NCBI GenBank assembly: GCA_000310025.1
Contig: FN649726.1
Span: 611,303-670,607, forward strand
DNA length: 59,305 nt
Direction of reading: 5' to 3'
DNA from: Ectocarpus siliculosus
Taxonomy: Eukaryota > Sar > Phaeophyceae > Ectocarpales > Ectocarpaceae
In this document: one piece after another, positions 1-59,305 of the stretch
How the letters are laid out: the number at the start of each line of letters is the position of its first letter
Position numbering within the stretch: the stretch's first letter is position 1
The notes under the pieces: generated by a model
Told to the model about the DNA's origin: nothing
Seen by the model: the letters and a program-made list of their open reading frames with translations, nothing else
Database searches by the model: none
Made by a program: the position numbers and the translations under genes

Positions 1-3
1 TAG

Positions 4-234
4 GCGGAAACGCTTGTGCAAGAGCAGCTCGACGAGGCCAAGTTCTTCGTCAAGAACGTGATTGCTTTGCGAGATTTCAAGACCCAGCGGGCTGCCCGAA
101 TCATCCAGGGCGGCTTTCGTCACCGGGCTGAGGTCACCAGACGGTCGGCTGCCATGATTGTCCGCGCCACCCGCCGGTGGCTCATGAGGGGTAGCCTGCG
201 TCGTGCGCGCATCAGGCGCGGCATTCGGCGGTAA
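4..234 (+). CDS. 3'-terminal exon of an IQ-motif protein
   Basis: The window opens with TAG, which reads as a 3' splice site, followed by an open frame (Ala-Glu-Thr-Leu-Val...) to a TAA at 232-234. The 76 residues are basic. They contain a clear IQ motif (IIQGGFRHRAEVTRR, fitting IQxxxRxxxxR) and a second, degenerate helix rich in Arg (IVRATRRWLMRGSLRRARIR). IQ motifs bind calmodulin or calmodulin-like light chains, so this is probably the calmodulin-binding C terminus of a larger cytoskeletal or signalling protein whose other exons lie outside the window. The remaining domains, and so the family, cannot be told. The acceptor at position 3 is inferred from sequence only. Confidence 0.6.
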   Translation, partial: AETLVQEQLDEAKFFVKNVIALRDFKTQRAARIIQGGFRHRAEVTRRSAAMIVRATRRWLMRGSLRRARIRRGIRR

Positions 235-1000
235 GGGGACAGCAGGCACTAGTCTTGTAAACTATTGCAGGGGGAATATCGCTGAAAGCGGCTCGGGGGT
301 AGAAATACAGGCGGGTCATCATGCACCGCTATGAGTTCAATGCTATCTATGCCAGACTCTTCTCCGTGGAAAATCTGTATTGGTAATATTTGTGTAAGAA
401 ACAACAGAAGCTGACCTCTACAGCCCCCGGCCCATGTACCCGGAGACAAAGATATTGATTTGGTTGAACCCTTGTTCGGTGTTTCAGAGTTCCTTGTTAT
501 TGCCCCCTTGAGCCCCTTTTCTCTTGAAGCGTTTTCGCCCTGCGAAGGGTTGATAAGTTCGCGTTTGAATAATCCTGACTGGGAATGCTCTTCACTGCCA
601 CGTCGTTTTGTTTTTCATTCTGTTTTTTCGGCGGTTTCGTACAATACCATCGCCGAGAATGTTTCCTTTCAGGGGACGGCGAGATACCCACCGGGCGTAT
701 ACAGGTTTTCGAGAAGAGAATCTCGCCAAGTATCTGCAAGCACCCGTTTGGCTTGCCTCCTGTATCAACCACCGCGCGCCTTTCCCTCCCGATCCCATTC
801 GTACTCCCTCATCTGAATTCAAGCCCTGAACGAGACTAAACAGCTGTATCTTGCTTATGTTGTTCCAAGTCTGGACTCCTGAACCTCAACCAACTCCCTC
901 CTTCTCCGTGCCACACCCCAAACCCACCGTTATCCAATTAACAATCGTATTCTTATCCCCGTACCCCGACCCGTCTCTCCCCGCACCCGAACCCCCGCAG
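235..1000. other. Intergenic/5' region without a supported gene
   Basis: Between the stop of the IQ-motif exon and the first modelled exon of the next gene I see only short, mutually overlapping frames without family resemblance. The last 60 bases are pyrimidine-rich and end in CCCCCGCAG, which looks like a 3' splice site, so an upstream exon of the next gene may lie here. Confidence 0.4.
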
Positions 1001-4000
1001 GTATCGCGGGAGTCTGTCGCGACGAAACCTAGGGCTAAAAGAGACCAGCCCTTTCGCCCTCACGGTGGCGAGGGAGTTCCCTAGAGAGGGGCGTTGGTGG
1101 GACTCCGGCCTTCCCGTGGCGCCGCGGCCGAAGTGGGGTACCTTGCGGGTGGAGAACGAGGAGGCGCGGTCGCGGCACCGAGCGCTCAGCCTCGCAGATC
1201 TGATCAGAACCGGGCAGCAGAAAAGCGATGACGATGGCGGTGGTGGGCGTGCGGGCAACGCGCGTGCAAGTATGGCTCCTGCGGAGGGCGGTGGCGGCGT
1301 TGGTGGGACATCTCCGACGTGGGAAGCGAAGGGGTGGGGGTCCGGCAGCAGCAGCAAGGGTAACGCGATCGGGATCGAAGCTACCGGCGGTGGTAGGAGG
1401 AACAGAAATAGTAATTCTATGAGGACAGACGCAGGGGGCACGGCGGCGACGATAGGCATGGGTTTCAGCAAGGGGGCTTCTGTCCGGAGAGCGGCGTCGA
1501 TGGTAGACCCGAGGGAGGCCGAGAAGGCCGCCCTCATGGACGAGATCGAGAGGAGACACGCCAGGAGGACTGCCGTCGCTCCGCCCTTCAACACGCTTAG
1601 CATTGTGGAGAAGCACCAGCAAAGGGAGAGGGAGTTTCAGGAGCAGAGGGAGAAACGGAGGGCCGCCGCGGAGAGGGAGACTCGCAGAAAAGTAAGCCTA
1701 TTGATGGATTCAGAGTAAACAATAGATGAGAATATAGGAACGGAGAAAGTACGGGGGTCGCGACGGGGAGTTCCAAATAGCGGTCACGGCTGTGTGTCGA
1801 TAGGTAGTGCTGGCTCGCCCGCCGGGTTTCATGAGCGCTTACAAGGATATGCGGGCGCTCGTGAAACTTGACGCGTTCTGCGTTACTCCCCCTCCCGCGC
1901 CCAACAGCCTTTTGAAAGGCGCCGGAACTCCTGTAGCCGTGCGTTGCGTGAGCCCGGCCCCATGCCTGAACCCCTTTCCCTCTTCTGCCAGAGCGTATTC
2001 GTGAGAGCGTGCACGATCGTCTGGGACAGGCACATGACCTGAGGCGCGAACATGGCTCCCCCCTCTAGGGGGAGGACATCCACCTACCTTAGATTGACAA
2101 AACGTGTTGAGATACACTGGCCCTCCGACCGTCATATACGGGGATTCCACGTGCCGAAGCAAGATGTTAGCTGGCAAGGTCATATACGGGGTTAGACTCC
2201 ACGTGCCGAAGCAACATGTTAGCAGGCAAAGCTTGGTGTGCTTCCTGACCACCGTCATGCCAATAATATCCTTGAGATGCACAGCTAGCCACCCTCTCAG
2301 CTACTCTGGTGCCTTGTATTCGGAGAGAGCTAACGAGCACGGAGAGGCCACAGAAAAAACGCTTCTACACCCCCGCTCTTCCTCTGAAAGCGAGAAAATG
2401 AATCAGGGCTTTCCCTCCCCCCGCTCCTCGCGCTCCTGCACGCCGCCGGTGAAACTTGTTTCGTGGTATTGAACATCCTTGAACGTGAACGTTCTTGCCA
2501 TAGGGCAAGGATGCAATCACTTCGCCTTCGTTGTCGACGCGTTCGCGTCCCGCATGATCCACCAAGTTGCACCCAGCCATCTCCCGAAAAGGTCGAAAAC
2601 GTACATGCCCCGCACCCATCTTACCCCCGCAATATTGCAACAACCGAACGATCCCCCCTCTCTCCTTCCATGCTGTGTTCGAGGTAGAAGCATTACTACA
2701 CCACGGGAGATTGCTATTCGGATAATAGAGTATTTCACCCACCCTCCCTGGGATAACCACTACCTCTCTCATGCTCCCCCTCTCCGTCGTACGTCCCGCA
2801 GGAAAAGCAGAGGGCCCGGGAGATCGCGGAGGCGGCACGTCGGAAAGCGCTGGAGGCGGAGCTTCTCGCCGAGATGGAGAAAGAGAAGGCCAGGAAACGC
2901 CTGGAAAAGATCCGGGAGTACAAGGAGAAGAAGGTGACAGTCACTACCGTATGTGACACAAGATACCACACCCCCAGGACCAATTTTCAAAGCTCGAATA
3001 CTCCACGACAAAGAAAGAGGATGCATAGATGAAACTGAACTTTTTTTTCGGAAAGCTCTCGACAAGACGACTTCAACACCGCTGTTTTACGTTGTGCCCC
3101 CTCTTTCTGCTGTGAAATCGAGCTTTGAATATCGGTCCAATTGGTGTATTTTCGTACGTCATGTCACCTACGGTACACATTACTGTGTGAAAGAACCCGC
3201 GCGCACAAAAGAGTCACTCGCTTCCTTGCGCTCGTATCTTGTCTGTGGGGTTTCCCAATATCGGCATAATAGGTTTTTAGTATAGGGTTCTTGACTCAGC
3301 ACCTGTTCTAATGGTCGAGAGTTTTTTACGTTGTTTGGTTGAAGGCTCAACGTCATGACTGCCAACTTGTTTGGTGGCACGTAGTGCTGTTTGCAAGGTA
3401 GGTGAGAAATGTGAACATAATCATAAACATACCGCAGCGTGCAGCAGCAACAGAGGCAGAGCAAGAGTGAAACTCGCAAGCAGAAGTCCTGATTCACTCC
3501 TAATATAGGTAGACAACAACATGAAATGAACCAAATATTGTGAACGATTCTGGAACAACCATCAGTAAAGGACGCACCGCTACGTACCATATGGTAAGAA
3601 CGGCGTAAACAAGTCGGGACACCCCAAGAGTGGGGTAGACAAGCAGGCAGGAAACACATAGGGACAGTGCGAGAGAGAAGGAAAATGAGAGGATTTGTGT
3701 GATGACAAGGGAGAATCGCGATACGGGCGCCGTGATTGTTTCACTCGGCTGCCGAGGGGAATGATTGCACTCATTTTCTGCTTGCCTATGTGTTCATCTT
3801 ACTTCGTACCATCGACCAACCATTGGAGACTCTATTCTTCAACAACTTTACCCTTACGGCATCGACCCTCGGAGATGTTCGAGGCACAGTAAAACTCAGC
3901 ATTGGCGATGGGGAGCTTGCCTTTGGCCCAATCCAGTGCCAGAACAACGCGATCAAAGCGACGCATAGATTATCTGAGGCTCACTGTAAGGTAGAGCGGG

Positions 4001-5493
4001 TGAGAGGAAGTCAACCATCGAACCTAATAGGCGGAAGACTTTGGCGATCTACACCGGATCGATTAGCGCTATGTAGATGATGTTCAAAGCTCAAAATCGC
4101 ACCCCAGACGTCTTTAAACCGGGTCCATGAACATATTCAAATGGCGAACCAAAGAGTGTTTCCCGCCAACCACTTGAAGAATCTCGCCGAAGTCTTAAGA
4201 AATGAAGGGAGGAGAAAAGAAAGACGGAGTCTTCGCCACCGCGAGTAAGTGGTATCTAGAGGTGCCTTTCCTAGCCGAGAAATCGCAATCGACGCAACAA
4301 TAACATGTTGCAATGCCAAGAAAAATATGCAGGGAGAAACCCAAATTTGTCGTACGAAAAGCGCTCCCTGCTTCTCCTTGCCAAACAACGTATGCAACTG
4401 TTTTTTGTATTTTGTTGTTGCATTCGCTTCGCCTTTTAAACCTCACAGGCCGCAAGGGAATTGGCCGAAAAGAAGTCGGCGGCAGCCAAGCGAGAAGAGG
4501 AGCGCCGAGCCCAGGCAGCCGAGGAAGCAAAGCGGTGAGAAAGGCAGGCCATTTCAAGCAGAAAACTCAAAAAAGGTTGCTCGAAAAGGCGTGTGTCTAC
4601 GTACATGCCAGTGACGATCATTTCTCACCATACTTTAGAGTACACTGGTGTCGACGTCGTTTGTTGGAGGGAGAGGGCAAAAGCTTCGTCCAGAACACTA
4701 TGGACAGAACGAGGGGGCGCGCGCAATAGAATACTGTGACTTGGCCATCCCAAGAGAATCAACGCGTAGTTACGTTGGAATGACGGTTACGTAGAAAACC
4801 TCTGCAGAACGTCCGACCCGAGGTTCCTGGCCCACCACGAGTGAGCGCCTTCGAATTCGGCCGCAAAACCTTTCCGGGTCACAACCACGTGGAGAACCGC
4901 TCAACACAACCACAGCGAGGTGTAGATAAGAACTCTTTCGGAGGATGACCGGCAAAGCTCAATTGCTATATGCCAAGTGGGTGGCAACGCCGAACGCACG
5001 TATTCGGAAATATCGTATCTTAAGATTGTTCTTATAAACGTCGCACTTTGCGGCATCGGCACGTTTCCTCAAGCGGAGCAGTAGAGATTTGAAAAGCGGC
5101 CTGAGATGGTCTGACAAAGTACGAAATTCTCGTCCCGCGTGAAATCTTCTGGGAATCATTGCCTCTGCGTTAATGGCGTATTCCACGAGAAAATGGTACG
5201 TTCCGGCAGTTTTCATTCTAAACTCGCCGTCGCCGCTCTCCGTCGTCTCCTGAACGATCGGAACCGATAGGCTTGCGGCCGAGGCCTCGTTTGAGAGGGA
5301 GAGAGCAAACTGGTTGGAGCGGGCGAAACGGAAACCCAGAGCTGAGGAAAAAGCGAAGAGACGGAAGGTGAGGCGCACCCCGATGCTGCTTTTGCATCAG
5401 GCCTTGGGTAGTTGTCTTGTGGCCCCGGGAATTGATTCGCTTGTCGACCTCGGATGGATACATCGAAGAAGTAATCGGCAGCGACCATATTGA
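1001..5493 (+). CDS. Lys/Glu/Arg-rich coiled-coil protein, 5' end open
   Basis: Four exons join in phase: 1001-1691 (donor AAA|GTAAGC), 2802-2933 (GCAG|GAA to AAG|GTGACA), 4449-4534 (ACAG|GCC to GCG|GTGAGA) and 5271 onward (GATAG|GCT). The first exon encodes a Gly/Arg-rich, probably disordered stretch, then a long charged helix beginning near 'DPREAEKAALMDEIERRHAR'. The next three exons continue it almost without a break (EKQRAREIAEAARRKALEAE, AARELAEKKSAAAKREEERR, FERERANWLERAKRKPRAEE), as expected of a single extended coiled coil. The last exon reads on past a possible donor at 5368 to a TGA at 5491-5493. If that donor is used, more exons follow, possibly the frame at 6250-7827. No ATG is visible at the 5' end; the frame is open from 1002. 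Function unknown; a cytoskeletal or ciliary scaffold would fit the composition, but this is not shown. Confidence 0.6.
2131..2230. repeat. Tandem duplication, two units of about 48 bp
   Basis: Two consecutive copies of a segment beginning GTCATATACGGGG and continuing through CCACGTGCCGAAGCAA and ATGTTAGC start at 2131 and 2179 in the first intron of the coiled-coil gene. They differ by a few substitutions and one short insertion. No function is suggested. Confidence 0.8.
2945..3174. mobile_element. Foldback MITE-like element, copy 1
   Basis: This 230-bp unit starts ACCGTATGTGACACAAGATA and ends with the approximate reverse complement (...CATGTCACCTACGGT). The left arm continues through CAATTTTCAAAGCTCGA and the right arm mirrors it with TCGAGCTTTGAATATCGG. 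It codes for nothing and lies in intron 2 of the coiled-coil gene. Similar units occur at 19910, 22296, 32757, 34203 and 40396. Confidence 0.75.
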
Positions 5494-6249
5494 TTGAAGT
5501 AAGTATCACCCGCACAACAGTAGCAAAAACAGCAGATGAAGCAGGGATAGGTTACATCGAGGGTTTCTGTTTTCAACCACACACCCAACTCCAAACATTT
5601 CTGAAACCCAAGCTAGAACTGTTCGTTTCCGCGACACACGCACGAAAGTACATCCCAACCGCGAAAAATCAAGACTGGACGAGAAAGGTGGGATTCGGAG
5701 GAAGAAAGTCTGTATGCGGGTGTTTTGTGCGTGTGCAAGATGAAACGAGTCACCTCGCTGTTTCCTGACGTACCGCACACGAAGAGATCGAACCAACGAG
5801 TTGTCCGTGCAAACAGTTGTGAAGGCCCGTAATAAACGAGACAAGAGGCGGAAGTTGAAGGCTTGTAGGTCGAACAATCCACAAGTATCCCAAGGTGACG
5901 GTCTTGAAAGAGACGAGCTTCGCGTCGGACAAAGCTAAGAGAATGTGTACGTCTAGCTGCTTCTACGTTGGGTGATGCATGACCTCCTCCAGTGTTGGCA
6001 AAGTCCTCTTGGAGTCAGGATTGAAGGGAGGAATGCGCCGCATACAGAAAGGATGTTTTGTGATCCCAGGATCATAGATATTCTGCGACGAGGTTGAAAC
6101 CGTAGGGTAGATAAATTATATGAGCCACAACAAAAAATTCTACGAGGTCCGAATCGACTTGGTGCCTCCCGGCATGGCCTTCGTTCTCCTTTTACCTCCC
6201 AACCAAGGAATCGAACCCGATATCAATAACAGCAAAAGCTATTTTCAAT

Positions 6250-7827
6250 ATGCACACTCTCTGCGCCATTCGCCCCGCCCACCGTATCCTGCGATTCTGC
6301 CACCCAAACGTGACTCATGGAACAAAGGATGGGCGGGGGCGGGGGGCGGAGGGATCGCAAGATATGTCGGCAACAGCCCCCGTGCACCACCGGACCAAGA
6401 AGCACGCCGCCCCCGACAGGACGCGCCCCGCGCTAGCCTCAATGACAACGACCACCACCATCAACACTAACCACCACCGAGGCGGTGGCAGGAAACGTCA
6501 AAGATGGGCCGCGTGCCCCCCCGCGGGGGGCGGCAGCGGCAACCACCAGCCTGGCGGTGTGACCGGCGGCGAGAGTGCTATCAGCAGCAGCTGCTCAACT
6601 CTGCCACGGGTTGATCGGTCGGTGAGAGTAGCGGCCGGCGTTCGAGACGGCCGGCGAAAAGTGGCGCCGCACGGCGCTACCGTGCCGGCCCTCCCGGTCG
6701 TCCCCGGGTACAAGGCCATGGCGGCCGGGGGGACAGGCTGCGTGGAAAAGAGGAAGAGGCCTCGGCGACGGCCGCCAAAAGGAAACGCTGCCGCCCAGGG
6801 AGGAAGGGGCAGGGTAAAGTTAGACGGTGGTGCAACAACTTGCGCAACGGACGTGTATGACGAGATCTTGAATACTAGAAATGGCACTGCCGATCCGTTG
6901 CCGACGTCTGGGGGCGACGGAGCCGGAATGGTCCTGAGGAACTCGGGCGGGGAGGTGGGCTTTGGCCTGAGAAATAGCGTTCTGCAAGAGTCAGTGGCGA
7001 ACATCCTACCGGGGGGTCCGCGGGAGCAGCACCAACGTGAGGTGGAGGAAGAAGACGAGGAGGAAGCAGAGGTGGGCCGTGGGAGCGGGCATCGGAGTTC
7101 CTGCCTCGCTGAAGATGAATGCCTCTCAACGGAAACCTTGGACTCGGTCTTTGCCGTACCGGAGAGCGGGGTTGGAAGCGGCGGAGGAGGGGGAGAGGCC
7201 AATGCGCCCGAGGGACTGGGAGGCTTGTCGCCGGGGTGGAGCAGTCGCAGCAGTCGGCGAAGCAGCGAGGAGGGCGACACCTCGAGCGGATTCTTGAGCG
7301 ACTCGGCGGCGATCCGCGAAGGGAAGGCCTTGCTGTCCGACGGACCAGTCGGCGGCTGGGGCAAGGCACGCACGGAGGGCGGGGTCACGAGTGCCGCGGC
7401 AACGGCGGCAGCTGTTGAGACTGTAGTCGGGGGTATCATCACGGAAGCTAGAGAAAGGCACGCTGCAAGTTTCTCGCCTGGTGAGGTCGGAGCAGGGCAG
7501 GCCGGTCCTAAACAACATACGATCAAGACAACGTCGCCGGCCGCATTGCCAGATAACGTTTCCGATGTGACCGACAACCAGATGCCCATCGACCAGCGGC
7601 AGCAGGAACAGGAACAGCAACAAATCGTAGAGGATGAGCTCACCGCGCAGTCGCCTACATCCTCGTTATCTTCTGTGGGTAATGGCGAATACGACGTGGC
7701 CGAGACAGAAACGGAGATAGGCGTCGAATCAGCTGACCTCCTGGAAGGTGGACGGCTGTACACAGCTGATGATGACGAACACAAAGATGTCGGAGGCAGC
7801 GGCCTTGGCTCCTTCGAGTCCCAATGA
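6250..7827 (+). CDS. Low-complexity hypothetical protein, possible terminal exon
   Basis: A 525-codon frame runs to a TGA at 7825-7827. It is rich in Gly, Ser, Glu and Ala, with a basic patch that could be a nuclear localisation signal (EKRKRPRRRPPK), an acidic run (VEEEDEEEAEV), Gln-rich stretches near residue 450 and an acidic tail. The ATG at 6250 is the first in frame; a second at 6364 (MSATAPVHH) is an alternative start. The frame may instead be the last exon of the preceding coiled-coil gene, but I found no acceptor whose phase matches the donor at 5368. An opposing frame of 428 codons covers most of the same DNA, so coding status rests on length and composition only. Confidence 0.42.
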   Translation: MHTLCAIRPAHRILRFCHPNVTHGTKDGRGRGAEGSQDMSATAPVHHRTKKHAAPDRTRPALASMTTTTTINTNHHRGGGRKRQRWAACPPAGGGSGNHQPGGVTGGESAISSSCSTLPRVDRSVRVAAGVRDGRRKVAPHGATVPALPVVPGYKAMAAGGTGCVEKRKRPRRRPPKGNAAAQGGRGRVKLDGGATTCATDVYDEILNTRNGTADPLPTSGGDGAGMVLRNSGGEVGFGLRNSVLQESVANILPGGPREQHQREVEEEDEEEAEVGRGSGHRSSCLAEDECLSTETLDSVFAVPESGVGSGGGGGEANAPEGLGGLSPGWSSRSSRRSSEEGDTSSGFLSDSAAIREGKALLSDGPVGGWGKARTEGGVTSAAATAAAVETVVGGIITEARERHAASFSPGEVGAGQAGPKQHTIKTTSPAALPDNVSDVTDNQMPIDQRQQEQEQQQIVEDELTAQSPTSSLSSVGNGEYDVAETETEIGVESADLLEGGRLYTADDDEHKDVGGSGLGSFESQ

Positions 7828-9060
7828 GATTACCGCCCCCAGCCCTTGAAGCGCTTGCCGGTTGCCAGGCGTGCAAGCCTATGTTTCCGCCGAACGGGAG
7901 GACTTTCAGTACTCGTCACGAGACCGCCCCTCGACAGCGAAAGCCGGTAGGACCTACTTAGCCACGATGATTGGCTTCGGTCTGTGGGTCTTGTCGTGAA
8001 AGGGGGTGCGGGCGGCACAGGAACTCGTGCGATGGCGACCGGGAGGAGAAATTGACGAGAGACAGAGAGAGGAAGAGAGAGAAAGAGAGATAGAAAAAAG
8101 AGGGCCACCATTGATAACGTTGGTGAGATGACCCAGGAGCCTCAAACACGGGTGTAATCAACCGGCCAACTAGATCCGGTCAACTGGCATCTCCGACGCT
8201 ACATCTGCACTACTAGTAGTGCAGGCGTAATTCCCCGGGAGAACAAGAGCAGCCATCAAATACTGTCGGTCCCTCCGGTCTCGACTTGTGGGGCATGTTA
8301 GGAACCCCACTCGACGGCATATGTCCAGCACATATATTCTCTACGATACCAGCAACCCCACAAAAGGAATGTAATTCATTCTGACGTGGTCTTTCTTCGA
8401 GCTCGTTCGGCTCCACCAGGGAATGAATGAGGCGTCGCAGGAATACGGGAAATAACTTTCATCAACCCAAAAAGGTGAACGTTGACAAACTGTGTCCGCG
8501 GTTCGAAATCATTACAGAACCACAGCGGTAAGCAGGGGTGGGTGCAAACGTAGGCACGCCAATTGTGCACTGCTGTACTGCAGTAAGAAAGAACATGATT
8601 CAAGCAGCCGTCACTCGCAAGCAATTCGCGCTGCGATCGGCCCATGATGTTGATTGGCCCCAAGCCTAGTGCTGCTGGATGAGCACGGCTGTCCCGGTTG
8701 ACAAAAGTGAAGAGATGCTAAAGTCGTAGAAACGAGTCACGGAAGAGAGTGGGCACCAGGGTTCATCACAAACACCGAGGTACACGAGCAACAAGGCACA
8801 AGAAATTCTCCGCAGTAAAGACGCATTCGGAACTTGGAACACATCAGCGGAACACTTGACAACTTGCACTTGACAACTTGCCAAAGATATGACCGGAGAT
8901 ATCCCGAAGATCCAAGACCGATGAACGGCTGTGTACTTGTGCAATCGCATAGCTCAAAACCACGCGTGAGTACTACCGCAGTAGCCTTCGTAAGGATGGC
9001 ATAATCCACCTCACGAACACATGACCATGAACTGTAGAACCAAAACCAGATGCAGAGAAA
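7828..9060. other. Non-coding stretch
   Basis: I see only short frames without resemblance to known families. There is a purine-rich tract (GAGAGAGAGGAAGAGAGAAA type) near 8055-8100. No repeat seen elsewhere in the window was recognised here. Confidence 0.4.
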
Positions 9061-9069
9061 ATGATTACC

Positions 9070-11760
9070 CTAGGGTCCATCGATCCGACCACCCCTCTTC
9101 TGCTCCTGTTGTTGAGGCCATATTATTTGAGACCACCACCACAACGACCTATTAGTCCCCACACACGTAGTTTGGGCCTGCAGTAAGGAGGGGGATGTCT
9201 GGTTTGTATGCTACATGGAATGACAGATCGCCGCGGATCGCGGATGAACGCGGAGGAAAATGTACCCGTCGGATCATGGATCGTGGATCGTGGACTGCTT
9301 CGGACCGTTACAACACGGCCACGTCTTCAACGCACACCCGCTCGCCAATGGGCTACCACGTAGATGCAGATGAACACGTGTCCTGCGGCGAGGTGGATGT
9401 GGTAAGGTACCGTAAGATTGATTGTGGTTTTGATTTTGGTGGCGGGGTGGGGGGGTTGGATAACCCCCCCAGGTGTTTCTTTTTAGTTTGGGGAAAGAAT
9501 GAGAGAAGACTGAAACACTTTGCGCCAGCCAAACTCCCAATCAATCAAGACCACCGCTGGAAGAGACAAATCTGTGAGACTGAAACACTTTGTGCCAGCC
9601 AAACAATTCCAGGGTCTGCTGTTATCCACGGTGCTCACCTTTGTTTCTATACCCTATCGCCCGAAACTCACCAATTTGGTCTGCGCCAACACAACAAAAC
9701 TGGCCAACTTGCTGTGCGGGACCACCGATTGAGGTTGACTGCCGTGCCAACGGTCGTGCCAACGAATGGTGTACGACCTTACCATGTACAACGGCGTGCA
9801 GCAATCACCCAGGCTGTGGTGTGCCGAGCATCAGCAGTCCAAACGGTCCTGTTGTGCAATACATGCCTTGGTATGCTACATGTATGTATGTCCGCCTGCA
9901 CCATGGTCCGCTTGTCGGTTGTAGAATGACACGTTTACCCGTCGGATCCATCCGTGGATCCGTCCACCCGTCTACTTCTGCTGTTCCTGAGGGCATGCTG
10001 TTCGAGACCGCCACCACACTGGCATGTCTTCAGAGCACACTCGCTGGCCAAGCGACCACACACCACACACGTAGCTTGGGCTTGCGGTGAGGTAGATACA
10101 GGGTGGTGGACGGTGGAATGAAAGATCGCCGCGGAAGAACGCGGCGGAACATTCAGCATTTACCCGTCGTCGGATCATGGATCGTGCCGAACGTGTTTCA
10201 TGATGTCGGCACAGACTACTTCTTGGGACCGCTATAGCACCGCCATGTCTTCAGAGCACACTCGCTGGCCAAGCGAAGTTTGGGTCTGCGGTGAGGTGGA
10301 TATCATGGTGGTGCACGGTGGAATGAAAGATCGCCGCGGATCGCGGACGAACGCGGCGGAACATTCAGCATTTACCCGTCGTCGGATCATGGATCGTGCC
10401 GAACGTGTTTCATGATGTCGGCACAGACTACTTCTTGGGACCGCTATAGCACCGCCATGTCTTCAGAGCACACTCGCTGGCCAAGCGAAGTTTGGGTCTG
10501 CGGTGAGGTGGATATCATGGTGGTGCACGGTGGAATGAAAGATCGCCGCGGATCGCGGATGAACGCGGAGGAACATTCAGCATTTACCCATCGTCGGATC
10601 ATGGATCGTGCCGAACGTTTTTCATGCTGTCGGCACAGACTACTGCTTGGGACCGCTATAGCAACGCCATGCCTTCAGAGCACACTCGCTGGCCAAGCGA
10701 AGTTTGGGTCTGCGGTGAGGTGGATATCATGGTGGTGCACGGTGGAATGAAAGATCGCCGCGGATCGCGGATGAACGCGGAGGAACATTCAGCATTTACC
10801 CGTCGTCGGATCATGGATTGTGCCGAACGTTTTTCATGCTGTCGGCACAGGCTACTGCTTGGGACCGTTACAACACGGCCACGTCTTCAACGCACATCCG
10901 CTCACCAATTGGCCTATCACGTATGTACGGTATGTGCATGAACACGTGTCCTGCGGCGACCACCTTCGTTTCTATACCCTATTGTCCGGAACTCACCAAG
11001 TTTGGTCTCTGCGCCAACACAACAAAACTGACCAGCGTGCTGTGCTGTGAGGGACCACCGACCGAGGTTGATTGCTGTCGACCTAACGGTGTTCGACCTA
11101 CGCTAAATGGCTCAATTGTATCAGAGCGTGCAGCAAACACGCAAGCTGTGGTGTGCCCGAGCTTGAGCATGGCGAAGCTACTACCCCGTTGTCCGATACA
11201 TGCCTTGGTATGCTATGTATGTCCGCCTGCGCCATGGTCCCCTGGTCGGCTGTAGAATGGATCGGGTTGGACCCCGAGGTCTATTTACAGTGACTTTTTA
11301 GGTCTAACCCGACGTTTGAACCCACCCTCCTAGGCTCCACCGACGGATGTGTCACACACCGTGGCCGACCCAACACAACCCAATCCAACTCAATTTAACC
11401 CTAGCGCTCACGCACGGCCAAATGCCGGCGTAGCGGCCGCGAACTGGCCGAGAACGCGGCCACATCGCTTTGTCGGAACGCGGAGTAGAGAGGGCGCTGG
11501 AGAGATATGGACCACCGAACCAACGGTTTACCCATCAGAGGGCGTAAAAGTCCGAATAGAGATAGCAGACCGAAAAAAAACTACGACGCGGATGAAAATA
11601 CATTTACCCTCGACCCGTCTTTTGCTGTTGAGGGCATATCGTCTCAGTCGGTGCCACCACACTGGCATGTCTGGAGAGTATACTGATCGGCCGGCAAAGT
11701 GACCGCACATACCTACGTGCAACTGCGGTGAGGTGGATAAACAGGATCTGCAAAGATACG
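9070..11760. repeat. Complex repeat block with duplicated segments
   Basis: Several segments recur in altered order. The stretch with CCGTTACAACACGGCCACG at about 9305 returns at about 10866. The stretch TTTCTATACCCTAT...ACCACCGA at about 9640-9740 returns at about 10968-11060, as does the segment ending in 'TGTATGTCCGCCTGC' and 'CCATGGTC'. A third motif (GAGGGCAT...GCCACCACACTGGCATGTCT) is seen at about 9110, 9990 and 11630. A 212-bp tandem array sits in the middle. Frames of 60-240 codons across it do not look like proteins and mirror the repeat. This could be a decayed transposon cluster or a satellite nucleus; no transposase or reverse transcriptase is visible. Confidence 0.7.
10199..10920. 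repeat. 212-bp tandem repeat, three full copies and a partial
   Basis: The word CATGATGTCGGCACAGACTA (or CATGCTGTCGG...) starts at 10199, 10411, 10623 and 10835, exactly 212 bp apart. The first three units are nearly identical, differing at sites such as GACGAACGCGGCGG versus GATGAACGCGGAGG. The fourth diverges after about 35 bp into the flanking duplicated segment. A degenerate unit precedes the array at about 9990-10198. Inside each unit GATCGCCGCGGATCGCGGA and GGATCATGGATCGTG form short imperfect palindromes. Confidence 0.9.
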
Positions 11761-11769
11761 CAATACAAC

Positions 11770-13575
11770 GTACTAGTCGTTTTTGTTGGTTTGGGAATGT
11801 GTGGGGTGTGTGCTTTGGGGAAAGAATGATACACGAACAAATCTGTGGGACGAAAACACTTTTCGAGTGTAGCACGCCCTCGTTCCAACACGATTATTGC
11901 GAAGTGACAACCTCGCTGGTTCGGAACCTCTGCGAATGATGAAGTACCAACTCTTCTTCCGAAACACATTCACTCGAGAAACTTTCCACGTAAATGTGAA
12001 GGGATCTACAGTCAGCAGTTTTAAGTCGCAGCCAAACAAAACTCCGTTGACGAGGAAGAGGGCAAACTTCACATTTCAAGCACACGACACACACGACAGC
12101 TGGTGTGCGTCAAACCCATACCGAACGATATCTAGACTAGCGTCCAGGAAAATGGGACGAGAGCAAAAAAAGTGAAGTCTAGCGAACCATCTTCACTGGT
12201 TCCACCATTCATTCCATTTCAGATCAACTCACAAAATTTCTGGCATGACGTAATACTCTGCTCTCAACCCACCATTATCTCAAAAGCGAAGAACTGAACC
12301 CGTACCCCTGTGTAAGCGGTTGCAGTCGCATCACGCTCTAGTTCACAATTTCAAAGTGATTTATCTCAACACTTGATGATCTCGTTGTATAGAGGGTTTC
12401 GCCAATGAAACGGGCTTCTCCCATGAGTTTCTCATCTTCGAATCGCACGGTTCTTCCCCAGTCAGGAACGACGTTCGGGTCTGCAGGAAGGCATCAAAAC
12501 TGTTGTTTACATGACGAGAGAAAGAGTACCCCTACCTAGGCTATCGACCCAAAACAGCAAACCAACCGCAATACGAAGCATGACGCACACACCCCTTTCC
12601 CACTCTTTTTTTCTCCTGGTCGTACTCCAGCCGAATGACCACAAGTACAACCTCCGCTTTTTGCGACCTGCTGGAATTATAGACCTCCGCGACCCGTTGC
12701 AATAATAGAAGATACGTGTTAGGCGAGGGAGGGCGGTGTCAAGCGAGGCCTGGCCATCCCTCAATCACATGGCCTTCGCCAAAAAAAAACAACGAATTAT
12801 CGCCTGCATTTGCTCCTAGAGAGGTAGCTTTCGTCGTGGCAGCACGGACCCCTTCGAAGAGCAGCGCGCCGCAGTACTTGACAATTCAGATCACGCTAAT
12901 CCTTCTCTACCCACTTCTACAAAAACTAACTGCATCGTACAAGGACAACAATACGTCAAGCATCATGCGCGCCTTTCTTACCGCTTAGGATTACACCGGC
13001 GACGTGCAGCAACAACTGATGTTCTTCTACCAATACTCTAAAAAGCCCCCAACCACACACAACCACATTCGTGAATACGCAACGATGTAGGACAAGCGCA
13101 GGTTGCGTCGACAAGTGCATCGATAACCACCCGCAACGTCCGGATGGCGACAGAGGTGACGTCACATCGTACAACACGGGGGCAAGTAGAAAACCACACA
13201 CCCATGATAGAATGGGTGTCCCCAGTCTTCTGATTGGTCCATTTTTGTGAAACGACATTTTTTCGTTGGAAACTCCCTTGGTCAACTGGTGACGCCATCA
13301 AGAGTGGTCACGCCACCTCTTGAAAAAATTCAACCAAATGAAATGGCGGTGGTTTGATCCTGGTGTCAGTCATGAACTAACTCGGTATTGTAGTCTGGAA
13401 AGCCCCGATAACTGACGACGTCTTCCGTAGCGGTGAAAATAGTGCCGTTGTCGGCGTAGTTTGTTTGCCGGCACACGTCTCCATCTTTCCTAACATCTCC
13501 GCCACCTCCATCTTTCACTCTCATCTGCGTGGCTCACTACTCTCCGACTGTCCTCATCACCGCCTGGAGAACCGG
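11770..13575. other. Non-coding stretch
   Basis: No reading frame here resembles a protein family and I found no repeat shared with the rest of the window. It probably holds the 3' flank of the minus-strand gene that ends at 13576. Confidence 0.4.
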
Positions 13576-16500
13576 CTAGCCGTCTCGTTGGCCCGCCCTC
13601 GGCCTCGGTTGCTTAAACTTGGGGAGCTTGTTCCGCCTGGCAGCATCGTGAGTGAACGCCATGTGCCGCCTCTGCGACTCGCTCCACCCGCCGCCGCCGG
13701 TACTGCCGCCGCCGTGCTCCGGCGACTTCTTCTCTACCCGCCACTCGAGGTCGGTGCTACCGCCGCCCTGCTTCTTCTTGGGTATCCAATACGCGTCCCG
13801 CTCGGGCGTCTTCTTCGGTATCACGTACCCGTTGGCGGCGCTGCTACGGCCGCCTTGCCCCACGTTAAGCTTCGGCTTCTTCTGTACCGTCATGTACTCC
13901 TGCCGCCCTGTGGTCGCCTCCCCTGATGACGCGGCTGGGAGAGCGGGAGGTCTGTTCTTGCGCTTGTTCGTTTCCCTGGACTCGGCGCCGCCATCGACGT
14001 TATTGCTGCTGCCGCCACCGCCCCTGCTCGGGAAGGTTTGAATGGGGGCGGGGGCCTGCCGGTTGCGGTCACCACCCCCCTTCCCACCGTCGCCGCCGCT
14101 CCTCTTTTTTGACGGTCCAACAGCGCCCTCCTGTGCCTCTGCCTCTCGCCCCTTTTCCCTTTTCTCTTTGATCTTCTGGCCCACCCTCTCGACTTCCTTT
14201 TCCGGGCGTCTCTCGCTGCTGGAATCGTTCGCGTGCCCCCCCCTTCCTGATGCTGCTGCTGCTGCTGTTGGAGCTGCCTTGGACACCCTTTGTCCCCGTT
14301 CCTTTCCTTCACCTTCAGCTTCCTCCGAAACATCCACAACCTCTTGCTTGTTCTCCCTGCCCTTCGTCGTTGCCTCCTGCTTTTTGATCTCTTGTTGGTT
14401 CTCCGGTCTTGCCCTCATTTTCTCCTTGGCCTTGACGATCGAGGCTTCCGTAACGTCCTCAACCTCTGGCTTGTCGTCCGTGCCCTTCTCCTGCTTCTTC
14501 TTGACATTTTGTTCCTTCCCCGGTTCAGCCTGCACCTTCGGCTTCGTTTTCTTCTTGCCCTTGGAGATCGACGCTTCCGTGACATCCTCAACCTCTTGCT
14601 CATCGTCCGTGCCCTTCTCCTGCTTCTTCTTCACCTGTTGTTCACTCTCCGGTTCTGCCCGTGCCTTTGGCTTCATCTTGGCCTCGGCAATCGACGCTTC
14701 CGAAACATCCTCAACCTCTTGCTCATCGTCCGTGCCCTTTGTCTCCTGCTCGTTCTCCGGCTCTACCCGCACCTTTGGTTTCGTCCTTTTCTTGGACTTG
14801 GCGATCGACGCTGCGATCGCGTGACCAGCATCCTCTTCCCCCAGCGGCGACTCCTTTCGCCCCACGGAGCGAGCACCACCACCACTGCCGCATGCAACGC
14901 TGGCAGCACCTCCTCCGCCATTCGCAGCTGCCGCCGTTGTCGAGCTCTGCGCCTTCTTCGCTGCTGCCTTGCTCCTTTTCCGGCTCCTTCCAGTGGCGTC
15001 ATCGTCAGCGTCGCTGCTGTCGCCGCCGCCGCCGCTGCTCTCGCAGCTGCGGCGCTTTGGTGCATTGCGCTACAAGGGTCGCGAGGGAAAAAAGCAATGG
15101 AGGTGGTGGGGCCCGAAGAAAAAGACAAAGGTCATGACATCAGCTAACAGGCCAAACGGACGAAAGCAGCAACACATGACAGCAGGTAAGCATGCCTGAA
15201 CTACGACAGAAGGGTCGAGAGCTGGCACTATTAAAGTGCGATCGTTCTTGAAGCCATTGTGTTGTTGGACTCTCCAACTCACACAGAAATAATTCGTTCC
15301 CGCCACAAGCTATCGTTGGTCAGAAGAAACAACCAGTCGACAACCAACCATCGAGGTTCATCCTAACACGATGGTCGACCTACGATCTCGCTTTCCTACA
15401 CCGCTAAAGAGCACACTCTGTAGTCGTCCAACGAGGTACCGGAGTCTCACATCATGACCCGCAAACACACGCCCCCAAACACACGCCTGATGCACCCAAC
15501 CGATCCACACCAACCAAGAAAAAACAAACAGCAACAGCAAGCAACACAAACGCCGCGCACCAGCTGATCCCCGGCGCCGTAAGCGGTGATGCTCTTCCGG
15601 AACCCATCCACCAGGGTCTCCATCCGTTCGTGCCTGCGCTGGTCGACGCCCTCCAACTTCCCCCTCTTGAGTTTGTAGTGGTGAACCTCTGCTCCGCGGT
15701 AGTCTTGGAATGGGTCGAAAAAGTTGCGACCGGAAGAAGACAAAAAAACATGGGGGAAAGGTTGCAAAGGAGTGGGGGGAAGCCGGGGGAGACTAAAGGT
15801 AGTGGGCGTGGGTCCGGGTGATCAAGGTAGAGCGCAGCAGCACTGGGTATAACGTCTTGAGTAGAGCAGGCCACGCTTGAGTCGGTCAACCCAGGCTTGT
15901 CTGTTGGTGGTGGTCATCGTCGTGCTACAGTACTGTGATTTGTTGTTGCTGCTGTTTCCATCTCGATATCCGCTAGTTCCGCGCCAAGCTACGAGAGGAT
16001 GGTGAAGAAAAAGATGAAGTCAAAGGCACGAGAACCTCCCGCAGAAAAACTAAACTGCATCCACCAAATTTCATCACGCGATTCGAGAGAGGTGAACTGA
16101 CGCACGAAGCTTCTCTTCGGCAACCCAGAAGGAGAGAGGAGGAATGAACCATCGGATCTACTTCCGCGTCTTGGTCACACCATATAACACCACGGGTACG
16201 TGTTTGTAGTCATGAACGCACGTTCAAACATGATACTTTGATAAGAGTATCGCTCACCCAACTGCATCTCTCCGGTGTCCTCGTCTTTGATGTATCTCTG
16301 GATGACCCAATCGTTCAATACCCTTGGGGTTCCGCAAACGATGGGTTAAAATGCGGAATACATGGGGGCGGGGGGGAGGGGTCAGTACAGAATGTGGTGG
16401 AGATACTGCATAGTGGTGATGGTGAGAGCACGGTCAACCACCTCATCAACAACAGCAACTAAAACAACATACTAGCATCTAACCCTCTTACACTTGATGG

Positions 16501-19500
16501 TTGTCCAGCACGAGTAGCTCGACGTTCGCTTCCTTGGCCGCCTTCTTGCCCCGAATCTCCAAGATCGTCGCTTCCCGTCTGGACGAAGCCAACCCAACAA
16601 TTTTCGTCTGACAACCCGAGCAAAACAAACCAAACACGCCAAGGGAGGGGGCGGGGAGCGCGGGGGGGTTCGTCATACAAGGGAGAGAAATCCACAGAGG
16701 GGGGGGGGGTCCCATATTCCAGAGAAAAACCCACATCAATACGAGATTTGTGAATGAGCGGTGATGTTGCCTGCACATGAGGAGACATGGGAAGCAGAGG
16801 GGGGGTGCCTGCAACAAATAACGGCAACGGTGTCTGAAACAAATATTTTTTTCAGAGGTGTTCATCGACGACGGCGCTCCTACTACGTTCATTGCAAGTA
16901 GGACCCAAAAATAGTAGTGTACTCAGGTTTTGTGGACACGCGCCCTCGCGCCCGTCCCCGACTACGTGATGCGTCTGGCGAAAATGCCGCTCTTCGGGTG
17001 AGGCTGTGCCGCGATATTTTCTTCCAACTTTACCGCTTGCCCACGCCGCCGCGGCCCTGCCGCCCTCGTCATGGTGCTTTCGTTTCCACGTGTGCGCTAT
17101 TGTGAGGTCGTGGGGCTTTCGAATCCTTGGGGGGAATGCCACAGGAGATTTTGCGTATGCGCGAAGAACGTGGCCACCACAGGCAACAACACGGCCGCAA
17201 AATTTTGCCGCCGTCCAGACGTGAGAAACCCGGTTTCGCCCGAAACAAATGGTATGGCACGACGGTGGTGGTGGTGGTGGTACGGATGTCCACACTCACC
17301 CTGTCCCAGTAGAAGATTCTGTCGCCAGGTGCAAGGGGGAGGCCCCTCTCCATTTGGACCGATTTGCTGGAGTACTTAGGGATGTCGTCGTCGGCGCCCT
17401 AAAGAAAAGGTCATCAGCAAAAAAAAGACGCTTCACGACGACATAAGCGGCACAAAACAAGGACCATATCGATTTGGCCAACAAAAGGGTAACAATTGAC
17501 AGATACCGTGCGGGCGGGGGGCGGGGTTGAACCAGGGGGCTGGAGGTCGGGAAAGACAGCAAAACTTAACCAAAGCGTTACTGGAGTACAACAAGGCAAG
17601 GGGCGTCACACACGCATAAGTACAACAAGGCATCGCCTATTTACAAGTACAACAAAGCAGAGGCGCCGCATAAGTGCAACAAGGCAGAGGCATCGCACAT
17701 GAATAAGTACAACAAGGCAGCATATGTCGGAAGTGCAGCAAGGCATACGCGGCATATGCCTTGTCGCTCGCTTCGCTGCTGCTGCGCACCTCGCCCCCGT
17801 CTTCGCCAGCGGAGCTCTCTCCCTCCTCCTCCTCCTCCAACTCCCTCTGCTGTCTCCGCAGCTCTAGCTCCTGCTCCGCCCTGCGGCTCTCCTCCTCGTC
17901 CTCCTGGACTTTCTTGGCCTTGAGCTCCAACGCTCGGCTCAGGAACTGTTAAGAAGAGAAGATTATCGGGTCGAGCCGCCCAGTGGCAACAAGAAGAACC
18001 GTCCAGTGTGAAGACGAGGAACCTCTTCAAAGGAGCGGGTACGACTTGAAGACCATTCCGATTGAAAGTTAAGCCCAAGTCGGTGGGTCAAGGGAACTAT
18101 TCTGGCCTCGGTCCGCAGAAACACGGAAAAGACGACAGGCGTGGTCAGAAGCTCAGCTTTTGCCCCCCGCCAATAAATGGCCGGGTCCTACTTGCGGTCA
18201 AGAGAGAGAAAACACAGGGCGCGGTCTCTTGGTGAGTTCCACGGACTTGCGTGTCAAAAAGCAGTCGAGACGCACAGCCAGATAATATTGCACCGGATAC
18301 CATGCCTTCTCTGCCACACCATCAGATTGGATGTCTAAACAGGTAAAATAACGTACACAGGTCGTTCGAGAAAAAAAAAATCCGCCCATCGTGCTCTTTG
18401 CTGTTTCAAGCCGATTCACACGTTGGGACGCGTCTTGCTTGCCCATAGTACACCCAAAGGTATGCAACAAGGCACCAAGTTGCTTCCCGCAATCCCCTCT
18501 CTACCTTCTGCGCGTGCTCCAGCGTAACGTCCCAGTTCTGCTTGGAAAGCTGCTTGCTCTTGCCCTTGGCTTTCCGGAAGTGGTAATCGGCGTCTGCCCA
18601 AGAGTCCTCGGGGCCAAGCGCGCGGTCCTGGCCGGCCTTCTTGCCGGCCATCACCGTGTTGTAGGGGAGCACGCTCTCGACGGGCTTGCCGCGAACGCAC
18701 GCGTACGGCGTCTCCGGCTTGGCGTGGCACGTCAGGCAGAGTGGCAAGAACTGCAGGATGACGAAGCCTGGGGGGGGGGGGGGTGCGGCGGCAGAAGGAG
18801 ATAGGGACACAGGGAGAAACAGAAAAACAAGAAAATAATGTTGAATGGGGGGGGGGGGGGGGGGGGGGGGGGTCTCCCCATNNNNNNNNNNNNNNNNNNN
18901 NNNNNNNNNNNNNNNNNNNNNNNNNNNNNNNNNNNNNNNNNNNNNNNNNNNNNNNNNNNNNNNNNNNNNNNNNNNNNNNNNGGGGGGGGTGTACTCATAG
19001 TCGTGCATGCCGTAGTCGTTTGACCATTGACCTCGCATCCCTACAAAGCCGGGACGGAGCACGCCGGGTTCTCACCGGACCAGGCTCTCACATCACCAAG
19101 CGCGAAGCGCCGTGAGGTATTTGGCGAGTCGCATGAAGGGTGAGCTGCATCCTGCTAAGGGTGTTCGGCATCTTGTGCTTACTTCCTTGCGTACGGATGA
19201 CAGCTACGTATGACTTAATTTATTTTCTGGTGCTTTCACTTCCAGAGACAGTTGTAAGCACTGTGTAACTGCCTCGAGGAAGCTTGACCATTTTAACACA
19301 ACGTGGTGCGATCATCCCCCGTTGCGCGGAGTAAGGGTTCTCGACCCCGCACAACATGATCTACTCGACCACCATTATGGTTACCGCCAAAAAAAAAAAA
19401 CGAGGTGAAAAAAAAAAAACGGTAACCTGGTTGCCGAGTTCACGAAGTGAGTTGGCTTGTTTTACAACGTCGTTGCCAAGCGACGAAAACCCAATCCCGA

Positions 19501-22500
19501 TGGCAAACACCGAGTGGGGGGCTTGTTTTACAACGTCGTTGCCAAGCGACGAAAACCCAAACCCCGATGGCAAACACCGGGGGGGGCGGCTTGTTTTACA
19601 ACGTCGTTGCCAAGCGACGAAAACCCAAACCCCGATGGCAAACAAGGCCGAGGGGGGGGGGGGGAGGGGGGATTAAAAAAACAAAAAGGCCCCCCCGGGA
19701 AAAGGAGCGATTTTCCCCCCCCATGCATCTTCCCTCACATGCAGACGTTTCCCATGCAGGATCTCCCCAACCATAACGCAAGCGCACAGGCCGACAACCA
19801 TGTGATCCCGCCCCCACCATTTACTTTCGCGCTCATCACATCGCTAGATCAACAACACAAGGCCGCGGCCGAGTGCACCACCCTACGTGCACAGCACGCA
19901 GCACGCTCACTGTAGGTGACATACGATATCACAGCCGCTGGACTGATTTTCAAAGCTCGACAACTCCACAGCAGAAAGCACGGCGATGCCAAAAAAGGCG
20001 GCGTAGGAACCGTCCCATCGAGAGCTTTCCGAAAAATTACATCCTCTCCGTAACCAAGCTTTGACAATCGGTCCAGGATATATTCTACCACCTACGCCGA
20101 ACAACCGAATTCCACACCCCGGCCCCAAACTTACGATTTCTGGATGGGGTAACGCTCTTAGCCCTCGGGCCGTACGCCATCACACCGTCTGGCGGCGCTT
20201 TGACCTTGGCGAAGATGTGGAGGTGTTCGGGCACCACGATGGCGGGGCAGTCCTGACACCACACAAGCTGATCCGGGGTGATGGAATCCCAGTAAGAGTT
20301 GATCTGGTTGGTCACCTGCGGGAAGACCTCGAGCTCTGTCTGGTCGAACTTTGGTTTGCTCATGCTCTTGCTCTTGATCTTGGCGTAGTCGTGGCCGTCC
20401 GCTTCCCTCGGCTCTGCTGCTGCTGCTCCCCCTCCTGTCGCCGAAGCAAAAAAAAGGCCGCCGAATTGCGCCGAAGCAAAAAAAAAATAGACCGTCATGT
20501 TGGCCACACTTCAGGACGAGGGGAGGGGGGGGGAGCGTGGAGCTGCTCGACAATCCCGCAAGCAAAGGCTCTGTGCCTCGACAAAAGAGCAAGGCGGCGT
20601 CCTCCCTCGGGGGTGGATTATCACCTGAGGGACCTACTAGCCCTGTGCCATGTTTCGGTAGCCCCCGTGGTGGTATACCCTACACCGGTGGATTGATTGT
20701 CGACACCATGCGATGAAATCCACTCGGTCGACCAAAATGTCGATGCTGATCGTGCCTGCGAGGATCACCACCATATGCCCCTGCCTCGTCGGAGACAGGC
20801 GGAGCAGTTTGGTCGAAGAAAACAGCACCGGCATTGTGATCGACAAGGGAGAAGATTTTGTGCGGACCTTGAGAAGACATGGTAATTGCCACGAATGTTT
20901 CACGGCCACGGAACTCCGTGGAACATTCGTTATTCCGTTGGACTCCATTGAACTCCACTTCCATTTCTTGGCAGCACTTGAATTTCCACGGAACTCCACT
21001 ACGTTCCACGGCAAGCCGTATGTTCCACCGTGGAATGCCATGGAGTCCATTGCTGTCCGTGGAATTTTCTTCGGAGCGGCGTCCGTGTTGAGGTTTTAGA
21101 GGTCAAACGATGGTCTTGCGACTCATGGAGTGAGAGGTGTGGGAGGGTGAATTGTGTTGTTTTGGAGCTCCGCATCCTCGATACTCTCATTTTGGGATCT
21201 AACATCAGCTGTCACGCTCCGAGATTTCATATTATCTGCGTATCAGAATCTCCACGGCGGGCTACTGTTACGGGGTGTATGCGCCGCGAAATATAGAAGA
21301 GAATGATCCCTTCTAGGAGGAGAGGGGGCGTGTAGCTCCCCGATGAAAGGCAAAAACAGGGGGACAGGATCTAGTAGCCCCTTGCTTGAGGAGAGCTGAT
21401 CCGTCCCCCAAGGCAACAATAACAGCTTCTGTTCCGCACGAGTTAATAACAAGTTAGCTCTTCACGGTCTTCCAGACTGCACCGCGCGTGCATGTACTTA
21501 AAGAGTCCATTAAAGCCTATATGAATGGGTTTTTTCTTGAGAACCGGCATTATCGCGGACCAGAGCACCCTTTTATAGAGGCATCACCTTATCATGCCTG
21601 AACCGGCACCATAACGGGCGACCAGCATCATTCGACCGGCAAATATCGCGACCACCTACATACTGCACGGATAGCTATCTGCGAAATTGTGGAACCGAAA
21701 GGGGCATGTTTTCATATTTTCCCCCTTTTGCACTCTTCGGTTTTCGTGATTAATACTTCAAGGAGTCAGAACACTAATTTATATTTATGCATTGGTCAAC
21801 TCGTTGTTGATGGTACTACATTTCCTTCCGTACATGTAAATACAAGTTGTTCTGGGATTTTTTGATGTGTACGAACGGGAAGAGAACTTCTTTGATTCCC
21901 GAAAGTCGAAGTGATATGATGCGCCCTGCCCACGCCGTTTAGTTTTGTTAATCTACGTGATGATTGCTCACGATTGCCTCGGGGAGAGAAGAGGGTCTTT
22001 TTTTTTTTGGTATTCACGTCAAATCAGCGCTCACAGCACTTGTGCTGTTTACTCCAACCCGTGGGCACATAGAAGGGCTCCTCTCACTGATGCCCCTCCT
22101 GCGGTGCTTTGTATTCGTTTTTTAATGCGGGAAGGGTGCAGCTATCTCTTCCCTCTGTGTACACACGAACTACATGTACTTGTACACTGCGGCGCTTTCC
22201 ACCCAGGAAATGAAAAATGAAAAAAAAAATGAGAAATAATTCAAAATTCAACCTTGCTGGTCGCCAACTAGTCTACTGCTGTACCGACAGGTGACACTAG
22301 ACAGGTGACACAAGATACCACACACCCCGGGACCGATTTCCGATTTCCAAAGCTCGATTACTCTACATCGAAGAGGGCATATAGACCAATCGATCAAGTT
22401 TCGGGGAGCGCTCTCGATGAAGCGGTTGCAACTCCGCCACTTTCGGCACGCAACTCTGCTGTTGCTGTAGATGCATCGGAGAAAAATAGAGCCTGTTGCG

Positions 22501-23024
22501 TTCCAAAAAAGCATGGTGTGGACATCTAGACGTCACCCATGCAATACGGTACTGCATGCAGTTCGCACCATACCGAATGCTTCAACATTGGACCAAGTTT
22601 GGCATGAAGTAAATTACAATACACGTTACTCAAGCTACCGCTGTCGGGTGGACGACGACGATACGCATGTCACCAGCCGCTGCGAAACGCTCTCATCTTG
22701 CTGGGCGCGCAAATCAATTTCAAATCCGCACGCAGACAGATGATTTTTGAATCCTGAAAGTGCATTCGACACATCGGCAACCGTCGCACCTGATATTCCT
22801 CCCCCCTCATCTGCAGCACCACCTCCGACCTGCGTGGGAGACTTAATTTTCTCCGTGGCAGGAGGAGGAGTGGGACGAGGAGGGGTGTCCGGGAGAGAAA
22901 ATTCATCGTCAGAGTCGATGATGGCGTCCAAGTCTACTGCCTCTCGACGCGGCGGCGGTGATGGACGGCTTTTGGAGAAGCCAAACAGGTCGTCGAAGAG
23001 GTCGCCACTGCCCTTCTTGTCCAT
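13576..23024 (-). CDS. Unrecognised ~966-aa protein with charged C-terminal repeats
   Basis: Nine exons on the minus strand join in phase: 23024-22790, 20434-20135, 18767-18505, 17945-17760, 17398-17300, 16607-16492, 16322-16258, 15703-15561 and 15069-13576, together 967 codons including the TAG. The ATG at 23024 (MDKKGSGDLFDDLFGF) is in good context and starts an acidic, Pro-rich N terminus. Exons 2-3 form a compact region with paired cysteines (WCQDCP, LCLTCH) and 'HLHIFAKVKAPPDGVMAYGP'. Exon 4 is a Glu-rich coiled coil, and exons 5-8 look globular (PGDRIFYWDR, VELLVLDNHQVVLNDWVIQR, DYRGAEVHHYKLKRGKLEGV). The last exon (residues about 470-966) is disordered and basic, with four degenerate 42-48-residue repeats built on KGTDDEQEVEDVTEASI. 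The exon 4 donor must be AAG|GCATAT, a GC-AG intron. The link of exon 1 to exon 2 across 2.4 kb rests on phase and splice sites only. No family recognised; a nuclear role is a guess from composition. Confidence 0.75.
17584..17757. repeat. Minisatellite of GTACAACAAGGCA words beside a GC donor
   Basis: The word (A)AGTACAACAAGGCA recurs about seven times with 10-20 bp spacers (GTACAACAAAGCA, GTGCAACAAGGCA, GTGCAGCAAGGCA variants). On the minus strand this reads TGCCTTGTTGTACTT and begins directly at the GC donor of exon 4 of the unrecognised gene, so the first repeats are the 5' part of that intron. Confidence 0.75.
18847..18981. other. G26 homopolymer and 100-N assembly gap
   Basis: A run of 26 G (18847-18872), the string TCTCCCCAT, and then exactly 100 N (18882-18981) followed by eight G. 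One hundred N is a common placeholder for a gap of unknown size. It lies in intron 2 of the unrecognised minus-strand gene, directly before a repeat copy that elsewhere (58971-58988) starts with a long G run. Confidence 0.9.
18982..19311 (+). repeat. G-homopolymer-headed dispersed repeat, long copy
   Basis: From GTACTCATAGTCGTGCATGC to ...ACAACGTGGTGCGATC this matches 58989-59305 almost base for base, with scattered substitutions and one 8-bp difference (AAGCTTGACC versus AATTAA) near the end. The first 90 bp are shared with five shorter copies. On the opposite strand the core reads AATGGTCTAACGACTACGGC, which resembles the D-arm/A-box region of a tRNA. Confidence 0.85.
19451..19645. repeat. 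66-68 bp tandem repeat, three copies
   Basis: The unit CTTGTTTTACAACGTCGTTG continues CCAAGCGACGAAAACCCAA and CCCCGATGGCAAACA. It starts at 19456, 19522 and 19590, and the units are separated by G-rich joints of varying length (GTGGGGGG, GGGGGGGCGG). It lies in intron 2 of the unrecognised minus-strand gene. Confidence 0.9.
19910..20097. mobile_element. Foldback MITE-like element, copy 2 (degenerate)
   Basis: This copy is in reverse orientation relative to the one at 40396. Its interior (CAGCAGAAAGCACGG, AGGAACCGTCCCATCGAGAG) matches the reverse complement of that copy's interior, and its ends keep GGTGACAT...GATTTTCAAAGCTCGA and AAGCTTTGACAATCGGTCCA. It lies in intron 2 of the unrecognised minus-strand gene. 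Confidence 0.6.
20890..21065. repeat. Cluster of CCACGGAACTCC words with a hairpin
   Basis: Variants of TTCCACGGAACTCCA and its complement TGGAGTTCCGTGGAA occur about eight times in 170 bp. At 20906-20921 CCACGGAACTCCGTGG is a near-perfect inverted repeat, flanked by GAATGTT (20893) and AACATTC (20922), which extends the potential hairpin. It lies in intron 1 of the unrecognised minus-strand gene. Confidence 0.7.
22296..22475. mobile_element. Foldback MITE-like element, copy 3 (one arm)
   Basis: AGGTGACACAAGATACCACA, GGGACCGATTTCC and AAAGCTCGATTACTCTAC match the left arm of the element at 40396, and CTCTCGATGAAGCGGTTGCA matches its interior. The right arm is not recognisable. It lies in intron 1 of the unrecognised minus-strand gene. 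Confidence 0.6.
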
Positions 23025-23296
23025 CTCTTGCTACAGACACGCAATCTCCGTTCCCACCCCCCTCTGTGTGCGCGGTGCCGATCCGTTCGGCGAGAGCAGG
23101 TTGAGACAGCGGAGTTGTCTCGGCACCTTTCACAAGGTCATGCGAATAGAGGAGGTCTGCGCGCGCGACGATTGGGTCCTGATTGCGCCGCGTCCGCGTT
23201 GGCGTAGTTGCTCCTCTCCTTCGGCTATCCTACCTCCTCCCTCGCACCTCTCCTGCTGGCTCAATTGTTGAGAGCTAGCTCGCCACCACAACAACC
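23025..23296. promoter_or_regulatory. Shared divergent 5' region
   Basis: The two ATGs, 23024 on the minus strand and 23297 on the plus strand, are 272 bp apart and face away from each other, so both promoters and both 5' UTRs must fit here unless UTR introns exist. I see no TATA box; there are pyrimidine-rich tracts such as CTCCTCTCCTTC and CCTCCTCCCTCGC. Confidence 0.5.
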
Positions 23297-26165
23297 ATGA
23301 CGGTGAAGAAAGGCTCCTCAACCGCGAAGGTCGCTTCGTCAGCTGACACAACCCTGTGGGAACAGCTCTTATCGCGAGGAGGTGGTCAGGCGTCTGCTGC
23401 CGCTGCTGTTACTACTGGTCCCGCTAGGGCCAAAAGCTCGAGCAGACCTGCTGTCCCCGAGACAGCAGGGAAGGCGACACCTCGTTCCGACAAGCTGCCC
23501 AAGAAGAAGCGCAAAGCTGTCGCCTCCGCAGATCCTAAAGGGGTGGGTAACTTGCACAAGAGCAACTGGGCCATGCTGGCTGCTGGAGGCGGCGCCACCG
23601 CAACTGCTGCTGCGGTAAGCAATGGGCACGCAACCACCGACAAGAGCAAGAAGAAGAAGGCGAAACAGCAGGGTAGCGAGCGACCGCGAGCCGAGATCGG
23701 GTCGAGCAACAGCAACGTCATGGCCACCACCACGCCCAACTTCTTCTCTGTCAACCGGAATACTGCCGTCTCTGGCTCCAGCAGCACCACCGGGGTCAGC
23801 GGCAAGGCCGGCAAGAAGCGTATACGGACCGCCGGCGCCGGCGTCGGCATAGGCGCGCTCACCGCGAGTACCAACGGCCATGCTCCCAACCACGTTACCG
23901 GAGGCACGCGGGAGGAGCACCCAGGGGCGAACAAGAGCACCAAGCGGCCGCGCTCCAACGTCCTTAACCTCGCCTTCCAGGCACAAAAGGAAGAGGCTGC
24001 CGCCGCTGCCGCTGCCGCCGCCGCGGGCGGAGCGAAGCACACCGGCGGAGTCAAGGGGCGAGGGAAAAGGGGTGGGTCCGAGCAGGCGTTGACGGCGGCA
24101 GAAAAGGCGCAGTACGTGGCGCTGGACTGCGAGATGGTTGGCGTCGGGCCTGGGGGCTGCCGGAGCGCGCTTGCGCGATGTTGCCTCGTGGACTGGGACG
24201 GGGACACCATGTGAGTCGCGGCACCTTGGTGCTTGACATCGTGAAACAGGGTTACGTAAGACCCTGTGGGGGTAAGGAGACATGCATGTATGTACATGAT
24301 GGGTTGCGTCATGTGGTTGCTGCGTTGGCTAGGCCATGGCACGGCTGCTGCAGTTGTTGTTGGAAATCAATCTGGCTTGCGTGCATCCACGTGTACCTCG
24401 TCTACTGCTGTGTTTATTTGTTTGCCCTCAGTCTTGTGCGTTCCTTGGCCACCTTTGACTTATCCTTCGAAACGAGCGGTATTCTGAAGCTGCTGTGCCC
24501 GGTACTTTGCCAGATGCCGGACTCTATTCATGCGATTCTGCTGTCCAGATAATCTCCTGTAGAAGTTGGTACGGGGTGGGATTCAATTCGAAGCGTGTTA
24601 ATTCCACCGTGCCCACAATAGCCACCACGCACTACATAGTTTTGGTACCTCTTTCCACGCGTTTCTGCCTATCCAGGCTTCACCGCCGCTGCCGAGGTGA
24701 TGACCCCCCCCCCCCGCGTCCGCGTTACGATTTTCGCGACCTTGACCGCTCACCCCCCCTGTTGTTGTGTTCCCCTGTCCCAGCTACGACAAGCACGTGA
24801 CCCCCAACGAGCGCGTTACAGACTTCCGAACCTTCGTTAGCGGCGTCAAGGCGAACCACCTCAAGGGAGGGGTGCGCCTCCGGCAGTGCCAGGAGGAAGT
24901 GGCGGCGATTTTGAAGGACAAGGTTCTCGTCGGCCACGCTCTGACCAACGATCTCAAGGCATGGATTAATGACTGAATGAGATAACACCAAGTAGGCCTA
25001 AATAAACAAAAGTAAATTTACCACAATATTTTCGTGCCTGCTTTGTTGTGTTTTGTTGGATTGTTGCTTTCTGTGAGAAGCTTTCGCGAGCATGTGTTTG
25101 GTCTTCGATCCGTTAGGTTTTTGTCGGTTGCTGGAAAAATAGCTCCATGTATAAACTCGCCTTCCTTCACGGCAGATGAAAGAGGGAGTGCGTGATGTTG
25201 TAAAGCCTCCGTTTCCCTTGAGCTTGTCACCCTCTTGCCCATGAGAGAGAAGGACAACCAGCCACCCAGAACAATGTTGTCGGTAGGCCTCGCGTGAGCG
25301 CTTCTTTGCACCGCACTCGGCTTTCCACGCCTCTCAAGCGCTCAGCTGTTTTCTTGCGATGCCACGGCGCTTCGACCTCCCTCAGGCTTTGATGATGAGC
25401 CACCCCCCGCGCTCTACGCGAGACACGGCAACATACCGACCGTACCAGAAGGCGCACGGTAAGGCCGGCGGCAAGCTGCGACCGAGGTCCCTCAAGCTGC
25501 TCTCCCAGGAACACCTCGACCGTCCCATCCAGACAGGCCAGCACAACCCAGTGAGTAGGTGTAGAGTATTCTTGTCCCGTTGTGATCATATAATCTCCCG
25601 CTACGAGTACCGTCGGCGTTGCCTGTGTGTAGCTGTTGGTTGTTTTGGTTAACGGTTAGCTGAGGTCTAGAATTGTTTTCGAGTTGAAAACATGTCGGGT
25701 AACCACCACCCAAGGGCGGACATCGAGAAACAGACATGCGCATGGCGACAGGTGCGGACAAAAACATGACCGCACATTTCTTGGCCCTAGAGGAATTTGC
25801 CGGCCACCCTTGTCGTTGCGGTTATGTTCGTGTTAGCAGCCGTACCGGTCTCGAATCCTACATGGTACCTTCTTACATCTGTACCGGTGCAACTGACGCG
25901 GACGACTTCCGCGGCCACAAACGAAGAACCCACGAAGCACATCCCCAAAAAACACCACAAATGCTTCTGCCACTCTCGCCCTTGTTGTATCCTCGTAATC
26001 AATGGTTTGTGCTTCCCTCCCCCTTTTCGTGCTGCGCGATAGGCGGAGGATGCCAAGGCGGCCATGGACCTGTACAAACTAGCGCGCTTCGAGTGGGAGA
26101 AGTCGCTGTCGGCGGCAGGAAAAATGCGAGGCCGAAAGAGTTTTGTGGACCAGCAAGGGCCCTAA
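23297..26165 (+). CDS. REXO4: REX4-type RNA exonuclease (DEDDh 3'-5')
   Basis: Four exons join in phase to 458 codons: 23297-24210, 24784-24958, 25386-25550 and 26043-26165 (TAA). The first 270 residues are a basic, Ala/Ser-rich, probably disordered extension with nuclear-type clusters (KKKRK, KSKKKKAK) and a poly-Ala run. The exonuclease domain then holds all five DEDDh residues: Asp277 and Glu279 in ALDCEMVGVG, Asp361 in GHALTNDLK, His416 in TGQHNP and Asp421 in AEDAKAAMDLYK. The REX4 family acts in the nucleus/nucleolus, and yeast Rex4 takes part in pre-rRNA processing. The ATG follows ACAACC and is the first in frame. Exon 2 must end at AAG|GCATGG, because the protein family requires NDLK-ALMMSHP; this is a GC-AG intron. 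Read-through there would stop after five codons, before the catalytic His. Confidence 0.95.
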
Positions 26166-27399
26166 GATGTTTCGGGCGCGGGAGTAGGCGTTCCAGTGGA
26201 GGGCGTTCAATTTTCAGGGCATGTGTGACGATTTGTGTCTCTGCGTGAAACGAGTGGTCCCGAGGAGCGACAAGGTTCTGACGCAACCAAGTGTTGAAGA
26301 GGGAATTGTCCTCGACAGACGTTGGGGAGATTGTATCTTCATGAAGGTGGTCTTCTCACAAGGGTAGTGTGTACTTTGGAACATGGCGCCAAGGACGTGA
26401 CCCCCTTTGACTCGGCTGGAGTTGGGGTTGGGGCGCCGGCTGTTGCTTTCAAGAGACGGTGGCTCTCGATTGCTCTGCCATGTGTGCTGGGTTGTCCATA
26501 TATGTACGTGTGCGTTCTGGCGTGGAATTTCGAAAATGGGAAAGCTGTCTTACCTAAAATGCTGCCATGGGCTGGCAACGGTAGCAGCCAGCTGTCGGCT
26601 TGTTGACAAATGCCGCAATTAGTTTGCTGCTGAACGTTGTGTGTGTTGCCTCATAGTGACCCTGTCAGGTCACAAGTACACCTACGAAAGAGAAAGTTGA
26701 ACTCTCTAGGTGTGTAGGCATGCGCGTTGGCGGTGTGTTGTGTGATCTGAAGGCCACCGCGACGCTCCAAACCCCCTCAAGGCAGGGGCAGGATACACTC
26801 GCCAAGGTTACCACGATATTTTTCCGAGAAAATCCTGGCGGTCAAGAGAACAAGATACCTGCCCGCCTACGGCCGTTATTGTCGTAGACTCAGGAGTAGA
26901 CCATCATGTTCGTGGGGCATCCTGTGGCGCACGTGATATAAACACCAAGTCCGAAGTCAAATGACAAGCGTTGTGATGAAAACTATCGACGTGCAGTCGC
27001 CAGAGGGAAGGTAGTCAATCGACGAACCATTTCTGGTGCGATTGCCAGCTTTTTGGAGGAAATACCGCCTCCCTCATTTTCCGAAAAGAGTGAAGCACAC
27101 GAGAAATTCAGATAAAGGGGCCCCAAGCAGGTGCTGTAGATGTGTTCTTTTTCTTTTTTCGAATCCAGGAAACCTCACTGTTCCCAATCACGACACAACG
27201 AGCCTTGCGAGCCTCCTTGTTTTCCTTCGATGAACACGAAAATACGCAAACACTACAGCACTCCACACTCCGGCCATGATCCTCAACATCCTTCGTACAC
27301 CCCATCCTACCACATTCATCCATTCGCCGGATTGGCGGAGGTCGGGCCCTCACAACCGGCTTGCGCCACGACACCTGCCGTACAACGGCAAAACGTAAC
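26166..27399. other. Convergent intergenic region
   Basis: This lies between the stop codons of REX4 (+) and TAF9 (-). No convincing frame or repeat was seen, and it presumably holds both 3' UTRs. No clear AATAAA signal was seen at a useful distance from either stop. Confidence 0.5.
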
Positions 27400-29326
27400 T
27401 CAACCCCTCTTCGCGTTTTGCGCCTGCAGTCGTCTCCGCGCGGCCTTCGCTTCAGCCTTAGCCCTGTTGGCCTCCTCCTGCTCCTTCTTTTCTTTCAGAG
27501 TAAGGGGTTTCTTCGTTTCCAGCCCCGGGGTAGTCTTGGCCTTCTTGTTGCGGTTGCCGCTAAGCGGGGACGGAGCTTGCTCTGGGTCCACGTCCATCTG
27601 TGGAGAGGGGTTGGGGCGAAAGTTTGGCTCGGGAAGAAATTCCTCGGATCGGCGGCGACATGACGCCTTGGGAGTAGGGAGCCGCAAGGGCAAGCAGCGA
27701 AGTGAATTGGGCAAACAGAGACAGGCCACGAAGAAGAAGAGACTATCGATATTTCAAGGCACGTGCGAGAAGAAGGTGGCGCGATTGGCATTCCGCACAG
27801 GTAGTGTTGATGCACGGCACAAGTTCCGAGTCATACCTGGAGCACATGACACTTTTCTCTGCGGCGCCAGCCTTGTCTCGCCGAACGACAATTGAATAAT
27901 ACCCTTATGTACCGATCGGACGGTCATGTGCACGGCAAAAACAAAGTGGGTCGCGCCAGACTATGTAGGTAGGCACACACGAAAAATCCACGCAACAATA
28001 CCCGCGAGGCAAGCAGAGAGAAGGGGATCTGACGTCAGGGGTAAACACCCAAAAGGCCTAAAGTCGTTGGAGAGAACGAGGTGGCGAACAAGCATGGGAC
28101 GGTCCTCGGGAAGGGCTTACCTCGCCCGCTTCATCGTGGACTGGCGGTTCTGCGTGTGCTTCCCACTGCAGGTTGGGGAGCGTGTTTTGGTATTGGAAGG
28201 GCGGCAATCGCACCCCGAACTTGTCGGGGATTACCGGCAACGGTATCCGGTTGACCTCGTCGGCCTGTCGTATTTGGTCCTTAGGAGAAGGGCAGGCGAA
28301 CAGATTCACGCACAAGACGTGAGAAAATATATAACAGCGGAGTCCTGCAACATTGCCAGAGGGTGGGGGAGTGGGGGTGTGTACTCAGAGCCGTGCATGT
28401 CGTAGCCATTAGACCATTGACCTCGCGTTCCTACAAAGCCGAGACGAAGCACGCCCGTTTTTCACTGGACCAGGTTTGTCACATGACCATGCGGGCCATT
28501 CGCTATTTGCTTGACCAGTACGGGTATGGATTCGCGCGCGTTAGATTGCTCAACCAACAGCCCCCATGGCGGCAGGGCCTTGGAACGCCATTCATGGACC
28601 CCGAAAAACGGGTGGGGATAGAACCCTGTAGCCAACATCGGGAAACATTTCTTGCGTCAAAAGTGGCAACTGCACCACCTCGTAACATGCGGCGCAAGCG
28701 CAATGTGGAAACGCTGGCCCATGTTGTAATGGGTTTGGCCACTGTCCGGGTGCGGAGTTTTGCGAATACGGCAAAAGGGCCGTTCCCGTACCTCTCGTGA
28801 GGGAGGGCCGGCGGATAACGCATCCTGCTTCTTGCGCACGGCTAATCGCACGTCCTGCATGCCGAGGTCGGTTCTCCCGGCGTGGTCAGCGTAGTCCCTC
28901 GCATCAATCAACACCTCGCGCGTATATCCTTGCACAACGAGAGTGATCAGGCCAGGTACGTTATGCGCGTGCATGTGCGTATGGTTTGATTGATTCGGAG
29001 AAAGGTGTGTGTGCGCAAACTAATTGACAAGGCAAGTCCAACGTCCGCAAGCAAACTGTTGTGAAACCGAAAGAAAACAATAGTGAATATTGGGATGCTT
29101 GGTACGTAGCGCTTCCGCGTGAAACCGGTGCCGAGCCCGCACACGTCACTGGGCACGCGTCGTTAACATTCGACCAAGACCACCAATACCGCACTTTGCT
29201 GCTGCTTGTGAAACAACCTAACTTACTGCGCATCCGATCCACCAGGTGGCTCACCACCCTAGGCTCGTAGGATGTCACCCCTGCATCCTTAAGAAGCTGT
29301 AGCGCGGAGAAGACAACACGATGCAT
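27400..29326 (-). CDS. TAF9: TFIID subunit TAF9
   Basis: Four minus-strand exons join in phase: 29326-29227, 28928-28792, 28279-28121 and 27666-27400 (221 codons with the stop). The N-terminal histone fold is clear (LLKDAGVTSYEPRVVSHLVD, YTREVLIDARDYADHAGRTD, MQDVRLAVRKKQ). The TAF9-specific segment NRIPLPVIPDKFGVRLPP follows, and spacing from EPRV to the next helix equals that of animal TAF9. The C-terminal 90 residues are family-variable and end in a basic helix (LTLKEKKEQEEANRAKAEAK). TAF9 pairs with TAF6 in TFIID and with its partner in SAGA-type complexes, in the nucleus. The start is the weak point: ATG at 29326 gives MHRVVFSALQLLKDAGV, but TTCTCCGCGCTACAG just before CTTCTTAAG is also a good 3' splice site, so a short upstream exon may supply the true N terminus. 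Confidence 0.94.
28370..28490 (+). repeat. Dispersed tRNA-like repeat, partial copy
   Basis: GGGGGTGTGTACTCAGAGCC through TAGCCATTAGACCATTGACC, TACAAAGCCGAGACGAAGCA and a diverged tail matches the first 110 bp of the copy at 18982. It lies in intron 2 of TAF9. Confidence 0.75.
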
Positions 29327-32300
29327 TCGACGCGGGCAAGAACGAGGGAGGAGAGTCTGGGTACGGTCAACAACCTCCTGTTGTAAAGGCCACGGTGGAC
29401 AACAGGCAACGCGCGGGGTGGATCGAAACCCAGGGGGGCGCATCGCTTGAAAATAATATGGGGCGGTTCCACCCGAAGAAGCCGTTCTTTGGAACCGGAG
29501 GAGACCAACGAAAAACAGAGGATGTTATGTTCAGCAAAATCCATGCCCGTTTCTCAGCCCAAACTTAACACCACCTCTTTATGGAGCAACTCAGAAGCGT
29601 CCGCTCGCTTCGCGAATACGTACGCTAAGCTAGATAAAAAAAACACGTTGCCACAGACCCGCTACCCTAGAGCCCCCATTTCCAGAGGGAGCTATCCCGA
29701 TGGAGAGAGGGACCGAGCAGCAAAGTTAAACCACATGTCCAAAATTGACCACGCGTAGCATACGTATATGACCCGCCAAAAGTCGAGTTCGCACTCACGA
29801 ACCAGAGCAACTCTTGCAACTGCTGTACTTGGCTTGTCCATTTTCTGTAGGAGTTCTGCACAACCCACCACGCCCTCAAAGCACGCTTCAGAACGCACGA
29901 AAGACAACGAACGAACTTCAAACCAAGGCTACAGTAGGAAGCCCGTTCCTCCGGTCTAGGGGGTAAAAAGGGGGGCGGGAAGGACAGGGGCACTCGTTCC
30001 AAAATTGCAAGATACAGTACCCACATACAGAATGCGTATGACAGCAGTTGTTAACAAGCGGAGGTTGGAGGTGGTTTGTACGAGTCAGAGGTCGAGGGAA
30101 TACATTGGAAGTAGTTCGTGAAGAGCCTCTTGGGTGATCGAAGTACTGCTGTCACATCGCATGAGCCCAAAGACAGGGAGAGAGCGGGGGGGGGGGGGGA
30201 GAAGGAGACTGGGAAGAGGTTTGGCAGCTAGGAGGTAGGCTGCGCCGCTGGATTGTTGTTGGCTATGCACATAACCACACACGGACTGCAAAGCTACATG
30301 CAATATATTAGCAGGTGTAGCACGAAAGGAAGACAAAGAGACGTGTACAGCAGTACTCGGGCGAACCGCCACCCCAGCATGACATGAAGCTGGCGGTGGG
30401 AATTACATGACGTCAAAGGTTGTTGTGCGCTACGTACTCTGTGTACTGCCGGTGCCTATGCAAGGGATGGTCTAAAAGCGAGAAACCCCAAACACGAAGA
30501 ACCGAAATTCGCAGTACCAACCACTACGAACAGATTTCCACTGCAACCCCTGCTGTCAACACTACGTACATGGTACACACTCTTCGGCTGGCCGTGGACA
30601 ATTCTGCCCGGGGTGCGGATGATCAGCAGTCATAATGCAGCGAAAGCAACAAAAAGTTGTACAACACCGACCCGTACCCTGACAATCGATTTCTCGTCCC
30701 GCTGGTCCAAAGCCGCCTTTGTTCGGGCCTGGGCTTGGTGGAGAGGCTCTCCTGACAACAAAATCTTCTTCGATTTAGACGCCATGCTTGCTGTGGTAGA
30801 CACGAGTGCTGCGCTTCTGTCTTGTGCGCCGCAGCCGGCAAAAACAGACCGGTCGCGGGGGGTCCGCGATGTAGAAAAGCAACAGGCAGTTTGGGGCGGT
30901 AGCGGGGGTGCCGCAAGGCTGCCCGTGTTCCGCCGTTCCGGCCCTGCACTGTGCTGTGCTGCGGCGGTGCAACCACGTCAGCACGTTTCAGTATCAACCT
31001 ACAACCTACCTGCATCTGTGGTCTCTCGCTCCCCTTGCAGGATCCCAAGCAACTGGCAGTCAGCAGCAGCCTAAGAAGGGGTAGAGGCGAGGCGGATGCA
31101 GGGGGTTGAGCTCCAGGTTGGGTCGTCCTACCACCCCCTGGCCCGTACAGCAGGCAACAACAAGGTAGGCCGCTTGTTGCCGCGTTTCAGAAGCTGAGAC
31201 GCACTTCAACTTCTGTTGCTTGATGTTGGATTCACCATCCACCATGCGTTGTAGCACTTGCGTGGTCCAAGGGGAGTGGCTGCAACGGCCGGTTACCAGG
31301 CGCTTGCTTTTGTGTGTGGTGATCGGACTGTTGCAATATTTGTCTTGGTCTGTTGCGCTTGGAACCGCGCCACGAAACAAAGAGCTCGAAACGCTCAGGG
31401 CGAGGTCAGTGTTTGTGTATGCTCTCTCGGTGCCGGGCGATACCGCCCGAGCCGTTACGCTACATGGAATGCCAGCAGGGCAGGATCCGCATGAGTACTT
31501 CGTGCTCTACAACCAGGAAGCGAGTTGGGGCGGGGTTGACCCTATCAAGTTCCAGTTGAACTTGGAGGGCATGTGCCGTTACGTGGTTTCCGAAACGAAA
31601 CTTTGTGCTTCGCACCACGCTGGCATGACTGATAACTGATAACTCAGGGTAAAGTCGAGGTCTTCTCCCCAACTCACTGCGAAGACTGTCAGCACATCCC
31701 CTTCGACTGCTGTGGTATAATCTCGAACGGATAGTGTTAGTGTTTTTGTGAATTGTAGACCAGGAGTGCCAAGCCGTCCAGGCTGCAGGCTAGCTACTGC
31801 AGTCCAGTTGTAGGTTGCGAATGTATGGTTGACACCGCTGCTGTACTTGTAGCTGTTTTTTTTCGACGATACTTGCTTTGTTTCCAGTGTTCTTTCCCTG
31901 TATCCTTCAGTGCTCCTAACCCTAACCCAAGCACCACGATTGATGTGCGGTCAAGCGTACCGTGGATAATGCTAGGTTGGCGTGTGCACTGGCCACAGCA
32001 GTCGCGGTACGCTACGCTACACAACAATATTTTAGTGCGTGTGACAATCGTGTTCCGAGATGGATACCACCCACTCGCCGACGCTGAAGTCGCACATTGA
32101 CACGTCCACGCACTTAACCAACACATCTTAGCAAGCACCCAAAGGCCAAAAAACCGGAACCTTAGCCTTCGGTCGGTAGGAGTTTTTCGAGAGGTCGCTC
32201 CGCCCGCCATCTTCGTTGCTGCTGCAGCAGCAGCAGCGAGGTGAAAATCTGCCTTTCATTTTGGCGCCACACGTGCTGTGACGGGCCACAACAGACCAGG

Positions 32301-33103
32301 CTGCACAAACACGCGTGCGTCCAGCAGGGGGCAGATGATAAGCAGGCTGCACAAACATGCGCCCATCAGGGCAGATGAAACGATGAAACATTCACGATAT
32401 ACAATGGTTGACGAGAACGAGAACTATATTTTCCGCGTCAAGACGCCAAGGCGTTCGCACTACTCTGTATCACTGAGGTGTTTCATTTTGAGAGGTGATG
32501 TACGGCTGCCGTGGGTGTTGCATGTCGGTAAGCCTAGCACCGAGGTGAGGTTGCCCGGGAAACGTCAGAATGCCTGTTCTGTCCTCGTTCAATACGTATA
32601 GACCCAAACAAAGCACTTAAATGTTCAACAGCACGACAATATGGTAAGATGGACAACAACGTAGTCACCATAGGAATCACGACGTCTTGTACCATACCAC
32701 GGTATGGTTCTTATACCTCGTCTGGTGATTTTTCAGGCAACCGATGGAAATTCTATGCATGTGACACCCCGGGACCGATGTTCAGAGCCAGATCACCCAG
32801 CAGCAGAAAGAGTGGCGGCACCGAAAATGACGGGCGTTGGAATAATCTCGTCGAGAGCTCGCCTAAGAACCATCCCTCGACAACAATCGTTGATGCAATT
32901 ATGTACCCGACTCGATTTTCGAGACATTGGTGTTTTCGGCGAAGCGCTTGATGGACAAAAAAATCACACGAGGGCGGGATGGCGTCTGTACATGCAGGAC
33001 ACCTTCGTACCGCCAATATTCAGTGGCCCATCTGTTCAGTTCCGCACAGCTTTACCAACCTCCTCCTCCGTTCCCCCAACACCCGATTGTGGCAATGTGT
33101 TAG
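29327..33103. other. Region without an assignable exon
   Basis: The NRF1-like gene needs at least one exon upstream of 33104 that supplies its ATG, and it should lie here. Frames such as 30613-31074 and 31220-31639 exist, but I could not match them by phase or family. The region has a G run at about 30188-30200, a short telomere-like CCTAACCCTAACCC at 31915-31928, and (GCT)n at 32218-32236. Confidence 0.4.
32757..32927. mobile_element. Foldback MITE-like element, copy 4 (degenerate)
   Basis: GCATGTGACACCCCGGGACC keeps part of one end. The interior (CAGCAGAAAGAGTGGCGGCA, GGCGTTGGAATAATCTCGTC) is the reverse complement of the interior of the copy at 40396, so this copy is inverted. It lies just upstream of the first modelled exon of the NRF1-like gene, probably in an intron. 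Confidence 0.6.
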
Positions 33104-36100
33104 GGCCACGAGCAAGAGCGCCAGGAACAGGCATCGAATCCGCAAGAGCAACAAGAAGAGGGAGGCGTTCCCTCCAAGAAGAAGCGTCGGGTGGGGGACA
33201 GGAGGCTACTGGCAGCTGTAGCAGCAGCAGCAGAACCGGCGGCATCATTGACTTCACAAGAGGAAGAAGAAGTAGGACTCTCTGACGAGCTTTTTGACGG
33301 TTACGGCCTGGAAGAAGTGCACGATGCCGGAGGTGGGGTGGGAGGACACGGGCTTTCCCTAGGAATTGCGGGGGAGAGCAACAACGGGGAGTTGCACGAG
33401 AACGGAGGCGGGACTGTTCAAGGGTGGGCGCCGCCGGGGCTCGGCGTTTGCCAACTCTGGGCTCAGCAAGCGTCCTTGCTGAAACGCAAGAAGGGTGAGT
33501 TTATCCTTAATAGGTTGTTAGATGTTGGTGTTGGGGCCCTGCCCCACCTCATGTCACGCGTAGTTTCCGACCGACTGCCGTTTGAAAGCTTAGGCTTCTC
33601 GTGATGTGTGTAATGTAGGCCTTTCGGCATGGCACGTTCGTGGCTGAATAGTTTTCGGTGCAGCAGTATTGGAGACTAGACAACACAAGCAAATGCAACA
33701 ACAACAACAACAACAGCAGCAAGCAAGACATGCTGGGCAGTTCGAACAGAATGAATGTTTAGGCGAGGGGTCAAGACAACAACAACAGCACCAACAGCAG
33801 TAGCAGTATAATTATCGACACCCTCGTCTCCCTCTCGTGCCTCCTCCTCGCCGGCCCGCCCAGCCTCCCCGGTCGGCCTCGGTGTCTCCGCTTCCTTCTT
33901 CTCTTCCTCCCCCTCCCCGTCATCCTCTTCCGCGGAGCCCCCTCTGTCGTCCTCGGCCGGGAAGCGGCAAGCCACCGCCGTCGGCTTCAGCGTCGACGAC
34001 GCCGTCCCCGTGTCCCGGGACGACAAGGCAAAGCTTGTCGGCGGCTACCTGGGGTCCGCCAGGCCGGGCTACGGGGACAAGACTCGCAAGCCGGTCTGGT
34101 GGGCGGCCGAGGTGCCCTGGCGGAAGGGAGTGAGCATCAGCCAGGTGAACGCATTCGATTGGTTGTCCTCGTCATATTGTAAGGATGAGGTGATTGCCGT
34201 TGCTGACACAAGATACCACACCCCCTAGACCGATTTTCGAAGCTCCACTACTCCAAGAAGAAGAGAAACGTCTCGAGGGAATGGTTCCAACGCCGCCATT
34301 TTCGGTACTGTCACTCTTCCGTCTGCGGAGTAATCGAGCTTTGAAAAATGGCCCAGGGGGCGTGATATCTTGTGTCACCTTTGGTACCCACGCGAGAATG
34401 GGCGTCGGCCATGGGGCTGGGTTTCGAAGAACAGCAGAACAGCAGTAGTGTAGGGTTTGACTGCAGTAGCAGGTTCCCTGGGAAGAAGCTGTGAGCACAA
34501 ACGCACCAAAATCCTGACACGTCATTTTCATCGTATTGCCCAATGCCTCTCTTGGCGCGGAAAAAAATACAGATGAACAACGCCACCCTCCACAAGCTGG
34601 TCGTCGCTGTCAAAGCGCACCAGAGGCAGGAACGCCGCGAGGCCCTCGCTAGCGGCAACGGGTTCGTGCCCGACAGCGGGCTGCTCGTGTGCGCCCCCAA
34701 GACCAAGAAGGAGATGTCGCGCCTCATCCGCTCCATCCAAGGTCAGTCCGCCAGTAGGTTCGTCGTGGTTTCGCCTGTTGTTCGTTCTACACGCTTGCTG
34801 TAAGAATAAAAAAACGAGACATATGATAGCCAACAACACAAGCATTCCCGGTTTCGGCAACCAAAATATGGCAATCTCGTCGGTATTACACCTGTAGAAG
34901 GTGTATTTCGTGTTGACATGCTTCTTCGCGAGCTTGGCTCCTAGTCCACGACCTATGGGCGTATGCTGCAACCAAACAACAGCGAGAAACAGCCAACGAC
35001 ACCGATATTCCCGTTTTCTGCGGCGAAACTGTGGCCATCTCGGCGTACCGCATGCTGAGCCCGGCCTTGTGCACTATGGAAGTCCCATGTCTTCGCAAGC
35101 GGACACAATTTTTTCGAAGAATGTCACGGGGTCTTACTAGCATCTCGTTCTCCGCTGTTGGTACACAAACCGTGCGTCGAAGCAGGCCGCAGACTTCAGT
35201 ACGGGAAGGACGGCAAGCGCCCTCCCTGGTGGCCCGCAGATGCTCCCTGGGACAGCGACAGGCCGTTGTCGACCATGAAGCACGGGGAGGTGACGAGTAT
35301 CTTCAAGGCCATGTGAGTGAGAGGGAGGGGGGGCGCAAACTCTTTGCCCATGCTTGAAAAACGCAGCGGATCAGTACGGACAGTACGGAGGTACTGGACT
35401 GAGAGATCGGAACGGTTTTGAATGTGAAGACAGCAGCGACAGTAACAAACACACCAACAACACAGAGAAACTACCGGAGCAATGTGTTTTTGCCGTTGAA
35501 GCTCGCACGACGCCGCCCTTTACTCTTGCGAAAACATGCTTTGCTAAATGAATACCTCCTTCCAGGCGGACATGGACCTGGCGTATCGCCCTTCCGAGTG
35601 TTGCCCCTGTATGTTTGCGAGAGCCAAATTCGTTGAAAGTACATACACATGGTTTACACACGCACTTGGAAACCGGAGCCCTCAAAGCTGTGTGTCGTGT
35701 TTATAGTTTCGTTTTGCTTCTCCTCTCCCCCCGTCGCACCTTTGGCAATGTAGGAAGGAACGATTGGCCATCGATGATCGTTCCTACAATGCTCCTTCCC
35801 TTTTCTCGAGGACGCGCGACCAATAGCCTAACCGCTGAGGCATGCAAAACACGAGTATGCCCTCCCTCGCGAGTTCACGATGGCCACACGACCGAACCAA
35901 TTCCCCGCCTTTCGTTTATGAACAGGATTCGCGAAGGGCTGTTGTTCGACACGGACAGCGGCGGCTCCTCCTCCTCCTCCCCCTCCTCCTCCTCCTCCTC
36001 CTCCTCCTTTTCATCCCCACCTTCGTCAGACTCGGACTCGGGAAAGAACGACAGCCTCGAAGGTCACCAAGACCTCCTCCTCGACAAGACCGGCAACGAC

Positions 36101-36388
36101 AACGTTGTGAACGGCGATGTGGCCTGGGAGGAACGCCCGAACCACCACCGCAGCGGTAGAAGCGGCTTCTTGGGCGGCGACACGGACGGTGGCGGCTTGT
36201 TGGAGAGGCCATCTTCTTTGCTCGCCATGGCGGAGACACACGGCCACCTGATGCCTGCGGCGGCCTCGTTTCTGCCCCAGCAGCACCAGCACCAGCACCA
36301 GCACATGGTGGCGGGAGAGACCTCCCCCAACATGTTCTCGGTTGGTTATGACATGGCGGAAGCCGAATTAAGCCTGGGCGACCTGTGA
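33104..36388 (+). CDS. NRF1/EWG-like nuclear protein with two WWPxDxPW motifs
   Basis: Five exons join in phase: 33104-33494, 33864-34144, 34573-34741, 35186-35312 and 35926-36388 (TGA). Exon 1 follows an in-frame TAG that is its acceptor, so the ATG lies further upstream. The first exon carries an SV40-like nuclear signal (PSKKKRRV) and an acidic stretch. Two similar units follow: DDKAKLVGGYLGSARPGYGD then KPVWWAAEVPW, and TKKEMSRLIRSIQGRRLQYG then KRPPWWPADAPWDSDRPLSTM. The core G-x-G(K/D)-x-(R)KPxWWPxDxPW is the hallmark I know from the DNA-binding domain of animal NRF1 and Drosophila EWG, and the helix before it also agrees. The last exon is disordered: poly-Ser, acidic, QHQHQHQHM, ending EAELSLGDL. 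The likely role is a transcription factor; two copies are unusual, since animal NRF1 has one. The donor after exon 2 could also be GGA|GTGAGC at 34130. Confidence 0.82.
34203..34378. mobile_element. Foldback MITE-like element, copy 5
   Basis: This starts TGACACAAGATACCACACCC and ends GGGGCGTGATATCTTGTGTCA, with inner arms GACCGATTTTCGAAGCTC and GAGCTTTGAAAAATGGC. The terminal inverted repeats span about 40 bp each side. It lies in the second intron of the NRF1-like gene. Confidence 0.8.
34826..35050. repeat. Diverged direct duplication in an intron
   Basis: ATAGCCAACAACACAAGCAT, TCCCGGTTTCGG, ATGGCAATCTCGTCGG (from 34826) returns as ACAGCCAACGACACCGATAT, TCCCGTTTTCTG, GTGGCCATCTCGGCG (from 34990), 164 bp on. 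It lies in the third intron of the NRF1-like gene. Confidence 0.55.
35806..35880 (-). repeat. Dispersed tRNA-like repeat, short inverted copy
   Basis: TCGAGGACGCGCGACCAATA, GCCTAACCGCTGAGGCATGC and ACACGAGTATGCCCTCCC match, in reverse orientation, the core of the repeat at 18982, and match 43595-43660 directly. It ends about 45 bp before the acceptor of the last exon of the NRF1-like gene. Confidence 0.65.
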
Positions 36389-36959
36389 TGAGAACGAATC
36401 AACTTGTTTACACTCGATCAATCCCGTTTTTGTTCCTGAAACCGACAAGATTAGTTGGGTGAGGGGAAGGTGGGGATGGGGTCGGGCGGGGTTTTTTTTT
36501 CCCCCCGGATGTATAAATGACGCCAAGTTCTTGTGATAGATGCTTCCTGTTTGCCTCGTGCGCAGAAATCATGCGATCTACGAAATGATCTACCGAAAAA
36601 GGTCATATCCGCGTTGGGTATCAGACGTTGTCTTCCAGTTGCGTGATGGGTATCTGTTTTCTTTTGTGAACCCTTTCGTTGTTGACATGTTGAATAGTGT
36701 TTTTCGGATTTGATCAGTTGGAGTCGGATTTCATTCCCACGACCTCTAGCCGCGATTCATCAGAGGTGGTGTACACCGGAGCTCTGGGTTTGGAGGCCTC
36801 ATGTACAGCTCGGGAGCAAGCTGTGTTTTTCTTGATTGTTCGGCGGGCTCGGAACTCGTTCAAGGCTTAGAAATCGATCCGTGTGGGTAGGATATGCCTG
36901 TAGGCAGTTGTATACTCCGTAGTTGTTGGTCTTGAGAGTCAATCCAGTCTGCTTCTTCA

Positions 36960-37860
36960 CCGCCTTGTTCATTTTTTGCGGAGGAGCCAATCGCTTCGCT
37001 ATGGCTGGCCACGTCTCGCTTTGTCAAGAAGGAGTTCGTGTTTTCGATGACAACGGTGGTCCCAATTTTGCACCTAGACAGGGACACACCGATGCAAGAC
37101 CAATGCAAGGAGGGGGGGGGGAAGGAGTAGGGGTAGATAAATGAAATTTTGCTTCGGTTGGGGGAAGGGAGGGTTGCACCGTGTAAGAAGCGGTCACAAC
37201 TTTGTTGCACGAAGCGAGGTCCAGCACGAGTAGCGGATGGCTGGGGTTCCAATTTTGCGCCTGGATAGGGACGTACGTAAGGGGGTGCAGTGCAGACAAA
37301 ATGCGCGAACAAACGGGGGTTCAGTTCACTCTTGTTGGTTTGTCCTTGGCAATGGGCCGGCCGTTTTGTCACACACGATTGGGGGTTGTATTTTCGGTGG
37401 TTATCCCAATTTTGCTCCTAGAAAGGGACACCGAGAAATGGAGAGAGGGAAGGGTGGGACAAGAGAGAGAGAAAGAGAGAGCATATGCATCGCACACGCG
37501 ACGGACTCTTTCGGTTGTAATTTCGGTTGGGTAGTGTGCTCGTTCGCCACGAAAATGTCGAAATGATGTCGCACTAGAGGAGGTGGGAAACGAGTAGTAA
37601 GTTGTGGATGGCGAGAGTCCCGATTTTGCGGCTAGACAGGGGCGGACGCTAGGTGTGGAAACGGATACAGCATCCATCGGAATCATTACAGACGTGGGGT
37701 TCACTTCAACCCTGATTGTTCTTCGGCAGATGAGGCGTATTTTTGTCGAATGCGGCGGAATTGCAATCGATGGCGATGGTGCCAACTTTGCGCCTAGCCA
37801 GGGGCGGGCGTGGAGGATGCCCGGAGGGGGGACGTATCGTGGCAGTGAGTGGCACAGAGA
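36960..37860. repeat. Degenerate repeats with CCAATTTTGC-CCTAGACAGGG core
   Basis: A core close to TCCCAATTTTGCNCCTAGAC + AGGGAC occurs at about 37063, 37246, 37405, 37618 and 37780, spaced 160-210 bp. Only 25-40 bp around the core are well conserved, and a second motif (TTTCGGTTG or TTCGGTGG) often lies before it. The peptide read from the core (NFAPRQGH type) is broken by stops and changes frame between copies, so this is taken as DNA repeat, not protein. Confidence 0.55.
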
Positions 37861-38637
37861 GGGGACGAGCCACACACGCCTTGTTTTATTGAGTTTTCGT
37901 GGGAACTTTGGGATTACTTCACTTGGATTCTTGGGAGTCATTTTTTCGTCTTCATATGGACACAATTTTGAAAGTGTAGAGGGCATCGGGGAACGGATGG
38001 TTTCAGGCGATGCTTTGTTAGGTGTAGCTTGTTGATTTTCGATGCTCCTATGGTTGATCAACCGACCGTCGCACGGTGAACGATCGTTTGTGGTGCTGTC
38101 TCGGAGGTGCGCAAAAAGTTAGTGCAGTTTGTTCGAGGTGCGTGTGGAGCATGTTTTTCCACTTGTGGTTTGTTGTCGGTGTGGTAAGAGGTTGAGCGGA
38201 TGGCGAAACATTTCCAACAAGAGGTTTTGGTGTCGCCCGTATTTATTTTTGCTTGTCAGAACACAATGTGCAGCTGAGAGTCCTACAGGCCTTATTCAAC
38301 GCTTCCCTTTCTACAGAATGGGCGTAGATTGGGTTGCACCATTTCCCACAATATTTGATTGTTTTGTTTGCGAGGAGGAAGACTTTGACAGCATTGATTG
38401 GTGGACTCGAAGCCAACCGCAAAGCAATATTTGTATCTCCCTGGGGGGGAGCGTGATATGTGTCGTTCTTCACTCGGGTACTGCTGTAGTCTAGTCCCTA
38501 TTTCCGATCGAATATAGTTTATTGACGGCAGAGGAGAGGCAAGGAAACCACGTTTTCAGGCTGACAACAAGAATAGGCCGTTCGCCTCCGCTTCTTCGGG
38601 AGGGGTGGGGTGGGACTGACTTGGGGGTAGGTGTTTC

Positions 38638-38640
<3 letters not shown>

Positions 38641-38715
<75 letters not shown>
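38641..38715. repeat. (GA)37 microsatellite
   Basis: An uninterrupted GA dinucleotide run of about 75 bp. It lies about 1 kb upstream of the V-ATPase subunit d ATG. Reading frames through it (Arg-Glu or Ser-Leu runs) are artefacts. Confidence 0.98.
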
Positions 38716-38716
<1 letters not shown>

Positions 38717-39697
38717 AGTTTTGTCCACTCGTGGTTCACGATGCATAAAAAAAGAATGAGCTGTCGACTTGGAGAGAAAGACGCCCGAAGCTGGTCAATG
38801 AGTCACTTTCTGCCGGAAGATGCTCGGAGGGCGGTTGAAAAGAAACAGTGCTTCGTGCCTGCATCTTCCTCTTGCTGTCGACTGATGCTACCGCGGTAGG
38901 CGGGCGCACTTTTTGGGACGAAATCTACAACAACACGAGTACTTCACTCTGGGAGTAGTCCCGTTTCGGTGCTCGTACAGCAAAATAGGACGCGGCCAAG
39001 AGGTTAACGTTGAGTGTGTCTCCCAACCCGAAAGTGAAAAATGAGGTGACCCCCCTACCGTAGCATCCCTCTGTCTGCTTGGTGTGCATACAGCAGAAGG
39101 GATGCGACGGACGCTGCCGCTGGCGACGAAACATATGGGATTTTGTCCGATTTCACCAAGATTTCACGGACGTTTTTTTTTTTCTCTTTGTTTGTGAAAG
39201 AGAGGCGATGGAATTTGAGATCTGTGCGAACAAAATTACGTTCCGTCCACCTTTAAGATGTGTCGCCTCGGGTGATACGGAAGGTTTCACGCCACTGCTG
39301 CTGTGTCGCATGGCACAAGCACACATGACCACATTTGACATCATGTTATATGGGGGTGACGGGAGATCAATGGAGTGTGTGGCATAGGCATGCACCCGAC
39401 AATATTTTTCCGCGAAACAACGACCACAGCTCCGCCAAACAGCAGAAGGAGTGCTGTTACTGCTGCTGTGAGTGCTGCTGCTGCCCACGCTAAACGGGAC
39501 CTACAAACGAGGAACGGTGTATTGTTGATCACCTCCAAGCTCCTTCGTACCCGTGGAGCTCGGCGGGAGTTTTTTGCTTGAGAAGGCCTGCATTATTTCC
39601 AGTGCTGTTCCAGGTAGAAGCAATCAGCACGCGGCCGGTCGGAAAGAACGGAACACACCCCTTGCTCACAGCAATACAGCAGCAGTAATACACGGCG

Positions 39698-42600
39698 ATG
39701 CCGGGCCCTTTTTCTGTCGCTGAGGACCCAGGAGACTTCCACATCTTCAACGTCCACCATGGCTTTCCGGAAGGGCTTGTGAGGGGTTACAGGACCGGGT
39801 TCCTTACGGACATGGTGAGTCAGAGTCGGTTGCTGCTTGTGCAAACCTTTTCGCTGCGGGGCCCGGTAGACTTGCTGCATCTCCACGTTGTCGTCAGCCG
39901 AGCATCATCGATTATACACGCACTCACACCCTCGCTGCTCCGTCGGGGTAGTTCGGTAACTTGTGAGGGCTGACCGGGCGCAAGAGAGCGGGTCATGTTG
40001 GATTGTTGCAGAGCATCCAGTGCCCCTTGTGTATGGTGTTGTTCGTACAAACAGTGCTTGTTGCTGCGCGGTTCCGTAGCATGCACTTTTCCGTATTTCG
40101 AGCTTCGCGCATAAGAGTCTACCTGCTGAGTACCAGTGACTGTGGACTGACCGTGCTGGCTCGTATATGTAGTGCGCGAGGACGTTTCGGAGCCTGCATT
40201 GTGTGCATGTTTTTTTTCGATCTAGCTGGTACAAGTTGTGCTGATGTATCGCGGTATGGTGTGCGGCAAGATGACTATTAATAGTTGCTCCAGGATATAC
40301 TTGTGTTTGGACACGGCAGAGTTCCCTCAAAATATAGTGCCCGACAGGAGCGCCACGCCCCCTCCACGCGCAAGTAGTTCGAGGTCGAACCCATTACCGT
40401 ATATGACACAAGATAACACACCCCCTGGACCGATTTTCAAACCTCGATTACTCCACGACGAAGAGGATGCATAAATGAAACAATACGTTTTCGAACAGCT
40501 CTCGACGAGACGGTTCCAACGCCGCCGTTTTCGGCGCTGTGACTCTTCCTGCTGTTGAGAAATCGAGCTTTGAAAATCGGCCAAGGGGGTGTGTTATCTT
40601 GTGTCATATACGGTACACAACGACTGCTACTGCTGTAGCGGCAAAGGAGGAGCTGCTGTGGTGCAGCGTGAATGCGTGTGTGTTTCTCGTATGTTGACTT
40701 CCTGTAGATCGTGTGTTGATTCCCATGTCGAAGGGGCGGTGAGACATCGACTCCCGGTGGGTGTTCTTGCAATGTTGCTGTGCGCTGATTGTCCAACCAG
40801 TACGCTCGCTGATGATAAGAGTACTTCCTGCTCTCCGGCTACCGCCTCCTGTTTCGCCGGTTGTGATAGACTTTACACCACTATCTTTGCTGCACATGAA
40901 ACACAATGCAACGTTCAACATGCACACCTTCACTATTATAGTGAGAGACGAGAGGGGGGTTGAAGAAAGTGCCGACTGTTATCGCAGACGTCATTTTACC
41001 ATCAAACGTAGAGGCGAGCTCCACGGCTCGCACACCAAGGCAAGGGTGCAACCGAGAGTCCACCGGTGGAACATAAGCGAAACCTGCAACTCCGCCTAGC
41101 ACGGCCCAAACGCGCTGCGCATATGTCCAGTCTTAATCCTTTGGTCGGGGTTGGCGCTCACCTCGATCGGGACACCCCGTTCCTTTCACCCTCCGCTTGA
41201 TTCCGTTGCTGTTGGCCGGCTTATCATGGCAAGTCTTTTTTTTTGTGGCGTACACGTAGCGCCCGCACTCAAGAACCTGGCGGCTAAGAACTCCATGCCC
41301 AACATTTTGTCAAACATCAGAGCCTGAGCACCATTATTTATGAACTTTACCCTTAGAAACTATATAGGGACGATTTGTAGCACACAAGAGGAGCTATTAT
41401 ATGAACCCCAGCCTCTGCCAAAACTGGAGGTTCTGGAGTGAGGGCGCTATCTATGGTCTACCAATCACTTGCCAAGCTCGCACGAAGTTCTCGGCCGACT
41501 GCTAGTAGTTTTTTAACTGTGCCCTGTTGTTGCCTGTGCTTGTCGAGGTAGGTTCGATTTCGAGATTTTGCGGTCTGGTTTGTCGTGAAAGTGGCGAGGA
41601 TTGCACGGTTCATCATGCGCGCAAAGGCCGTAATATATGTAGGAACACAACAATAACAACATCATCATCACGCAGGGGTTCATGACTGCTGGCAATTGAA
41701 ACGGCGTAGATAAGGGTTCCAAACTACACATGTACGTACACAACGGTTACAGGCCCCCGACTCCCCCCCCGCCAACCTCCACCTACCTCTCTCGCCCTCG
41801 CTTGCTGTCCCTCGCTGCCAGGACTACAACAACCTGTGCCAGTGCGAGTCCCTCGAGGACGTGAAGCTTAACCTGCAAGAGACGGACTACGACCAGTTCC
41901 TCTCCCAAGAGAACAAGGTCACCCCGGCCGCGTTGCAAGAGAGGGCCACCAAGAAGCTGGTGGGTGTTGGGCGGTAGCCGGAATGACCCTTGCCTTTTGT
42001 TCGTTGGCGTTGGCGTAGTATTCGTGGTGGCTGTGAGGGTGACCCTGTTGGTGTTGGTGCTATCATTGCCGTTACTGCTGTTGCTTGTGTTGCAGCTGAT
42101 GGGCCTTTGGGCTCTCTCCCGGAAAGGAATCGCCGCGGTGTCTATGCGTACATCGTCAGCACTCCTTCCCGTATAGAGAGACGCTGCTTGGCTGCGTTTT
42201 GGGATGATGCTGCCGCCAGGACCCGGCCGCCGCTGCTGTAGTTCGGGCCCTCTTTGAGAGTGGAATATCGACTTTCCCCGCCGAGATGTGACTGCCGCGC
42301 GTGTTGTCCCCTCGTCCTCCTGTGACTTCCGTGGTCTTGTCCTGCCTGTGCCGCTGAACTGTTTAGTTAATCCGGAGGCATCCGCCAACACCGCGCTGTT
42401 TTCTGTGTTAAACCGAGCACAACGTGTCTACTGCTGTTGGTGGCCATCCGGTTTGTCTGTGTCAAGCGTCTTTCTCGCCTACGCCCAAGACATGCATGGA
42501 CATGCGTCCACGTCCAAACGCGGAGGTTGCCCGTAGGAGCATACTGAGTTTTATTGAAAACAACATCAACCGCAACAACAACAACGATGACCGCGATGGT

Positions 42601-45600
42601 ACTTGCGCGTGCAGGTAGTGGAGTTCAACTTCCTCAAGGCGCAGGCGCAGGAACCGCTGTCGACCTTCCTAGAGTACATCACGTACGAGTACATGATCGA
42701 GAACATCATGATGCTATTGAAGGGCACCCTGTCGGGCAGGGACGTTAACGAGCTCATCGAACAGTGCCACCCGATGGTGAGGAGAAACCTTTTTTTTTTG
42801 CTGGTGGCTACAGCGGTAGATGCACATGCTCTTGTGGACTGTCAGTCAAGCTATGCTTGTGTGTCGGAGTGCGTCAGACAGACGTGTCGTTGCTGTCATC
42901 GCTCGTCGTGCTATGTGTCCCGCGCCTTGATTAACTCCATTGAGAGCTAAACGGAAAAATTAAGTCCCGCCAACCGGCGTACCGTCCCACTATGGGAGGG
43001 ACACACTGGGAGAACATTGCAAAAGTCGTGGCGCGTGCCGACTCGTCTCGTGTAGTGTGGGGTAAAGCAAACGTTTTCGCGAGCGCGCTCGCTCTCCTTG
43101 AAATCAACCGCTTGTCGAATCGGTCGCACTCAGATATGTACATTATGAGGGACCCACGCTCCGGTAAAGCACCAGCAAACTAGCTGACCAAGGTTACAAA
43201 ATGGAACATCCCACCCATCTCGTCTACAATAACCCGTCTCTGGTTTCGGAAAATCGCCTTGAAAACAGGTAGGTAACCAGAACGTACTTGCCGGTACAGA
43301 CAGGGGTGGCTGACGCGCTAGCTCTTTACCGTTTCCGCTGCTGTGTTTTCGCGCACGATAGGGTCTGTTCAAGGACTCGACGATGCGGCTTATCCCGGCG
43401 TTCGAAGCTTCGCCGAAGGGGTACGCCGACCTTTACCAGACCGTTCTCGTCGACACGCCCATCGGCCCGTACTTCAGCCAGTTCCTGGAGCAGCAGCAGG
43501 AGAGGCTTACCAACGCGGCCCAGGTGGGACACGCAATCTGCACGTAGTACCCCCCAAAGAAAAAGAGAAGAATTAGTAGCCCCCCGCGTCCTCTCGAGGA
43601 CGCGTGGTCAATGGTCTAACCGCTAGCATGCAAAAACACAAGAGTACGCCCCCCCCCCCGCCCCCCGCACGCGTAGGGTCGCGGGGTCTCCTTCGGGGGA
43701 AATCTCTTCATCAATAGATGGCACCGGGCAACACAGGCAGTCGTTGTTTATGGTGTTGGTGTTGTTGTGGAAGCACTTCCCTTCAACGGGCTTTGGTGGC
43801 GAGAAAGGACTCGGCTGCCGAGCAAGTGGAGGCTGTCACGACTGTGGGCAAAAACAAATAGTGTGTGTGTTCGTGTTTGTGTATGTAGCACGTCGGCTCC
43901 TTTTGACGACGGCAAGAATTCGCGTATGCATGCGTAGAGACACATTTGCTGTAGACATGGTTCCTTCCACCCGAAAGAAGAGATGATTTAGATATTTTAC
44001 ATTAATTTGGTTCAGCCCCTTTCCGTACGAGGGTCAAAACCGCTACTGTAGGTAACGTTTGGAAGGAATCTATCGACCTTGGGTCGTGTGATGACGCGCT
44101 TGGCCTACCTGAGAAACGTTCGCCCAACCTTCCATCCCTCTCCTGGGCCCGTCAAACCGACTTCTCGCGGCCGGCGTCATTTGTGTGCAATACTGTTAGG
44201 TCCGGGACATTCTTGAAGAGGTGGAAATCGAGATCATCAAGAACTCGCTGATGAAGGTGAGATGGGAGCGGCCACTTGGACTGCGTGCTGAAGGAAAAAT
44301 AATGAATGAATGAAGTTGTCTGCCTGTGTTTTGATCAAGTTCCTTCCTTGGCAATGGGAAAAACGATTTAGTGCAGCCCCGGTCTCGGTGTCCCGTCCGG
44401 CTGCGATCAACAACAGCCGCGGCGGCGGCGGCGGCGGCAACAACAGCAACAGCAGCAACAACATGAACCTGGATGACGGATGCGCAACGAAGTTGTACTC
44501 GACCACTGCAACGAACTAGATAGTACTCCACGCCGTTCCCCTCGAATTTTAAACATTATCTCGCTGACGGGCGAAAAATCTTGTGTGTCCGCGCGTCTCT
44601 CTTTCTCTTCGTTCTCCCTTCACTTGTGTCCTCGTTGATTGCAGTTGTACCTGGAGGACTTCCACCGCTTCTGCAAGAGCGTTGGCGGAGACACGTCGAC
44701 GGTCATGTGCGAGCTGCTGGTGAGAAAGCCATACTCTCTCCATCTAACCTGTTGGAATGCATGGACCACGTTATTTATTTTATTTTTTTCGTTACTTCAA
44801 GGTGGGCACGAGACGCACCCCGGCCTTGCCTGTAAACTGTTGCAAGACATTGCGGTCGTGTTGGAGGTAAATATCGGTCTTGCAACTAAATACCCCCAGA
44901 GCCCGGACTACACACAGGCCTCACTTCGACCTATTTTTTTTCTGCGTCTGTGTTGGAAACCCGGCAGGAGGCTCGCGCCGACCGGGGCGCCATCAACATC
45001 ACCCTCAACTCTTTCGGGGGACCGCTGAACGAGCCGTCCATGCGCTCCACGGACCGCCGTCGGCTGTACCCGGCTATCGGCACGCTATACCCGGAGGCGA
45101 CGAACTTGTTCCAGGTTAGTTGACGGCACAGATACCGCAGCAGCAGCGTTGCGGTAAGATCTTGAATTGCAGCATAATCTTGAGGAGCTTGAAACAGGCT
45201 CGAATACAGGTTCAGCAGGTGTCACTCAATCCCCACTCTAAAGGTTTGAGAACAACTGAGCATTCACCGCTTCTCCCTCCGTTTCCTATCCATTCTGCCT
45301 AGATAGTAGTTCCACCCCCCCCCCCTCTCCTGACTCCTCTTCTTTTTTTATTTACTTTTCTGGTTCTCCCCCGCTGGCAGGAAGTTGGCGACGAGTCCCA
45401 GCTAGCGGCCGTTCTGGACATGTACCCCGTGTACAGGGGCATCTGGGCCGTTCACCAGAACGAGGCGTACGGGGACAAGGTGAGGTATCACAGGTATCAC
45501 AGCAGTATTGTACCCTCCTCAGCCACTCGTGTCTAAGTTGAAACTCGAACAAAAGGGGCTCACTTTGTGTGCCACGAAGAAAAACATGGGCGGGCTGCTT

Positions 45601-46684
45601 GCTGCTCTCTTAGGGGTTGATTCGCGTTGCTCAATTTTGTGCGGTGTTTTTGCTCTGTTACTACTTGCCAGTATTGCTTTTGTTCTGTAGCAACACTGAG
45701 AGTTGAAGCAACACACTTTCCCTGTTGTGCCACGAAAAGCATCTGTACCCGCCTCTATCACCCGTGCCTGCGACCTAAAACTTGGAACAACACGCTCCCA
45801 TGTTTGTGCGTGGCAGAAAAGACCGGTAACGGCCTAGGCCACTGGTGCCTGACTTGAAACTTGAAGTGACAACACTCCCTCTGTTGCAGCACAACACCCC
45901 GCGTCGGCTCCATTTCAATCCGTGCCCGCTTGTTTGTCAACCCCTCCCGTTTTGGTGTTCACAGTCGATCGACGATGCGTTCTTTGAGAGGGACGTGGAT
46001 ATGCTGGAGCTAGCGTTTCAGGGGCAGATGCACTTCGGACCCTTCTACGCCTACGTCAAGCTGAAGGAGCAGGTGAGAATAATAATTTTTAACTCTGTCG
46101 GAATGATAACCGAATGAAGTACACAGTTCAGACACGAGGGCTGCCTTTGGAGCGGAGATGCCGGTAGATGCGGTTTCAACAGAGAGCGCGTTGAATGTAC
46201 ACTCCACTCTCTTTCGGTATTCAGCTGACAAGGTTCTCTCGTTGGTCGTAAAGTGCCAAGTGTGTCGAGACTGTTCTGGGGATGGAGGCGAACAGGTGGG
46301 TACATCCACGTACCTGTGTATATGTGTACACAAGTCCGGATACACGCGGCGACAGTGGCAGAGTTTGCCTCGTATCGGTTTGTTCGGACCCACAGAGAGG
46401 TGTATGGGTCACCCCTCGAAGGCGGTTGTCGCTACAAATATTTGTCCTCTGCGGTGAAAGAAAGAACAACAAAATAATGCTTGCATTGCCTACCCCAACT
46501 TACGTTCTGCTTGCCCTCCCACCTCGACTCCCTCTCACGCTTCCCTTCTCCTGTATAGGAAATTCGCAACTTGGTATGGATATCGGAGTGCATCGTCCAG
46601 CAGCAGAGGGACGAGATCGGCAAGTACATCCCCCTGTTCAGCGAGAACGCCTCGTGGAAGGTTGCTCGCCGCGCCGGGAGATAA
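39698..46684 (+). CDS. VMA6: V-type H+-ATPase V0 subunit d
   Basis: Ten exons, all whole numbers of codons, give 396 residues: 39698-39814, 41822-41959, 42615-42776, 43362-43523, 44200-44256, 44645-44719, 44968-45114, 45381-45479, 45965-46072 and 46559-46684 (TAA). Family landmarks appear in order: [34 protein letters not shown] with [67 protein letters not shown], and [20 protein letters not shown] at the end. Subunit d sits on the cytosolic face of the membrane c-ring and couples it to the central rotor stalk of the V-ATPase. The protein is about 45 residues longer than animal or plant homologues, mainly in exons 7-10 and the C-terminal tail ([15 protein letters not shown]). Two residues normally between exons 6 and 7 are missing, so a tiny exon may have been overlooked. 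Confidence 0.96.
40396..40614. mobile_element. Foldback MITE-like element, best-preserved copy
   Basis: The 219-bp element runs from ACCGTATATGACACAAGATA to its near-perfect reverse complement ending ...CTTGTGTCATATACGGT. The arms (through CTGGACCGATTTTCAAA and CTCGA) pair over about 50 bp with few mismatches, leaving a 100-bp centre with GAGACGGTTCCAACGCCG. It lies in intron 1 of the V-ATPase subunit d gene and serves as the reference copy of the family. Confidence 0.88.
43591..43660 (-). repeat. Dispersed tRNA-like repeat, short inverted copy
   Basis: CTCTCGAGGACGCGTGGTCA, ATGGTCTAACCGCTAGCATG, CACAAGAGTACG and a C run of 12 form the reverse-orientation counterpart of the G-run-headed copies. 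It lies in intron 4 of the V-ATPase subunit d gene. In this orientation TGGTCAATGGTCTAACCGC resembles a tRNA A-box. Confidence 0.7.
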
Positions 46685-49189
46685 AACGAGAGAGATAGAG
46701 ATCGTCGGTTGCCTGTCTGCCCTGGCCGAAGCAGCGAACGATAGCAGTCTAGCTAGTTTGGTGGGACATATACCGTTGGTGTGTTTTTGCCTCCTTGTGT
46801 GTGACGTGCTTGTTGGCCTCTGTCGAGGGGGCTCCGGCGTTTTGTACCTTGGTTTGGTGCGAGCTGCTGAAGGAGAGATGTTTTGTACCTTTTTTTGGTG
46901 CGAGCTGCCGATGCTGGAGGGTAGGGAAGTTGTGGAGGGTGGGTTGGAATGGGGGATGATGTTGGGATGGCGGAATGATTCCGGATTTTTCGAGCGATGA
47001 CGCAGAAGGCGTGGGACGGGAATTAGTGGCGGCGGCGGCGCGTTTTCGGTGTGTGATGGAGAACGCCTTGGTGGCCACCGACCTGTCGAGCGAGAGCAAT
47101 ACTTGCGGGGTAATGTCCAGCGACGGTTATTTGCGACGCATTGTCTATTATAGCGGGGGGTACGCGCCGCGCTTCCGCGAGAAGGCCGTGTGGTATCTTG
47201 CTGTTTTGTGTTGTTGGAACTCCCGGCGGCAGCCGGGAGCCGTGGCCTCGCCGCCGCCCCCGCCCCGGGGTGTTTGAGTCGTGGTGGTCACCGCCGTCAG
47301 CGCTTGTCGCCCAGAACTGTGGACGTGTCGAGGGGGCGTTAAGTTGCGGCTTGAGTTCTGGCCTTCCCGCCAGCGCAAAGTTTGTTTCTTTTTCTCCGCT
47401 TGATCTGCCAACCAAGTGGCATTGATTTGATTTGAGCATGTACTTGTTTTGTGTCCAAGCTGGCGCGGGTGACAGACGCGTCGTGCGGCTTGACAGTCCG
47501 TCATATTCGGGAGTACATTTTTCCGCGAGTGACCGCTCTGCCGAGCTGCTTCTTGTGGAACGCGGACTCCCCCCCCCCCCTGTCCAATTTTGCAGTTGGG
47601 TACAAGGTGTAGTGCCCCCGAAGGCATGGTCGGTGGGGATTTTCTTTGTTGTACTGTTTTTTTCGTTCGTTGTGTTCTCTTCTCTTTCGGAGTGTTGGAC
47701 CGCGACCTCTTGTTGTCAAGTTTTTTATGACACAACCTTAGTTCTTGACCTGAAACATTCTGGGTGGGCGCAGGGGATGGGAGGGATCTCACCTGCCCCG
47801 AGTATGCGTTGAAATATAGGCAATCTTCTTCATGTACTCTTTTTTCTTTTCGTGTTAGAGCGAGACGGGCAGGTCCTGTACCCACCTGTCCTCTTGCGAC
47901 GATTTTGCGGTGTGTACCCGACGTGTCTGTGTGTGTAGTTGACGCTTCAAATTCCCGGAAAAAACAAAGGTTATGCTTCTCGTAGTTGTGTGTGGACGTC
48001 CGCACGAGACGGCGGAGAGGAGCTTGCCAGGGGGCTAAAGCATTAGTCTAGGCGCGAGGCGGGGGATCGTTTTTCCGGTGGGGCGATCATGGCATCGATG
48101 TTACCCTTCCAGAACGAAGCATTAGAGATGACCCTAACCAACGAGGAACCGCCGAACGGAGCAAAGCCCCCGTCGGCGTGTGCGAACATGACACCCGTTA
48201 GCAGCGGGCAGGCTGTACAGCCGATGTTTTCATCGTACTGCTGTAGGGCTCAAGGGCGTTGGTTGGGGACTGTGACAACTACACCTTCAGAGGGAGATTC
48301 GGTTCCAGACACGACACTGCCCCTGACAACACCTTCCTTGGATGCCTTTGCGGCGCACGGAATTAGGCTTTGCAGCCGGCAGTCTCAAGAGCGGGGGTTA
48401 TGACACACGCCGGCTCTGTCGCTAGAGACATTACTTGTTCCCACGCGAGTGCAGTAGGCACACGCGGCTGCCTTGCTTCATTCGCGCACGAACCAAACCA
48501 CATTTACACCCCTCTTTTGCCCTCGAGGACCAGAAAGTACGAGATAAGCGTGTCGCAATGGAGATGCTGCCCGACTCAATTCCGAGAGGGAGACGGGTGA
48601 CGCCCTCTCCGTACCGCTGAGCGGGCTAGAGCCACGCCAAATGCAACCAAAAATACATAACAAAGTCACGTCTCGTTCAAGCAACAAGTGTTTTGATGCA
48701 CTTCAGCCGGAGATCCGACCGCTAAGTAAGTAAGGCTCAACGGCAGCAGCATGCACCACACGAACTACTCTCTTGCCACGATGTCAAGCAACCGCAACGG
48801 ACACCAACAACCATAGACCGCTCCAAGGGCTACTCAACGGCGGCCCTACAGGAGGCCAATCTCCGCCACGGTGCCGTCAAGCAACCGCAACCACCACCAA
48901 GATTGCTCCCGCAAAAGTCTGCCTCGCCATGTAGTTGGGCCCGACACACACAGGAGGGTCCCCGCGAAAAAAATCACACCGTGCACCCACCCACCCCGCC
49001 GATAAGTTCACGGTGTACGTTTTTGCTGGGCTACAGAAGCTCTCCCCCCCTGCGGCCATCAACCTTACCCGGTGTCGTGGTCAGCTCGACAAGAGAAAAT
49101 GCAAACAAAAGGGCACGGCCATTGACCTGAGAAAAACGAACAAAATATTGTAACAATACATTGTACCCACAGCGGGACAACACAATTTT
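46685..49189. other. Convergent intergenic region
   Basis: This lies between the stops of the V-ATPase subunit d gene (+) and the PPR gene (-). It contains the protein-like remnant described at 48078-48345; the rest shows no convincing frame. Opposing frames of about 285 and 140 codons at 47.1-48.0 kb have no recognisable character. Confidence 0.45.
48078..48345 (-). pseudogene. Possible remnant of a repetitive cell-surface protein
   Basis: One minus-strand frame runs about 90 codons with a single in-frame TGA near the middle. It reads, after the stop, ...DENIGCTACPLLTGVMFAHA then DGGFAPFGGSSLVRVISNAS and FWKGN. The 'CxxCPL', 'GGFAPFGGSS' and 'ISNASFxGN' pattern is like the right-handed beta-helix or polymorphic-outer-membrane-type repeats I associate with large brown-algal surface proteins. 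That resemblance is from memory and weak. No start, splice sites or flanking exons were found, so it is called a fragment. Confidence 0.33.
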
Positions 49190-51553
49190 TCAGCGGGGAG
49201 ATGCGTCCACGCCGCCGTCGTCATTGCCCTCCCACAACCCCGACGACATGTCCGCCAGAACCCTGTCCGCCTCGTCCCTGCCCCTCTCGCCGCACGCCGC
49301 AAGCGCCGACTCGTGCGTCACCGCGTTGGGCGCGATGCCCCTCCACGCCATCTCCTCCAGCAGCTCGAGCGCCTTCCCCCACCGTCCCCCGTCCGGGCAG
49401 GAGCAGGCCATCAGGGCCGCGTTGTAGGTGAAGACGTTTGGCTCCAAGCCGGCGGCCGGTGCCATCTCCCGCAGGAGCTCCACCGCCTGGTCGACCGCTC
49501 CGGAGTTCCCGCACGCCTGCACGCAGGCATTGTACGCCTGGACGTCGGCGGTGATCCCGGCGCTCGGGAGCTCCCGGAAGAGCTCGACGGCCCTCTCCCA
49601 CTGGCCGCCGTTGCCGCAGGCCTTGATAGTGGCGGTGTAGCTTGCGATGTTCGGGTCCGCTCCCATGGTCGGCATCTCGCGCAGCAGCGACAGCGCCTCC
49701 TCCCACTTGCCGCTGTTGCCGCAGGCCGTGATGGCCGCCGTGTAGGTCCTGTCGTTGGGGGAGACGCCCATCGACGCCATCTCTCGCAGGAGCTCCAGCG
49801 CCTGCTTCCACTGGTCCCCCTTCCCGCACGCGGCGATGGCGGCCGTATAGGAGATGACGTTCGGGGGGACGCTCAGCTCCGCCTGCATCTCCCGCAGCAG
49901 CGCGACGGCTGGCTTCCCCTCGCCCGCGTCGCCGCAAGCCTTGATGGCCACGGTGTAGCTCTGCGCCTTGATCGGAAGCCCCACCGAGGGCATCTCCCGC
50001 AAGAGTGTGAGGGCCATCTCCCACTGCAGCCCCCGGCCCAGCGCCGTCATGCAGTTGTTGTAGCAGACGGCGTCCGGGTTGATCCCCGCCTCCTGCGGCA
50101 TCTCGCGGAGCAGCTCCAGGGCGGGCTTCCACTGGTACGACTGACCGCAGGCGGCGATGGCGTGGCTGTAGCTGACCACCGTCGGCGTTACCCCTACCGT
50201 CGGCATCTCTCGCAGGAGCGCCACCGCCTGCTCCCACTGCTTGCCGTCCCCGCAGGCCGCGATGCACGCGTCGTACCCCATCACGATCGGCTCGACCCCG
50301 TTCTTTTCCATCTCCCTCAAAAGCTCCAACGCCCGCGCCCAGCGCCGCCCCCGGCCGCAGGCCTTGATGGTGACGGCGTAGCACTTGGCCTCTGCAGCAA
50401 CCCCGGCCTCCGACATACTCCGAAGCACAGAAACCGCCTGCTCCCCTCTGTCCCTGTCGCCGGCCGCCCGGACAGCCGCGAGGCACGTCTGGGTGTTCGG
50501 GCGAACCCCCAGGGCGTTCATCTCCTCGAGGAGGTCGACCGCGACCTCCGACTGCCCCCCCGTGCCGCAAGCAGCGATCGCCGTGTTGTAGCAGATGACG
50601 TTCGGCTCGATGCCGGCGGCCTGCATCTCGCGCAGGAGGCCCACGGCCTCCGCGCCCATGCCGCTGATCTTGCAGGCCGTCATGGCGCACACGTAGTGGA
50701 TGGAGTTGAGCTCGACGCCGTGGGCCGACATCTCCTTCAGGAGCGCCACGGAGCGACGCCACTCCCTCCCCTTCCCGCACGCCTTTATCGCGTTCGTGTA
50801 GGTGAGGGCGTCCGGCGTGAGTCCCGCCTCCCGCATCTGCCGCATCACCTCCAGCACGACCTGCCACCTCCCGTCGGCGGCAAAGGTGTTGAGCACGGCG
50901 TTGCACATCACTGTGTCCACCACCCCGGGACACTCGAGGGCTTGCCTCAGGACCCGCTCCGCCTCGTCGCAGTCCCTCCTCATCCCCGCCTGCTGCAGCC
51001 GCCTCATGAACGGGCCCCGTCGGCGCCCGAAGTCCGGCGTCCTGCTCTTCTTGGCTCGCATCGACTCCCTACGCAAGCGCGCGGCAACCCACGGGTGTGG
51101 GGGCGGCGACGTTGCCGCTGCGGCCGCCGCAGCCGCCGCCCGCAAGTTCTTCGCGCCCGTTTCGAAATCAAAGCGACGTCTCATCCCGCCGAAGGCCTCT
51201 CGTCGTGGTGGTGGTGTTGGTTTTCGTCTGTTCTTTTGCTTTCGTTCCCGAGTCCCGCCGCCGTCGCCGTTGAGACCACCTGCCGAATCATTAGAGATCG
51301 GGGTTTCCCAAACGCTGGAAGGATGCGGCGGTTTTGCCTCTGCTGGCGCCGCCGCGGAGTGCTGCTCTGCGGCCAAGGTGCTTCTTCTGCTGCTGGAAGA
51401 TGTGGATATTCTAGCTGAAGTGTTGGCGCCCGTTGCAAGGAGGTCTGTGACTGGTGGTGCCGTTGCTGCCACCGGGGGGGGGTTGGCGAAGCGGCCCCGC
51501 GAGGCCTGGGCGAGGCCTTTCGCCGTCACCGCGGCGGCGCGACGGAAGGTCAT
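49190..51553 (-). CDS. P-class pentatricopeptide repeat (PPR) protein
   Basis: A single uninterrupted frame on the minus strand. From the ATG at 51553 it encodes 787 residues. Residues 1-27 (MTFRRAAAVTAKGLAQASRG...) are rich in Arg/Ala/Lys without acidic residues, like a mitochondrial presequence. Residues 28-210 are disordered, with poly-Ala and basic patches. From about 215 to the end come 15-16 PPR units of 35-36 residues with the consensus YxxAIxACGxGxxWxxALELL + REMxxxGVxPN. PPR proteins bind single-stranded RNA in organelles, affecting processing, stability or translation. No DYW, E, LAGLIDADG or SMR domain follows, so it is P-class. The frame is open upstream to 51634 and contains TCGTTCCAG at 51612, a likely acceptor, so a 5' exon may exist. 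The long opposite-strand frame (49313-51418) is a by-product of GC-rich repeats. Confidence 0.95.
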   Translation of the reverse strand: MTFRRAAAVTAKGLAQASRGRFANPPPVAATAPPVTDLLATGANTSARISTSSSSRRSTLAAEQHSAAAPAEAKPPHPSSVWETPISNDSAGGLNGDGGGTRERKQKNRRKPTPPPRREAFGGMRRRFDFETGAKNLRAAAAAAAAATSPPPHPWVAARLRRESMRAKKSRTPDFGRRRGPFMRRLQQAGMRRDCDEAERVLRQALECPGVVDTVMCNAVLNTFAADGRWQVVLEVMRQMREAGLTPDALTYTNAIKACGKGREWRRSVALLKEMSAHGVELNSIHYVCAMTACKISGMGAEAVGLLREMQAAGIEPNVICYNTAIAACGTGGQSEVAVDLLEEMNALGVRPNTQTCLAAVRAAGDRDRGEQAVSVLRSMSEAGVAAEAKCYAVTIKACGRGRRWARALELLREMEKNGVEPIVMGYDACIAACGDGKQWEQAVALLREMPTVGVTPTVVSYSHAIAACGQSYQWKPALELLREMPQEAGINPDAVCYNNCMTALGRGLQWEMALTLLREMPSVGLPIKAQSYTVAIKACGDAGEGKPAVALLREMQAELSVPPNVISYTAAIAACGKGDQWKQALELLREMASMGVSPNDRTYTAAITACGNSGKWEEALSLLREMPTMGADPNIASYTATIKACGNGGQWERAVELFRELPSAGITADVQAYNACVQACGNSGAVDQAVELLREMAPAAGLEPNVFTYNAALMACSCPDGGRWGKALELLEEMAWRGIAPNAVTHESALAACGERGRDEADRVLADMSSGLWEGNDDGGVDASPR

Positions 51554-52337
51554 GACGCCGACCGAGTGCTGCGCACTCGCCTCCTGCCGGGTCAGATCCT
51601 CACTGTCCCTGGAACGACGAGAAGAGAGGGACAATGTTTTGTGTTTAGCTCCGTGTCAAGGCTATCTTACGTCTGCACTCTTCGGTGATCTCGGTGGCTG
51701 GCAGAAGCGGAGCGATTGTTCTTGATAGAGATCTCCGCCGCACAGAGGCAAGACGTTGGATGCAAACAGGCGCGGGCGTGGGATGACGTCCCGGAGACCA
51801 TTGCTAGGCATAACGTGATGGCGGGGAGACAAGCGGGTGCCTAGTGAAGGGGCGACAAAGCCCGGATGCGGTGTCTGTTCTCTGCAGCTGCTGGCTCGAT
51901 GCACCAACGCGAGGACCACGCGATGCTATGTACAGCAGTGCATATCTCCCATTGGAAATACTGGCTTTCAAGGCTTCCGAGCTACACGACTGCCTGCCCT
52001 ACATGACCATCGTACCTTCTTGCAGGCTTCGGCCGAGGGTTGCCGACGCTACCAAAGCCGCACTCTAACGCCGCGCTGCTGGTATCTGGCCAATGCTGTG
52101 TGTTGTCTGGCTGTCTGGCGGCGGGCGCGGCGGCGACGGGGGTAGCAAAAAAACAAACTCTGCGTGCCCCCTTCTCACGTACCGACCTTGCCCATGACAC
52201 ACAGCACGTTGTTGTTGGTTGCAAGAGAAGGAGAGGAGCCGTGTGAGAGTCAGGGTCATTCGCCAGCTAGCCTGCCATAACAAGAGGAGAGAGAGAGAGA
52301 GAAAAAAGAGAGTCAGCATCCCGTAGACTTCATAGCC
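51554..52337. promoter_or_regulatory. Divergent 5' region of the PPR and dehydratase genes
   Basis: The PPR start (minus) and the dehydratase ATG at 52338 (plus) face away from each other over 784 bp. Both promoters and probably a 5' UTR intron of the PPR gene lie here. A GA-rich tract (52281-52312) precedes the plus-strand ATG by about 30 bp. No TATA box recognised. Confidence 0.45.
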
Positions 52338-58859
<6,522 letters not shown>

Positions 58860-58965
58860 GTGAGAATATGGAAGCGAGGGGTGCCACAAGTTGGTGGATG
58901 CTCTCGTGTGTTGGCTGGCCTCAGTAGTTTCACCGTTTAGACGGCCTCCCCATCTTTTTTTTGCG

Positions 58966-59305
58966 GGGAGGGGGGGGGGGGGGGGGGGTACTCATAGTCG
59001 TGCATGCCGTAGTCGTTAGACCATTGACCTCGCGTCCCTACAAAGCCGGGACGGAGCACGCCGGTTTCTCGCCGGACCGGGCTCTCACATCACCAAGCGC
59101 GAAGCGCCGTGAGGTATTCGGCGAGTCGCATGAAGGGTGCGCTGCATCCTGCTAAAGCGTGTTCGGCATCTTGTGCTTACTTCCTTGCGTACGGATGACA
59201 GCTGCGCATGACTTAATTTATTTTCTGGTGCTTTCACTTCCAGAGGAAGTTGTAAGCACTGTGTAACTGCCTCGAGAATTAATTTTAACACAACGTGGTG
59301 CGATC
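58966..59305 (+). repeat. G-homopolymer-headed dispersed repeat, long copy
   Basis: A G run (58971-58988), then TACTCATAGTCGTGCATGCC onwards to the window end, matches 18982-19311. It starts about 105 bp after the last donor of the dehydratase gene, so it is intronic. CTCCCCATC and a T9 run precede the G run. The copy may continue beyond the window. Confidence 0.85.

What the first reader, a model, noticed from the sequence alone, without database searches (positions are those of the whole stretch)
33104..36388. Protein with two copies of an NRF1/EWG-type DNA-binding motif
Two units, RPGYGDKTRKPVWWAAEVPW and LQYGKDGKRPPWWPADAPW, each preceded by a similar helix (DDKAKLVGGYL, TKKEMSRLIRSI) and followed by similar ISQM / LSTM segments, resemble the G-x-G-(K)-x-x-x-KPxWWPxDxPW core of the DNA-binding domain of animal NRF1 and Drosophila EWG. 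With the SV40-like PSKKKRRV signal and a Ser/acidic tail, the protein looks like a transcription factor. A duplicated core is not something I know from animals and could bind a longer or two-part site.
Basis: partly seen in the sequence, partly recalled or inferred. Interest (0 to 1): 0.8.

Follow-up and report, generated by a model that had tools for sequence, protein, structure and literature searches.

The report
Brown-alga protein with paired NRF1-type DNA-binding modules
A gene in what appears to be a brown alga encodes a protein with two copies of the core of the DNA-binding domain known from the animal regulator NRF1, in one chain and without a detected NRF1 pairing domain, so it may grip DNA with two hands built into a single protein.

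Summary
Joining exons 33864-34144, 34573-34741 and 35186-35312 (phases fit) gives 192 residues that match Pfam Nrf1_DNA-bind at E=8.1e-7 (29.4 bits, cut-off 23.5), in two stretches; the reversed control does not match it. The 476-residue model scores 26.2 bits. The best solved-structure match is human NRF1 (8k3d, E=4.7e-4). The units resemble each other (shuffle p about 2e-6) about as much as each resembles NRF1 (1e-7, 4e-6). Exon 34573-34741 carries the end of unit 1 and the start of unit 2, so one gene holds both. Limits: each unit alone is below the Pfam cut-off; only a core of about 21 residues around the WW is strongly supported; NRF1's dimerization domain is not detected; its base-reading residues are mostly not kept; exon 1 and the start codon are uncertain. 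No second copy was found in this genome, which carries at least 150 EsV_1_7_cys matches, as expected of a brown alga (expectation recalled). Best reading: a nuclear DNA-binding protein with two NRF1-type modules in one chain and a sequence preference probably unlike NRF1's. A new variant of a known kind.

The parts
33104..33494 (+). Putative exon 1 of the model (partial; an upstream exon with ATG is missing). Acidic, carries PSKKKRRV at 33170-33193
   Evidence: Open frame ending at a GTGAGT donor in phase 1. Third-position GC 0.58, weak codon score. No Pfam match (protein 8). Least certain part
33864..34144 (+). Exon 2: Ser/Pro-rich stretch, helix-like segment DDKAKLVGGYL, and core of unit 1
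   Evidence: CCCAG acceptor, GTGAAC donor, phases fit. Third-position GC 0.88. Nrf1_DNA-bind match
34013..34647 (+). Unit 1 (residues 181-249 of the model, interrupted by the intron 34145-34572): helix, ARPGYGDKTRKPVWWAAEVPW, SISQM, helix
   Evidence: for coordinates. Pfam Nrf1_DNA-bind E=9.5e-4 alone, under the cut-off. NRF1 8k3d E=4.7e-4, matched over unit 1's core
34573..34741 (+). Exon 3: end of unit 1 (NNATLHKLVVAVKAHQ), linker, and start of unit 2 (TKKEMSRLIRSIQ); physically links the units
   Evidence: ATACAG acceptor, GTCAGT donor, phases fit. Third-position GC 0.91
34699..35947 (+). Unit 2 (residues 267-330, interrupted by introns 34742-35185 and 35313-35925): helix, RRLQYGKDGKRPPWWPADAPW, LSTM, helix
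   Evidence: for coordinates. Pfam Nrf1_DNA-bind E=0.018 alone, under the cut-off. Shuffle p about 4e-6 against NRF1
35186..35312 (+). Exon 4: core of unit 2 and most of the following helix
   Evidence: AGCAG acceptor, GTGAGT donor, phases fit. Third-position GC 0.83
35926..36388 (+). Exon 5: end of unit 2 and an acidic, Ser-rich tail to the stop codon
   Evidence: AACAG acceptor, phase fits. Tail of 146 residues, net charge -15. Third-position GC 0.80

Best explanation
A spliced nuclear gene of a brown alga encodes a DNA-binding protein with two modules of the NRF1 DNA-binding type, in one chain, joined by a short linker (residues 250-266 between the units as delimited). In each module a short helix and the aromatic loop that ends in the WWxxxxPW clamp would sit in the DNA major groove, and a second helix would support them. 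Animal NRF1 brings two such domains to a two-part GCGC site by homodimerizing through a separate domain. Here no such domain is detected, and the second module in the same chain would play that part, so one molecule could bind a two-part site. Acidic, serine-rich ends would recruit the transcription machinery. Shown: gene model, the two cores, their relation to NRF1 and to each other. Inferred: fold, DNA binding, two-part site, nuclear location, activation.
For: Pfam Nrf1_DNA-bind over its cut-off with two stretches (stretches counted at permissive thresholds of 10 and 1); the reversed control has no such match, only a WW_2 hit at E=0.12. NRF1 crystal chains are the only convincing solved relatives, 2 of the 4 listed. 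Core identity 9 of 21 for unit 1-NRF1, unit 2-NRF1 and unit 1-unit 2. Shuffle tests 0 of 5000 for these three pairs. Flanks alike between the units in a chosen register: pre-core p=0.0015, post-core p=0.037. One gap over 57 aligned columns between units. Exon 3 holds parts of both units. Both units net basic (+8, +7), both ends net acidic (-9, -15). In NRF1 the isolated DBD is monomeric, can bind the half-site, and needs the dimerization domain for the intact site (PMC10810270, sections read).
Against: Each unit alone stays below the Pfam cut-off (19.4 and 15.2 against 23.5 bits), as does the join of exons 1-2 (16.9 bits). Tested alone, the flanking helices are at best marginally like NRF1's (first helix p 0.085 and 0.038, last helix 0.33 and 0.12, uncorrected, register chosen by eye; last helix between units 0.10). 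Of R206, N242, R244 of NRF1 only R244 has a match, in unit 2; unit 1 has K and V at 242 and 244 (ungapped from the WW). By my register both units are shorter between PW and the last helix. Models of single-exon fragments were poor (pTM 0.21 and 0.18). No relative from another alga and no transcript was available.
Confidence: 0.62

Rival explanations
1. Only one unit is a working DNA-binding domain; the other is a degenerate or repurposed copy used for protein contacts or dimerization.
For: Unit 1 lacks the P after WW and has neither N242 nor R244; unit 2 keeps WWP and R244 but is the weaker Pfam match. In NRF1, alanine at R206, N242 or R244 lowers affinity 5- to 22-fold (PMC10810270).
Against: Both cores keep GxxxxxPxWWxxxxPW with an aromatic (Y) before the G, and both units are basic.
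Confidence: 0.2
2. The protein belongs to a wider, older class of WWP-motif DNA-binding domains that includes plant EIN3 and fungal YDR124W-like proteins, and is no closer to NRF1 than to these.
For: Joined exons 2-4 also touch Pfam YDR124W helical bundle (PF11001) at the unit 2 core, E=0.0011; the EIN3 DNA-binding domain matches the same Pfam family at E=8.5e-4 over 110 residues; both are below its cut-off. EIN3 shows an aromatic, PPPWWP and later helix-like stretch in the same order (sequence; helices inferred).
Against: Direct alignment with EIN3 is weak (p 0.3 unit 1, 0.0096 unit 2, 0.088 for NRF1 itself). The Pfam score for NRF1 is far better than for PF11001, whose contact is 16 residues. 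The NRF1 domain itself does not match PF11001 but has an unrelated-looking sub-cut-off hit at E=0.0018 (PNGase_A_C), so hits near 1e-3 mean little.
Confidence: 0.12
3. The WW cores are short motifs that arose independently, and the protein is not related to NRF1.
For: Strong support is limited to about 21-30 residues rich in rare W; six other places in this genome match the loose WWxx[DE]xPW pattern, no more than the reversed-pattern control.
Against: Composition-preserving shuffles did not reach the observed scores (0 of 5000 for each of three pairs); two cores in one protein each match the same 21-residue block; reversed control negative.
Confidence: 0.06

Closest known systems
NRF1 (human; homologs EWG of Drosophila, P3A2 of sea urchin), Pfam PF10491
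   Same: YG/WG loop, [KR]PxWW....PW core; basic module; helix-like segments on both sides (weakly supported)
   Different: Two modules per chain instead of one; dimerization domain not detected; shorter stretch after PW; base-contact residues mostly changed; host not an animal
EIN3/EIL DNA-binding domain of plants, Pfam PF04873
   Same: Aromatic loop and PPPWWP followed by a helix-like stretch
   Different: No convincing direct similarity; no PF04873 match for the protein
YDR124W-like helical bundle of fungi, Pfam PF11001
   Same: A PxWWP-type segment aligned to unit 2
   Different: 16-17 residues only, below the family cut-off

Membership tests
NRF1 family (PF10491) | Profile match above the curated cut-off | tested here: met
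   29.4 and 26.2 bits against 23.5 for joined exons 2-4 and the 476-residue model. Units alone 19.4 and 15.2 and exons 1-2 16.9 do not reach it
NRF1 family (PF10491) | Core GxG...KPxWWPxDxPW | tested here: met
   9 of 21 identities for each unit; WW, P231, P239, W240 and G225 kept in both. Deviations: unit 1 has A for the P after WW and E for D; unit 2 has Q for the first G and R for K
NRF1 family (PF10491) | Dimerization domain N-terminal to the DBD (aa 54-172 of human NRF1) | tested here: not met
   Best stretches cover profile positions 148-177 and 152-174 of 213; the frame 33104-33604 has no Pfam match. Unseen upstream exon(s) were not tested
NRF1 family (PF10491) | Base-contacting R206, N242, R244 | tested here: not met
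   Ungapped from WW: 242 is K and S, 244 is V and R; R206 has no clear counterpart by eye. Residue roles from PMC10810270
NRF1 family (PF10491) | Helices on both sides of the core | tested here: inconclusive
   Similar between units before the core, marginal against NRF1; fragment models too poor
NRF1 family (PF10491) | Binds GCGCATGCGC and activates transcription | not testable with these tools
   Needs protein and DNA
EIN3/EIL (PF04873) | EIN3_DNA-bd profile match | tested here: not met
   Not listed up to E=10 for the 476-residue model or either unit (filters drop most matches above about 0.1)

The most novel reading that the evidence does not exclude
NRF1-type DNA-binding domains are older than animals and survive in stramenopiles as a tandem version in which a second domain in the same chain replaces homodimerization, and the fold is shared with plant EIN3 and fungal YDR124W-like proteins, making one ancient eukaryotic class of DNA readers.
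Probability: 0.25. Interest if true: 0.8.

Novelty: new variant of a known kind. Interest (0 to 1): 0.6.

Why it matters
NRF1 is studied as an animal regulator of mitochondrial and housekeeping genes. A tandem version in a brown alga, a separate multicellular lineage, would suggest that this DNA-binding module predates animals and can work without NRF1's own dimerization domain, and would give a natural test of how two-part DNA sites are read.

Tried and rejected
Paralogs in the own genome. Joined units: 3 matches, all exons of this gene. Loose WWxx[DE]xPW pattern: 8 places, 2 of them this gene; the reversed-pattern control also gave 6; the 6 others, read, lack the YG...[KR]PxWW block. NRF1 domain: 5 matches, 1 in this gene (E=0.007) and 4 at E=0.758; of these 4, two were read on the matched strand (L014, L015; no WW core), L013 only on the other strand, and the fourth was not fetched. 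Longer pattern: 4 places, 1 of them this gene; one other was translated (L017: RPTWWPFEPPS, without the YG block or the final PW), two were seen only as matched bases. Family searches of the own genome with PF10491 (E up to 0.001), PF04873 and PF11001 (E up to 10) found nothing, but rang in no control genome either and exons are short, so they show no absence.

Viral and prokaryote collections: no confirmed relative of the joined units (4 stretches matched a pattern), of alignment A1 or of the NRF1 domain. These scans need exact peptide words and reach close relatives only.

Crov539 as a viral NRF1 relative (E=0.0083): rejected; the alignment is to repeats, and the paper on it (PMC9525666, title and start of abstract in the listing) describes leucine-rich repeat proteins.

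Structure models of two single-exon fragments were too poor to search with, so no fold search was run.

First exon with ATG: 6 candidates listed for one acceptor phase, none chosen.

Papers: listings (several show only the best 15-20 of up to 128 papers); by title or start of abstract none links NRF1-type domains to brown algae, and no held paper has EIN3, NRF1 and DNA-binding domain together. Word searches inside PMC6040629 and PMC11712027 found no Nrf1. The library holds open-licence papers only.

Full report
What is there. The frame and splice analysis gives a five-exon model, 33104-33494, 33864-34144, 34573-34741, 35186-35312 and 35926-36388, with GT-AG introns and matching phases, 476 residues to the stop. 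The first exon has no ATG, so at least one upstream exon is missing; six candidates were listed and none chosen. Exons 2-5 show third-position GC of 0.80-0.91; the introns are 0.51-0.52 GC. In exons 2-5 the model's frame has the best codon score of the three sense frames, though an antisense frame scores slightly higher in exons 2, 4 and 5. Exon 33104-33494 is weaker: third-position GC 0.58 and a codon score below two other frames (the codon table was trained on one gene of the window). The PSKKKRRV signal lies in that weaker exon.

The two units. Unit 1 is residues 181-249 and unit 2 residues 267-330. Exon 34573-34741 carries the last helix-like stretch of unit 1 and the first of unit 2, which argues against two genes. 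Joined exons 2-4 match Pfam Nrf1_DNA-bind at E=8.1e-7, 29.4 bits; the 476-residue model at E=7.7e-6, 26.2 bits; cut-off 23.5. Under the cut-off: unit 1 alone 19.4 bits (E=9.5e-4), unit 2 alone 15.2 bits (E=0.018), exons 1-2 joined 16.9 bits (E=0.0055). The reversed exons 2-4 have only a WW_2 hit at E=0.12. In the Protein Data Bank the only convincing matches, 2 of 4 listed, are human NRF1 chains 8k3d and 8k4l, E=4.7e-4 and 1.3e-3.

How alike. Smith-Waterman scores against 5000 shuffles each, with a Gumbel fit: unit 1-unit 2 p about 2e-6, unit 1-NRF1 1e-7, unit 2-NRF1 4e-6, none of 5000 reaching the observed score in each case. Core identities are 9 of 21 in all three pairs, so the units are about as far from each other as from NRF1: the duplication, if it was one, is probably not recent. 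The three introns inside the units (one in unit 1, two in unit 2) do not lie at matching places, which also gives no sign of recent exon duplication. Outside the core the units resemble each other (p 0.0015 before, 0.037 after; last helix alone 0.10), but the helices are at best marginally like those of NRF1 (first helix 0.085 and 0.038, last helix 0.33 and 0.12, uncorrected); the registers were chosen by eye.

What NRF1 does. In the crystal structures (PMC10810270; abstract and outline, sections on structure, recognition, discussion and cooperation) a dimerization domain (54-172) and a DNA-binding domain (201-284) are joined by a flexible linker; helix 5 and a long loop enter the major groove; R206, N242 and R244 read the bases of TGCGC; the isolated DNA-binding domain is monomeric and can bind the half-site. 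Here G225, P231, W233, W234, P239 and W240 are kept in both units and W224 is Y in both; N242 is K and S, R244 is V and R; R206 has no clear partner by eye. No dimerization domain was detected. So the protein contains NRF1-type DNA-binding cores but should not be filed as an NRF1 ortholog, and a GCGCATGCGC site should not be assumed.

Mechanism. The simplest reading is a monomeric, two-handed DNA binder: a second DNA-binding module in the same chain does what homodimerization does in NRF1. The basic units (+8, +7) and acidic ends (-9, -15) fit a DNA-binding regulator. Everything beyond the sequence is inferred.

Host. The window's genome has 189 Mb in 492 contigs and at least 150 EsV_1_7_cys matches (150 of the 150 candidates scored, out of 880 candidates; none of the 14 control genomes matched). 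That this family is typical of brown algae is recalled. No other genome of this group could be searched, and no second copy of the gene was found here.

Wider links. The EIN3 DNA-binding domain matches Pfam PF11001 (YDR124W-like) at E=8.5e-4 over 110 residues, and exons 2-4 touch PF11001 at the unit 2 core at E=0.0011; both are under the family cut-off. Direct alignment of EIN3 with unit 1, unit 2 and NRF1 is weak (p 0.3, 0.0096, 0.088). The NRF1 domain does not match PF11001 and has its own stray sub-cut-off hit at E=0.0018 (PNGase_A_C). A common origin is possible but not shown.

Novelty. In the listings and starts of abstracts (15 of 128, 10 of 10 and 20 of 86 papers shown) nothing links NRF1-type domains with brown algae. 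One paper read in passages (PMC8122590) counts the family in the tunicates and other species that it compares. The library holds only open-licence papers, and two surveys of transcription factor evolution that I asked for by identifier are not held (the second identifier was recalled).

Changes made on re-checking: the codon-score statement for exon 1 and the antisense caveat, the number of introns inside the units, the wording of the shared motif, which rows were read, and the stray PNGase_A_C hit.

Noticed in passing
window 49190-51655, - strand: Open frame of 821 residues with a strong pentatricopeptide repeat match (PPR_2, E=8.3e-90, 13 stretches), with a 105-base tandem repeat inside (49595-49872).
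   Followed up: partly
window 52281-52937, + strand: Frame with the start of an NAD-dependent epimerase/dehydratase (Epimerase 21.9 bits, cut-off 20.9; GDP_Man_Dehyd 24.5, cut-off 27).
   Followed up: no
window 10076-10896 and 55585-55879: Tandem arrays of 212-base units (3.9 copies) and 117-base units (2.5 copies).
   Followed up: no
window 18406-19071: A run of unread bases (X in translation) lies in this stretch, a gap or withheld DNA.
   Followed up: no
EIN3 DNA-binding domain against Pfam PF11001 (not in the window): The plant EIN3 domain matches the fungal YDR124W-like helical bundle at E=8.5e-4 over 110 residues, under the cut-off; possible distant relation.
   Followed up: partly
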